A DNA stretch of 50,911 nucleotides from contig JAMOQG010000061.1 of assembly GCA_027064135.1 (NCBI GenBank), forward strand, positions 1-50,911, given 5' to 3'. The notes under the pieces are model-generated. The model did no database searches and was not told the origin of the DNA. It worked only from the letters and a program-made list of their open reading frames with translations. How positions within the stretch are numbered: position 1 is the first letter of the stretch; the number at the start of each line of letters is the position of its first letter. Both the position numbers and the translations under genes were made by a program. This DNA comes from Peptostreptococcaceae bacterium (GTDB taxonomy: Bacteria; Bacillota; Clostridia; Peptostreptococcales; Acidaminobacteraceae). Below, piece after piece: positions 1-50,911 of the stretch.

Positions 1-51
1 ACAACTGGAATTAAATATTTATTACCTAAAGTAAAATATGTTAAAAACCAG

Positions 52-152
52 CAGTTGAGTATGTTTAAACGTTCAAATATAGAGAAGTATACACCATTAG
101 CTAGTTGATTTTGGGGAAACTTAAAAAAAATGTACAGTTGAGTATATTTAAA
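52..152. repeat. pair of 18-nt direct repeats at the edge of an IS21-type remnant
   Basis: An 18-nt motif beginning CAGTTGAGTAT occurs at 52-69 and again at 135-152 in the same orientation, differing at one position (G versus A in the middle). The second copy overlaps the stop codon of the istB remnant. IS21-family elements carry repeated motifs near their ends, so these are probably terminal repeats of the decayed element. The intact element end is not visible because the window starts here. Confidence 0.45.
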
Positions 153-600
153 TCACTTTAATTTCGCTATTTTCATCAGATATTTTTGAAAGAGCATAAG
201 CTGCTCTGTATGAATTACCCATGATATTTATCAAACTTGAATGATGAATTAGACGATCTAATATTGCACTTGCAATCATACTGTCTTTAAATATTGAGTT
301 GAGTTCCATTCTGAGAAATTTATATTACTTGTTATAATAGTACTTTTCTTTTCATAACGTCTATCAATAAGTTGGAAAAACATTTTTGCTTCTTCTGAAC
401 CTATTGGTAAATATCCAACTTCGCCTATGATCAAAAGTCGATATCTAGTGTAATTCTTTATTTTTTGTTCTAATTTGTTTTCTAAATGTGCTTTTTTTAA
501 ATTTTGTATTAAATCATGACATTTTATAAAATAAGTACTGGTAAGTTTTTTTGCTGCTGCAATACTGCTGCTGACTCAATAGACATATCAAATGATATAG
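148..600 (-). pseudogene. istB-like IS21-family transposition helper ATPase, decayed remnant
   Basis: Read on the minus strand, about 545 down to 300 encodes an IstB-like stretch including STYFIKCHDLIQNLKKAHLE, then LLIIGEVGYLPI (Walker B region), then FFQLIDRRYEKKSTIITSN. Near position 300 the frame breaks. The C-terminal part (DSMIASAILDRLIHHSSLIN, then GNSYR) continues in another frame to a stop at 148-150. The acidic residue normally seen in LLIIDE is Gly here. The N-terminal half with the Walker A site is missing, and no istA transposase is present. IstB is the AAA+ helper that assists the IstA transposase of IS21 elements. This copy is truncated and frameshifted, so it should be non-functional. 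The 5' limit given is approximate. Confidence 0.8.
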
Positions 601-695
601 CTATAAATTTAAACAAGGAATTAAACAATTTTATTATTTAATAATTTGTTTTCACCTTGGGTTTAATATATACTTTTGATAATTTAAAATTTTAT

Positions 696-730
696 AATAA
701 ACTAAGAGATAATAATTCTCTTAGTTTATT
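696..730. terminator. strong bidirectional hairpin terminator
   Basis: A perfect 14-bp inverted repeat (696-709 with 717-730) has a 7-nt AT loop. The arms are AATAAACTAAGAGA and its complement, ending in a T-rich stretch on both strands. No intact gene ends just upstream on the plus strand, so it probably served a gene lost when the IS remnant region decayed. The rest of 601-836 shows no coding region that I can support. Confidence 0.7.
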
Positions 731-836
731 TCCTACAGTAAATTAACGCTATCAAATAAAATTATACGACTTGTTTATTTTTTTGAAATAATATAAGATA
801 TGCTTGTAGATATTTGGAAAGCAAAAGGGGGGAATT

Positions 837-1181
837 ATGAAAAAAATTTCAAATGGAAAACTTTTAAAAATATTTATAAAAGAATCTGATAAATTTTGCC
901 ATAAATCGTTGCATAGTGTAATAATAAAAAAAATAAAAGAAAGTAATTTAGCAGCAGCTGTTGTATTCAAAGGCATTGAAGGATATGAATTTGACAATAT
1001 TATTAGTAGTTCGAAAATTTTAAGATTGTCTGAAGATTTACCTGTGCTTATTGAAGTGATGGGTACAAGCAATAAAATTTTAAAAATTATTGATATTTTG
1101 GAAGAATTTAATGAAAATGATATTATAATGATTTTACAAGATGTTGAAATAATTAAATTTAGAAAAAGCAAGGATAATTAA
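837..1181 (+). CDS. DUF190 family protein (PII-like fold)
   Basis: This 114-residue protein matches DUF190 (COG1993). The N-terminal LKIFIKESDK strand, the central LAAAVVFKGIEGYEF turn, KILRLSEDLPVLIEV and the C-terminal ILQDVEIIKFR are the family's landmark segments. DUF190 proteins adopt a ferredoxin-like fold related to PII signal proteins and are often encoded beside CrcB/Fluc fluoride channels. No such channel is nearby here, and the biochemical role is unknown. A strong ribosome site (AAGGGGGG) lies just before the ATG, and a candidate promoter TTGTTT-N17-TAAGAT lies at 771-799. The gene stands alone and ends in a terminator shared with ung. The family assignment is firm; the function is not. 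Confidence 0.85.
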   Translation: MKKISNGKLLKIFIKESDKFCHKSLHSVIIKKIKESNLAAAVVFKGIEGYEFDNIISSSKILRLSEDLPVLIEVMGTSNKILKIIDILEEFNENDIIMILQDVEIIKFRKSKDN

Positions 1182-1199
1182 CAATGTTCTTGCTTTTTT
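1163..1199. terminator. bidirectional terminator between the DUF190 gene and ung
   Basis: AAAAAGCAAG (1163-1172) pairs with CTTGCTTTTT (1189-1198), followed by T residues on the plus strand and a matching A/T tract for the minus strand. It closes the DUF190 gene from the left and ung (stop at 1204-1206) from the right. Confidence 0.75.
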
Positions 1200-1203
1200 G
1201 TTA

Positions 1204-1875
1204 TTATAATTCACACCAATTAATTTCTTTTAAATTGTTATTTTTTAAAAATTTATTGCATTTTGAGAATGGTTTTGTATCAAAAAAGCCTCTACTAGCT
1301 GAAAGTGGACTTGGATGATAAGATTTTATTATAAAATGATTTTCGTTTGTGATATATTTTTCAAAATTTTGAGCAAAATTTCCCCATAAAATAAATATCA
1401 CCGGAGAATCTTTATTATTAATTTCTTTTATTACATTGGTTGTAAATAGTTCCCAACCTTTTTTTGAATGTGAATTTGCGTTTCCTTTTTGGACTGTAAA
1501 AACTGCGTTGATCATTAAGATTCCTTGTTTTGCCCAATTAATTAAATATCCATCCTTTGGTATATTACAACCGATATCTTTATTCAACTCTTTATATATA
1601 TTTCTTAATGACGGTGGAATTTTACATCCGGGTTTTACTGAGAAACAAAGACCGTGAGCCTGATTTTCACCGTGATATGGATCTTGCCCAATAATTACTA
1701 TTTTTGTATTCTTATATGAGCATAAATTAAAAGCTTCAAAAACATCATTTTCTTTAGGATAAATTTCATGTTTTACTCTCTCATTATCAATAAATAATGA
1801 AAGTTCTTTAAAATATTTCTTTTCAAATTCGTTCTTTAAAATATTTTTCCAATCGTTTTTTATATTAATTTTCAT
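1204..1875 (-). CDS. ung: uracil-DNA glycosylase, family 1
   Basis: Removes uracil from DNA to start base excision repair. The 223-residue length is normal for bacterial UNG. The water-activating motif GQDPYHG is at residues 63-69 (catalytic Asp65), LMINAVFTV (the usual LLN-L-TV region) near 119-128, and the DNA-intercalation loop HPSPLSA at 187-193 (catalytic His187). The start is supported by a GGTGATAAT ribosome site immediately upstream on the minus strand. It is a single gene convergent with the DUF190 gene and divergent from typA. Nothing unusual was seen. Confidence 0.97.
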   Translation of the reverse strand: MKINIKNDWKNILKNEFEKKYFKELSLFIDNERVKHEIYPKENDVFEAFNLCSYKNTKIVIIGQDPYHGENQAHGLCFSVKPGCKIPPSLRNIYKELNKDIGCNIPKDGYLINWAKQGILMINAVFTVQKGNANSHSKKGWELFTTNVIKEINNKDSPVIFILWGNFAQNFEKYITNENHFIIKSYHPSPLSASRGFFDTKPFSKCNKFLKNNNLKEINWCEL

Positions 1876-1925
1876 ATTATCACCAACTCTATTTTATCAA
1901 AATAAAAAAAAAAATCAAATAATAC

Positions 1926-1954
1926 TTCACATAATTAGATTTTAGGTATAGAAT
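1926..1954 (+). promoter_or_regulatory. candidate housekeeping promoter of typA
   Basis: TTCACA at 1926-1931, a 17-nt spacer and TAGAAT at 1949-1954 fit a sigma-A-type promoter. It sits 26 nt before the typA ATG in the divergent ung/typA intergenic region, leaving room for the GGAGAG ribosome site. Confidence 0.5.
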
Positions 1955-1980
1955 ATTTAAATGAGTGAAAAGGAGAGATT

Positions 1981-3765
1981 ATGAGTAGAAAAGATATAAT
2001 AAATATTGGTATAATAGCACATGTTGATGCTGGAAAATCAACATTGGTTGATGCGTTATTAGACCAGACAGGTGTTTTTAGAGATAATGAAGAACGTATT
2101 GAATGTGTAATGGATGCAAATGATTTAGAAAAAGAGAGAGGAATTACAATTTATTCTAAGAACTGTTCTATTGAATATGAAGGATTAAGAATAAATGTTG
2201 TTGATACCCCTGGTCATGCTGATTTCTCATCAGAAGTTGAGCGTATTATGAAAACTTTAGATACTGCAATTTTATTAGTAGATTCATCAGAAGGACCAAT
2301 GCCTCAAACAAGATTTGTATTATCAAAAGCGTTAGAGCATGGATTAAAACCAATTTTGATAATTAATAAAATGGATAAACCTGATGAAAGAGCTGAAGAA
2401 GTTGTAGATATGGTATTTGATTTATTTGTTAAGTTGAAAGCAACTGATGAACAACTTGATTTCCCAATTTTATATGGTAGTGCTGTAAATGGCATTATTA
2501 GAAATGAATGGGAAGATACAAATGAAGATATTATGCCTTTAATTGAAATGATAAAAGAAAAAGTTGAAATTTATCCAAACCTTGATAATGAGCCTTTACA
2601 GTTACAAGCTTCAACATTAGATTATGATGAATATGTTGGAAGACTTGGAATTGGTCGAATTATGAAAGGTGTTATTAATTTAGGACAACAAGTTGAAGTT
2701 TCTAATAGAGATGGAAAAATTGTAAGTGGAAAAATAAGCAAATTATATACTTATGAAGGAATAAAAAGAGTTGTAGTTTCAAAAGCTCATTCTGGTGATA
2801 TTGTGGTTTTTGCAGGGATTTCTGATATTCAGATTGGCGAAACACTTGGAGAAGTTGGAAAAGTAGAACCAATGAAAATGATTGAGATTGAGAAACCAAC
2901 TTTATCAATGAATTTTTATCCAAACAAATCACCATTTGCTGGAAGAAGCGGAAAATTTTTAACAAATAGAAAAATAAAAGAACGTTTAGAAAGAGAATTA
3001 GAGTCTAATGTTGGTCTTCTAGTTGAAACTTTACCAAGTAATGAAGGATTCAGAGTTTCAGGAAGAGGAGAACTTCACTTATCAATACTTTTAGAAAATA
3101 TGCGAAGAGAAGGTTATGAACTTGGAGTTTCTAAACCAGAAGTGCTTTTAAGAGAAGAAAACGGTAAAAAACTTGAACCATACGAAGAAGTAATTGTTCA
3201 AGTTCCAGATGAATTTTCTGGTGCTGTTATAAGTAAATTGAATCTTCGAAAAGGTCAAATGATTTCAATGCATTCTGTTGAAGAATTAACTACTCTTGAA
3301 TATTTAGTTCCAACAAGAGGTTTATTAGGTTATAGAATGGATTTTATTAATTCAACTAGAGGTGAAGGAACTTTAGAAAGATCTTTTGATTCTTATGGTC
3401 CTCATGTTGGAGAAATACCTGGAAGATTAAATGGCGTAATGGTTTCAATGGTTGATGGAAGCTCAATGGCATATTCATTATTTAAGTTAAAGGAAAGAGG
3501 AGAAATATTTATTGCTCCAGCACTTCCTGTTTATAAAGGAATGATTATAGGATTATCAGCAAGAGATTCCGATTTATATGTAAATCCATGTAAAAACAAA
3601 AATCTTACTAATGTTAGATCTTCTGGAACTGATGAAGCATTAAAACTTATTGAACCAAGAGATTTCTCATTAGAAGAAGCTTTAGAGTTTATTGAAGAAG
3701 ATGAATTAGTAGAAATTACACCAGATGCAATAAGATTAAGAAAAAAAATATTGAGTAAAAAATAA
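1981..3765 (+). CDS. typA: ribosome-associated translational GTPase TypA/BipA
   Basis: A 594-residue translational GTPase of the BipA family, slightly shorter than the usual 605-615. It acts in 50S subunit assembly and stress or cold adaptation at the ribosome. G1 AHVDAGKS is near residues 13-20, followed by the ERGIT switch I, DTPGH (G3) and NKMD (G4), then EF-G-like domains II, III and V and the BipA-specific C-terminal domain (TRGLLGYR, GGEIFIAPA-like and NVRSSGTDEA segments). ATG follows AAAGGAGAG at a good distance. It is monocistronic, with its own promoter and a terminator behind it. Confidence 0.97.
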   Translation: MSRKDIINIGIIAHVDAGKSTLVDALLDQTGVFRDNEERIECVMDANDLEKERGITIYSKNCSIEYEGLRINVVDTPGHADFSSEVERIMKTLDTAILLVDSSEGPMPQTRFVLSKALEHGLKPILIINKMDKPDERAEEVVDMVFDLFVKLKATDEQLDFPILYGSAVNGIIRNEWEDTNEDIMPLIEMIKEKVEIYPNLDNEPLQLQASTLDYDEYVGRLGIGRIMKGVINLGQQVEVSNRDGKIVSGKISKLYTYEGIKRVVVSKAHSGDIVVFAGISDIQIGETLGEVGKVEPMKMIEIEKPTLSMNFYPNKSPFAGRSGKFLTNRKIKERLERELESNVGLLVETLPSNEGFRVSGRGELHLSILLENMRREGYELGVSKPEVLLREENGKKLEPYEEVIVQVPDEFSGAVISKLNLRKGQMISMHSVEELTTLEYLVPTRGLLGYRMDFINSTRGEGTLERSFDSYGPHVGEIPGRLNGVMVSMVDGSSMAYSLFKLKERGEIFIAPALPVYKGMIIGLSARDSDLYVNPCKNKNLTNVRSSGTDEALKLIEPRDFSLEEALEFIEEDELVEITPDAIRLRKKILSKK

Positions 3766-3785
3766 TTATATATAATATAAAAGAA

Positions 3786-3817
3786 AAAACCGATTTATTG
3801 AAAATAGGTTTTTTTTT
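3786..3817 (+). terminator. terminator after typA
   Basis: AAAACCGATTT (3786-3796) pairs, with one mismatch, with AAATAGGTTTT (3802-3812), followed by a run of T. It lies between typA and the TSUP permease gene. Confidence 0.7.
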
Positions 3818-3862
3818 ATGCTAAAATAGAGGTAGAAATGTAATAAATTTGTAGGTGATAAA

Positions 3863-4606
3863 ATGATTTATTTATTATTAATAATTGTGGGTGTTTTTGC
3901 AGGTTTTATTAATGTAATGGCTGGTGGCGGATCGCTTCTAACTTTACCTATGCTTATTCTTATGGGACTTCCTTCGCAAGTTGCAAATGGAACTAATAGG
4001 CTTGCAATTTTGATTGAGACAACAGTAGGAATGAATAATTTTAAAAATAAAGGATATTTTGAATTGAAAAAAGGAATTTATTTTGCTTTGCCAGCTGTAT
4101 TTGGAGCAATATTGGGTTCTAATATTGCAATTAATTTATCTGAAAATGTATTTAATAAATTAGTGGCTATTGTTTTAGTTATAATGCTTTTTATAATAAT
4201 ATATCAACCACATAAAAAAATAAAAACTTTAGAAAGTATTGGAAATAATAATATTTTTATTGGTAGTGTATTATTTTTCTTTGTTGGTCTGTATGGTGGC
4301 GTAATTCAGGCGGGAGTTGGATTTTTAATTATAACTGTATTAAGTTTTATAACAAATTATAAACTCGTAAAAATAAATAGTTTGAAAATTTTGATAGTTT
4401 TAATTTATACTATTCCTGCATTTTTAATTTTTGCTAAAAGTGGAAATGTTGATTATATTAAAGGGTTTGTGTTGGCTATTGGAAACTCAACTGGAGCATA
4501 TTTAGGGAGTAATTTACAAATAAAAAAAGGTGATAAAATAGTTAAAATATTTTTAACGGTCGTTATTGTTTTTATGGTATTTAAATTGTTAGGTTTATTT
4601 AGTTAG
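3863..4606 (+). CDS. TSUP (TauE/SafE) family membrane permease
   Basis: A 247-residue, very hydrophobic protein of the TSUP family (COG0730), which exports or imports small sulfur-containing or organic anions such as sulfite or sulfoacetate. The N-terminal glycine-rich segment GVFAGFINVMAGGGSLLTLP and its second-half echo FFVGLYGGVIQAGVGFLI are the two diagnostic repeats. About eight membrane spans are predicted by eye. It starts at ATG after TAGGTGATAAA. The CDF transporter gene follows after 11 nt, suggesting an operon with the next two genes. The substrate cannot be read from sequence. Confidence 0.88.
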   Translation: MIYLLLIIVGVFAGFINVMAGGGSLLTLPMLILMGLPSQVANGTNRLAILIETTVGMNNFKNKGYFELKKGIYFALPAVFGAILGSNIAINLSENVFNKLVAIVLVIMLFIIIYQPHKKIKTLESIGNNNIFIGSVLFFFVGLYGGVIQAGVGFLIITVLSFITNYKLVKINSLKILIVLIYTIPAFLIFAKSGNVDYIKGFVLAIGNSTGAYLGSNLQIKKGDKIVKIFLTVVIVFMVFKLLGLFS

Positions 4607-4617
4607 TAGGTGATAAA

Positions 4618-5481
4618 ATGGAAAAACGAGTTAAAATAGCTAAAAAAGTTATATATGTTTCCGTTATAGGAAATGTTTTTCTTTCTATAATAAAAATTCT
4701 AGCGGGAATTATAGGTAATAGTAGTGCTATAATGGTGGATGGAGTTCATTCGCTTTCAGATGTTTTTTCTTCGATTGTAGCATTTTTAGGAGTAAAATTT
4801 TCAAGTAAAGAAGATGATGAAGAACATCAATATGGTCATGAAAAATTTGAATTAGTAGCAAGTAAAATTTTATCAATTATTCTAATAATTACAGGTATTT
4901 TAATTGCATACGAATCTATACAAAATATAATAAATGAAAATTTTAATACTCCAAATATAATTGCAATTTATGCAGCGATTATTTCAATAATTTTTAAAGA
5001 ATGGATGTATAGATATACTATGAATGCTGCTATAAAAATTGAAAGCACTGGTTTAAAAGCGGATGCATGGCATCATAGATCAGACTCGCTTTCTTCAATA
5101 GCGGCACTTATTGGAATTGCTGGTGCAATGAAAGGTATTTTAATTTTGGAACCGATTGCATCGATTTTAATTTCTGTGTTTATTATTAAAATAGGTGTAG
5201 AAATTTATATTGAATCAGTAAATGGATTGGTTGATAAAGCTGCATCTAGTGAAATTGTTGAAAGCATTAAAGAAGTAGTAATGGATGTTGAAGGTGTTAT
5301 AGAAATAGATTTATTAAAGACAAGACAACATAGTAATAAAATATATGTAGACATTGAAATTTCAGCTGATGGTGAAATTTCACTTAATGAATCTCATAAA
5401 ATTGCTGAAGAAGTTCATGATGTTGTTGAACTTAATAATAAGAACGTTAAGCATTGTATGGTTCATGTGAATCCGAGATAG
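4618..5481 (+). CDS. cation diffusion facilitator (CDF) family metal exporter
   Basis: A 287-residue CDF protein, normally a proton-coupled exporter of Zn, Mn, Fe or similar divalent metals. MVDGVHSLSDVFSS in transmembrane helix 2 and WHHRSDSLSS in helix 5 carry the His/Asp metal site. About six membrane spans are followed by a C-terminal cytoplasmic domain ending in the typical GVIEIDLLKTR...VDIEI and HCMVHVNP pattern. The helix 5 HxxxD arrangement is common to Zn- and Fe/Mn-type members, so I do not assign a metal. It uses the same TAGGTGATAAA ribosome site as the gene before it. Confidence 0.93.
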   Translation: MEKRVKIAKKVIYVSVIGNVFLSIIKILAGIIGNSSAIMVDGVHSLSDVFSSIVAFLGVKFSSKEDDEEHQYGHEKFELVASKILSIILIITGILIAYESIQNIINENFNTPNIIAIYAAIISIIFKEWMYRYTMNAAIKIESTGLKADAWHHRSDSLSSIAALIGIAGAMKGILILEPIASILISVFIIKIGVEIYIESVNGLVDKAASSEIVESIKEVVMDVEGVIEIDLLKTRQHSNKIYVDIEISADGEISLNESHKIAEEVHDVVELNNKNVKHCMVHVNPR

Positions 5482-5490
5482 GAGATAAAA

Positions 5491-5931
5491 ATGAAAATTA
5501 TTATAGATGGGGATGCATGTCCAGTAACAAAAGTAGTAGAAAATGTATCCCGAAAATATAATGTAGAAGTTATTATTGTAAAAAACTATAACCATGTAAT
5601 TAGAAGCAATTATTCTAAAGTGATTTCAGTTGATGCTCAAAGTGAAAGTGCGGATTTAAAAATTGCTAATATTACTGAAAAAGGTGATATTGTTGTAACT
5701 CAGGATTATGGTCTTTGTGCTATGGTAATTGCAAAAGATGCAATTGGAATAAATCAATATGGAAAAGTAATTAACAGTTTCAATATTGATATGGAATTAT
5801 ATAGACGTGATATGAATAAAGAGATTAGAATGAAACATAAGAAATATACAAAATTTAAAAAAAGGAAGCAAAAAGATAATGATTTATTTGAAATTGAATT
5901 TGAGAAATTATTAAAGGAAATGAAACATTAA
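5491..5931 (+). CDS. YaiI/YqxD (DUF188) family protein, PIN-like
   Basis: This 146-residue protein begins MKIIIDGDACPV, the hallmark of the YaiI/YqxD family. Conserved acidic residues recur at SESADLKIA and VVTQDYGLCAMV, as in PIN-domain-like nucleases. The C-terminus is a lysine-rich tail (KKYTKFKKRKQKDN). The family's biochemical role is not established; a nuclease activity is inferred from the fold. It is the last gene of a three-gene plus-strand group, 9 nt after the CDF gene, and ends at a strong hairpin. Confidence 0.88.
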   Translation: MKIIIDGDACPVTKVVENVSRKYNVEVIIVKNYNHVIRSNYSKVISVDAQSESADLKIANITEKGDIVVTQDYGLCAMVIAKDAIGINQYGKVINSFNIDMELYRRDMNKEIRMKHKKYTKFKKRKQKDNDLFEIEFEKLLKEMKH

Positions 5932-5957
5932 AAAACTCCGTTTGGAGTTTTTTAATG
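5926..5957. terminator. bidirectional terminator with perfect 14-bp stem
   Basis: CATTAAAAAACTCC (5926-5939), loop GTTT, and a perfect complement at 5944-5957. It contains the stop codon of the DUF188 gene in its left arm and the end of the small minus-strand gene in its right arm, so it closes both. Confidence 0.85.
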
Positions 5958-6158
5958 TTTTGTGTTTTCGCAATAAAGTTTATTGTTGATAATCATGCAT
6001 TTCATTTCATCTGGCTCTTGTTTTTTCTTTTTATTTGTATGATAAGATTTTTTGCTATATAGATTTTCATATTTTGTTAGAGACAGATCACCGTAAATGG
6101 ATGGGAAAAGATTATCAAGCAAATGATGTACTAAATTACTTTCGTTTTTTCTTCTCAT
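5952..6158 (-). CDS. small basic protein of unknown function
   Basis: I do not recognise this 68-residue protein. It begins MRRKNESNLVHHLLDN, has a lysine-rich middle (NKKKKQEPDE) and ends with two cysteines ten residues apart (CMIINNKLYC). No membrane span or signal peptide is seen. The ATG at 6156-6158 is preceded by AGAGAGGTGATAATA, a strong ribosome site. An upstream in-frame GTG at 6165-6167 lies inside that site and is unlikely as a start. It shares a terminator with the DUF188 gene and is divergent from the yjjI operon, about 110 nt away. The good ribosome site and terminator argue that it is a real gene. Confidence 0.6.
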   Translation of the reverse strand: MRRKNESNLVHHLLDNLFPSIYGDLSLTKYENLYSKKSYHTNKKKKQEPDEMKCMIINNKLYCENTKH

Positions 6159-6203
6159 TATTATCACCTCTCTTTTAATATATATACCCCGATGAATATA
6201 AAC

Positions 6204-6232
6204 TAATCAATTTTATCAATCTATGATATAAT
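6204..6232 (+). promoter_or_regulatory. candidate extended -10 promoter of the yjjI operon
   Basis: TGATATAAT ends at 6232, giving a perfect -10 with an upstream TG. The -35 at a 17-nt spacing (TAATCA, 6204-6209) is weak. It lies 37 nt before the YjjI-like start, with GAGAGGAGAG in between. Confidence 0.5.
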
Positions 6233-6269
6233 AATTAAAGGATGTATTATATAGAGAGGAGAGATAAAT

Positions 6270-7751
6270 ATGAGTGAATTACTAGATATTATTAAAGATA
6301 AATCATTAACATATGAGCAAAGGGTTTTAACATTAGCAAGATATGCTGAAGATCAATTGAATGTACTGGCTATTGATGCGGAAACTCAAAATCTTAGAGA
6401 TGAAGGTATAATTTGTGATTTGTATGAAGGTCATGCACCTTATAGACCACGGTATATAGTACCTGATTATGATAAATTTGTTAAGAATGGTTCGAAATTT
6501 TTAGAACTCGAACCACCTGAAAATTTATATGATTTACTTAATAAACTTATTATTTTATATAGACATGTGCCTTCTATTTCTTCGTTTCCGGTTTATATTG
6601 GAAATATTGATTATTTAATTGATCCATTTATTACAAATGAAGAAGATGATTATAAATTCATTAAATATTTTATGCAAAATATTGATAGAACAATTACAGA
6701 TTCATTTTGTCATGCAAATATTGGACCAAAAGAAACAGTTGCTGGGAAGTTAATTCTTAGAGCTCAAAGAGAATTAAATACTTCTATTCCAAATATTACA
6801 ATTAAATATGATGAAGATGTGACATCAAAAGAATTACTTTATGATTCTCTTAAAACTACTATGGTTACTGCAAAACCTTCGTTTGCAAATGATAAAATGT
6901 TTAGAAAAGAATTTAATGGAGATTATGCAATTGCAAGTTGTTATAATGGACTTAAAATTGGTGGGGGAAATTATACACTAGTTAGAATAGTTCTTAAAAA
7001 ATTAGCAGAAAAAACAGAAAATTATAATGAATTTATTAATGAACTTTTACCTAATGCAGTTAATAATACAATAAAATATATGGATGAAAGAATTAGATTT
7101 TTAGTTGAAGAAACTTCTTTTTTCAAATCTAGTTTTTTGGTGAATGAAGGATTAATTGATATTTCTAATTTCACTGCTATGTTTGGTATGGTTGGACTTG
7201 CTGAGACTGTGAATCGATTTTCTAAAGGCAGATTCGGAATTGATAAAGAAGCAGATGATATGGGTGTTGAAATAATAGAAAAAATTTATAAAATGGTAAA
7301 TGAACATAAAAATGAATATTGTAAAGCATTTGATGGCAAATTTTTATTACATGCACAAGTCGGAATTGATGATGATAAAGGTGTTTCACCTGGATGTAGA
7401 ATTCCAATAGGCGAAGAACCTGATATGGCAAGTCATTTAAATCAAATAGCAAGATTCCATAAATATTTTCCATCTGGGATTGGCGATATTTTTCCATTTG
7501 AGGAAACTTATAAAAATAATATAGAAGCATTAGCAAATGTTGTTAATGGAGCTATTGATACAGGAGTGAGATATCTTTCAATATATTCTTCGAATTCCGA
7601 TGTTATTAGAATTTCAGGTTATCTTGTAAAAAAATCTGAAATAGAAAAATTAAGAAACGGAGATCCTGTTTTAAGAGATACTGTTGTATTAGGCCGTGGT
7701 GCTGTAGATAACCAAAAAGTACTTGAACGTAAGGTGAGAGGAAATGTTTGA
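6270..7751 (+). CDS. yjjI: YjjI-family glycyl radical enzyme of unknown reaction
   Basis: A 493-residue glycyl radical enzyme of the YjjI (DUF3029) type. A glycyl-radical motif VIRISGYLVKK lies near the C-terminus (Gly about residue 450), and a candidate active-site cysteine lies in IASCYNGLKIGGG (Cys224). It is shorter than pyruvate formate-lyase (about 750). It lacks the ATP-cone and C-terminal zinc cysteines of anaerobic ribonucleotide reductase NrdD, though the fold is related. The substrate is unknown. The operon partner two genes downstream encodes a radical SAM activase, as expected. The start follows GAGAGGAGAGATAAAT. The stop overlaps the Nudix gene by 8 nt, indicating translational coupling. 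Confidence 0.85.
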   Translation: MSELLDIIKDKSLTYEQRVLTLARYAEDQLNVLAIDAETQNLRDEGIICDLYEGHAPYRPRYIVPDYDKFVKNGSKFLELEPPENLYDLLNKLIILYRHVPSISSFPVYIGNIDYLIDPFITNEEDDYKFIKYFMQNIDRTITDSFCHANIGPKETVAGKLILRAQRELNTSIPNITIKYDEDVTSKELLYDSLKTTMVTAKPSFANDKMFRKEFNGDYAIASCYNGLKIGGGNYTLVRIVLKKLAEKTENYNEFINELLPNAVNNTIKYMDERIRFLVEETSFFKSSFLVNEGLIDISNFTAMFGMVGLAETVNRFSKGRFGIDKEADDMGVEIIEKIYKMVNEHKNEYCKAFDGKFLLHAQVGIDDDKGVSPGCRIPIGEEPDMASHLNQIARFHKYFPSGIGDIFPFEETYKNNIEALANVVNGAIDTGVRYLSIYSSNSDVIRISGYLVKKSEIEKLRNGDPVLRDTVVLGRGAVDNQKVLERKVRGNV

Positions 7752-8214
7752 TGAGGAAGGTAATATTAGAAACTCAATTAAAGCTATAATAATAAAAAAT
7801 AGTAAAATTCTTCTTACTAAAAATAAATATAATGGAGAAGAATTTTATTTGCTTCCCGGTGGCGGTCAAAGAAAGTTTGAAACTATTGAAGAAGCTTTGA
7901 AACGTGAATGTTTAGAGGAAATTGGAGCTGAAGTAGAATTAATTAAACTATTGTTTATTAGAGATTATATTGGAAAGAATCATCAATTTTTCGATGAAGA
8001 TAAAAATGTTCATCAAATTGAACTAATGTTTGAGTGTAAATTGATTTCTGAAGAATTGTTTTTAACTGAAAAGAAAGATGATTTTCAAATTGGATATGAA
8101 TGGGTTGAATTAAGTAATTTAAAAAACATTATACTTTATCCGTATAAATTAAAAGAAGTAATAGATGAAAAGGGTAATTTTTCAAAAGAAATATATTTAG
8201 GTGATGTAAATTGA
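7744..8214 (+). CDS. Nudix hydrolase encoded between the glycyl radical enzyme and its activase
   Basis: A 156-residue Nudix protein. The Nudix box G-x5-E-x7-RE-x2-EE-x-G is complete at residues 40-61 (G40, E46, R54, E55, E58, E59, G61), so it should be an active Mg-dependent hydrolase of a nucleoside-diphosphate-linked compound. YPYKLKEVIDEKGNF near the C-terminus resembles ADP-ribose/NUDT-like small Nudix proteins, but the substrate is not readable. It overlaps yjjI by 8 nt and the activase by 4 nt, so all three genes are translationally coupled. Its place inside a yjjI/yjjW pair is unusual and may mark a substrate or damaged metabolite specific to this system. Confidence 0.88.
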   Translation: MFDEEGNIRNSIKAIIIKNSKILLTKNKYNGEEFYLLPGGGQRKFETIEEALKRECLEEIGAEVELIKLLFIRDYIGKNHQFFDEDKNVHQIELMFECKLISEELFLTEKKDDFQIGYEWVELSNLKNIILYPYKLKEVIDEKGNFSKEIYLGDVN

Positions 8215-8939
8215 TAAAATATGGTTATATTAGAAAAATTATATATTTTAGTGCTATAGATGGTCCTGGTAATAGGACTGTCATTTTTTTGCAAGGATGT
8301 AATTTTAATTGTTTAAGTTGTCATAATCCGGAAACAATTCCGATTTTCAATAATTTAAATATGGAAAACACTGAAGTTCAACTAATGAGTGTTTATGATA
8401 TTTTAAAAGTGCTTGATAAAAATAAAAGTTTTATTAGAGGTGTTACTATTTCTGGCGGTGAATGCACTGTTCAATTTGAATTTTTACTTGATTTAGTTAT
8501 GAATTTGAAAAAACATGGATATGAAGTATATTTAGATACAAATGGTTCTTTAGAAATCTCAAAATTTCAGCAAATGCTTCATTTTGTAGATAAAATAATT
8601 TTTGATTTAAAAGTATTTGAGGAAAAGGAACATATTAAATTGACCGGAGCGTCAAATAGAAAAGTTAAAAGAAATATTAAAATTGCTGCTGTGAGTCATC
8701 AAATATATGAAATTAGAACAGTTGTTATTCCTAAATTTATTGATAATTACAAAAATGTAGATAAAATAAGTAAGTTTATTGCGTCGCTGGATAAAAATAT
8801 ACAGTATAAATTAACTACTTATAGACAACAGGGAGTAAGAGAAAATCTTTTGAAAACAAATTCGCCAAGTAAAAAACAAATGAGTAATTTAAAAGAGATA
8901 TGTAATAACAATGGGCTTTTAAATGTTATAGTAAATTAA
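8211..8939 (+). CDS. yjjW: YjjW-type glycyl radical enzyme activase (radical SAM)
   Basis: A 242-residue radical SAM enzyme that should install the glycyl radical on the YjjI-like protein using SAM and a [4Fe-4S] cluster. The cluster motif is Cys30-x3-Cys34-x2-Cys37 in GCNFNCLSCHNP, followed by the activase-type GGE segment (TISGGECTVQFEF). No extra ferredoxin-like cysteine insert follows the first motif, unlike many activases. The start is TTG at 8211, overlapping the Nudix stop (TTGA). AGGTGATG seven nt upstream supports it, and no ATG candidate is nearby. It is the last gene of the operon. Confidence 0.88.
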   Translation: MIKYGYIRKIIYFSAIDGPGNRTVIFLQGCNFNCLSCHNPETIPIFNNLNMENTEVQLMSVYDILKVLDKNKSFIRGVTISGGECTVQFEFLLDLVMNLKKHGYEVYLDTNGSLEISKFQQMLHFVDKIIFDLKVFEEKEHIKLTGASNRKVKRNIKIAAVSHQIYEIRTVVIPKFIDNYKNVDKISKFIASLDKNIQYKLTTYRQQGVRENLLKTNSPSKKQMSNLKEICNNNGLLNVIVN

Positions 8940-8942
8940 TCC

Positions 8943-8971
8943 TTTAAACAAATGTTCGTTTGTGATATTAT
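8943..8971 (+). promoter_or_regulatory. candidate extended -10 promoter of ruvA
   Basis: TGATATTAT (extended -10, TATTAT at 8966-8971) has TTTAAA at 8943-8948, 17 nt upstream. The expected transcription start near 8978 would place the ruvA ribosome site almost at the mRNA 5' end. It would also leave the upstream GTG at 8975 untranscribed. Confidence 0.45.
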
Positions 8972-8980
8972 TTAGTGAGA

Positions 8981-9019
8981 GGAGGGAGTCGAGTACGAGT
9001 CTGCTTGACTGATAAAATG
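8981..9019 (+). promoter_or_regulatory. ruvA ribosome binding site split from its ATG by a hairpin
   Basis: GGAGGG at 8981-8986 is the only good Shine-Dalgarno, but the RuvA-like reading starts at ATG 9017, 30 nt away. Exactly between them, AGTCGAGTA (8987-8995) can pair over nine positions, two of them G-U, with TGCTTGACT (9002-9010) around loop CGAGTC. Folding removes 24 nt and leaves GATAAA, a normal 6-nt spacing. This resembles the T4 gene 38 case, where a hairpin brings a distant ribosome site into position. It is inferred from sequence only. Confidence 0.6.
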
Positions 9020-9607
9020 ATAAATTATGTTAAAGGATATATAAGAAAAGTTGATTTGGATTATATTGTAATAGAAAATAACAATATGGGTTATAAAATA
9101 AACACTTCAAAATCAACGATAGATGATCTTATATTGATTGCTAAAGATGAAATGGTTTTGATTAATACAGTAATGATTGTAAGAGAAGATGATATTAGTT
9201 TATTCGGTTTTTTAACTGAAGATGAACTTGATGTTTTTAATTTATTAAGAACGGTTTCAAATGTGGGATCAAAAAGTGCAATTAGAATGTTATCTGGAAT
9301 GCACTATATGGAAATTGTGAATATTATTAAAAATAATGATCATAAATCTTTAACGAAAGCAAAGGGTGTTGGTACTAAAACTGCAAAACGTATTATTATC
9401 GATTTAAATGAAAAAATGGATAAAAGATTTCCTGAAGTTAGTACAGTTTATGGAGTTAAAAAACAGAATCTAATTAATTCTGATGCTCTTGAAGCATTAA
9501 TGGCTTTAGGCTATTCACAAAAGGAATCTGAAAATGTTTTAAATGAATTTGATAATAAAAATTTAAGTGTTGAAGAGCTAATTAAAAAAGCTTTAAGCTA
9601 TTTTTAG
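9017..9607 (+). CDS. ruvA: Holliday junction branch migration protein RuvA
   Basis: Tetrameric DNA-binding subunit that holds Holliday junctions for the RuvB motor. From ATG 9017 the protein is 196 residues, the normal size. It starts MINYVKGYIRKVD, matching the usual RuvA N-terminus. An OB-fold comes first, then helix-hairpin-helix segments (LRTVSNVGSKSAIRML and AKGVGTKTAKRIIIDL), then the C-terminal RuvB-binding domain (ALEALMALGYSQKESE). A GTG-initiated version from 8975 would add 14 residues not seen in RuvA and covering its own ribosome site, so I reject it. ruvB follows after 9 nt. No ruvC is in the window. Confidence 0.95.
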   Translation: MINYVKGYIRKVDLDYIVIENNNMGYKINTSKSTIDDLILIAKDEMVLINTVMIVREDDISLFGFLTEDELDVFNLLRTVSNVGSKSAIRMLSGMHYMEIVNIIKNNDHKSLTKAKGVGTKTAKRIIIDLNEKMDKRFPEVSTVYGVKKQNLINSDALEALMALGYSQKESENVLNEFDNKNLSVEELIKKALSYF

Positions 9608-9616
9608 GGGTTATTT

Positions 9617-10618
9617 ATGGATGATAGATTTATTACACCGAAATTTAATGAAGAAGATTTGAAAATCGAAAAATCTTTAAGACCACAATCTTTAAATGAA
9701 TATGTTGGTCAAAGTAAAACTAAACAACAACTTGATATATTTATGAAAGCTGCAAAAATAAGACGTGAATCATTAGATCATGTTTTACTTTATGGACCGC
9801 CAGGTCTTGGTAAAACAACTTTAAGTCATATTATTGCAAACGAAATGGGAGTAAATATTAAAGTTACTTCTGGGCCTGCAATTGAAAAAGCTGGAGATTT
9901 AGCTTCGGTATTAAATAAATTAAGACCAAATGATGTTTTATTTATTGATGAAATACATAGACTTAATATGAGTGTTGAAGAAGTATTATATCCTGCAATG
10001 GAAGATTATAATCTTGATATAATTATAGGAAAAGGACCAGGAGCAAAATCAGTAAGAATTGAACTTCCAAAATTCACTTTAATTGGTGCTACTACTCGTG
10101 TTGGTGATTTAACATCTCCTTTAAGAGATAGATTTGGAATGATTTGCAGATTAGAAATGTATTCTGATGAAGAGCTTAATCAAATTGTATTAAGGTCAAG
10201 TAGTATTTTAGATGTTGAAATTAAAGAAAATGCTGCAATTGAGATTGCGAGGAGATCTAGAGGAACACCAAGAATTGCAAATAGACTTTTAAAACGAGTA
10301 AGAGATTATGCATTGGTAATTGGTGATGGAATAATTGATAAAAAAATTACTATGGAAGCACTTAGTATGCTTGAAATTGATAATATTGGACTTGACAAAA
10401 TTGACAGAAAAATATTAAAATCAATTCTTTATAAATTTAGTGGAGGGCCTGTTGGACTTAATACTTTGTCTGCTGCAACAGGTGAGGAAATAACAACTAT
10501 TCAAGATGTATATGAACCGTTTTTAATAAAAAACGGATTTATTCAGAGGACACCAAGAGGAAGAATTGTTACTGATCTTGGTAAAAAACATATTGAAAAC
10601 AATGAATTTGGTGATTAA
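9617..10618 (+). CDS. ruvB: Holliday junction branch migration ATPase RuvB
   Basis: AAA+ hexameric motor of the RuvAB complex, 333 residues, full length. Walker A GPPGLGKT is at residues 60-67, Walker B is FIDEIHR, sensor I is [18 protein letters not shown] with the arginine finger region, and a winged helix follows at the C-terminus ([13 protein letters not shown]). The ATG follows TAGGGGTTATTT, a modest ribosome site. The SpoIID-like gene starts 1 nt after its stop and uses a ribosome site inside the end of ruvB. Confidence 0.97.
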
Positions 10619-10619
10619 A

Positions 10620-12091
10620 ATGTATAAAAAAATAATTGTACTATTAATTTTATTTAATTTAATATCTTTTTCCTATGCTGATGATACTGTGAAAATAGGT
10701 TTAGATTATAATAAAAATATTGATGAGGTTACTATTTCGTCAGAAACTAATATATATGGTAATTTAGAAAATTCTAGAATATTGGATTTCAGTTCTAATT
10801 TATTAAAAATATATAAAAATAATAAATTTCATTTGAAAATTAACCAAAAATTTGATACTTTAGAAGATGCTATTATAGTTAGAGATTCAATTAGTGAAAA
10901 TTCATATCTTCATTTTAATGGCTTATGGGAAGTTTATATAGGAAATTATGATACTTTAAGTGAGGCTGAAAAATCGAATGATGGATCTTATCAAATAGTT
11001 TCATTAAATGATAAAAATTTAATTGTGAAAAATGCAAATAACGATATTGTATTAATTTATAATTCGAATTTTGATATTTCTTTTGGGAGTGATTCAGTAA
11101 TTAAATATAATGATATTAATTATAGAGGAAATTTTCTTTTTCAAAGAAATATTGATAGTGATATAACTGTTATTAATAAACTGCTAATTGAAAAGTATTT
11201 ATATGGTGTTGTTTCTAAAGAAATGCCTACAAATTGGCCTATTGAGGCTTTGAAGGCTCAAGCTGTTGCTGCTAGAAATTTTACATATTCAAATATTGGA
11301 AAATATAATTATTTAGGTTTTGATTTAACTGATGATATAAATTCACAAGTTTATGGTGGATATGATGCTGAGTCAGAAAATACAAATGAAGCTGTAGATG
11401 AAACAATTGGTTGTATACTAAAATCAAATGATAGCATTGTAGTTGCATATTATCATTCGAATAGTGGTGGTCAAACTGAAAGTGTTGAAAATGTGTGGCA
11501 ATCAAAAGTTCCGTATTTAGTGGGAGTAAAGGATGAATACTCTGAAAACACTAATAATTCAACATGGAATAGAAGTTATTTAATTAGTGAAATTTCAGAA
11601 AAATTAAATGAAGCAGGGTACAATATTGGAAATATTTATGATATAAATGTTCTTTCTAAATCTGAAAATAATAGAATAATTGAATTAGAATTTGTTGGCT
11701 CAAAAGGTAGTGTGATTCTTGAAAAAGGCGAAACAAGAAAAATATTTGGATATTTTGATATTAAAAGCATGTGGTTTGATGTAGTTAAAGATAATGAAGT
11801 TTCATATGTAAATAATAAAAAATATTTAAAGGAACCTATTAACAAAATGAAGATTATAACTTCAGATGGAATAAAGAATATGGATAATTATTCTTCATAT
11901 AACGTTTTTGATGGTATAAGTAAAAAAGAAATTAATGTAAAAATTAATAAAATTAAATTTGATGGGAAAGGATTTGGACATGGTGTAGGTATGAGCCAGT
12001 GGGGTGCAAATGTTATGGCGAATCGTGGTTATAGTTATGAAGATATATTACTGCATTATTATACTGGAACGTACCTGGATAGGAGAAACTA

Positions 12092-12092
<1 letters not shown>
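10620..12092 (+). CDS. secreted SpoIID/LytB-domain protein (peptidoglycan lytic transglycosylase-like)
   Basis: A 490-residue exported protein. [20 protein letters not shown] is a clear signal peptide with probable cleavage after SYA. The C-terminal half is a SpoIID/LytB domain: [20 protein letters not shown] with the catalytic Glu of Spo[15 protein letters not shown], and the closing [11 protein letters not shown] motif. SpoIID degrades denuded peptidoglycan during engulfment in spore formers; paralogues act in vegetative wall turnover. An upstream in-frame ATG inside ruvB is rejected because it has no ribosome site and would bury the signal peptide. GGTGAT at the end of ruvB supports ATG 10620. 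The stop overlaps queA by one base. Confidence 0.9.
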
Positions 12093-14250
<2,158 letters not shown>

Positions 14251-14306
14251 AAAAATGTATAATAAATTAGTAGTGAATGAAATATTAGAATAAAAGGAGG
14301 AACTCT

Positions 14307-14576
14307 ATGCAAAGTAATGCGATTTTCACTTTTGCAATATATGGTGGTATAATAGCGATGTTTTATTTTTTCTTTATTAGACCTCAGAATAAGCAAAAAA
14401 AAGAAATAGAAACAATGAGAAATAATATCGTAAAAGGTGACGAAATTACAACTATTGGTGGAATTAATGCCAAAGTGGTAAATGTTGAAGGGGAAAATGT
14501 AATAATTGAAGTTAAACCAAATGATACAAAAATGAATATAAAGAAATGGGCAATTAGACAATTAATTGAAAAATAA
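14307..14576 (+). CDS. yajC: preprotein translocase subunit YajC
   Basis: An 89-residue protein with one N-terminal membrane helix (FTFAIYGGIIAMFYFFFI), the family motif RPQNKQKKE, and a cytoplasmic domain (GDEITTIGGINAKV). YajC associates with SecDF in the Sec holo-translocon. A strong AAAAGGAGGAACT ribosome site precedes the ATG. It sits between tgt and secDF, with the SCIFF genes inserted between it and secD, the common clostridial layout. Confidence 0.95.
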   Translation: MQSNAIFTFAIYGGIIAMFYFFFIRPQNKQKKEIETMRNNIVKGDEITTIGGINAKVVNVEGENVIIEVKPNDTKMNIKKWAIRQLIEK

Positions 14577-14583
14577 AATTTCC

Positions 14584-14612
14584 TTTATTCGAATCACGTA
14601 TTATGGTATAAT
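14584..14612 (+). promoter_or_regulatory. candidate extended -10 promoter of the SCIFF gene
   Basis: TGGTATAAT ends at 14612, a perfect TATAAT with an upstream TG. A weak TTTATT at 14584-14589 lies 17 nt upstream. It is 31 nt before the scfA ATG and would give SCIFF its own transcript, independent of yajC. Confidence 0.55.
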
Positions 14613-14643
14613 TACTTAGTAATGAGTGAGGAGAGTGGTTTTT

Positions 14644-14787
14644 ATGAAACATATTAGAACTATTAAAGTTGGGTCAAATCATATTATTAGTTCGACAAGT
14701 GGTTGTGGTGAATGTCAAACATCTTGCCAATCTGCTTGTAAAACATCTTGTACCGTTGGTAATCAAGGATGTGAACAAAATAAATAA
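14644..14787 (+). CDS. scfA: SCIFF ribosomal peptide precursor (six cysteines in forty-five residues)
   Basis: A 47-residue ribosomally synthesised peptide, MKHIRTIKVGSN...GCEQNK. It has exactly six cysteines, at 21, 24, 28, 32, 36 and 43, in a Ser/Thr/Gln/Gly-rich C-terminal half. The N-terminal KHIRTI..G segment is the conserved SCIFF leader bound by the maturase. SCIFF peptides are near universal in Clostridia and receive Cys-to-Thr thioether links; several Thr residues (26, 34, 37) lie among the cysteines. The final product and its role are unknown. A terminator follows immediately, and the maturase gene is next. GAGGAGAG precedes the ATG. I am confident of the family. Confidence 0.95.
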   Translation: MKHIRTIKVGSNHIISSTSGCGECQTSCQSACKTSCTVGNQGCEQNK

Positions 14788-14807
14788 GCAGCTATGCTGC
14801 TTTTTTT
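14787..14807 (+). terminator. terminator between SCIFF peptide gene and maturase gene
   Basis: AGCAGC (14787-14792), loop TAT, GCTGCT (14796-14801), then seven T. It overlaps the last base of the scfA stop codon. It should end most scfA transcripts, letting a few read through to scfB. Confidence 0.8.
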
Positions 14808-14828
14808 ATGGTTTAGGGAAATACATTC

Positions 14829-14879
14829 TGCAATTATACTAATTGCATTTTAATTTTGCAATTTGTATAATCGTATAAT
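14829..14879 (+). promoter_or_regulatory. scfB promoter with overlapping palindrome (possible operator)
   Basis: TTGCAT (14843-14848), a 17-nt spacer and TATAAT (14866-14871) form a good sigma-A-type promoter; a second TATAAT lies at 14874-14879. The -35 overlaps a perfect inverted repeat, TGCAATT (14829-14835) and AATTGCA (14841-14847). Another TGCAATT lies in the spacer region at 14858-14864. Three half-sites around one promoter suggest a regulator site, but no regulator can be named. Confidence 0.5.
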
Positions 14880-14923
14880 CTATGGTTATGAAGTTAAAAT
14901 GATTTTACTAGAAAGGAAATGAA

Positions 14924-16312
14924 ATGATTCATAAGTATAAAAAAAACGGATTGAAAATTGTTTTAGATGTAAATAGCGATTCAATTCATGTAGTTGATGA
15001 TGTTGTTTATGATATCTTAGATTTTTATCCGAATCCAGACAGAGAAAAAATAAATTCAGAATTAAAAAATAAGTATTCCGAAAATGAAATTAGTGAAGCT
15101 ATCAAAGATATCGGAGATTTAATTTCTCAAAAGCAATTATTTGCTAAAACATTTAGTGCTGATGAATACGAATTATATAATAATCCTGTTGTAAAAGCTA
15201 TGTGTTTGCATGTTGCTCATGATTGTAATATTAGATGTAAGTATTGTTTTGCATCACAAGGAGATTTTCAAAGAAATAGAGAAATTATGTCATTGGAAGT
15301 TGGAAAAAGATCAATGGAATATTTAGCTGAAAATTCAGGAAATCATTATAATCTTGAAGTTGATTTTTTTGGTGGAGAGCCATTAATGAACTTTGATGTT
15401 GTTAAAGAACTTGTTTTTTATGGTAAAGAATTAGAAAAAAAATATGATAATAAGAAAAATTTTAGATATACAATTACAACAAATGGAACTTTATTAAATG
15501 ATGAAATATCGGAGTTTTTAAATGAATATATGGATAATGTTGTATTAAGTATTGACGGAAGAAAAGAAGTGAATGATGAGTTTAGAATTTATCAAAGTGG
15601 AAAAGGTACATATGAACAAATTGTTCCTAATTTTAAGAAAGTAGTTGATAATAGAGATAAACTTTATTATGTTAGAGGAACATTTACTAGAAAAAATCTT
15701 GATTTTTCAAATGATATTTTTCATCTTGCAGATTTAGGATTTGAAAGTTTATCAATTGAACCTGTTGTAACAGATCCTAGAGAGGACTATGCTCTTAAAG
15801 AAGAAGATCTTGATACAATTTTTAAAGAATATGATAAAGTTGCAGATGAATATATAAAAAGAAAATTAGCAAATGATGATAAGAAATTTGATTTTTTCCA
15901 TTTTGCTCTTGATCTTGATAATAGTCCGTGTTTTTTAAAGAAAGTAAGAGGATGTGGAGCGGGTCTTGAATATATTGCGGTGACACCAAATGGAGATATT
16001 TATCCTTGTCATCAATTTGTTGAAAAAGATGAATTTATTATGGGTAATGTATTTACAGGTATAAAAAATCCTGATATTGCAGAGTTCTTTAAAAAATCAA
16101 GTATTTTAACAAAAGAAGGTTGTGACACTTGTTGGGCTAAGTATTATTGTAGCGGTGGATGTCATGCAAATGCATATAATGCAAATGGTGATATAGATAA
16201 ACCATATAAACTTGGTTGTGCAATGGAAAAAAATAGAGTTGAAAATGCTATTTATATACAAGCTAAATTAGCTATGGAGAAACCTGATGAAGAAAAATTA
16301 TTTAGACTATAA
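14924..16312 (+). CDS. scfB: SCIFF maturase, radical SAM/SPASM thioether synthase
   Basis: A 462-residue radical SAM enzyme that forms Cys-to-Thr thioether cross-links in the SCIFF peptide. The N-terminal 1-90 looks like a peptide-binding RRE domain. The radical SAM cluster motif is Cys101-x3-Cys105-x2-Cys108 (CNIRCKYC). A SPASM-type C-terminus binds auxiliary clusters (CGAGLEYIAVTPNGDIYPCH, GCDTCWAKYYCSGGCH, then LGCAMEKNR). ATG follows GAAAGGAAATGAA. The gene overlaps the following gamma-carbonic-anhydrase-like gene by 26 nt. Its neighbour scfA is the expected substrate. Confidence 0.95.
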   Translation: MIHKYKKNGLKIVLDVNSDSIHVVDDVVYDILDFYPNPDREKINSELKNKYSENEISEAIKDIGDLISQKQLFAKTFSADEYELYNNPVVKAMCLHVAHDCNIRCKYCFASQGDFQRNREIMSLEVGKRSMEYLAENSGNHYNLEVDFFGGEPLMNFDVVKELVFYGKELEKKYDNKKNFRYTITTNGTLLNDEISEFLNEYMDNVVLSIDGRKEVNDEFRIYQSGKGTYEQIVPNFKKVVDNRDKLYYVRGTFTRKNLDFSNDIFHLADLGFESLSIEPVVTDPREDYALKEEDLDTIFKEYDKVADEYIKRKLANDDKKFDFFHFALDLDNSPCFLKKVRGCGAGLEYIAVTPNGDIYPCHQFVEKDEFIMGNVFTGIKNPDIAEFFKKSSILTKEGCDTCWAKYYCSGGCHANAYNANGDIDKPYKLGCAMEKNRVENAIYIQAKLAMEKPDEEKLFRL

Positions 16313-16787
16313 ACCAGAAATTCATAAATCTTGTTTTATCGCTGAAACAGCTGATGTTATTGGAAAAGTCAAAATTTCAGAAAATTCAAGTGTATGGTAT
16401 AAATCAGTTTTACGTGGAGATGTTGATTTTATTGAAATTGGTAAAAATTCTAATATTCAAGATAATTGCGTAATACATGCTGATACTGGAATAAAAACTA
16501 TTATAGGCAATAATGTAACTATAGGGCATGGTGCTATTGTTCATTCTTGTACTATTGATAATAATGTTTTAATTGGAATGGGAGCAATTATACTTCCAAA
16601 TGTTAAAATAAATAAAGATGTTATTATTGGAGCTGGAAGTTTAGTTCCGCCAGGAAAAGAAATTCCAAGTAATTCTTTAGTTGTTGGAAATCCTGGGAGA
16701 GTTGTGAGAAAGCTGACTCAAATAGAAATAGATGACATTGAAAAATTGTCTGTTCATTATGTTGAACTTGCAAATGAACACAAATAG
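16287..16787 (+). CDS. gamma-carbonic-anhydrase-like left-handed beta-helix protein
   Basis: A 166-residue YrdA/PaaY/CaiE-type hexapeptide-repeat protein. Repeats such as IGKVKISENSSVWY, IGKNSNIQDNCVIH, IGNNVTIGHGAIVHSC and IGMGAIILPNV build the beta-helix. Three His residues (IHAD, GHGAIVH) fit the zinc site of gamma carbonic anhydrases. Many bacterial members show little or no anhydrase activity, so function is uncertain. It starts inside scfB (26-nt overlap) after TGGAGAAACC and precedes secD by 12 nt, suggesting cotranscription from the scfB promoter through secDF. Confidence 0.9.
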   Translation: MKKNYLDYKPEIHKSCFIAETADVIGKVKISENSSVWYKSVLRGDVDFIEIGKNSNIQDNCVIHADTGIKTIIGNNVTIGHGAIVHSCTIDNNVLIGMGAIILPNVKINKDVIIGAGSLVPPGKEIPSNSLVVGNPGRVVRKLTQIEIDDIEKLSVHYVELANEHK

Positions 16788-16799
16788 GAGGAGATTAGG

Positions 16800-18095
16800 G
16801 TGAAGAGAAAAAACAATGAATTAATATTTTTTCTAATAATTGCAGCAATTGCATTTACAGCTTTTGTTTCTGTTTATGGGTTAAATCTTGGAAGTTATGT
16901 AGTTAAACCTGTTTCAGAAGCAATTAAGTTAGGATTAGATATTGAAGGTGGTGTTGTAGTAGTTTATGAAGCTGATACAGACGAAACAGGAACTGATTTA
17001 TTAAAAACAATGAATCAAGTAAAATCTGTAATGAGTAATAGAATTGATGAATTTGGATTAACTGAGCCAAATATTACTATTCAAGGTGAAGATAGGATTA
17101 GAATTGAACTTCCAGGAGTTGATGATACTCAGGAAGCTTTAGAAATTATTGGTAAAACAGCTCAGCTTGAATTTTTAAGGGTTGTTTACAATAGTGATAG
17201 TGGAAAAAGCCCATTTGCTAGTACAGGAATGATGAAAGATGAATTTGATTATGAGGAAGTTATTACTGGTAATGATGTAAAAGATTCTTTCCTTTCAAAA
17301 GATCAATATGGTAAACCTGCTGTTGGAATAGAATTAAATGATTCAGGAACAAAAGCATTTTTTGAAGCAACTAAAAAAGGTGGACAGATTGCAATTTTAC
17401 TTGATGGAAAAGTTATTTCTGCACCAAATGCTTCTGTAGCTATACCTGATGGTAAAGCAATAATTACAGGATCATTTACAAATGATGAAGCCTCTCAATT
17501 AGCATCATTAATTAGAGCGGGTGCTTTACCAGTTCAAATGAATGAAATACAAACTTCAGTAATTGGACCAACATTGGGTTTAGATGCAATGAAGAAAAGT
17601 GTTTCTGCTGCAAAAGTTGGTTTGTTATTAATTGTTTTATTTTTAATTGGATATTATAAACTTCCAGGATTATTTGCAAGTATATCATTGGTATTTTATG
17701 CATCAATTGTTATGTTACTAATGGTTGCTTTTGGAGCTACATTAACTTTACCTGGTATTGCTGGTATGGTTCTTTCAGTAGGTATGGCTGTTGACGCGAA
17801 TGTAATTATTTTTGAAAGATTAAAAGAGGAATTAAGAAATGGTAAAACTGTTAGATCTTCAATAAATTTTGCTTTTCATAGAGCAATGAAAACAATTTTG
17901 GATGCTAATATTACAACTCTTATTGCCGGTATTGTTTTATTCAATTTTGGCCAAGGCCCTATAAAAGGATTTGCTGTTACATTAATGATAGGTATTCTTG
18001 TAAGTATGTTTACTGCAATAGTTGTTACTAAAGCAATTATGATAAATGGACTTGCATTTAAGGGATTTGGTAAAAAAGGATTATATAGAGCATAA
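16800..18095 (+). CDS. secD: protein translocase subunit SecD
   Basis: A 431-residue RND-like membrane protein that uses the proton or sodium gradient to help pull exported proteins through SecYEG. There is one N-terminal membrane span, a large extracytoplasmic P1-like domain containing KLGLDIEGGVVVVYE, a short extracytoplasmic head domain, then five C-terminal spans with GMAVDANVIIFERLKEEL. The start is GTG at 16800 after AGGAGGAGATTAGG. secF follows after 12 nt. Separate secD and secF, rather than a fusion as in Bacillus. Confidence 0.96.
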   Translation: MKRKNNELIFFLIIAAIAFTAFVSVYGLNLGSYVVKPVSEAIKLGLDIEGGVVVVYEADTDETGTDLLKTMNQVKSVMSNRIDEFGLTEPNITIQGEDRIRIELPGVDDTQEALEIIGKTAQLEFLRVVYNSDSGKSPFASTGMMKDEFDYEEVITGNDVKDSFLSKDQYGKPAVGIELNDSGTKAFFEATKKGGQIAILLDGKVISAPNASVAIPDGKAIITGSFTNDEASQLASLIRAGALPVQMNEIQTSVIGPTLGLDAMKKSVSAAKVGLLLIVLFLIGYYKLPGLFASISLVFYASIVMLLMVAFGATLTLPGIAGMVLSVGMAVDANVIIFERLKEELRNGKTVRSSINFAFHRAMKTILDANITTLIAGIVLFNFGQGPIKGFAVTLMIGILVSMFTAIVVTKAIMINGLAFKGFGKKGLYRA

Positions 18096-18107
18096 GGAGG
18101 AAGCATA

Positions 18108-18959
18108 ATGAATATAGCAAATAATTATAAAAAATGGTTTATTATATCAATTTTAGTCATTGCTGTTGGTCTTGTATTTGCTCTAGTTAATGGGTTAAAT
18201 ATTGGAATTGATTTTACAGGTGGAACAATGATTCAGTTTGATTTAGGTAAAACTGTTGAATTAGATAAAATATCGAGTACATTAGAGGAATTTGATTTAA
18301 ATGAAGAAATAATTCATGCAGGCGATAGTAACAATGAAGTTATTATTAGAACAAAGAAATCTCTTTCTAATGAGGAGAGAATTAAAATTTCTGATAAATT
18401 TGAAAAAGAATATGAAGCAACTTTTTTAGGGGCTTATCAATTTAGTCCATCTGTTGGAGGTGAAATTAAACAAAGAGCTTTAATAGCAATATTGTTTGCA
18501 TCTCTTGGAATGTTAATTTATATCACATTCAGATTTGAATTGATATATGGACTTGCTGCAATTATTGCATTAATGCATGATGTATTAGTTGTATTAGCAG
18601 TATATGCAATTTTCAATATTCCAGTTAATTCATCATTTATAGCGGCAATTTTAACAATTGTTGGATATTCAATAAATGATACAATTGTAGTATTTGATAG
18701 AGTAAGAGAAAATGTACGAAGGATGAAAAGAGAAGATAATTTCACAATTGCGAATGTAAGTATTAATCAAACGATTTTAAGATCTGTATTCACTTCAGTT
18801 ACAACATTATTAGTAATTGGAAGTTTATTTGTTTATGGTACGCCTGCTGTTAAAGAGTTTGCAACTCCTTTATTAGCTGGTGTAATCGCAGGAACATATT
18901 CTTCAATATTTATTGCTTCTCCAATTTGGGCTATTTTAAAAACTAATAAATCGAAATAA
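18108..18959 (+). CDS. secF: protein translocase subunit SecF
   Basis: A 283-residue partner of SecD. N-terminal span, then NIGIDFTGGTMIQFDL, the conserved SecF D1 motif. The C-terminal half has five spans with IVGYSINDTIVVFDRVREN, the D5-type motif. A final CDS-proximal segment (AGVIAGTYSSIFIASPI) matches the family. AAGGAGGAAGCATA precedes the ATG. A good terminator follows. Confidence 0.96.
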   Translation: MNIANNYKKWFIISILVIAVGLVFALVNGLNIGIDFTGGTMIQFDLGKTVELDKISSTLEEFDLNEEIIHAGDSNNEVIIRTKKSLSNEERIKISDKFEKEYEATFLGAYQFSPSVGGEIKQRALIAILFASLGMLIYITFRFELIYGLAAIIALMHDVLVVLAVYAIFNIPVNSSFIAAILTIVGYSINDTIVVFDRVRENVRRMKREDNFTIANVSINQTILRSVFTSVTTLLVIGSLFVYGTPAVKEFATPLLAGVIAGTYSSIFIASPIWAILKTNKSK

Positions 18960-18975
18960 TAAGTGTTAAAAATAT

Positions 18976-19007
18976 AAAACTGAGATAGAAATATCTTAGT
19001 TTTTTTT
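18976..19007 (+). terminator. terminator after secF
   Basis: AAAACTGAGATA (18976-18987), loop GAAA, TATCTTAGTTTT (18992-19003) with one G-U pair, then T residues. It marks the end of the scfB-secF transcript. Confidence 0.8.
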
Positions 19008-19034
19008 GATTTTTATAAATATTTAGCTTATAAT
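19006..19034 (+). promoter_or_regulatory. candidate promoter of the lapA-like/recJ/apt operon
   Basis: TTGATT (19006-19011), a 17-nt spacer and TATAAT (19029-19034). It lies directly behind the secF terminator and 37 nt before the lapA-like ATG. Confidence 0.6.
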
Positions 19035-19071
19035 ATAATTATATTAAATTGAAAAAAATAGGAGTGATAAT

Positions 19072-19413
19072 ATGCAGTTAACAGTTATATTTTCGTTGTT
19101 GTTTGCAATAGTTATAGCAATTTTTGCAGGACTTAATTCGAAAGTGGTAGAAGTAAATTTATTATTTGTTAAACCTGAAGTGTCACAAGCGATAGTGATT
19201 TTAATTTCAGCAATATTTGGTGCAGCATTAATGTATTTATTAAATTTAGTAAAAACATTAAAAAAATCAAGTGAAATAAGAGCATTAAAAAAAGTTAATG
19301 CTAAGCTTCAACAAGAAAAAAATGATTTTAATAGTGAAATAAAAGAAAAAGAAAATGGGTTAAGTAAAATTAAATTAAGTGATAACTTGAAAGAAGATAA
19401 AATTATAGAATAG
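19072..19413 (+). CDS. LapA-domain (DUF1049) small membrane protein
   Basis: A 113-residue protein with two N-terminal membrane helices (LTVIFSLLFAIVIAIFAGLN and AIVILISAIFGAALMYLLNL). The N-x(4-5)-V-x-VNLLF pattern between them is typical of the LapA/YciS domain. A charged coiled coil follows (KKSSEIRALKKVNAKLQQEK onward). In Gram-negatives LapA takes part in regulating lipopolysaccharide synthesis; in Gram-positives the role is unknown. It lies 8 nt before recJ, a placement common in Firmicutes. Confidence 0.85.
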   Translation: MQLTVIFSLLFAIVIAIFAGLNSKVVEVNLLFVKPEVSQAIVILISAIFGAALMYLLNLVKTLKKSSEIRALKKVNAKLQQEKNDFNSEIKEKENGLSKIKLSDNLKEDKIIE

Positions 19414-19421
19414 GTGTAAAA

Positions 19422-21797
19422 ATGCTTAAAAAAAAGTGGATTAATAAAATGAAATTTAATAATGACAGTGATAAAATCAGAATGATATCTGATAAATTAG
19501 GAATCCCTTTTTTAATAGCTAAGATTCTTTTAAGTAGAGGATATGATACTGTGGATTTAGCAGAAAAATTCATAAATCCTAGCATTAAGGATCTAAATGA
19601 TCCTTTTTTATTTGTAGATATGGAAAAGATAGTAAATAGGATTGAGAAAGCTATTATTAATAATGAAAATATATGGATTTATGGAGATTATGATGTTGAT
19701 GGAATTACATCTGTTTCAATATTGATTAACTATTTTAAGTCTGTAGGCTATGATGTTAATTATTATATTCCAAATAGGCAAAATGAGGGATATGGAATTG
19801 GTAAAACAGGAATTAATTATATTTTTAATAAGCAAGGTAATTTAATAATTTCTGTGGATTGTGGAATAACTGCAAATGAAATGGCAGATTATTCGAATCA
19901 GCTTAATATGGATATTATTATTACAGATCATCATACATGTGGTGATATTCTTCCAAATGCATTTGGAATACTTAATCCTAAAGTATCCTATGATACATAT
20001 CCTTATGATATGTTAGCGGGAGTTGGTATTGCTTTCAAACTTATTCAAGCTTTATCAAAAAAAACATTTAACGATGTATATATGAAATATATTGATATAA
20101 CAGCTTTTGGAACTATAGCAGATATTGCACCTTTAGATAAAGAAAATCGTATAATTACAAGAATAGGACTTGAAAAACTTAATAATACTGAAAATTTAGG
20201 AATGAAAGCTTTGATTGAACTTTCTAAGTTAAATGATAAAGAGATTACTGCTGGGATAGTTGGATTTAGACTTGCTCCTCAAATAAATGCTGCTGGAAGA
20301 CTTGGAGATGCTGATTTAGCAGTAAAACTGCTTACTAGTTCTGATAAAGAGGAAGTTTATTCAATTGCTGAAAAACTTAAAAACTTAAATGAACAAAGAA
20401 AAATGATTGAAAAAGCAATATTTGTTAAATCAAAAAAATATATTGAAAATGAAATAGATTTAGATAATGAAAGTGTAATCGTTGTATTTGGTGAACAATG
20501 GCATTCTGGAGTTATCGGAATAGTTGCATCTAGAATTGTTGAAAAATATGGAAAACCAGCGATAGTACTTACTAGAGAAGATGATTATGTTAAAGGTTCA
20601 GCTAGAAGTATTGGAAGTTTCAATATATATGAAGCAATTAAATCATGCGAAAAATTTCTTATAGGTTTTGGTGGTCATAAAATGGCTGCTGGGCTTAGCT
20701 TAAATGAAGAAAATGTTATTAATTTTAGAAAATCAATTAATGAATATGTTGTTGATAATATAAATTTAGAAGAATTGATTCCAACAATAAATTATGAAGG
20801 TTATATATCAAGTGATGATATTACATTGGATACAATAAATTCGCTTGATTATTTAAAACCATTTGGTGTAGGAAATTCAAAGCCTTCTTTTAGAGTTGAA
20901 GATTGTGATATTATAAATATTAAAACTGTTGGTTCTGATAAAAGTCATTTAAAATTAATTGTTAATCAAAATTCAATAAATTTTGATGCAATTGGATTTG
21001 GACTTGGTTACTTAACTGATGAGATTAATAATAAAGATAAAGTTGATTTACTAGTGAATTTGGATATAAATGAATATAATGGACTTGTTACACCACAGTT
21101 AATGTTAAAGGATATGAAAATGCGCGAAATTCGCAAAGGAAATATTTTGGAAATTGAATATTTAAAAACATTATTTTTGAGTATTAAAAATAATGTTACT
21201 TATTTTAACAATATTAATTTTAATAATTTATTGATTCAAAAGGATTCAATTAAAGATATTAATTTAAAAACATTGATACTTATTAATTCTATTCATTCGA
21301 TATCTAATGAGGATAAGAAAAAATATGAAAAATGGAAGTTTCATTATAATGTTGTAGATAAAATTACAAATAAAGATATTCTGATTAATCCGATTTTAAA
21401 AAATATTAAAATTAACGATTATGAGCAAATAATATTTTATGATATTCCTATTCGAAAAAAAATAGATAAACTTATAAGTTTTGCAAATCATCGTCGTATT
21501 GAAAATTTAAAGAATATTTTTAGAGAGATTCCTGATAAAGGAGAGATAATAAAAGTTTATAGAAAAATATTGAATGTTAATGATTTTAATATAAAAAACA
21601 TTTCAAAAATAATTGGAATATCGGAAATTAAAGTGTTATTTGCTTTAGAAATATTAAAAGAAATTAAAATTATTGATTTTAAATATATTGATGACAATAT
21701 CAATATTACTATTTTACCAAAACTTGAAAAAGCTATAAAAATTGAAGAAAACTTAATGTTTATGAAATTGTTAGAATTGAAAGGGAAAGTGATGTAG
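19422..21797 (+). CDS. recJ: single-stranded-DNA-specific exonuclease RecJ
   Basis: A 791-residue 5'-3' single-strand exonuclease for recombination and repair. DHH-superfamily motifs: IYGDYDVDGITS (motif I), ISVDCGITA (II), IITDHHTCGD (III, the DHH), and AFGTIADIAPL (IV). The DHHA1 region is GEQWHSGVIGIVASRI and GFGGHKMAAGL. The C-terminal 200 residues are a lysine/isoleucine-rich RecJ extension as in Firmicutes. ATG follows TAGGTGTAAAA. The apt ATG follows its stop with no gap. Confidence 0.95.
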   Translation: MLKKKWINKMKFNNDSDKIRMISDKLGIPFLIAKILLSRGYDTVDLAEKFINPSIKDLNDPFLFVDMEKIVNRIEKAIINNENIWIYGDYDVDGITSVSILINYFKSVGYDVNYYIPNRQNEGYGIGKTGINYIFNKQGNLIISVDCGITANEMADYSNQLNMDIIITDHHTCGDILPNAFGILNPKVSYDTYPYDMLAGVGIAFKLIQALSKKTFNDVYMKYIDITAFGTIADIAPLDKENRIITRIGLEKLNNTENLGMKALIELSKLNDKEITAGIVGFRLAPQINAAGRLGDADLAVKLLTSSDKEEVYSIAEKLKNLNEQRKMIEKAIFVKSKKYIENEIDLDNESVIVVFGEQWHSGVIGIVASRIVEKYGKPAIVLTREDDYVKGSARSIGSFNIYEAIKSCEKFLIGFGGHKMAAGLSLNEENVINFRKSINEYVVDNINLEELIPTINYEGYISSDDITLDTINSLDYLKPFGVGNSKPSFRVEDCDIINIKTVGSDKSHLKLIVNQNSINFDAIGFGLGYLTDEINNKDKVDLLVNLDINEYNGLVTPQLMLKDMKMREIRKGNILEIEYLKTLFLSIKNNVTYFNNINFNNLLIQKDSIKDINLKTLILINSIHSISNEDKKKYEKWKFHYNVVDKITNKDILINPILKNIKINDYEQIIFYDIPIRKKIDKLISFANHRRIENLKNIFREIPDKGEIIKVYRKILNVNDFNIKNISKIIGISEIKVLFALEILKEIKIIDFKYIDDNINITILPKLEKAIKIEENLMFMKLLELKGKVM

Positions 21798-22310
21798 ATG
21801 AATTTTGAAAATAAAATAAGAATGATAAAAGATTTTCCAAAAGAAGGAATTGAGTATATGGATATTACAACTTTATTAAAAGATGGAGATGCTTTTCATG
21901 ATTCTATTGATGCCTGCATTGAATTAGTAAAAGATATAGATTTTAATAAAGTGGTAGGACCTGAAGCTCGGGGTTTCATTTTGGGAACACCTATTTCATA
22001 TGCAACTAAAACTGGATTTATACCTGTAAGAAAACCTGGGAAATTACCAGCAGAAACACTTTCATATACTTATGATTTGGAATATGGTACAGATACGCTT
22101 GAAATTCATGCGGATGCAATTGAACCAGGAGATAAAGTGCTTATTGCTGATGATTTGTTAGCTACAGGTGGTACTGTTGAAGCGGTCGTTAAAATGGTTG
22201 AAAAACTTGGAGGCGAAGTAGTTGGAATGGTATTTCTAATTGAACTTGCTTTCTTAAATGGAAAAGACAAATTAAAAGAATATACAGTAAAATCGCTTAT
22301 TAAAAAGTAA
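21798..22310 (+). CDS. apt: adenine phosphoribosyltransferase
   Basis: Converts adenine plus PRPP to AMP in purine salvage. It is 170 residues, full length. The PRPP-binding motif VLIADDLLATGGT is intact, with the N-terminal FPKEGIEYMDITTLL and VGPEARGFILGTPIS adenine-binding segments. It is immediately adjacent to recJ, followed by a 53-nt gap with a promoter for rel. Synteny recJ-apt-rel is classic for Firmicutes. Confidence 0.96.
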   Translation: MNFENKIRMIKDFPKEGIEYMDITTLLKDGDAFHDSIDACIELVKDIDFNKVVGPEARGFILGTPISYATKTGFIPVRKPGKLPAETLSYTYDLEYGTDTLEIHADAIEPGDKVLIADDLLATGGTVEAVVKMVEKLGGEVVGMVFLIELAFLNGKDKLKEYTVKSLIKK

Positions 22311-22311
22311 T

Positions 22312-22340
22312 TTGTATTTTTTGTTTGTTTTATGTATAAT
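22312..22340 (+). promoter_or_regulatory. candidate promoter of rel
   Basis: TTGTAT (22312-22317), a 17-nt spacer and TATAAT (22335-22340). It starts 2 nt after the apt stop codon and would give a very short leader (about 15-25 nt) on the rel transcript. Confidence 0.6.
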
Positions 22341-22363
22341 TAATGTAATTAACATAGAAGAAG

Positions 22364-24532
22364 GTGATTGTTATAGATTATAATACGTACATAAAAGAGC
22401 TTATTAAATTAAATGATGAGTATAATATTGATAATATAAAAAAAGTATATTATTTTGCTAAAGAAGCACATGATGGACAAAAAAGAAAATCTGGAGAAGA
22501 TTATTTTATTCATCCTATTGCTGTTTCTTTAATTTTAGCTGAAATGAAAATGGATGAAGAAACTATAATTGCTTCTATTTTACATGATGTTGTCGAAGAT
22601 ACAAAGTATACGAAGGAAGAAATTGGTGAAATTTTTGGCGAAACAATAGCACTTTTAGTTGACGGTGTTACAAAATTAACAAATTTAAGATATGAATCAA
22701 AAGAGATACAAAAAGGTGAAAATTTAAGAAAAATGTTTTTAGCTATGGCTAAAGATATTAGAGTAGTTTTAATAAAACTTGCAGATAGACTTCATAATAT
22801 GCGTACTTTAGAATATATGTCTGTTAAAAAGAAACAAGAAAAAGCAATGGAAACTTTGGAAATTTATGCTCCAATTGCGGATAGATTAGGTATGTCTCAA
22901 ATAAAATGGGAACTTGAAGATATTTCTTTTTCATATTTACATTTAGACGAGTATTATGAATTAGTTGAAAAAATACAGAAAAAACGTTCCGATCGTGAAG
23001 ATGTTATTAATGAAAATATTAAATTATTAGAAAATAGTATTAAGGATCAAATTGGTGCTGAATTTGAAATTAATGGTAGAGCAAAACATTTTTATAGTAT
23101 TTATAAAAAAATGGTAGAAGGAAATAAAGAATTTGATGAAATTTTTGATTTAACAGCGATTAGAGTAATTGTAAATGATTTAAAGGAATGTTATTCTGTT
23201 CTCGGTATTTGTCATACACTCTGGAATCCAATACCAGGAAGATTTAAAGATTATATTGCAATGCCAAAATCAAATTTATATCAATCATTACATACTACTG
23301 TAATAACAAGTGATGGAGATACTTTGGAAATTCAAATTAGAACTGAAGAAATGCATAGAGTTGCAGAATATGGTATTGCAGCTCATTGGATTTACAAAGG
23401 TGGCAGAGAAGATAATATTGATAAAAAACTTGATTGGGTAAGAGAAATTTTAGAAAATCAAAATGAAAATGCAGATCCAGAAGAGTTTTTAGATTCTATA
23501 AAAATTGATTTATATGTAAATGAAGTTTTTGTATATACACCAAATGGTGAAGTTTTTGAATTGCCTAACGGATCTACACCAATTGATTTTGCATACAAAG
23601 TTCATTCACAAGTAGGCCATCAATGTGTTGGTGCAAAAGTTAACGGTAAAATTGTGCCGTTAACATATAAATTATCTTCAGGTGAAATAGTATCTATTAT
23701 TACTAAAAAAGGTTCTGGTCCTTCTAGAGATTGGTTAAATATTGTTCAGAGTAATCATGCAAAGAACCGAATCAGACGTTGGTTTAAAAAAGAACGCCAT
23801 GATGAAAATGTTGAAAAAGGAAAAGCTATATTAGAAAGAGAAATGAAATATGCTCGTCTTTCACTTAAAGATGACTTAAAAGATAAAGAAAAATGGCTTA
23901 GTACTATACTTAAAAGATTAAGTCTTGAAACTCTTGATGATTTATATGAAGCAATAGGTTATGGAGGAATACTCACTAAACAGGTAATTCCAAGAATAAA
24001 AGAGTTTAAAAAAGAAGAAGAAATTAAAAAAGGGAAATTTAATCCAGAAAGACTTAAAAAAAGCACAATCAAAAAAAGAGAAAATGTTGGAGTTGTTGTA
24101 AAAGGTCTTGAAAATGTGCTTACGCGTTTTGCTAAATGCTGTAATCCAGTACCTGGTGATGAAATTATTGGTTATGTTACTCAGGGAAGAGGAGTTACAA
24201 TTCATAGAGTAGATTGTCCTAATTTTGTTGATTTAGAAAAATCAAAAGAAAGATTTATTGAAGTAGCATGGGCTGATAATAGTGCGAAAACTTCTTATGA
24301 AGCAAAAGTGAAAATTATTGGAAATGATAGAAAAGGGTTATTATCTGAAATTACAATTATAATTAATAACGAAAATTTTATTGTAAATGGACTAAATGCA
24401 AGAAAAGATAAAAATGGAATTGCAACTGTTGAAATGATTATTGAAATAACAAATAAGAAACATTTATCAAAATTAATAAATAATTTGAAGAAAGTTGATG
24501 GAGTAATAGAAGTAAAAAGAGTAATCAACTAG
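22364..24532 (+). CDS. relA: bifunctional (p)ppGpp synthetase/hydrolase Rel
   Basis: Stringent-response enzyme of 722 residues in the long Rel layout. The HD hydrolase domain has an intact HD in ILHDVVEDT (His74-Asp75). The synthetase domain contains [20 protein letters not shown], the TGS domain [20 protein letters not shown], the helical/ZFD region [13 protein letters not shown] and a C-terminal ACT domain. Both activities are expected. The start is uncertain: GTG 22364 sits inside the only good ribosome site (AAGGTGAT). No ATG, GTG or TTG lies in frame just behind it, leaving ATT at 22367 or ATA at 22373 as odd alternatives. dtd follows after 8 nt. Confidence 0.95.
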
Positions 24533-24540
24533 GAGGATTA

Positions 24541-24993
24541 ATGAGAGCTGTAGTACAACGAGTAAGTAGTTCTAGTGTAAAAGTTGATGGAAAAATAGTT
24601 GGAAGTATTGATAAAGGTTTAAATGTTTTATTAGGTATTGAAAATGAAGATAGTGAAAATGATGTTAAATATCTTGCTGATAAAATTATTAACTTAAGAA
24701 TATTTGAAGATGAAAATGATAAAATGAATTTATCACTTTTAGATAAAGCTGGGGAAATATTGGTTATATCTCAGTTTACTTTGCAAGGTGACTGTAGAAA
24801 AGGAAGAAGACCAAGCTTTATTAATGCAGCACGTCCTGAAAAGGCAAAGAAATTATATGATAGCTTTTTAGAATATATTGCAAATGAATATAAATTAAAA
24901 GTAGAAGCCGGAGTTTTTCAAACTCATATGGAAGTTGATATTAAAAATGATGGACCTGTAACTTTATTAGTTGATAGTAAAAAAGGATTTTAA
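24541..24993 (+). CDS. dtd: D-aminoacyl-tRNA deacylase
   Basis: Removes D-amino acids wrongly attached to tRNA. It is 150 residues. [17 protein letters not shown] is the N-terminal signature. [10 protein letters not shown] (SQxTL motif) and [11 protein letters not shown] (the cross-subunit Gly-Pro motif) form the active site of the dimer. AGGAGGATTA precedes the ATG. It follows rel as in most Firmicutes. The next gene starts 1 nt after its stop. The ornithine cluster makes D-alanine and D-ornithine, so a deacylase may matter here, but dtd is widespread. Confidence 0.96.
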
Positions 24994-24994
24994 T

Positions 24995-25609
24995 ATGTTT
25001 TTAAAAAAAGTTGGAGTTGGAGTTTATTATACTAATTGTTATATAGCTGCTGATGAATTAACTAAAGAAGCTTTTGTAATTGATCCTGCTGGTGATTTTG
25101 AAGTAATTGATGAAATTTTAGTGAGTAATAATTTAAATTTAAAATATATTATTTTAACTCATGGGCATTTTGATCATATTGGTGCTGTTAAAGAGTTAAA
25201 AGAAAAATATAATTCTATTATATATATAAATGAATTTGATGCATATATGGTAAATGATAGTGAAGCTAATCTATCTAGTAGAATGAAAGACAAGATTGAA
25301 TTTTTACCTGATAAGATATTTAAAGATGGTGATATATTAAAAGTTGGTTCATTAACTTTAAGATTAATTCATACTCCTGGACATACTGAAGGAAGTTCAT
25401 GTGTATTAGTTGGGAATATTCTTTTTGCAGGGGACACTTTATTTAAAAATTCAATTGGTAGAACAGATTTGCCGAGTGGAGACAGATTTAAAATAATTTC
25501 ATCTATTAAAGAAAAATTATTAGTACTGCCAAAAGAAACTTTAGTTTATCCTGGCCACGGACCATCTACAACAATAAATAATGAAATAATAAAAAATCCT
25601 TTTTTTTAA
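24995..25609 (+). CDS. metallo-beta-lactamase-fold hydrolase (glyoxalase II-like)
   Basis: A 204-residue protein of the YqgX/glyoxalase II-like group. The metal-binding motif LTHGHFDHIGA (HxHxDH) is followed by the later His of HTPGHTEGS, the Asp of LFAGDTLF and the His of VYPGHGPSTT, so the two-metal centre is complete. The substrate is unknown; hydroxyacylglutathione hydrolase is unlikely in an anaerobe probably lacking glutathione. I chose ATG 24995, one nt after the dtd stop with AAAAGGATT upstream, over a TTG eight codons earlier inside dtd. Confidence 0.9.
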   Translation: MFLKKVGVGVYYTNCYIAADELTKEAFVIDPAGDFEVIDEILVSNNLNLKYIILTHGHFDHIGAVKELKEKYNSIIYINEFDAYMVNDSEANLSSRMKDKIEFLPDKIFKDGDILKVGSLTLRLIHTPGHTEGSSCVLVGNILFAGDTLFKNSIGRTDLPSGDRFKIISSIKEKLLVLPKETLVYPGHGPSTTINNEIIKNPFF

Positions 25610-25636
25610 AATATGATTTTTTTAGAAGGAGAAATT

Positions 25637-27103
25637 ATGATTAATGTAAATTTAAAAAACCATGATTATGAGTATGATGTTACTCAATTATTGTTGGTTT
25701 TTTTTAATGAAATTAAATTTAGTTTAGAAAAGATAGATTGTGAATTTTATTTAGAAAATTCAATAAAGATTGTTGGAGATGATTTTATTGTTGAAAATAA
25801 GCTTTATCAAAATGATGTATTAATTGATGAATTAATAGAAAAGCGTGAAAATAAAAGTGATATCGATTTATTTATAAGAAATTATCATAAACGTATTATT
25901 AAATATAGTATGTATAAATTGCTTTTAAAATATAAAAAAGCAAATGGAAAATGGGGAATACTTACAGGCATGCGACCTGTTAAAGTGGTGCATAAATATA
26001 TAGATAATGGTTATTTAAAAGAAGAAATTCTTGAAATATTAAAAAGCGAATATTTAATGAGTGAAGATAAAGCTAATTTAATTATAAATATTGCGTATAG
26101 AGAAAGAAGATTTATTTATCCGATAGATAATAAAAGAATTTCAATTTATTTAAGTATTCCATTTTGCATTACTAGATGTACTTATTGTTCTTTTCCATCA
26201 AATATCTATAAAAAGAAAAAACATTTAATGGAAGATTATATTAAAAGTTTAAAATATGAAATTAATAGCGTAATTGATAGAGTAAATGAAAAAGGTTTTG
26301 TAATAGATAGCATTTATTTTGGAGGTGGTACACCTTCAACTTTAACTGTTTCTGAAATGAATGAAATATTTTTACTTTTAACAAAAAAAATTGATATGTC
26401 AACGGTATTAGAATTCACTTTTGAAGCTGGAAGACCAGATACAATTACTGAAGAAAAGCTAGAAATTATGAAAAAATTCAATGTGACTAGAATTTGTCTT
26501 AATCCACAAACTATGGATAATGGCATTTTAAAGAAAGTAAATAGAAATCATACTAGAGAAGATATTTTAGAGAAGTATGAAATGATAAAAAAGTTTAATT
26601 TTAATAGTTTAAATATGGATTTAATTTTAGGGCTTCCAAATCAAACAATGGAAACATATAAAAAAACATTAAAAATAATAAAAGATTTGAAACCTGATAA
26701 TATTACTATTCATTCTTTGTCAATAAAAAAAGGTTCTAATTTAAAAAATACTGGATATAAGTTTGAAGATGCAAATTTAACTGGAAAACTAATGGAATAT
26801 TCAAAAGAATATTTAAAAGATTTATATAATCCATATTATTTATATAGACAGAAAAATATTATTGGAAATCTTGAGAATGTTGGATTTGCTCTTGAAGGAA
26901 AGGAATCACTTTATAATATTAAAATTATTGAAGAAAGACATACCATTTTGGCATTTGGAGCTGGTGCAGTTTCAAAAATAGCATATGAAAATTCTGATAG
27001 ATTTGATAGAGTTGCAAATTTAAAAGGTGTTGAAGAGTATATTTTAAGAATTGATGAAATGATAAATAGAAAATTGGATGCGATTGAAAATATAATTAGG
27101 TAG
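25637..27103 (+). CDS. hemZ: HemZ-type coproporphyrinogen dehydrogenase-like radical SAM protein
   Basis: A 488-residue radical SAM protein of the HemN/HemZ group. The cluster motif is Cys177-x3-Cys181-x2-Cys184 (PFCITRCTYCSF), followed by SIYFGGGTPSTL and the GLPNQTMETYKKTL segment. The first 160 residues form the extra N-terminal domain seen in HemZ. Oxygen-independent coproporphyrinogen oxidation is the textbook activity, but many clostridial HemZ proteins occur without a haem pathway, so the real reaction may differ. AGAAGGAGAAATT precedes ATG 25637; an ATG eight codons upstream lies before that site and is rejected. Confidence 0.88.
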   Translation: MINVNLKNHDYEYDVTQLLLVFFNEIKFSLEKIDCEFYLENSIKIVGDDFIVENKLYQNDVLIDELIEKRENKSDIDLFIRNYHKRIIKYSMYKLLLKYKKANGKWGILTGMRPVKVVHKYIDNGYLKEEILEILKSEYLMSEDKANLIINIAYRERRFIYPIDNKRISIYLSIPFCITRCTYCSFPSNIYKKKKHLMEDYIKSLKYEINSVIDRVNEKGFVIDSIYFGGGTPSTLTVSEMNEIFLLLTKKIDMSTVLEFTFEAGRPDTITEEKLEIMKKFNVTRICLNPQTMDNGILKKVNRNHTREDILEKYEMIKKFNFNSLNMDLILGLPNQTMETYKKTLKIIKDLKPDNITIHSLSIKKGSNLKNTGYKFEDANLTGKLMEYSKEYLKDLYNPYYLYRQKNIIGNLENVGFALEGKESLYNIKIIEERHTILAFGAGAVSKIAYENSDRFDRVANLKGVEEYILRIDEMINRKLDAIENIIR

Positions 27104-27109
27104 GTGTTT

Positions 27110-28138
27110 ATGATTAGTTTTAAAAACGATTATTCTGAAGGAGCACATGAAAATATTATTAATTTACTTGTTAAAAGTAATTTAGAACAAGTGGATGGTT
27201 ATGGTGAAGATAAATATTCAAGCCTTGCAAAAGAAAAAATTAAAAAAATTATAAAAAATGATAATGTTGATATTCATTTTATTTCTGGAGGTACACAAGC
27301 TAATTTAACTGTTATTTCTTCTATTTTGAGACCTTATGAATCTGTAATTGCTGCCAAAACAGGTCATATTTGTGTTCATGAAACTGGAGCAATTGAAGCA
27401 ACTGGGCACAAAATAAATGAAATTGAAACAGAAAATGGCAAATTATATCCTGAGATTATATTGCCGGTAGTTGAAGCTCACTCAGATGAACATATGGTTA
27501 AACCAAAACTTGTTTTTATTTCAAATTCGACAGAAATAGGGACAGTTTATACAAAAGAGGAACTTGTAAATTTAAGTGAGTTTTGTAAAAATAATGATTT
27601 ATATTTATATTTGGATGGTGCAAGATTAGGTTCAGCATTAACAAGTGAAGGAAATGATCTATTATTATCTGATTTAGCTAATTTAGCAGATGTTTTTTAT
27701 ATTGGTGGTACTAAAAATGGTGCTCTTCTTGGTGAAGCGATAGTAATTATAAATAATGAATTAAAAGAAAATTTTAGATTTAATTTAAAGCAAAAAGGTG
27801 CTCTTCTTGCTAAAGGAAGATTAATTGCGATTCAATTTGTTGAACTTTTTACGAATGATTTATTTTTTAAACTTGCTACTCACGCAAATTTAATGGCAAA
27901 GATTATATCTGATGAAATAAAAGAGCTTGGTTTTGAATTTTTAACTGATTCAAAGTCTAATCAAATATTTCCTATATTACCAAATAAATTAATAAATAAA
28001 CTTGAGAAAGATTATAATTTTTATATTTGGCAGAAAATAAATAATGATACTTCTGCTATAAGGCTTGTTACTTCATGGGCAACAAAAGAATTAAACGTGG
28101 ATAGGTTTATTGAAGATATTAAAAAATATATGGAGTAA
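27110..28138 (+). CDS. ltaE: threonine aldolase-like PLP enzyme (beta-eliminating lyase family)
   Basis: A 342-residue fold-type I PLP enzyme of the low-specificity threonine aldolase family, which cleaves threonine to glycine and acetaldehyde. Landmarks are FKNDYSEGAHENI at the N-terminus, ISGGTQANLTVI, GHICVHETGAIEATGH, LYLDGARLGSAL and FYIGGTKNGALLGEA (Schiff-base Lys). Related clostridial proteins can act on other beta-hydroxy amino acids. The ATG at 27110 has TAGGTAGGTG before it; the GTG at 27104 lies inside that site. In related clostridia hisS commonly occupies this place between hemZ and aspS. Confidence 0.87.
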   Translation: MISFKNDYSEGAHENIINLLVKSNLEQVDGYGEDKYSSLAKEKIKKIIKNDNVDIHFISGGTQANLTVISSILRPYESVIAAKTGHICVHETGAIEATGHKINEIETENGKLYPEIILPVVEAHSDEHMVKPKLVFISNSTEIGTVYTKEELVNLSEFCKNNDLYLYLDGARLGSALTSEGNDLLLSDLANLADVFYIGGTKNGALLGEAIVIINNELKENFRFNLKQKGALLAKGRLIAIQFVELFTNDLFFKLATHANLMAKIISDEIKELGFEFLTDSKSNQIFPILPNKLINKLEKDYNFYIWQKINNDTSAIRLVTSWATKELNVDRFIEDIKKYME

Positions 28139-28140
28139 TT

Positions 28141-28169
28141 TTGACAAATCTTATATTTTCTTTTATAAT
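28141..28169 (+). promoter_or_regulatory. consensus sigma-A promoter of the aspS T-box transcript
   Basis: TTGACA (28141-28146), exactly 17 nt, TATAAT (28164-28169). Both hexamers are perfect consensus, the best promoter in the window. It begins two nt after the ltaE-like stop and drives the T-box leader, as expected for a strong promoter controlled by attenuation. Confidence 0.9.
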
Positions 28170-28175
28170 TAACAG

Positions 28176-28357
28176 AAGTGAATAATCTATAGGAAGAGTA
28201 ACTTTTTATAATAATTATAGAGAGTCGGTGATAGTGGAAAACTGACATTTGTTAGAAAGTGAAGACACCTATTTAAAGATATTGTTAATGAGTGGGTTTT
28301 ACCAATTAAGGTGGCAACGCGGGAGAAATCTCGTCCTTATGGATAACCACTTTTTTT
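28176..28357 (+). promoter_or_regulatory. T-box riboswitch (aspartate specifier) in the aspS leader
   Basis: The conserved T-box sequence GGTGGCAACGCGGG is at 28310-28323, a good match to GGTGGnACCGCG. A stem I-like region (AGAGAGTCGGTGAT around 28218, then GAAAACTGACA) precedes it. In the expected specifier position GAA-GAC-ACC occurs, with GAC (28264-28266) an aspartate codon. A long terminator hairpin runs from AGTGGGTTTTACC (28291-28303) to GGATAACCACT (28341-28351), followed by T residues. Uncharged tRNA-Asp should stabilise the antiterminator and allow aspS transcription. The exact stem I pairing was not modelled. Confidence 0.88.
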
Positions 28358-28425
28358 GTTTTTTTTAGATAGTGGGTAATGAATTTTATATGCAATTTAA
28401 AAATTGCTAGATTGGTAGGGAGAAT

Positions 28426-30213
28426 ATGGCAGATAATTTAAGAGGATTTAGAAGAACACATATGTGTGGAGTATTAAGAGAAACAGATATTGATGAAGAA
28501 GTAATTTTAATGGGATGGGTACAAAAAAACAGAAAACTTGGTGGTCTTAAATTTGTTGATTTAAGGGATAGAACAGGGTTATGTCAAATTGTTTTTGACG
28601 AAGAGGTATCAGTTGAAGCTTTTGAGAAAGCAACAAATCTTAGAGGAGAATTTGTAATAGCTGTTAAAGGTATTGTAAAGAAAAGATTTTCTGTGAATAA
28701 TGATATGCCAACTGGACAAATTGAAGTATTTGCCAATGAATTAAGAGTTTTGGCTGAATCGGATGTACCACCAATTCATATTAATGATGATGATAATGCT
28801 AAAGAAAGTCTTCGTTTAAAATATAGATATCTTGATTTACGTAAACCTAAAATGTTAAAGAAACTTATGACAAGAAATAAAATAGTTAAAGTTACAAGAG
28901 ATTATATGGATGAAAATGGATTCATTGATGTTGAAACTCCAGTTTTAACAAAGCCAACACCAGAAGGTGCTAGAGATTATTTAGTACCAAGTAGAGTGAA
29001 TAATGGAAAATTCTATGCACTTCCTCAATCTCCGCAGCTATTTAAGCAATTATTAATGGTATCAGGGCTTGATAGATATTATCAAGTTGTTAAATGTTTT
29101 AGAGATGAAGATTTAAGAAAAGATAGACAACCTGAATTTACTCAAATAGATATTGAAATGTCATTTGTTGATCAAGAAGATGTAATTTCAATTAATGAAG
29201 GATTACTTAAAAGAATATTTAAAGAAGTAAAGGGTATTGATATTGAAATTCCATTGAAAAGATATACTTATGATGAAGCTATGAAAAGATTTGGTTCAGA
29301 CAAACCGGATACTAGATTTGGTTTTGAATTAGTTGAATTATCTAATGTAGTAAAAGGTTCTGATTTTGTAGTATTTGAAAGAGCGCTTAATAATGGTGGA
29401 ACTGTTCAAGCAATTAATTTTAATGGCTTAAAAGATACTTATAGTAAAAATAACATTAAAAAACTTGAAAAATTTGTTGCTGATTATGGTGCAAAAGGAC
29501 TTGCGTGGATTAAAGTTGAGGAAGATGGAGTTAGCTCACAAATATCTAAATTTTTAAAAGAAGATGAAATGAATTCTTTAGTAAAAGCAATGAATGCTGA
29601 AGCAGGAGATTTAATTTTAATAGTTGCAGATAGTTATAAAGTTGCATATGATTCTTTAGGTGCATTAAGATGTGAAATTGCAAAACAACAAGATATGATA
29701 AAAGATGATAAATATGATTTGTTATGGGTTACTGATTTTCCAGTATTTGAATTTAGTGAAGAAGATAACAGATATGTTGCAAAACATCACCCATTTACAG
29801 CTCCTAAAGAAGAAGATATTAAATATTTAGAGACTGAGCCAGAAAAAGCACATGCAAATGCATATGACATTGTTTTAAATGGATTTGAAATTGGTGGAGG
29901 AAGTATTAGAATAAATACTTTAGATATGCAACAAAAAATGTTTAAAGCGTTAGGCTTTACGGATGAAGAAGCAGAAGAAAAATTTGGCTTCTTGTTAGAA
30001 GCATTTAAATTTGGTGCTCCACCACATGGTGGACTTGCTTACGGGCTTGATAGATTAGCAATGATATTAACAGGATCTGATAATATTAGAGAGGTAATAG
30101 CATTTCCTAAAACTCAGAATGCTACATCATTATTAACTGATGCTCCTGCAATTGCTACTATTGAACAACTTAAAGAATTAGGAATAGAATTAATAGAGGA
30201 AGATAATGAATAG
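28426..30213 (+). CDS. aspS: aspartate-tRNA ligase
   Basis: Charges tRNA-Asp; 595 residues, the bacterial-type size with an N-terminal OB anticodon-binding domain, the class II catalytic core and an inserted GAD domain. Class II motif 2 is FRDEDLRKDRQPEFTQID, motif 3 is GLAYGLDRLAMIL, and PEGARDYLVPSR is the family landmark. ATG follows GGTAGGGAGAAT. It is controlled by the T-box leader upstream. The following rseC-like gene starts 8 nt before its stop. No gatCAB is in the window, so I cannot say whether it also serves tRNA-Asn. Confidence 0.97.
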   Translation: MADNLRGFRRTHMCGVLRETDIDEEVILMGWVQKNRKLGGLKFVDLRDRTGLCQIVFDEEVSVEAFEKATNLRGEFVIAVKGIVKKRFSVNNDMPTGQIEVFANELRVLAESDVPPIHINDDDNAKESLRLKYRYLDLRKPKMLKKLMTRNKIVKVTRDYMDENGFIDVETPVLTKPTPEGARDYLVPSRVNNGKFYALPQSPQLFKQLLMVSGLDRYYQVVKCFRDEDLRKDRQPEFTQIDIEMSFVDQEDVISINEGLLKRIFKEVKGIDIEIPLKRYTYDEAMKRFGSDKPDTRFGFELVELSNVVKGSDFVVFERALNNGGTVQAINFNGLKDTYSKNNIKKLEKFVADYGAKGLAWIKVEEDGVSSQISKFLKEDEMNSLVKAMNAEAGDLILIVADSYKVAYDSLGALRCEIAKQQDMIKDDKYDLLWVTDFPVFEFSEEDNRYVAKHHPFTAPKEEDIKYLETEPEKAHANAYDIVLNGFEIGGGSIRINTLDMQQKMFKALGFTDEEAEEKFGFLLEAFKFGAPPHGGLAYGLDRLAMILTGSDNIREVIAFPKTQNATSLLTDAPAIATIEQLKELGIELIEEDNE

Positions 30214-30640
30214 AGTTGGAAAAGTAATTAAAGAAAATGGTAATTTTGTAGTTGTTGAAATGCATTCCACTTCTGCCTGCAGTGGTTGTAATCATTGCGG
30301 AAATGGTGACGGCAGTCCAGATAAAAGTATTAGAGCATATAACAATATTGCAGCAAAAAAAGGTGATGTTGTAGAAATTAATATGGAAAATCAAAATGTA
30401 TTATTAGCTGCTACTATTGCATATGGTATTCCGTTTATAACATTTTTATCTGGTGTATTATTAGCTGATAAATTATTTAATAGCGAATTAGTTTCTGCTT
30501 TATCAGGATTTATTTTTATGGCTATATCATATTTAATGATAAATAAAAATGAAGAAAAGTTTTATTCTTCAAAAAAATATGTACCAGAAGTTGTAAAAAT
30601 ACATCAAAAATATCAAGATATTTGTTTTAATATAAAATAA
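30206..30640 (+). CDS. RseC/MucC-family SoxR-reducing-system-like membrane protein
   Basis: A 144-residue protein of the RseC/MucC family. An N-terminal beta domain contains a cysteine cluster ACSGCNHCG (Cys25, Cys28, Cys31), then KKGDVVEINM, then two membrane helices (about residues 68-88 and 93-113) and a charged tail. Family members occur with RnfABCDGE or RseAB. In E. coli RsxC/RseC help reduce SoxR. Neither rnf nor soxR is here, so its partner is unknown. It overlaps aspS by 8 nt, so its expression should follow the aspartate T-box, an odd but conserved-looking pairing. Confidence 0.85.
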   Translation: MNRVGKVIKENGNFVVVEMHSTSACSGCNHCGNGDGSPDKSIRAYNNIAAKKGDVVEINMENQNVLLAATIAYGIPFITFLSGVLLADKLFNSELVSALSGFIFMAISYLMINKNEEKFYSSKKYVPEVVKIHQKYQDICFNIK

Positions 30641-30648
30641 ATAGTATA

Positions 30649-30685
30649 ATAAAGAGAGCATCTATATGTTCTCTTTATTTGTTGT
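30649..30685 (+). terminator. terminator after the rseC-like gene
   Basis: ATAAAGAGAGCAT (30649-30661), loop CTAT, ATGTTCTCTTTAT (30666-30678) with one G-U pair, then a T-rich stretch. It ends the aspS operon before the HD-GYP genes. Confidence 0.8.
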
Positions 30686-30716
30686 AAAATAACTTTAAAA
30701 TATAAAAGAGGTTGAA

Positions 30717-32456
30717 ATGTTTAAAAAAAATCTTGATGGTAAAATTATGAGTATTTATGCATTTTTAATGCTGGTTTTTTATTTGTTTTTAGATAAAACT
30801 ACTGCATTGATTAATATAGAAAATATTTACTTTTATATTTTGATATTTTTATTTATATCAACTATTTTTTTAATGTTTATTTTTTATAAAAAAATTATAT
30901 ATAGTGAAAATAAATTAACAACGAAAGAAAATGAAATTCTTAATAATAAAAATAGAATAATCAGAAATAATAAAAAAATATTAAAAGATATAGAGTTAAT
31001 AAAAAAGGAAAATAATTCTTTGAATTTAGAAAAAGAATATTTTACTAATGTTTTTGATAGTATTAATGATTTAATATTAATTACAGATATAGATAATAAA
31101 ATAATTTATTCAAATTCAGTTTTTAAAAAATTATCTGAGAATTATAGTGATGATTTAAAAAAATCGAATTTTAGATTTGATTATGAGAAACATATAGAAA
31201 ATAATAATAGAATATTTAGTGGCAATTTAGAAGAAATAGAATTATTTATAAATAATTTTTTCTATAAGAAAAAACTAATACAACTTCAGAACAATAACTA
31301 TTTATTAACTGTTGGTGAAGATAGAACAAAATTATATAATACAAGTGCAAACTTAGCGAAAACAATTGATAATTTAAATTATGCAAATAAAGAGGTTAAT
31401 ATTATTAATGAGAAAATTAACTCTCTTATGAATTTTATTATTGAAATTGAAGATTTTAGTAATATAAATGTAGAAGATTTATTAATAAAAATTTTTAATT
31501 ATATTTATAAAACATTTGATAAGATAGATTATGGAAGTACATATATTTTTGATAATGACGAAGTGAAATATTTAGATGCAAAAGGGCATAACATTAATAA
31601 GTTGAAGAAGATTGTGATTAATAAAAATGATTTTTTCATATCGTCATCTATTGATCCTGCCATTATTAAAAATATTGTTGATACTGCTGCAGAATATTTT
31701 TTTGATGAGATTTCAGAGGCAACAATTCCTATAAAAGAATCATTAAAATTTACGATTCTAAATGGTAATGAGATTTATGGAGCTATTACATTAGATATTA
31801 AAAAGGGTTCTGATTTAAGTTTTAATTCGGATGATATGCAACTTGTAAATCTTTTTTCAAAATTAATAAGTATAATAGTAACTTTTTTTCTAAATATTGA
31901 AAAAAGCAAGAAATTAACTACCGATATTTTATTTTCTTTTGTTAATATAATGAAAATTCATAGCTTGGAACTTTATAAACATTCTATTAATGTTGGAAGA
32001 GTTTCAAAAGAATTTGCACTTTTTTGTGAACTTAACAGTTTTGAAGTAATGGAAGCTTATTGGTCTGGACTTATGCATGATATGGGCTTTTTATTATTAA
32101 AGAAAGATGTTTTAGTAAAAGAAACATTATTCGAAAAAGTAGATAGGAAACATGTTGAGATTGCTTATAATATTATGAAAGATGTTAAAGGTTTAGAAAA
32201 TGTTGCAAATAATATTCATCAGCATCATGAACGATATGATGGTACTGGATTCCCTTTAGGGTTAAGTACTGACGAAATATCATTTGTTGCTCAAATTTTG
32301 AGTATAGCAAATTATTATGATGATTTGATTAATATTGAAAAAATTTCTTTTGACGAGTTTTTTATTGAAATTGAAAATGAAAGAAATAAATCATTTGATT
32401 CAAAATTAATTGATAAATTTATTGAGTGGGTGAGAAAATATGAAATTAGTCTATAA
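30717..32456 (+). CDS. membrane PAS/GAF protein with degenerate HD-GYP domain
   Basis: A 579-residue membrane signalling protein. Two N-terminal helices (about 12-30 and 38-58) are followed by a coiled linker, a PAS-like domain (FDSINDLILITDIDNKIIYS), a GAF-like domain (about 230-390) and a C-terminal HD-GYP-like domain. The latter keeps MHDMG, KHVEIA and HHERYDGTGFP. It has Phe instead of the usual Lys after HDxG, Asn instead of the conserved Asp in the ADxxD motif (QILSIANYYDD), and no AMTSxRxYR segment. It is therefore probably inactive or altered as a cyclic-di-GMP phosphodiesterase. It is a paralogue of the next gene and overlaps it by 17 nt. Confidence 0.82.
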   Translation: MFKKNLDGKIMSIYAFLMLVFYLFLDKTTALINIENIYFYILIFLFISTIFLMFIFYKKIIYSENKLTTKENEILNNKNRIIRNNKKILKDIELIKKENNSLNLEKEYFTNVFDSINDLILITDIDNKIIYSNSVFKKLSENYSDDLKKSNFRFDYEKHIENNNRIFSGNLEEIELFINNFFYKKKLIQLQNNNYLLTVGEDRTKLYNTSANLAKTIDNLNYANKEVNIINEKINSLMNFIIEIEDFSNINVEDLLIKIFNYIYKTFDKIDYGSTYIFDNDEVKYLDAKGHNINKLKKIVINKNDFFISSSIDPAIIKNIVDTAAEYFFDEISEATIPIKESLKFTILNGNEIYGAITLDIKKGSDLSFNSDDMQLVNLFSKLISIIVTFFLNIEKSKKLTTDILFSFVNIMKIHSLELYKHSINVGRVSKEFALFCELNSFEVMEAYWSGLMHDMGFLLLKKDVLVKETLFEKVDRKHVEIAYNIMKDVKGLENVANNIHQHHERYDGTGFPLGLSTDEISFVAQILSIANYYDDLINIEKISFDEFFIEIENERNKSFDSKLIDKFIEWVRKYEISL

Positions 32457-34269
32457 GAATAATAAGTTAACTATATTTTCTATTTTTCTCGTATTAATTA
32501 TTTTTATTGATTATTTATTTAGATATAATATTTATAAAAAAACTTCTTATGTTTTAGTAATAATTGTATTAATAACGATTGTTATAATTTATAAAAGAAT
32601 AAAAAAATATGATTTAGAATATCAAAAAAAAGAAAATAATGAGAAAGAATATTTAGAATTTGAGAAAAACTACAATTTAAATATTGAAAAATTAGAAGAA
32701 CTCGAAATTCAGAACATTGAAAATTTAACAGATATAGTTAAACTTGATGAAATATTTAGTATAATTTTAAATAATTCAAATAATATGATATTTATTAAAA
32801 ATCAAGATCTAGAATTCGAAGTCGTAAATAATAAATTTTTGAATTATTTTGATTTTGAAAAAGAAACAGTTATTGGCAAAACTAGCAAAATTTTTAGAAG
32901 AAATTTTTATTCTAAGCAACAATTAAAAAATGAAAACAAAGAAAATATGGATTTATTACTTAGAAATATTGATTCTGTTGAAGAAAAAAAATGTTTTGAA
33001 AATTATTTAAAGATTAAATATTGTTTTTTTATTAAAAAGAATATTTTTATTTATAATAATGAAAAATACATTTTAGGAATTATGAAAGATATTACTGAGG
33101 AAGAAAAGAAAGAAAACAAATATATTGATATTATTTATAATTTAAGAAAACAAATTATTAAAAAAGAAAAATTACTTTTATATTTTGATGAATTTTCTGA
33201 TTTACTAGATAATCTTATTTTTAATACTAATAATGGATTAGAAAATTTGATTATTAAATTGTTTGATTTATCATCTATACTTATGGAAGAAGCTGACTAT
33301 AGTTCTGTTTATATTTTTAGTGAAAATAAAGTTAAATATTTAAAAGCTAACGGTTATGATATAAATGTTTTAAATGAAGCTAAGATACCAAAAGAAGAAT
33401 TTTATAATGATTTAATAAAAGAATCTCATATTGAAATTAATGATAAAATTTCAAATATTTTTTTTCCTGAAAAAGGATTTAAATCAAATGATATTGCTGA
33501 GTCAATAAGAATACCTTTAATTATTGATAATGATTTTTATGGAAGTATGTCGTTTGATATTGATAATAAAAGTAAAAGAAATTATAGTGAGGGCTCATTG
33601 AGTATAATGAATTCAATAACGAAATTAATTAAGATTGTACTTTCATTAGCTTCAAAGGAATTTAATGAAGAAACCTACGAAAAAAGTATGATAAAAGTAT
33701 TATTAAATACTTTAGAAATTCATGATGAATATACAACTGATCATTCAGATAATGTTGCTATTTATGCAAGAGAACTTGGAATTAAACTTAATTTATCTAA
33801 AAAAGACATTGAAAGACTTTATTGGGCAGGAATTGTACATGATATTGGGAAAATTGAAATACCGTCTGAAATATTAAATAAAAAAGAAAGATTAACTGTG
33901 GGTGAATATGAATTGATAAAAACTCATCCAGTAATTGGATATGAAGCTTTATCTAGTTTAGAGTCTCTTAAGGATATTTCAATATATGTTAAACATCATC
34001 ATGAAAGAATTGATGGTGATGGTTATCCTGATGCTTTAAAAGGTGATGAAATACCATATATTTCTAAGATACTTACTGTAGTAGATTCGTGGGATGCGAT
34101 GACTTCAAATAGGTCTTATAGAAAACCATTAACTGTAGAAGAAGCTGTTTATCAATTAAAGAAAAATATTGGAACTCAATTTGATAAACAGATTGTAAAT
34201 ACTTTTCTTAATCTTTTATATGATAAAAAGATAATTGGTGAGAAATTATATAATGAGAAGGTGAATTGA
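32440..34269 (+). CDS. membrane PAS/GAF HD-GYP phosphodiesterase, apparently intact
   Basis: A 609-residue paralogue of the preceding protein with the same layout: two N-terminal membrane helices, PAS-like region (FIKNQDLEFEVVNNKFLNYF), GAF-like domain (AELDYSSVYIF-type segment to about 395) and HD-GYP domain. Here the catalytic residues look complete: DHSDNV, GIVHDIGKIEIP, THPVIGYEAL, HHHERIDGDGYP and VVDSWDAMTSNRSYR. The expected reaction is hydrolysis of cyclic-di-GMP (to pGpG or GMP), or another cyclic dinucleotide. ATG lies inside the previous gene, and the stop overlaps the start of the sigma-54 activator gene by one base, so all three are probably cotranslated. Confidence 0.88.
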   Translation: MKLVYKNNKLTIFSIFLVLIIFIDYLFRYNIYKKTSYVLVIIVLITIVIIYKRIKKYDLEYQKKENNEKEYLEFEKNYNLNIEKLEELEIQNIENLTDIVKLDEIFSIILNNSNNMIFIKNQDLEFEVVNNKFLNYFDFEKETVIGKTSKIFRRNFYSKQQLKNENKENMDLLLRNIDSVEEKKCFENYLKIKYCFFIKKNIFIYNNEKYILGIMKDITEEEKKENKYIDIIYNLRKQIIKKEKLLLYFDEFSDLLDNLIFNTNNGLENLIIKLFDLSSILMEEADYSSVYIFSENKVKYLKANGYDINVLNEAKIPKEEFYNDLIKESHIEINDKISNIFFPEKGFKSNDIAESIRIPLIIDNDFYGSMSFDIDNKSKRNYSEGSLSIMNSITKLIKIVLSLASKEFNEETYEKSMIKVLLNTLEIHDEYTTDHSDNVAIYARELGIKLNLSKKDIERLYWAGIVHDIGKIEIPSEILNKKERLTVGEYELIKTHPVIGYEALSSLESLKDISIYVKHHHERIDGDGYPDALKGDEIPYISKILTVVDSWDAMTSNRSYRKPLTVEEAVYQLKKNIGTQFDKQIVNTFLNLLYDKKIIGEKLYNEKVN

Positions 34270-35669
34270 TGAAAGTAATCAGTGAGCAAATGGTAAAAAT
34301 TTTAAAGTATATTGGTGAAGGCATTCATATTGTCAATAAAGATGGTATTACTGTGTATTATAATGATGCAATGCAAACAATCGAAGGAATAAAAAAAGAG
34401 AAAGTAATTGGCAGGCATATTTTGGAAGTATATCCAAATTGGAAAAAAGAGAATTCTACTTTGTTAATGGTACTTAAAAATCAGAAAGAAATTTTAAAAA
34501 AAAAACAGAGTTATATTAATTTAAAAGGTGAAAAAATTAATACAATAAATACAACGGTTCCTTTATTCCATGGTAATGAATTGATAGGTGCAGTTGAAAT
34601 TTCATCAAATTATACTGAAGTATCAAATATGTCGAATCAAATAATTGATTTACAACAGAAATTAATAAAGAATAATGATGTTAAAATAGTAAAAAGTAGA
34701 TATTATACTTTTGATGATATTATTGGGGAAAATAAAGATTTTTTAAAAGCATTGAAACATGCGAAGAAATCTGCTGAAATGGGTTCAAGTGTTTTAATAT
34801 ACGGTGAAACTGGAACGGGTAAAGAATTATTTGCACAAAGTATTCATAGTGCAAGTAAAAGAAAAGAAATGCCATTTATTGCTCAAAACTGTGCCGCAAT
34901 ACCTGACTCCTTGCTTGAAGGTATTTTGTTTGGTGCGGTTAAAGGATCTTTTACAGGTGCTGAGAATAGACCTGGATTATTTGAACAAGCGAGTGGAGGA
35001 ACTTTGTTTTTAGATGAAATAAATTCAATGAGTGGAGAATTACAAGCTAAACTTTTAAGAGTGCTTCAAGAAAATTATATTAGAAGAGTTGGTGGACAAA
35101 AAGATATAAAAGTAGATGTTAGGATAATTGCTGCTACAAATACGGATCCTAAAATATTGTTAAAGTCAAATAGTTTTAGAAAAGATCTATATTACAGAAT
35201 AAATGTAATTGGAGTGAGACTTCCTACATTAAATCAAAGAAAAGATGATATAGCGGAATTATCAGAGAATTTTATAAATGAATTCAATAAAAAATTTAAT
35301 AAAGATGTGTGGATGCTTAGTGAGAATGTGGTTGATATATTTATGAAATATAATTGGGAAGGGAATATAAGAGAATTAAGAAATATTATTGAATCTTCTA
35401 TGAATTACGTAGAAGATGAACATGTAATAAAAAAAGAGCATTTGCCTTCATACTTTATTGATAAAATAAGTGAAAACATTGTACATAGTCATAATTGTGA
35501 TTTTAAAGATTATGATAGGCTTCCAGGCTATATAGAGGATATTGAAAAGAAAATTATGTTAACAACTTACGAGTCGAGTAATTCAAATATTACTTTGACG
35601 GCAAAGAAACTTGGAATTTCAAGACAAAACTTGCAATATAAATTAAAAAAATTTGATATATGTAGATAG
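34269..35669 (+). CDS. PAS-domain sigma-54-dependent transcriptional activator, probable regulator of ornithine fermentation
   Basis: A 466-residue enhancer-binding protein. An N-terminal PAS domain (about 10-115) is the likely ligand sensor. The AAA+ domain has Walker A GETGTGKE at 179-186, the sigma-54 contact loop GSFTGA at 226-231 (a common variant of GAFTGA) and Walker B LFLDE at 246-250. A Fis-type helix-turn-helix is at the C-terminus (about 435-463, TAKKLGISRQNLQYKLKKF). ATG 34269 follows GAGAAGGTGA; the TTG one codon earlier is rejected. It faces a -24/-12 promoter and three palindromes before ord, so it most likely activates the ornithine operon. No receiver domain is present. Confidence 0.92.
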   Translation: MKVISEQMVKILKYIGEGIHIVNKDGITVYYNDAMQTIEGIKKEKVIGRHILEVYPNWKKENSTLLMVLKNQKEILKKKQSYINLKGEKINTINTTVPLFHGNELIGAVEISSNYTEVSNMSNQIIDLQQKLIKNNDVKIVKSRYYTFDDIIGENKDFLKALKHAKKSAEMGSSVLIYGETGTGKELFAQSIHSASKRKEMPFIAQNCAAIPDSLLEGILFGAVKGSFTGAENRPGLFEQASGGTLFLDEINSMSGELQAKLLRVLQENYIRRVGGQKDIKVDVRIIAATNTDPKILLKSNSFRKDLYYRINVIGVRLPTLNQRKDDIAELSENFINEFNKKFNKDVWMLSENVVDIFMKYNWEGNIRELRNIIESSMNYVEDEHVIKKEHLPSYFIDKISENIVHSHNCDFKDYDRLPGYIEDIEKKIMLTTYESSNSNITLTAKKLGISRQNLQYKLKKFDICR

Positions 35670-35677
35670 AATTTAAT

Positions 35678-35710
35678 AAATGAATCGTTATAATATAACG
35701 GTTCATTTTT
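35678..35710 (+). terminator. terminator after the sigma-54 activator gene
   Basis: AAATGAATCGTTA (35678-35690), loop TAATA, TAACGGTTCATTT (35696-35708) with one T-G pair, then T residues. It separates the signalling operon from the ornithine cluster. Confidence 0.8.
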
Positions 35711-35713
35711 AAT

Positions 35714-35727
35714 GCAAAAAATTTTGC
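35714..35727. promoter_or_regulatory. enhancer-like palindrome copy 1 (GCAAA-N4-TTTGC)
   Basis: GCAAAAAATTTTGC, the most upstream of three 14-nt GCAAA-N4-TTTGC sites between the activator gene and ord. It lies 127 nt (about twelve helical turns) upstream of copy 2. Probable binding site of the Fis-type helix-turn-helix of the adjacent activator; this is inference from position and repetition. Confidence 0.6.
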
Positions 35728-35839
35728 GTTAAAATATATTTTTATTTATAATATTAATATACTATTTATGCATGATTATATGTATAAATTCTAATAATTC
35801 ATTAAATATTGTGAATAATATACAATTCAAGATTTGTAA

Positions 35840-35878
35840 CGCAAAATAATTTGCACCGTAAGTGCAAATTATTTTGCG
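35840..35878. promoter_or_regulatory. enhancer-like palindromes copies 2 and 3 inside a perfect 17-bp inverted repeat
   Basis: Two GCAAA-N4-TTTGC sites, at 35841-35854 (N4 ATAA) and 35864-35877 (N4 TTAT), are 23 nt apart (about two helical turns). They form the arms of a perfect 17-bp inverted repeat (35840-35856 with 35862-35878, loop CGTAA). The centre of copy 3 is about 100 nt upstream of the expected sigma-54 start site, a normal upstream-activating-sequence distance. No T-run follows, which argues against a terminator. The rest of 35670-36018 is AT-rich and non-coding. Confidence 0.7.
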
Positions 35879-35947
35879 GGAAAACGTTATTTTAGGTAAA
35901 AAAGGGCATATTCTTGGCTAAAATATTAAAATTCATTTAAATTTTAT

Positions 35948-35963
35948 TGGCACACTATATGCA
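35948..35963 (+). promoter_or_regulatory. sigma-54 (-24/-12) promoter of the ornithine cluster
   Basis: TGGCACACTATATGCA: GG at 35949-35950 and GC at 35961-35962 with exactly 10 nt between them. This matches the TGGCAC-N5-TTGCA consensus except at the first base of the -12 element. The start site would be near 35974, about 45 nt before the ord ATG with GGAGGTG in between. It is next to a sigma-54 activator gene. Confidence 0.88.
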
Positions 35964-36018
35964 TTATAGTTTATTAGTGAGATTTAGTTTGTTATTATTT
36001 ATGGAGGTGTATTAAAAG

Positions 36019-37068
36019 ATGGAACAGAATGTTAGAGTAGCGATTTGGGGATTTGGTGCAATGGGTAGTGGAATGGCTAAAATGTTAGCGACTAAAAAAG
36101 GTGTTGAAATAGTTGCGGTTTGCGATATGCACCCAGATCGTATAGAAAAAGATATTTATGATGTTTTAGGAATTGAAAGAGGCGATAGAAAGTCTGTAAT
36201 TATTAATCCTAATGTTGAAGAAATTATTAAAGAAGGCGCAGCTGATATTTGTTTAGTTGCAACTGATTCTTATACTGCAAAAGCATTTCCAAAATTAAAG
36301 TATGTAATGGAGCAAAAAATAAATGTAATATCTACAGCAGAAGAAATGTCATATCCAAAAGCTCAAGAACCTGAACTTACTGTTGAACTTGATAAAATTG
36401 CAAAGGCTAATGGTGTTTCAGTATTAGGTACTGGAATTAATCCAGGGTTAATAATGGATTTATTAGTTACTGTATTAACAGGTTGTATGACTGATGTAAC
36501 ACATGTAGAAGCTAAAAGAGTTAATTCGTTATCTCCATTTGGACATGCTGTTATGGAAGAGCAAGGTGTAGGAATCACTTTAGATGAATTTAATGCTGGA
36601 GTTGAAGATGGTACATTAGCTGGTCATGTAGGGTTTGCTGAATCAATTAATATGATTGGCGATGCTATTGGATGGCCTATTGAAAAATTTGAACAACAAA
36701 TGAAACCAATTGTAACAACTGTAGATAGAAAATCACCATACGGATTTGCTGCTGCTGGAAATGTTGCTGGCGTAAATATGACTGGTCAAGGCTATGTTGA
36801 TGGTGAAGTTAAAATAGATATGATTCATCCACAACAAATTGAACCAGAAATGGAAGGAACTCATACTGGAGATTATATAGTATTAAAAGGTAGTCCTGAA
36901 GTAAATATGTCAATTAAACCTGAAGTAGATGGAGGACTTGGAACTATTGCAATGTGCGTAAATATGATTCCTCAAGTTATTAATGCAAGTGCAGGATTAA
37001 AAACAATGTTAGATTTACCAGTTCCAAGAGCAATAATGGGTGATATGAGAGATAGAATTAATAAGTAG
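36019..37068 (+). CDS. ord: 2,4-diaminopentanoate dehydrogenase
   Basis: Oxidatively deaminates (2R,4S)-2,4-diaminopentanoate to 2-amino-4-oxopentanoate with NAD(P)+, the third step of ornithine fermentation. It is 349 residues. The Rossmann motif is WGFGAMGSG (residues 10-18), followed by a dihydrodipicolinate-reductase-like fold (VLGTGINPGLIMDLLVT). First gene behind the sigma-54 promoter. ortA follows after 11 nt. The whole cluster order supports this assignment over other amino-acid dehydrogenases. Confidence 0.95.
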   Translation: MEQNVRVAIWGFGAMGSGMAKMLATKKGVEIVAVCDMHPDRIEKDIYDVLGIERGDRKSVIINPNVEEIIKEGAADICLVATDSYTAKAFPKLKYVMEQKINVISTAEEMSYPKAQEPELTVELDKIAKANGVSVLGTGINPGLIMDLLVTVLTGCMTDVTHVEAKRVNSLSPFGHAVMEEQGVGITLDEFNAGVEDGTLAGHVGFAESINMIGDAIGWPIEKFEQQMKPIVTTVDRKSPYGFAAAGNVAGVNMTGQGYVDGEVKIDMIHPQQIEPEMEGTHTGDYIVLKGSPEVNMSIKPEVDGGLGTIAMCVNMIPQVINASAGLKTMLDLPVPRAIMGDMRDRINK

Positions 37069-37079
37069 GAGATGATTTA

Positions 37080-37385
37080 ATGAAAGCAATTAAAGGACAA
37101 TGGGTTAAAATTCATTCTATTGTTTTGACTTCTAATGAAAGAGCTCCTCAAGTTCCAGATGATACTAAGAAGGTTCCTTTAGAATTATGGGTTAAAGGTT
37201 ATATATTATCTGATGCAGAAATAGGTGATTTTGTAGAAGTAAAAACTATGACTGGAAGAGTTGTTGAAGGTAATTTAATTGAAATTAATCCTTCTTATAA
37301 ACATTCATTTGGTGATAATATACCTGAATTATTAGAAATTGGACCTAGAATTAGAAAAATTTTATTTGAGGACGGTGAAGAATAA
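37080..37385 (+). CDS. ortA: 2-amino-4-oxopentanoate thiolase, small subunit
   Basis: A 101-residue small subunit of the heteromeric PLP-dependent thiolase that splits 2-amino-4-oxopentanoate with CoA into D-alanine and acetyl-CoA. The N-terminal KGQWVKIHSIVLTSNERAPQ and the central GDFVEVKTMTGR match OrtA. Its stop overlaps the ortB ATG by one base. The AGGAGATGATTTA ribosome site supports ATG 37080. Confidence 0.93.
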   Translation: MKAIKGQWVKIHSIVLTSNERAPQVPDDTKKVPLELWVKGYILSDAEIGDFVEVKTMTGRVVEGNLIEINPSYKHSFGDNIPELLEIGPRIRKILFEDGEE

Positions 37386-38803
37386 TGAAAGGCAATAGTT
37401 ATGAAGCTGTAATGAGTAGAAAAAATGATATTATGAAAAAAGCTGTTGGAATTGATTATTCTCAATTTGAAAGTGGTTCAATAGCTTTTGATTATGAAGA
37501 TATGATGAAAAAAGTTGGATATACATTAGAAGAAATGATTAATATCCAAAAAAGCAGTGGGGTTGGTGAAACAAAAATATATGAAATGAAAAATTTAACA
37601 AAATTAGCCAGAAAATTTTCTGATGAAGGTAAAGGTGCTAGAATATTTGTTAAAGATGAGGCTGCAAATCCATCTGGAAGCTTTAAAGCAAGAAGAGCTG
37701 CAAATGCAGTGTATCATGCTAAAAAACATGGATTTAAAGGTGTTATTGCAGCAACTAGTGGTAATTATGGAGCTGCTGTTGCTTCTCAAGCTGCTATGTA
37801 TGGTTTAAAATGTATAATTGTTCAAGAGTGTTATGATTCTGAACATAAAGGACAACCTGAAATTATTGAAAAAGCAAGAAAGTGTGAAGCTTATGGAGCT
37901 GAAGTAATTCAATTATCAGTAGGGCCTGAACTTTTTTATTCTTTTTTAGAATTATTAGAAGATACAGGGTATTTTAATGCATCATTATATACTCCGTTTG
38001 GTATTGCAGGAGTTGAAACTTTAGGTTATGAAATTGCAATGCAAATGCGTGAAATGGTTGGAAAAGACCCGGATGCAGTTATTTGTACAAATGCAGGTGG
38101 CGGAAATTTGACTGGTACTGCAAGAGGGCTTCAAAAAGCAGGAGCTGAAAATACAAAAGTAATTGGAGCAAGTGTTGATTTAAAAGGGCTTCATATGGCT
38201 AGCGATAAACAATTTAATAAAAAATCATTTACAACTGGACATACTGGATTTGGTATTCCATTTGCAACAACACCAGATAGATCTGATGTCCCTAGATCAG
38301 CTGCTAGAGCTTTAAGATATATGGATAGATATGTTACAGTTTCTCAAGGCGAAGTTTTTTATATTTGTGAGGCTATGGCTCAAGTTGAGGGCTTTGAAAG
38401 AGGACCTGCTGGATCTGTTTCATTAGCTGCTGCATTTAGTATAGCTCAAGAAATGAATGAAGATGAAATTATTGTTGTTCAAGAAACAGAATATACAGGA
38501 GCTGGAAAACATATTCAACCTCAATTATCATTTGCAAGAAATAATGGTATTGATATTAGATTTGGAAATCCTGAAGAGCAAATTCCAGGTGTGAATATAA
38601 TTTTACCTGAAAGTCCAGGTATGATAAAAGCTAAAGATCTTGATATGATAAAAATAAAAAAATCATATTTATCGAAAACTTTAGAAAATATAAATAATGT
38701 AAACGAAAAAGATGTTAAGTATTTAGTAGATGAAATTAATGAATCAAGGAAATTTATACTTGATTATTTAAAAGTAAATAATATTAAAATAGTGGAGGGA
38801 TAA
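37385..38803 (+). CDS. ortB: 2-amino-4-oxopentanoate thiolase, PLP subunit
   Basis: A 472-residue large subunit, a fold-type II PLP enzyme related to threonine synthase/threonine dehydratase. The Schiff-base Lys is probably Lys101 in NPSGSFKARRA; the phosphate-binding glycine loop is TNAGGGNLTGT. With OrtA it makes D-alanine plus acetyl-CoA. Translationally coupled to ortA (TAATG). A short gap and oraS follow. Confidence 0.94.
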   Translation: MKGNSYEAVMSRKNDIMKKAVGIDYSQFESGSIAFDYEDMMKKVGYTLEEMINIQKSSGVGETKIYEMKNLTKLARKFSDEGKGARIFVKDEAANPSGSFKARRAANAVYHAKKHGFKGVIAATSGNYGAAVASQAAMYGLKCIIVQECYDSEHKGQPEIIEKARKCEAYGAEVIQLSVGPELFYSFLELLEDTGYFNASLYTPFGIAGVETLGYEIAMQMREMVGKDPDAVICTNAGGGNLTGTARGLQKAGAENTKVIGASVDLKGLHMASDKQFNKKSFTTGHTGFGIPFATTPDRSDVPRSAARALRYMDRYVTVSQGEVFYICEAMAQVEGFERGPAGSVSLAAAFSIAQEMNEDEIIVVQETEYTGAGKHIQPQLSFARNNGIDIRFGNPEEQIPGVNIILPESPGMIKAKDLDMIKIKKSYLSKTLENINNVNEKDVKYLVDEINESRKFILDYLKVNNIKIVEG

Positions 38804-38805
38804 CT

Positions 38806-39186
38806 TTGAAAAAATTATTAGAAAGAGATGATGATTTTCTTTTAAGAAGAAATCATATTAAAGATTTATCAGATGAAGAATTAAAAAGTAAATTTTGGAA
38901 ATTATCGGGAGAAATTGTAGATCCAATGATTGAATTAAGTAAAACTCATACTACGCCATCAATTGAAAGATCAGTTTTAATAAGAATGGGTTTTTCATCT
39001 CTTGAAGCTCAGCCTTTAGTTGAATTGGCAATTGATAGAGGATTAATAGGAAAAGGTGTTGGGCATGTAGTTTATGTAGTTTCTAAGGAAAAAGACATGT
39101 CTATTAGAGATGCTGGATTAGAATTGCTTGAAGAAAAGCATTGGGATTTTGTTATAGATTATTTTAACAAAAGAGGTGAAAAATAA
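38806..39186 (+). CDS. oraS: D-ornithine 4,5-aminomutase, alpha (S) subunit
   Basis: A 126-residue small subunit of the adenosylcobalamin- and PLP-dependent aminomutase that turns D-ornithine into 2,4-diaminopentanoate. The sequence RDDDFLLRRNHIKDLSDEEL and VDPMIELSKTHTTPSIERSV match OraS. The start is TTG 38806, supported by GGAGGGATAAC directly upstream; no ATG is available near it. The stop overlaps the oraE ATG by one base. Confidence 0.94.
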   Translation: MKKLLERDDDFLLRRNHIKDLSDEELKSKFWKLSGEIVDPMIELSKTHTTPSIERSVLIRMGFSSLEAQPLVELAIDRGLIGKGVGHVVYVVSKEKDMSIRDAGLELLEEKHWDFVIDYFNKRGEK

Positions 39187-41390
39187 TGAATTTAAAACCG
39201 AATGAAAAATTAGATGTTAGAGAAATATTAGAAAATCTTGAAAATTATGCTCCAAAAAGAAGAGGTTGGGTTTGGAGAAAAAAAGTTGGACAGCAACAAA
39301 TTGGACCATTTGAATATAATAATTGCTCAACAAGTTTAAAAAATAGTGTAGGAATACCATCAAGTGATTATTTTGATGGTTTAGATCCACAGCCAGAAGA
39401 AGTTATTACTACTGAGATAGCATCAGGAAGATTTGAAGATGATATCAGAAGAATGAGAATGAGTGCTTGGCATGGTGCTGATCATATAATGGTAATTAGA
39501 ACTGCTGGACAGTCTCATATGGATCAATTAATTGAAGGAACTCCTCAAGGAATTGGTGGGATACCTATTTCAAGAAAACAAGTTAGAGCTCATAGAAAAG
39601 CATTAGATATTATTGAGGATGAAGTAGGAAGATTAATTAATTATCATTCTTATGTTTCTGGTGAAGCTGGACCTGATATTGCTGTTATGTTCGCTGAAGA
39701 AGGCGTTAATGGTGCTCATCAAGATCCACAATATAATGTGTTATATAGAAATATAAATATGGTTAGATCATTTGTTGATGCAGCAGAAGCTAAGAAAGTT
39801 ATGGCTTGGGCTGATATGGCACAAATTGATGGAGCTCATAATGCTAATGCAACAGCAAGAGAGGCTTGGAAAGTAATGCCTGAATTAATGGTTCAGCATG
39901 CTATAAATTCAATATTTTCTGCTAAAGTTGGTATGAAAAAAGAAAATATATGTTTATCAACTGTACCGCCAACAGCTGCTCCTGCACCAGCTTTAAAATT
40001 TGATTTACCTTATGCTGTTGCTTTAAGAGAGTATTTTACTGAATATAAAATGAGAGCGCAACAAAATACTAAATATATCACATCATCTTCTAGAGAAGCG
40101 ACTGTTACACATGTACTTAATATGTTGGTTTCTAGATTGACATCTGCTGATATTCAATCTACTATTACACCAGATGAAGGTAGAAATGTTCCTTGGCATA
40201 TTTACAATATTGAGGCATGTGATAATGCTAAACAAACTTTAGTTAGTTTAGATTCATTAATGGACATGGTTGAATTAAAGAAAGATGGATATTTAGTTGA
40301 AGAAAAAAGAGAAATTCAAGAAAGAGCCGTATTATATTTAGAAGAAATTCTTGAAGTTGGTGGGTATTTCGAAGCTGTACAAAAAGGTTTCTTTGTAGAT
40401 TCTGGAAAATATCCTGAAAGAAATGGAGATGGAATTGCTAGAGATATTCATGGTGGTTTAGCTGCAGGTACTGTTTATGAAAGAGATGAAGATTATTTAG
40501 CTCCTGTTACTGCTCACTTTGGTAATAATAATGTAGCTCAATATGATGAAAAATTTATAGATAATCCTTCTGGATTAATTGGTGGTTGTTCATTTGAAAA
40601 TAGAGATTTAATTCAATTTATTGATGAATTAGATGATGAAGATAATGTTTATACAAGAATGGATAAAACTGAGAAATATAGAAAATCTGATATTATTAAG
40701 CCGGAAGTTCAATGGTTAGGTGATGGAGTTGTACAAGTTGATTTATTCTTGCCAACTGATAAAAGACATGCAAAATATGCGGCATTAGAATTTGCTAAAC
40801 ATATGAATTTAAAGGATCCAGAAGTTATTCATGTTGAAGTACTTCATCCTTCAGAAGGTACTCGTGTACAGTTTAAAGGTGTTTTAGATTTTGAAGTTGA
40901 TTTATCTAAACTTGAGATACCACCAGAGCCTGTATTATTAGATTATGATGAGATAAGAGAATATGTAAAAAATAGACCTATTAAAGTTGTTGCTGGAACT
41001 ATGGGAGAAGATGAACATTCAGTAGGACTTAGGGAAGTTTTAGACATTAAACATGGCGGTATAGAAAGATATGGTATTGATGTTGTTTATTTAGGTACTT
41101 CTGTTAAAGTAGAAAAAATTATTGATGCTGCTATTGAAGAAAATGCAGATGTAATTTTAGGATCGACAATAATATCGCATGATGATGTTCATTATAAATT
41201 AATGAAGAGAATGCATGAAGTAGCTATTGAAAAGGGTATTAGAGATAAAGTGATTATTTGTGCTGGTGGAACACAAGTTACTCCAGAAATTGCTGTTAAG
41301 CAAGGTATTGATGCTGGGTTTGGAAGAGAATCTCATGGTGTTGATGTTGCAACATTTATTGTTGAAGAATTGAGAAGAAGAGAAAAATAA
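39186..41390 (+). CDS. oraE: D-ornithine 4,5-aminomutase, beta (E) subunit
   Basis: A 734-residue catalytic subunit, full length. An N-terminal TIM-barrel-like PLP/substrate part is followed by a C-terminal Rossmann cobalamin-binding domain from about 590. The base-off motif DxHxxG is DEHSVG, with His611 as the likely cobalt ligand. Lys622 in DIKHGG sits 11 residues later, where the PLP lysine lies in the characterised clostridial enzyme. The next gene is a probable reactivating ATPase. ATG has AAAAGAGGTGAAAATA upstream. Confidence 0.96.
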   Translation: MNLKPNEKLDVREILENLENYAPKRRGWVWRKKVGQQQIGPFEYNNCSTSLKNSVGIPSSDYFDGLDPQPEEVITTEIASGRFEDDIRRMRMSAWHGADHIMVIRTAGQSHMDQLIEGTPQGIGGIPISRKQVRAHRKALDIIEDEVGRLINYHSYVSGEAGPDIAVMFAEEGVNGAHQDPQYNVLYRNINMVRSFVDAAEAKKVMAWADMAQIDGAHNANATAREAWKVMPELMVQHAINSIFSAKVGMKKENICLSTVPPTAAPAPALKFDLPYAVALREYFTEYKMRAQQNTKYITSSSREATVTHVLNMLVSRLTSADIQSTITPDEGRNVPWHIYNIEACDNAKQTLVSLDSLMDMVELKKDGYLVEEKREIQERAVLYLEEILEVGGYFEAVQKGFFVDSGKYPERNGDGIARDIHGGLAAGTVYERDEDYLAPVTAHFGNNNVAQYDEKFIDNPSGLIGGCSFENRDLIQFIDELDDEDNVYTRMDKTEKYRKSDIIKPEVQWLGDGVVQVDLFLPTDKRHAKYAALEFAKHMNLKDPEVIHVEVLHPSEGTRVQFKGVLDFEVDLSKLEIPPEPVLLDYDEIREYVKNRPIKVVAGTMGEDEHSVGLREVLDIKHGGIERYGIDVVYLGTSVKVEKIIDAAIEENADVILGSTIISHDDVHYKLMKRMHEVAIEKGIRDKVIICAGGTQVTPEIAVKQGIDAGFGRESHGVDVATFIVEELRRREK

Positions 41391-41400
41391 GAAGGTGAAT

Positions 41401-42774
41401 ATGAAGTTTGATTGTTTAGTTGCAGAAATTGGAAGTACTACTACTGTTGTTAATGCATTTAATGACATTCATACTGAAAATCCGAAATTTATATCTCAAG
41501 GACAGGCACCAACCTCTGTTACTGAAGGCGATGTGAACATAGGTTTAAATAATGCTATTAATAATATGAAAGAAAAACTTAATGTTGACATTATTGAATA
41601 TGATAAGTTATTAGCAACAAGTTCTGCTGCAGGTGGGCTTAAAATGACTGTTCATGGTCTTGTTTACGATATGACTGTTAAAGCAGCTAAAGAGGCAGCT
41701 TTAGGAGCAGGAGCAAATTTGCATATGGTAACTTCAGGAAGACTTAGAAGAACTGATATTAAAAAAATTTATGAAATAGAACCAAACATTATTTTAATAG
41801 CAGGGGGAGTTAATTATGGAGAGCGTGATACTGCGCTCTATAATGCTGAAGTTATTGCAAATTTAGATATAAATGTTCCTGTAATATACGCTGGAAATAT
41901 TGAAAACCAGGAAGAAATTAAATTAATATTTGAAGAAGCAAATAAAGATGATTATCTTTATGTTGTTGAAAATGTTTATCCTGTTATTGATACGATAAAT
42001 GTTGAACCTGCTAGAAAAGTAATTCAAGATGTTTTTGAAGAACATATTATTCATGCACCAGGAATGGAAAAAATAAAAGAAATGGTTAATGGCAATATTA
42101 TTCCTACACCTGGAGCTGTAATGGAAGCATCAAAACTTTTAAAAGATGATATTGGTGATATTGTTACCGTTGATGTAGGTGGTGCAACAACTGATATTCA
42201 TTCTGTTACAGAAGGTAGTGAGGAAGTAAATAATATTCTTTTATCACCTGAACCGGTAGCAAAACGTACTGTTGAAGGAGATCTTGGAGTTTTCGTTAAT
42301 ATGAAAAATATTGTTAATCTTATTGGTGAAAAGAAAATTATGGATTTATTTGATATTTCTAAAGAAGAATTTGATAATATTATTGATAATTTTAAACCAA
42401 TACCTGTTACTGTTTTTGAAAAAAAATTTGTTGAAAGGTTAGTTTTAGAAGCAACAATTATTTCTTCTCATAGGCATGCGGGCGGTTTTAGAGATTTATT
42501 TGCTAATGGTGGAAAGAAAACATTAGCTGAAGGTAAAGATTTAACAAGTGTTAAATATATACTTGGAACTGGAGGAGCATTAACTCGACTTCCTAATAGA
42601 GTTGAAATATTAAATGAGATTGCAAAATCAAATAAAGGTGATAAACTTTTACCAAATAAAGAAGCAAAAATATTAATAGATAATGACTATATTATGGCTT
42701 CTTTAGGAGTTTTATCAAAAGAATATAAAAAAGCAGCATTAGTATTATTAAAGAAAAGTTTAAAAATAAATTAA
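41401..42774 (+). CDS. MutL/GlmL-family ATPase, probable reactivase for ornithine aminomutase
   Basis: A 457-residue ASKHA-fold ATPase of the MutL/GlmL family (not the mismatch-repair MutL). It begins FDCLVAEIGSTTTVVNAF and carries VTVDVGGATTDIHSV, the phosphate and adenosine segments of the actin-like fold. GlmL-type proteins accompany B12-dependent mutases and are thought to restore enzymes whose cofactor is damaged. Its place between oraE and orr in ornithine clusters fits that. ATG 41401 is chosen; a GTG two codons earlier lies inside the GAAGGTGAAT ribosome site. A terminator follows at its stop codon. Confidence 0.88.
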   Translation: MKFDCLVAEIGSTTTVVNAFNDIHTENPKFISQGQAPTSVTEGDVNIGLNNAINNMKEKLNVDIIEYDKLLATSSAAGGLKMTVHGLVYDMTVKAAKEAALGAGANLHMVTSGRLRRTDIKKIYEIEPNIILIAGGVNYGERDTALYNAEVIANLDINVPVIYAGNIENQEEIKLIFEEANKDDYLYVVENVYPVIDTINVEPARKVIQDVFEEHIIHAPGMEKIKEMVNGNIIPTPGAVMEASKLLKDDIGDIVTVDVGGATTDIHSVTEGSEEVNNILLSPEPVAKRTVEGDLGVFVNMKNIVNLIGEKKIMDLFDISKEEFDNIIDNFKPIPVTVFEKKFVERLVLEATIISSHRHAGGFRDLFANGGKKTLAEGKDLTSVKYILGTGGALTRLPNRVEILNEIAKSNKGDKLLPNKEAKILIDNDYIMASLGVLSKEYKKAALVLLKKSLKIN

Positions 42775-42798
42775 GTTGGGTATATCCCAACTTTTTTT
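42774..42798 (+). terminator. intra-cluster terminator between the MutL-like gene and orr
   Basis: AGTTGGG (42774-42780), loop TATAT, CCCAACT (42786-42792), then a run of T to 42798. It starts at the stop codon of the MutL-like gene and ends 18 nt before the orr ATG. It should reduce orr transcript relative to ord-oraE. Confidence 0.85.
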
Positions 42799-42815
42799 AA
42801 AGGAGGAATAATAAA

Positions 42816-43874
42816 ATGTATCCAAGATTAAATATAGATTTAGATAAATTTTATAAAAATACATCTTTCTTTGTTGGTATGTCAAAAGACAATAATGTTG
42901 ATTTAATGTCAGTAACAAAATGTTTTTGCGGTGATATTATTTTGGCAGAACAACAGGTTGAAGCTGGAGTAAAATATTTAGCTGATTCAAGAATACAAAA
43001 TTTAATTAAAATGAAAGATATTGGTGCACCAAAGGTGTTGATAAGAATACCAATGCAATCTGAGGTAAGTAGTATTATTAAATACGCAGATATTTCATTT
43101 AATAGTGAATTGGAAACAATAAAAAAATTAAATGAAGAAGCAAAAAAACAAGAAAAAATACATAAAATTCTTGTAATGATTGATTTAGGTGATTTAAGAG
43201 AAGGAATATTACCTGAGAATGTTGATGAAACTGTGAAAGAAATAATTAAATTGAGTAATATTAAAATTATTGGTTTTGGTGTTAATTTAACTTGCTATGG
43301 TGGGATTATTCCAAGTGAAGATAATCTGGGAAAGCTTGTAGAAATTAGTGAGGAATTAGAAAGTAAATATAATTTAAATTTAGAAATTATTTCAGGTGGA
43401 AATTCAAGTTCAATTTATTTATTTGATTCTAAAAAAATGCCAAATAAAATAAATAATTTGCGTTTAGGTGAAGCAATTTTACTTGGAAGAGAAACAGCTT
43501 ATGGAAACAATATTGAAGGAACATCTGATGATGTATTTGTTTTAGAAGCAGAGATTGTAGAACTTAAAACTAAAGGATCAGTGCCAATTGGTGAAATTGG
43601 AATGGATGCATTTGGCAATAAACCTAGTTTTAAAGAGCAAGGTTTCATTTTAAGAGCAATTCTTGCAGTTGGACAACAAGATGTCAATTATGATGGATTA
43701 GTACCAATAGACAGTAAAATTGAAATTTTAGGAGCTAGTTCAGATCATTTACTTCTTAATTTAGAAAATACAAATAAAGATTATAAAGTAGGAGATACTA
43801 TTAAATTTAAAGTAGATTATGGTGCACTTTTAAAACTTTATACTTCAGAGTATATTGAAAAAAACTATATTTAA
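42816..43874 (+). CDS. orr: ornithine racemase
   Basis: A 352-residue PLP-dependent racemase of the alanine racemase-like (YggS/Alr N-terminal barrel) type that makes D-ornithine from L-ornithine, the entry step of the pathway. It begins MYPRLNIDLDKFYKN. The likely PLP Lys is Lys35 in SVTKCFCGD. LGDLREGILPENV and GVNLTCYGGIIPS follow. A strong AAAGGAGGAATAATAAA ribosome site sits right behind the terminator. Its place at the end of the ornithine cluster supports ornithine over alanine or lysine as substrate. Confidence 0.92.
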   Translation: MYPRLNIDLDKFYKNTSFFVGMSKDNNVDLMSVTKCFCGDIILAEQQVEAGVKYLADSRIQNLIKMKDIGAPKVLIRIPMQSEVSSIIKYADISFNSELETIKKLNEEAKKQEKIHKILVMIDLGDLREGILPENVDETVKEIIKLSNIKIIGFGVNLTCYGGIIPSEDNLGKLVEISEELESKYNLNLEIISGGNSSSIYLFDSKKMPNKINNLRLGEAILLGRETAYGNNIEGTSDDVFVLEAEIVELKTKGSVPIGEIGMDAFGNKPSFKEQGFILRAILAVGQQDVNYDGLVPIDSKIEILGASSDHLLLNLENTNKDYKVGDTIKFKVDYGALLKLYTSEYIEKNYI

Positions 43875-43885
43875 ATATTTAAGAG

Positions 43886-43910
43886 GCCCAATTATTTTAA
43901 TTGGGCTTTT
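43886..43910 (+). terminator. terminator at the end of the ornithine cluster
   Basis: GCCCAATTA (43886-43894), loop TTT, TAATTGGGC (43898-43906), then T residues. Confidence 0.85.
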
Positions 43911-43972
43911 AATATATGGACTCATTAACATTTTTTTGTTAAAATGATTATAGTGCATAAAAAGGGGGAAAT

Positions 43973-44317
43973 ATGGCGTATTTATCAATAATCAAAGTTA
44001 TGGGTGTAATAGTTTTGTTAGTAATGGTATATAAAGGTGCAAATTATTGGTTTTCATATAGTTTTTTTAAGAAATTAAATAAATATATTGAAAAAGATTT
44101 AAGTGAGGATAATGTTAAATATATTATTAATGAACTTAATAAGTATAAATTAGGAAGAAATTCCTATAATTGGGATGTACTTGCCAAAACAGTAGTAACA
44201 GTAAATAAAACGGATATTAGTGAGGATGTCTTAAAGGTGTTTAATGAATTATGTAGAGAAAAAGGAATTTTGGTTGAAAAAGTTATAAAAGAATATATAG
44301 ATTATGCAGGTGAGTAA
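43973..44317 (+). CDS. small single-pass membrane protein of unknown function
   Basis: I do not recognise this 114-residue protein. It has one N-terminal membrane helix (about 5-24, IIKVMGVIVLLVMVYKG), a short basic linker and an acidic/lysine-rich helical domain (YIEKDLSEDNVKYIINEL onward) with no catalytic-looking motif. AAAGGGGGAAAT precedes the ATG. A possible promoter (TTAACA at 43925, TATAGT at 43949) lies upstream. It precedes rarA by 2 nt, so the two are probably cotranscribed. Confidence 0.7.
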   Translation: MAYLSIIKVMGVIVLLVMVYKGANYWFSYSFFKKLNKYIEKDLSEDNVKYIINELNKYKLGRNSYNWDVLAKTVVTVNKTDISEDVLKVFNELCREKGILVEKVIKEYIDYAGE

Positions 44318-44319
44318 AA

Positions 44320-45657
44320 TTGGATATTTTTAGTATGATAAATGAAGAAAATAAAAAAAAAAATGAACCGTTAGCTGAAAGAATGAAACCTAAAAAAATT
44401 GATGATTTTGTTGGACAACGCGATATTTTAAGTGAAGGGAAATTGCTTTATCGGTTGATAAAAGCAGATAAAATAAATTCTATTATTTTTCATGGACCGC
44501 CAGGAACGGGAAAAACTTCATTAGCAAGAATTATTGCAAATACTACAAAATCCGATTTTCAAATTCTTAATGCTGTTACATCAGGAGTAAAAGATTTAAG
44601 AGAAGTTTTTAAAATTGCAGAAAATCATTTAGTGATGAATGACAAAAAAACTATTTTGTTTATTGATGAAATTCATAGATTTAATAAAAGTCAGCAGGAT
44701 GCTCTTTTGCCATATGTTGAAAATGGAACAGTAACTCTAATTGGAGCTACAACTGAAAATCCATATTATGAAGTGAATAATGCGCTTATTTCTAGGTCTA
44801 TGATATTTAAACTTGAAGCTCTTAAAAAAAATGAAATTGCAGAAATTATTAAAAATTCCCTTCAAAAAGATGAATATATAAAAAACTCAAATGTTAGAAT
44901 CAATGACGATGTAATTAATTATTTATCTGATATCTCAAATGGTGATGCAAGAAGAGCATTAAATACTCTTGAAATTGCGATTTTATCAAACGAATCATAT
45001 AAAGATGTTGTAAATATAGAAATTGAAGATATTAATAATTGTGTGCAAAATAGAAATATTAAATTTGATAAAAATGGCGATGAACATTATGACACTATTT
45101 CAGCTTTTATAAAAAGTATGAGAGGTAGTGATCCTGATGCAACTCTTCATTATCTTGCAAGAATGATATATGCAGGAGAAGATCCTAAATTTATTGCTAG
45201 AAGAATTTTAATTCAAGCGTCAGAAGATGTAGGAAATGCTGATCCAATGGCTCTTATAATTGCCAACAGTGCTTTTGATGCTGTTACTAAAATAGGTATG
45301 CCAGAGGCTAGAATAATACTCTCTCAAGCTGCTGTATATGTAGCGACAGCACCTAAATCAAATTCTACCTATATGGGAATAAAAAAAGCTTTAGATGATG
45401 TTGAAAATGGTAATTTAGATACTATACCATATCATTTAAAAGATGGAACTGCTTCATCAATTGAAAGAAAAAACAATAGTAAATTTAAAGATGAAAAAAT
45501 ATATAAGTATCCACATGGATATGAAAATAATTATGTTTCTCAACAATATTTACCGAGTAATCTTATAGGTAAAACATATTATGAAAGTTCAAATAATGGA
45601 CATGAAAAAAAATCAAGTGAATATATGAAAAAAATAAAAGATATAGCTAATAATTAA
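44320..45657 (+). CDS. rarA: replication-associated recombination AAA+ ATPase RarA/MgsA
   Basis: A 445-residue clamp-loader-like ATPase acting at stalled replication forks. Walker A FHGPPGTGKTS is at 58-67, Walker B is [15 protein letters not shown], sensor GATTENPYYEV, and the C-terminal tetramerisation domain ends with SSIERKNNSKFKDEKIYKYPHGYENN-like residues typical of the family. The start is TTG 44320 with GCAGGTGAGTAAAA upstream; no ATG competes. The stop overlaps the stop of the convergent nuclease gene. Confidence 0.94.
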   Translation: MDIFSMINEENKKKNEPLAERMKPKKIDDFVGQRDILSEGKLLYRLIKADKINSIIFHGPPGTGKTSLARIIANTTKSDFQILNAVTSGVKDLREVFKIAENHLVMNDKKTILFIDEIHRFNKSQQDALLPYVENGTVTLIGATTENPYYEVNNALISRSMIFKLEALKKNEIAEIIKNSLQKDEYIKNSNVRINDDVINYLSDISNGDARRALNTLEIAILSNESYKDVVNIEIEDINNCVQNRNIKFDKNGDEHYDTISAFIKSMRGSDPDATLHYLARMIYAGEDPKFIARRILIQASEDVGNADPMALIIANSAFDAVTKIGMPEARIILSQAAVYVATAPKSNSTYMGIKKALDDVENGNLDTIPYHLKDGTASSIERKNNSKFKDEKIYKYPHGYENNYVSQQYLPSNLIGKTYYESSNNGHEKKSSEYMKKIKDIANN

Positions 45658-45671
45658 TCGCTATATCTTTT
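45636..45671. terminator. bidirectional terminator whose loop holds both convergent stop codons
   Basis: AAAAGATATAGC (45636-45647) pairs perfectly over 12 bp with GCTATATCTTTT (45660-45671). The 12-nt loop contains the stop of rarA (45655-45657) and the stop of the minus-strand nuclease gene (45654-45656), which overlap. Each strand ends in T residues. Confidence 0.85.
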
Positions 45672-46148
45672 CCATTTTCCAATATTATTTTTTTTTGCTT
45701 TTTTTTCAATTTCCCTGAATTTGTTTGAATATTTAGTATTAGGTCCGATAGTCATTACTTCAGCATATCCTTTTTCAAGTAAAATTTCATTTACCATTTC
45801 ACCATCTGGTTTAAGATATACATATCTTAAAAGTCTATTATATTTATCTTTATCGTCAACATCGTTTTCTAAATAAACTATTGTTCCTATAGGTAGCAAA
45901 TCTTTTAAAAATTTTGAGGCTTCAGGCCCAAAATATTCATTTTTTTTAATATATTTTCCTTTTACTTCTGGAGTATTAATTCCAATTAATCGTACAACAT
46001 AATTTTTATTTTCAATATTCACGTAAATTGTATCTCCATCAAAAACTTTTTTAATTGTTGAAATAGTATAATCACTAGATTGAAAGGGATTAAAAATAAC
46101 TATTAGAAAATATAATATAACTATCAATAGAATTATTATTTTTTTCAT
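45654..46148 (-). CDS. exported thermonuclease-like (SNase) nuclease
   Basis: A 164-residue staphylococcal-nuclease-family protein with an N-terminal hydrophobic signal/anchor (about 4-20). The OB-fold SNase core has VFDGDTIYV (Asp ligand), YVVRLIGINTPEV (Arg and Asn), and GPEAS..LENDVDDKDKYNRLLRYVYL (catalytic Glu/Arg region). It should cleave DNA and RNA outside the cytoplasm with calcium. On the minus strand it overlaps the lysE-like gene by one base, so the two form an operon. Confidence 0.9.
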   Translation of the reverse strand: MKKIIILLIVILYFLIVIFNPFQSSDYTISTIKKVFDGDTIYVNIENKNYVVRLIGINTPEVKGKYIKKNEYFGPEASKFLKDLLPIGTIVYLENDVDDKDKYNRLLRYVYLKPDGEMVNEILLEKGYAEVMTIGPNTKYSNKFREIEKKAKKNNIGKWKRYSD

Positions 46149-46735
46149 TAGATAACCCCAGATACTAAAAGTGCGCTATATATTAGAAGTGATGCCATAA
46201 TTATATTAAATGATTTTTCATATTTTTCAATTAATTTATTAAAAAAGCTTCCAAAGAAAGCCCAACAATTTAAAGAAATAAAACCTATAAATGCAAGTAA
46301 AAACGAAAAAAATATAAGTACTAATTTTGATTCGAAATTAGGAATAATAAAAGTACCCATTATAGTAATACAGTAGAGAATTAATTTAATATTTACGAGT
46401 TGAAGTGTTAATCCTGCTTTAAAAGTGTTTGTTTTGATAAGTTCTTTTTTATCATTATTAGTTGGTTTTACAATAATATATGCAAGATATATCATATAAA
46501 TTCCACCAATAATTTTCATAAAAGGTTCAATTTTAGGGATGTATTTATATAAAAAAAGATTAGAATAACTACTTATTAAAAGTAATATAAAAAACCCTGT
46601 AAAAACCCCAAACATAAAATTAAAAGTTTTTTTATATCCATATTTAGTAGCATTTACCATAGACATAATATTATTTGGTCCGGGAGTAAAAGTCACTATA
46701 AATACGTATGAAATAAATGGAATGAAATTTTGCAT
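46148..46735 (-). CDS. LysE/RhtB family amino-acid exporter-like protein
   Basis: A 195-residue LysE-family transporter, normally an exporter of amino acids or related small molecules. The N-terminal YVFIVTFTPGPNNIMSM is the family signature; about six membrane spans follow, with GGIYMIYLAYIIVKP in the middle. ATG 46735 follows AGAAAGGATTATAT on the minus strand; an extension to 46894 would add 53 residues unlike the family and overlap the ferredoxin start, so it is rejected. The substrate is unknown. Upstream of the nuclease gene in one operon. Confidence 0.9.
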   Translation of the reverse strand: MQNFIPFISYVFIVTFTPGPNNIMSMVNATKYGYKKTFNFMFGVFTGFFILLLISSYSNLFLYKYIPKIEPFMKIIGGIYMIYLAYIIVKPTNNDKKELIKTNTFKAGLTLQLVNIKLILYCITIMGTFIIPNFESKLVLIFFSFLLAFIGFISLNCWAFFGSFFNKLIEKYEKSFNIIMASLLIYSALLVSGVI

Positions 46736-46873
46736 ATATAATCCTTTCTGATACCACACATTATATTTGTTTATTTTATCAGACAAATAGTGAATATTCA
46801 AATTAATCTTAAATAATTCTTTTAGCTTGCTTTTTTTGTGAAATATTAATAAAATTATATACAGAGGTGTGAA

Positions 46874-47047
46874 ATGAAAATAGTGATTAATCATGAAAAA
46901 TGCACATTATGTGGAAAATGCATAGAAGCATGTCCAATGAATTTAATAAAAAAAGTAGGCAATAAAATGAAAGTTCAGAATAGTAGATGTATTAAATGTA
47001 GGATGTGTATTACTGTTTGTAAAAATAATGCAATAAGATTAAATTGA
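46874..47047 (+). CDS. small 2[4Fe-4S] ferredoxin-like protein
   Basis: A 57-residue protein with two CxxCxxCxxxC motifs: CTLCGKCIEACP (residues 10-21) and CIKCRMCITVCK (39-50), the classic bacterial two-cluster ferredoxin spacing except that the second motif lacks the Pro after the last Cys. An electron carrier between anaerobic redox enzymes. The AGAGGTGTGAA ribosome site precedes the ATG. Divergent from the lysE-like gene. Its stop overlaps a possible TTG start of the next gene by 4 nt. Confidence 0.9.
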   Translation: MKIVINHEKCTLCGKCIEACPMNLIKKVGNKMKVQNSRCIKCRMCITVCKNNAIRLN

Positions 47048-48096
47048 TATGGAAATTTGAATTGTTTAAAAAACAAAAAAATGGTATAAATAAGGGTGTT
47101 ATAGATAATGGAGATGAAATTATTAAGAGATATTTAATAGGAGTGTTAATTTTTGGATTCGGTTTTGTTTTTTTAGGATGTTCTAATATTGATGAAAATA
47201 AAATAGTTGACAATAAAGTGGAAATTGAGAAAGAAATATATATTATTGATTCTGAAAATGTGAATATTGAGGATAAAATTAAAAAAGAAAAAGATGAGAT
47301 TATTGTAACTAAAGAGAAAACTCAAGAAGAAATTGAATTATCATATGAAAATGTATATTGGTTACAGGAAAGTTTGAAAATAGCAGGATTTTATACTGTA
47401 TTAGATGGATTATATGGGCCAGACACAAAGCAACAATTAATTGAATTTCAAAAAACTTTTAAATTAGGAGATAATTTAGGTATCTATGATGATAAGACTA
47501 AAAATAAACTTAAAGAGATTAGAAATTTAAAAATACCGCCTAGTTTAAACACTAATATGATATTAATAAATAAAAATTATTTTTTAGAAAGTAAGTACAT
47601 TCCAAACAATTTACGAGAAGTTAATGTTCCAAAATTTAAATATATGGAACTTAAAAATGATGCTGCATTAAAAGTTGAAGAAATGTTTAACGATGCAAAA
47701 AAAGAAGGATATACTTTATATTTTAATTCTGGATATAGAAGTTATGAATATCAAGAAAAAATATTTAATATAAGAGTTAAAAATTATGGTTTCAATGAGG
47801 CTCAGAAAGTTATTGCTATTCCAGGCCAGAGTGAACATCAAACGGGTTTAGCTTTTGATGTAACATGTAAATCTATGGAATATGGATTAGGAAAAGAATT
47901 TGAAGATACTGATGAATTTAAGTGGTTAATCAATAATTGTTATAAATATGGGTTCATTTTAAGATATAAAAAAGATAAGGAAAATATTACTGGATATATA
48001 TATGAACCATGGCACTATAGATATATTGGTGATGAAAAAATTGCTAAATATATTATGGAGAAAGATATGGTTTTTGAAGAATATTTAAATGAGTAG
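47044..48096 (+). CDS. lipoprotein with peptidoglycan-binding domain and VanY-type D,D-carboxypeptidase domain
   Basis: An exported cell-wall enzyme. The lipobox VFLGC follows a hydrophobic stretch (KRYLIGVLIFGFGFVFLGC) and is followed by an acidic linker. A PG_binding_1 domain (YWLQESLKIAGFYTVLDGLY) comes next, then an M15B peptidase domain with FNSGYRSYEYQEKIF, SEHQTGLAFDV (His/Asp zinc ligands) and YEPWHYRYIG. It trims D-Ala from peptidoglycan stems. The start is unclear: TTG 47044 gives an overlong N-terminus without ribosome site. GGAG at 47110-47113 points to ATT 47119, and ATG 47108 with AAGGGTG is good but out of frame. I give the longest frame. Confidence 0.88.
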   Translation: MIWKFELFKKQKNGINKGVIDNGDEIIKRYLIGVLIFGFGFVFLGCSNIDENKIVDNKVEIEKEIYIIDSENVNIEDKIKKEKDEIIVTKEKTQEEIELSYENVYWLQESLKIAGFYTVLDGLYGPDTKQQLIEFQKTFKLGDNLGIYDDKTKNKLKEIRNLKIPPSLNTNMILINKNYFLESKYIPNNLREVNVPKFKYMELKNDAALKVEEMFNDAKKEGYTLYFNSGYRSYEYQEKIFNIRVKNYGFNEAQKVIAIPGQSEHQTGLAFDVTCKSMEYGLGKEFEDTDEFKWLINNCYKYGFILRYKKDKENITGYIYEPWHYRYIGDEKIAKYIMEKDMVFEEYLNE

Positions 48097-48108
48097 AAAG
48101 GCGAATAA

Positions 48109-50784
48109 ATGTTTAAGAATTTATCTATTAAAAATAAATTTATATTATTAATAACTATTGGATTTGTAATACCTTATATTTTTGGTGGAATTTATTTTAA
48201 AAATTATACTGAAAATTATCTTTATAATAATAGGATTAAAGAAAGCAGACAGCTTTTACTTGAAATTTCAAAACGTGCAGATGATTCTATTATTAAAAGA
48301 ATAAAAGAAGATGTTGATATGTTAGCAACGGATGATAGAGTTAATGGTATAAATGGCGATATCAATTCGTATGTTAATTATGAATCTGACAATTATAAAA
48401 GTTTAAATTCGGAATATGAAAAGAATATATCAAATTATTTTAAATCTTTTAAAGAAACACATGAGAATATAAATTTCTTGTTTTTAGGTATGGGAGATGG
48501 AGGATATATTGAGTATCCAAAATTTTCACCTAAAAACAATTATGACCCGCGCATTAGACCATGGTATAAAAATACAATTGATTTTGATGGGGTTAGAATA
48601 TCTAAGCCATATTTAACGAAAGTTACAGAAGATTTAGTTTTAAGTTTTACAAAAAAAATTAAAACTTTAAAAAATGAAAATGGTGTTATTGGCGTTTCCG
48701 TAAATATTAACGATTTGACTGAAAGTATTAATGCATTAAAAATAGATGAATCTGGATATGTTGTTGTTTTAGATGACGATAATAATATTATAGTTAGTCC
48801 TAAACATAAAGAATGGATTTTAAAAACAGCAGACGAATTAATAGAGAATAAAATTGATTTTTTTGATTTTGAAAACGAAACATACGAAAAAACTTTTGAT
48901 GAAACAGTTAAAGTTTTTAATATATATGTTTCACCTTTTAGTGGATGGAAATATATTTCAGTAGAAGAAAAAAATGAAATTTTAAATGAATCAAAACAAA
49001 TGATGAGAATATTAGGACTTATTTACTTTTTAGTATTATTAATAAATATTATAATAATTGTTTTAGTTTCAAAAAACATTACAAAACCTATTTTAGAAAT
49101 TTCATCTGAAATTGAAAATATGGCAAATTTTAAATTTGATTCATATAATAATGATAAGTTTGAAAAATATAGATCAAGTAAAAATGAAATTGCAATTATA
49201 GTAAAATCACTTGATTATATGTATGAAAATTTTTCTGAGTTAAATGATAGTATTTCTCATATGAATAAAGAAATAAATGATATTGATATTGAAAAAAAAT
49301 CATATCATAAATTAACTTTATCTGAAAGAAGCCCATTTGAATATGTAGCTTTATCAATAAATAATTTAATTGGAAAAATTCAGAAATCTTTTGAACAAAT
49401 CAGCAAGTCGAATATGGAAATTATTAAAAAGAATGAATTGTTACAAGTAACAGAAGAAGAGTTAATTGCTCAAATTGATGAGATAAGTAAGCAAAAGGAA
49501 TATATTAATTATTTAGCTTATCATGATGCATTGACAGAACTTCCTAACAGAAGAAAATTTATAGAAAAATTAAATTATGTATTAAATAAAAATTATAAAG
49601 GCGCTGTAATATTATTGGATTTAGATAATTTTAAATCTATTAATGATAGCTTGGGACATGTATTTGGAGATAGTGTTTTACGAGAATTTTCTAAAAGATT
49701 AATTGAAATATCTAATGAAAATGTTTTTATATCAAGATTTGGTGGAGATGAATTCTTAATTTTAACTAAATGCCAAAATATAGAAGAGTTGAATGAATTT
49801 GTTTTATATATTCGATCTGCTTTAGAAAATAAGTTTATAGTTAATAATAATGAAGTTGAAATAAAATTTAGTATGGGTGTTACATTTTTTCCGAATGATA
49901 GTATAGATATTAACGAATTAATAATGAATGCTGATTTAGCTCTTTATTCTGCAAAATCTAAAGGAAAAGATAAGCATAAAGTATTTGATGAATCATTGCG
50001 TGATAAATTAAGTGAGGATATAGAAATTGAAAGCTTTCTATCTGAAGCAATTGAAAATAGAGGTTTTAAAATGCTTTATCAACCTCAGGTTAATATTTTT
50101 ACCGGTGAAATAACTGCTTTTGAAGCTTTGATACGATTTAAGAAACATATGATTTCGCCAGCTAAATTTATTCCTATTGCTGAAGAAAGCGGAATGATTA
50201 TTAAAATAGGTAGAATTGTTACTAAGATGGTAATAAAACAGATATCTTTTTGGAAAGAAAGTGGATATCCTATAAAACCTATATCAATAAATTTTTCAGC
50301 GAATCAACTTTATGATATGTTTTATTTTGATTTTTTAATGGAAACATTAAAAAAATATGATATTGATCCTAAATATATTGAAATTGAAATTACTGAAAAT
50401 GTATTTTTAGACAATAAAGAGTTAGCACTTGAATTTATTAATAAATTAAGAAAGGAAAATATAAAAATTTCTATTGATGATTTTGGAACTGGCTATTCAT
50501 CTATAAGTTATTTAACATTTTTACCTGTTGACAAAGTAAAATTTGATCGATCTTTGAGCATGGAATTTTTAAATATGCAAAATATTAAAACTTTGGATAG
50601 TTTAATAATGGTTATGCACAGTTTGAATCTTGAGGTAGTAGCAGAAGGAATTGAAGAACATGAAGATGTAAAAAAATTAAAAGTAGGAAAATGTGATATT
50701 ATTCAAGGATATTATTTTAGTAAACCATTAGAAAAAGTGGACGTTGAAAAAGCATTTTATAAAAATTATCTCGATAAGATATAG
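48109..50784 (+). CDS. dCACHE-HAMP-GGDEF-EAL cyclic-di-GMP turnover sensor
   Basis: An 891-residue membrane sensor. Membrane helix at 10-28, extracytoplasmic dCACHE domain (30-295) with the ligand-binding type RIRPWYKN (148-155), second helix at 301-320, HAMP from 321, and a GGDEF domain with intact GGDEF at 545-549 but no RxxD inhibitory site before it. The EAL domain has FEALIRF (EAL at 672-674), INFSANQL, IEIEITENVF, ISIDDFGTGYSS, DKVKFDRS and EGIEEHED, so both synthesis and hydrolysis residues seem present. The net activity cannot be predicted. It starts 12 nt after the carboxypeptidase gene, with AAAGGCGAATAA before its ATG. Confidence 0.93.
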   Translation: MFKNLSIKNKFILLITIGFVIPYIFGGIYFKNYTENYLYNNRIKESRQLLLEISKRADDSIIKRIKEDVDMLATDDRVNGINGDINSYVNYESDNYKSLNSEYEKNISNYFKSFKETHENINFLFLGMGDGGYIEYPKFSPKNNYDPRIRPWYKNTIDFDGVRISKPYLTKVTEDLVLSFTKKIKTLKNENGVIGVSVNINDLTESINALKIDESGYVVVLDDDNNIIVSPKHKEWILKTADELIENKIDFFDFENETYEKTFDETVKVFNIYVSPFSGWKYISVEEKNEILNESKQMMRILGLIYFLVLLINIIIIVLVSKNITKPILEISSEIENMANFKFDSYNNDKFEKYRSSKNEIAIIVKSLDYMYENFSELNDSISHMNKEINDIDIEKKSYHKLTLSERSPFEYVALSINNLIGKIQKSFEQISKSNMEIIKKNELLQVTEEELIAQIDEISKQKEYINYLAYHDALTELPNRRKFIEKLNYVLNKNYKGAVILLDLDNFKSINDSLGHVFGDSVLREFSKRLIEISNENVFISRFGGDEFLILTKCQNIEELNEFVLYIRSALENKFIVNNNEVEIKFSMGVTFFPNDSIDINELIMNADLALYSAKSKGKDKHKVFDESLRDKLSEDIEIESFLSEAIENRGFKMLYQPQVNIFTGEITAFEALIRFKKHMISPAKFIPIAEESGMIIKIGRIVTKMVIKQISFWKESGYPIKPISINFSANQLYDMFYFDFLMETLKKYDIDPKYIEIEITENVFLDNKELALEFINKLRKENIKISIDDFGTGYSSISYLTFLPVDKVKFDRSLSMEFLNMQNIKTLDSLIMVMHSLNLEVVAEGIEEHEDVKKLKVGKCDIIQGYYFSKPLEKVDVEKAFYKNYLDKI

Positions 50785-50794
50785 ATTGATGAAA

Positions 50795-50854
50795 TCTGAC
50801 TGCACACTTTTGACTTCAGTCATGAGTTAAGTCAGAAAAAAAGTTTCTTTTTTT
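50795..50854. repeat. overlapping inverted repeats after the GGDEF-EAL gene
   Basis: TCTGACT (50795-50801) can pair with AGTCAGA (50830-50836), or TGACTT (50811-50816) with AAGTCA (50829-50834), so two folds exclude each other. A weak A/T hairpin (50836-50843 with 50847-50854) follows. One of these may act as the terminator of the GGDEF-EAL gene. Confidence 0.4.
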
Positions 50855-50880
50855 AAAATATTATAAAATAAAACCTTTAC

Positions 50881-50906
50881 AAAAACCAGCTCTGAACTGG
50901 TTTTTT
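50881..50906 (+). terminator. hairpin terminator at the window edge
   Basis: AAAAACCAG (50881-50889), loop CTCTGAA, CTGGTTTTT(T) (50897-50906). It is A-rich before and T-rich after, so it may work on both strands; a gene beyond the window edge may also end here. Confidence 0.7.
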
Positions 50907-50911
50907 AAGCA

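Follow-up and report, generated by a model that had tools for sequence, protein, structure and literature searches.

In the leader of gene 38 of phage T4, a hairpin shortens the spacer between a distant Shine-Dalgarno sequence (SD) and the start codon, and class C group II introns insert after terminators. In Clostridium tetani, D5/6 motifs of the group II intron C.te.I1 stand before genes and supply part of the downstream translation start; in the sections of that account consulted, unspliced RNA predominates (75-95%), remnants lie near other genes and the word 'Shine' does not occur (PMC3919590). In Clostridioides difficile, self-splicing in the 5′ UTR of an element made up of a c-di-GMP aptamer and a group I intron sets the ribosome-binding site relative to the start codon, as stated in the part of the report consulted (PMC3984707). 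Nothing on SD-directed group II introns, or on an SD in domain VI, is described in the parts of the literature searched, which took in few subscription journals.

The window analysed here, a stretch of 50,911 nucleotides, carries a ruvA gene whose leader can be compared with each of these systems. As in T4 gene 38, a hairpin shortens the spacer between SD and start, but the ruvA hairpin descends from the 3′ end of an intron. As with class C introns, a general expression signal is the insertion site of the introns to which the leader is related; here this signal is an SD instead of a terminator, an anti-SD EBS1 apparently recognises it, and the hairpin lies inside the intron. The C. difficile element likewise has self-splicing in the 5′ UTR governing the position of the ribosome-binding site, but it is a group I ribozyme that carries a ligand aptamer (PMC3984707), whereas for the ruvA element neither a ligand nor splicing is known. 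C.te.I1 shares with the introns described below the placement of D5/6 before genes and a contribution to the downstream translation start, but in the account consulted its start codons, as annotated, are within D5/6 and splicing joins reading frames into one (PMC3919590). In the present introns, by contrast, domain VI holds an SD and not a start codon and the target is an SD, and at ruvA there is a tail only, with the ATG at 9017 lying 8 nt past the end of the remnant at 9009 and thus outside D5/6. The tails in the sister genome and the complete relatives match the Rfam families RF00029 and RF02005; the window copy matches neither. Of the known systems, C.te.I1 comes closest and the C. difficile element next; the ruvA leader is a fossil of the SD-inserting lineage, probably still in use. 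The features of the locus are as follows.

8943..8971, + strand: putative ruvA promoter region, read by eye
8943-8948, + strand: -35-like TTTAAA, read by eye
8946-8959, + strand: SOS-box-like AAACAAATGTTCGT between the -35 and -10 of ruvA, read by eye
8963-8971, + strand: extended -10-like TGATATTAT, read by eye
8977..9009, + strand: group II intron 3′-end remnant (3′ strand of domain VI, ending ..CTGCTTGAC), from 92-93% identity to contigs C43, C116 and C229 of the sister genome
8980..8985, + strand: AGGAGG, apparently an intron-derived SD now serving ruvA, from sequence reading and comparison with the sister genome
8987..8995, + strand: 5′ arm of the predicted bridging hairpin, from folding and spacing comparison
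9002..9010, + strand: 3′ arm of the predicted bridging hairpin, holding both changes relative to the sister genome, from that comparison and folding
9010..9016, + strand: putative former 3′ exon TGATAAA, the downstream part of the original SD after its splitting (GAGG^TGATAAA), from the same 3′ exon at the flagellin-like gene of the sister genome and the unoccupied GAGG^TGATAAATATG site of the window's own genome
9017..9607, + strand: ruvA, start ATG 9017
9617..10618, + strand: open reading frame downstream in the presumed operon, which we take from its sequence to be ruvB

A hairpin occupies the space between the SD and the ruvA start codon

The 9-bp hairpin with two G-U pairs that the original prediction had placed exactly between ribosome site and start codon, 6 nt from the ATG, was recovered in both coordinates and pairs. 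GGAGGG occupies 8981-8986, the stem 8987-8995/9002-9010 follows directly (pairs AT, GC, TA, CG, GT, AT, GC, TG and AT, closing a 6-nt loop), and 6 nt (9011-9016) lead to the ATG at 9017, so that the spacer counted from AGGAGG measures 31 nt raw and 7 nt once the stem is looped out. In a fold beginning at 8977, the hairpin stem is the minimum free energy (MFE) structure (-10.5 kcal/mol, pair probability about 0.9) and AGGAGG is unpaired with a probability of 0.92-0.97 at 37 °C; in silico, an overlong spacer is thus normalised by a stable hairpin that leaves the SD free in a transcript from this position. With two additional 5′ nucleotides (fold of 8975-9060), the stem probability was 0.63 at 37 °C. 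A different structure beat the hairpin in a fold of 8970-9030 (MFE -11.2, z -1.54, 15 of 200 shuffles being equally stable), and the hairpin was not the MFE structure in ruvA transcripts starting further upstream. The stem had also been expected to vary with temperature. In the model this does not apply to an mRNA from 8977 (0.92 at 20 °C, 0.88 at 55 °C), whereas for a transcript from 8975 the stem probability is 0.38 at 20 °C and climbs to 0.75 at 55 °C; the transcript start therefore matters. Stems of at least 9 bp in the same frame arose in 662 of 200,000 mononucleotide shuffles of 8986-9016. Taken within the window alone, the ruvA stem is moderately unlikely to be a product of chance, and the recurrence of the same arrangement elsewhere, described below, is stronger evidence for it than this shuffle test.

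The predicted conserved start of RuvA was borne out by its relatives: among 30 loci retrieved, the listed leaders run up to a start codon that aligns with residue 1 of the RuvA query (L087 and L110, both truncated by contig ends, are exceptions), which points to ATG 9017 as the likely start. The reading frame is open from GTG 8975 through 8975-9016 into ruvA, and automatic annotation may wrongly add 14 residues. Going by the -10-like box, the 5′ end of the mRNA would fall at 8977, close to the SD. A -10 element setting the 5′ end at the ribosome site, as proposed earlier, thus agrees with our reading of TGATATTAT, and its position is conserved in some relatives. Relatives' ruvA genes have ordinary leaders and a promoter similar to that of the window gene, and five of them (L091, L094, L103, L104 and L105) carry a similar SOS-like box plus a -10. 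The SOS label follows the LexA consensus; going by this box, SOS-type transcriptional control of ruvA is plausible.

The ruvA leader descends from the tail of a group II intron

The ruvA region was compared with 61 genomes, among them the window's own genome (G000) and the sole other genome of the genus available (G001). Window positions 8977-9026, or their first 42-45 nt, recur three times in G001 (C43, C116 and C229), always near a contig end. The three copies are 92-93% identical to the window tail, lie immediately 3′ of a domain V/VI (RF00029, 53.5 bits each) and directly precede the ATG of unrelated genes, which we judge from their translations to be flagellin-like, ATPase-like and of a secreted S-layer type. 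A 23-nt leader pattern allowing up to 3 mismatches occurred three times in G001 and once in G000, with no second copy of the tail in the latter. Related introns with a short domain VI share the 3′ end CTACTCGAC; the repeated stretch of about 34 nt is thus the 3′ strand of domain VI and lies inside the intron.

The window copy combines identity to the intron 3′ end with the right boundary and an SD-type 3′ exon following it, and on this comparison the ruvA leader is shown to descend from a group II intron tail. It is not a functional intron: no Rfam family (including RF00029 and RF02005) matched the window at gathering score, no domain V was found there by Rfam or motif search, the 5′ end GTGCG, domain I and reverse transcriptase (RT) were absent by Rfam and by a motif search of the 2600 nt upstream, and the presumed branch A position is a G (9003). 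This G and a T at 9006 are the two changes that separate the window stem from that of G001. Both are on the 3′ arm and both give G-U pairs, so the compensatory changes looked for in 8987-8995/9002-9010 did not appear. G001 contigs end on either side of the ruvA leader, at window 8942 and 9039 (ends of C157 and C137; L013 and L002), so that the assembly has a break over window positions 8943-9038, and no full-length tail-type intron with a 5′ end was found in G001. Two RF02005 matches in that genome were considered as the body of the tail-type intron and could not be linked to it. In G000, seven RF00029 matches at contig ends (C19, C52, C80, C96, C121, C126 and C154) belong to another group II intron, which has neither the SD nor the hairpin tail and was set aside as a source.

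The insertion target is a Shine-Dalgarno sequence

Two of the three G001 genes have intron-free orthologues in G000, TCTTAGAGG^TGATAAATATG and ATAGTGAGG^TGAGGAAAATATG. These empty sites read AGAGG^TGATAAATATG and GTGAGG^TGAGGAAAATATG, against CTCGAC|TGATAAATATG and CTCGAC|TGAGAAAATATG in the occupied counterparts, and thus place the insertion point inside the SD (GAGG^TGA). Loci elsewhere at which both intron ends can be seen agree with this. In G013, a single-contig genome of the same family, the 5′ exons end AAAGAGGTG, TTAGAGGTG and ATTGAGGTG and the 3′ exons read GAAAATATG, GAAAATG and GTCGTATG; in G1029 the 5′ exon ends TATGAGGTG and the 3′ exon reads ATATCTATG. Three G013 loci and one G1029 locus have 5′ exons ending ..GAGGTG|, with the 3′ exon starting 4-6 nt before the ATG. 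When the exons are joined in silico, 10 of 11 loci regain an SD core, which is 4-8 nt long and lies 4-9 nt upstream of the ATG (the exception is G1093; the 5′ exon of G613 is visible for 3 nt only). Judged from these exons and empty sites, the introns are shown to insert inside SDs.

CACCTC, the complement of GAGGTG, is found at intron position 197 in both G013 and G1029; the corresponding position reads CACCTGG in G807 and TTTCCTT in G613. Because of its position and complementarity we take CACCTC to be EBS1, making an anti-SD sequence the candidate EBS1 of complete members. CACCUC belongs to the anti-SD of 16S rRNA. Of 13 sites, 9 have a -10-like box that ends 3-14 nt upstream of the target hexamer, compared with 67 among 179 background genes with an SD (p 0.037; the sites are not independent, and window positions 8966-8971 are among the 13), and insertion may favour SDs near a transcript start.

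Domain VI carries a probable replacement Shine-Dalgarno sequence

In other Bacillota-type genomes, the long domain VI of related introns includes a second SD together with an arm complementary to the intron 3′ end. A model built from nine tails (R1, E ≤ 0.001) matched 3 of 3, 68 of 391 and 92 of 398 genomes, many of the listed scores resting on domain V alone. Of 164 loci entered into the classification, 11 had no recognised domain V and 19 no recognised 3′ end; with these 30 and the repeats taken out, 116 distinct tails were left. Of these, 18 satisfied a rule that requires an SD and, after it, an arm complementary to the 3′ end. A start codon with an open reading frame lay within 12 nt of the intron end in 16 of these 18 tails versus 4 of the other 98 (Fisher 3.9e-14); the selected tails are not all independent, since L178 and L180 represent one gene in related genomes, and L084 and L136 have a 3′ exon in common. 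Seven of the 18 had trained R1, and the start codon was present in 6 of these 7 and in 10 of the 11 others. One selected tail (L242) looks like a false positive, while the rule missed the eroded L131 and L130, and a permease copy in G428 was dropped for its degenerate domain V.

Among 20 SD-to-ATG strings compiled for having this arrangement, the raw spacer of 27-33 nt became 7-11 nt with a stem of at least 6 bp looped out in 18, in line with the original proposal that the hairpin bridges SD and start and restores normal spacing. For three G013 rows the script picked another stem, and a hand count with GTCGAG/CTCGAC gave 9, 7 and 8. The remaining two strings are eroded. Relatives that keep the ribosome site but lose the pairing had been named beforehand as evidence against the hairpin; one of the two (G482 C75b) retains GGAG with a 5-bp stem, and the other (G428 L209) has lost both SD and stem to erosion. 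The arm varies by lineage (GTCGAG, GTTGAG and, in a different register, GAGTAG). In the eight f48 tails, 95.8% of cells were paired for the hairpin (22-46% when slid) and 87.4% for an alternative, extended stem (36-47% when slid), values that shuffles reach as well, and neither structure showed a two-sided, compensatory change. Support for the hairpin across tails is thus recurrence, not covariation.

In silico, domain VI adopts either the extended stem, in which the SD faces the pyrimidine-rich 5′ strand of the domain and is hidden, or the hairpin, which leaves the SD free 7-11 nt from the ATG; the two are mutually exclusive because each needs the intron 3′ end. Forced folds gave, for hairpin/extended stem in kcal/mol, -22.7/-20.2 (G001), -20.7/-20.2 (G013), -28.4/-29.0 (G1029), -23.2/-23.4 (G428), -22.1/-25.5 (G455) and -18.0/-29.2 (G613). 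The two lie within 2.5 kcal/mol of each other in 4 of 6 tails, and in G613 the extended stem is better by 11 kcal/mol. Tentatively, and with some doubt, domain VI may be modelled as a two-state switch between splicing and translation. In one fold the 5′ strand would hide the SD during formation of the stem that holds the branch point and the 3′ splice site. The second fold would have the arm beside the SD capture the intron 3′ end, blocking splicing and setting the SD at the proper distance. The ruvA leader would then be this switch minus its SD-hiding half, fixed ON. An EBS1 that matches the anti-SD of the ribosome would make ribozyme and ribosome competitors for the same SDs, and translation could set splicing and mobility.

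A related domain VI (L172/L208, G1122:C2:14864-14980) carries both an SD and an ATG (AAGGAAAGGAAGGAATCAATATG), and the frame of this ATG continues across the presumed 3′ splice site and on into the open reading frame that follows, as is reported for the start codons in D5/6 of C.te.I1.

Origin and use of the ruvA leader

Our main reading, with a probability of roughly 0.85 for the explanation as a whole (including the replacement SD, the deletion and the reliance of ruvA on it), is that the ruvA leader is the tail-only remnant of an SD-inserting group II intron. In complete members, an anti-SD EBS1 would direct insertion such that the 5′ exon ends in the target's own SD and the intron separates this SD from the start codon. 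The long domain VI of these members would supply a replacement SD followed by the arm complementary to the intron 3′ end; with arm and 3′ end paired, the replacement SD would be free 7-11 nt from the start codon and unspliced RNA could be translated, while splicing would bring the original SD back together. At ruvA, the bulk of the intron would have gone, probably through a deletion between exon SD and intron SD that left SD, hairpin and ATG. Homology beginning at the SD (8977) and a promoter like those of relatives fit such a deletion. Stem residues would have been retained here and splicing residues not. Because insertion split its original SD, ruvA now probably needs the intron tail for translation. 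Ribosomes most likely start at ruvA across the 31-nt gap by way of the hairpin, and in the model they would do so constitutively on an mRNA that begins at 8977. What we infer from the comparisons above is the route of the deletion, translation past the hairpin, the dependence of ruvA on it, and former splicing and mobility.

The original prediction, in which the hairpin could make ruvAB translation conditional, missed the origin of the leader, which comes from the 3′ end of a group II intron and is not a control element built for ruvA. A dedicated regulator making ruvAB translation conditional on temperature or a bound protein would make sense of an SD too distant from the ATG without the stem, and of the modelled rise in stem probability from 20 to 55 °C in a transcript from 8975. 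We consider it highly unlikely, since the same element precedes flagellin-like, ATPase-like, secreted-protein and other genes, the stem from 8977 stays at about 0.9 over the same temperatures, and ruvA has ordinary leaders in relatives. It is also quite unlikely that the remnant is neutral and ruvA is translated without the hairpin, be it from GTG 8975, from TTG 9005 or, at a low level, with no proper SD. The youth of the remnant, still 92-93% identical to the G001 copies, and the frame open through the leader from GTG 8975 would agree with such neutrality, but both stem changes keep the pairing, SD and stem persist through copies at several stages of decay, GTG 8975 sits upstream of the SD, and the alignment of RuvA relatives begins at ATG 9017.

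The position of the repeated stretch on the 3′ side of introns, and its occurrence alone at ruvA, might also suggest an exon, that is, a mobile or conserved leader hosting intron insertions. Introns lacking the stretch have the same CTACTCGAC end, however, and the stretch is absent from both empty sites in G000, which makes this reading extremely improbable. The remnant of an SD-inserting intron is thus the reading that we retain. It would mean that a mobile intron lineage uses the ribosome's recognition sequence as an address and supplies a substitute, making insertion tolerable at many genes, and that intron decay is a route to a 5′ UTR hairpin that a gene ends up relying on. Intron fossils may then also be found among other hairpins that separate an SD from its start codon, and complete members would make a simple system for studying competition between splicing and translation in bacteria.

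Distribution and decay of the intron family

A pattern scan of a collection of 84,980 species returned one stretch, in a Thermoproteota record, and the same scan of viral contigs returned none. The G001 tail matched three plasmid records, over query positions 20-65 (the domain V part) only, and no phage; the G013 intron matched 14 plasmid records and one phage record, and in the four plasmid introns read of these 14 (L284-L287), domain VI lacked the SD-plus-arm arrangement and the 3′ end had no ATG. Among 393 genomes of the order, four matched the leader pattern (G000, G001 and two with 3 mismatches), and a G1029-type pattern was found in 3 of 26 genomes.

The loci form a decay series in which every member has the SD and 3′ end, the stretch by which they were found. 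G013, G1029 and G613 have domains I-IV, domain V and an RT, and are thus group II introns; their RT open reading frames encode 467, 430 and 427 aa (RVT_1 checked in L060 only), and G807 has an RT motif and is about 280 nt shorter. RF02005 matched L060, L200 and L205-L207, and RF00029 scored over its cut-off in L060 and L200, whereas domain V of G013, below the Rfam cut-off, was seen by alignment and R1. Both ends without an RT motif were found in L203 and L204, and domain V plus tail with no recognised 5′ end in L062, L081, L084, L061b, L209 and L210. The tail stands alone twice, each time before an open reading frame: in the window and at L280 of G1029; at the latter, domain VI is fused to the opening 9 nt of the intron. 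Short elements with the GTGCG end, domain V and tail occur in L061a and L085. Those in L061 (about 150-380) and L085 (about 1780-2010) measure roughly 250-300 nt, with the GTGCG end, a shortened domain I, domain V and the SD tail, and are possibly a small non-autonomous form.
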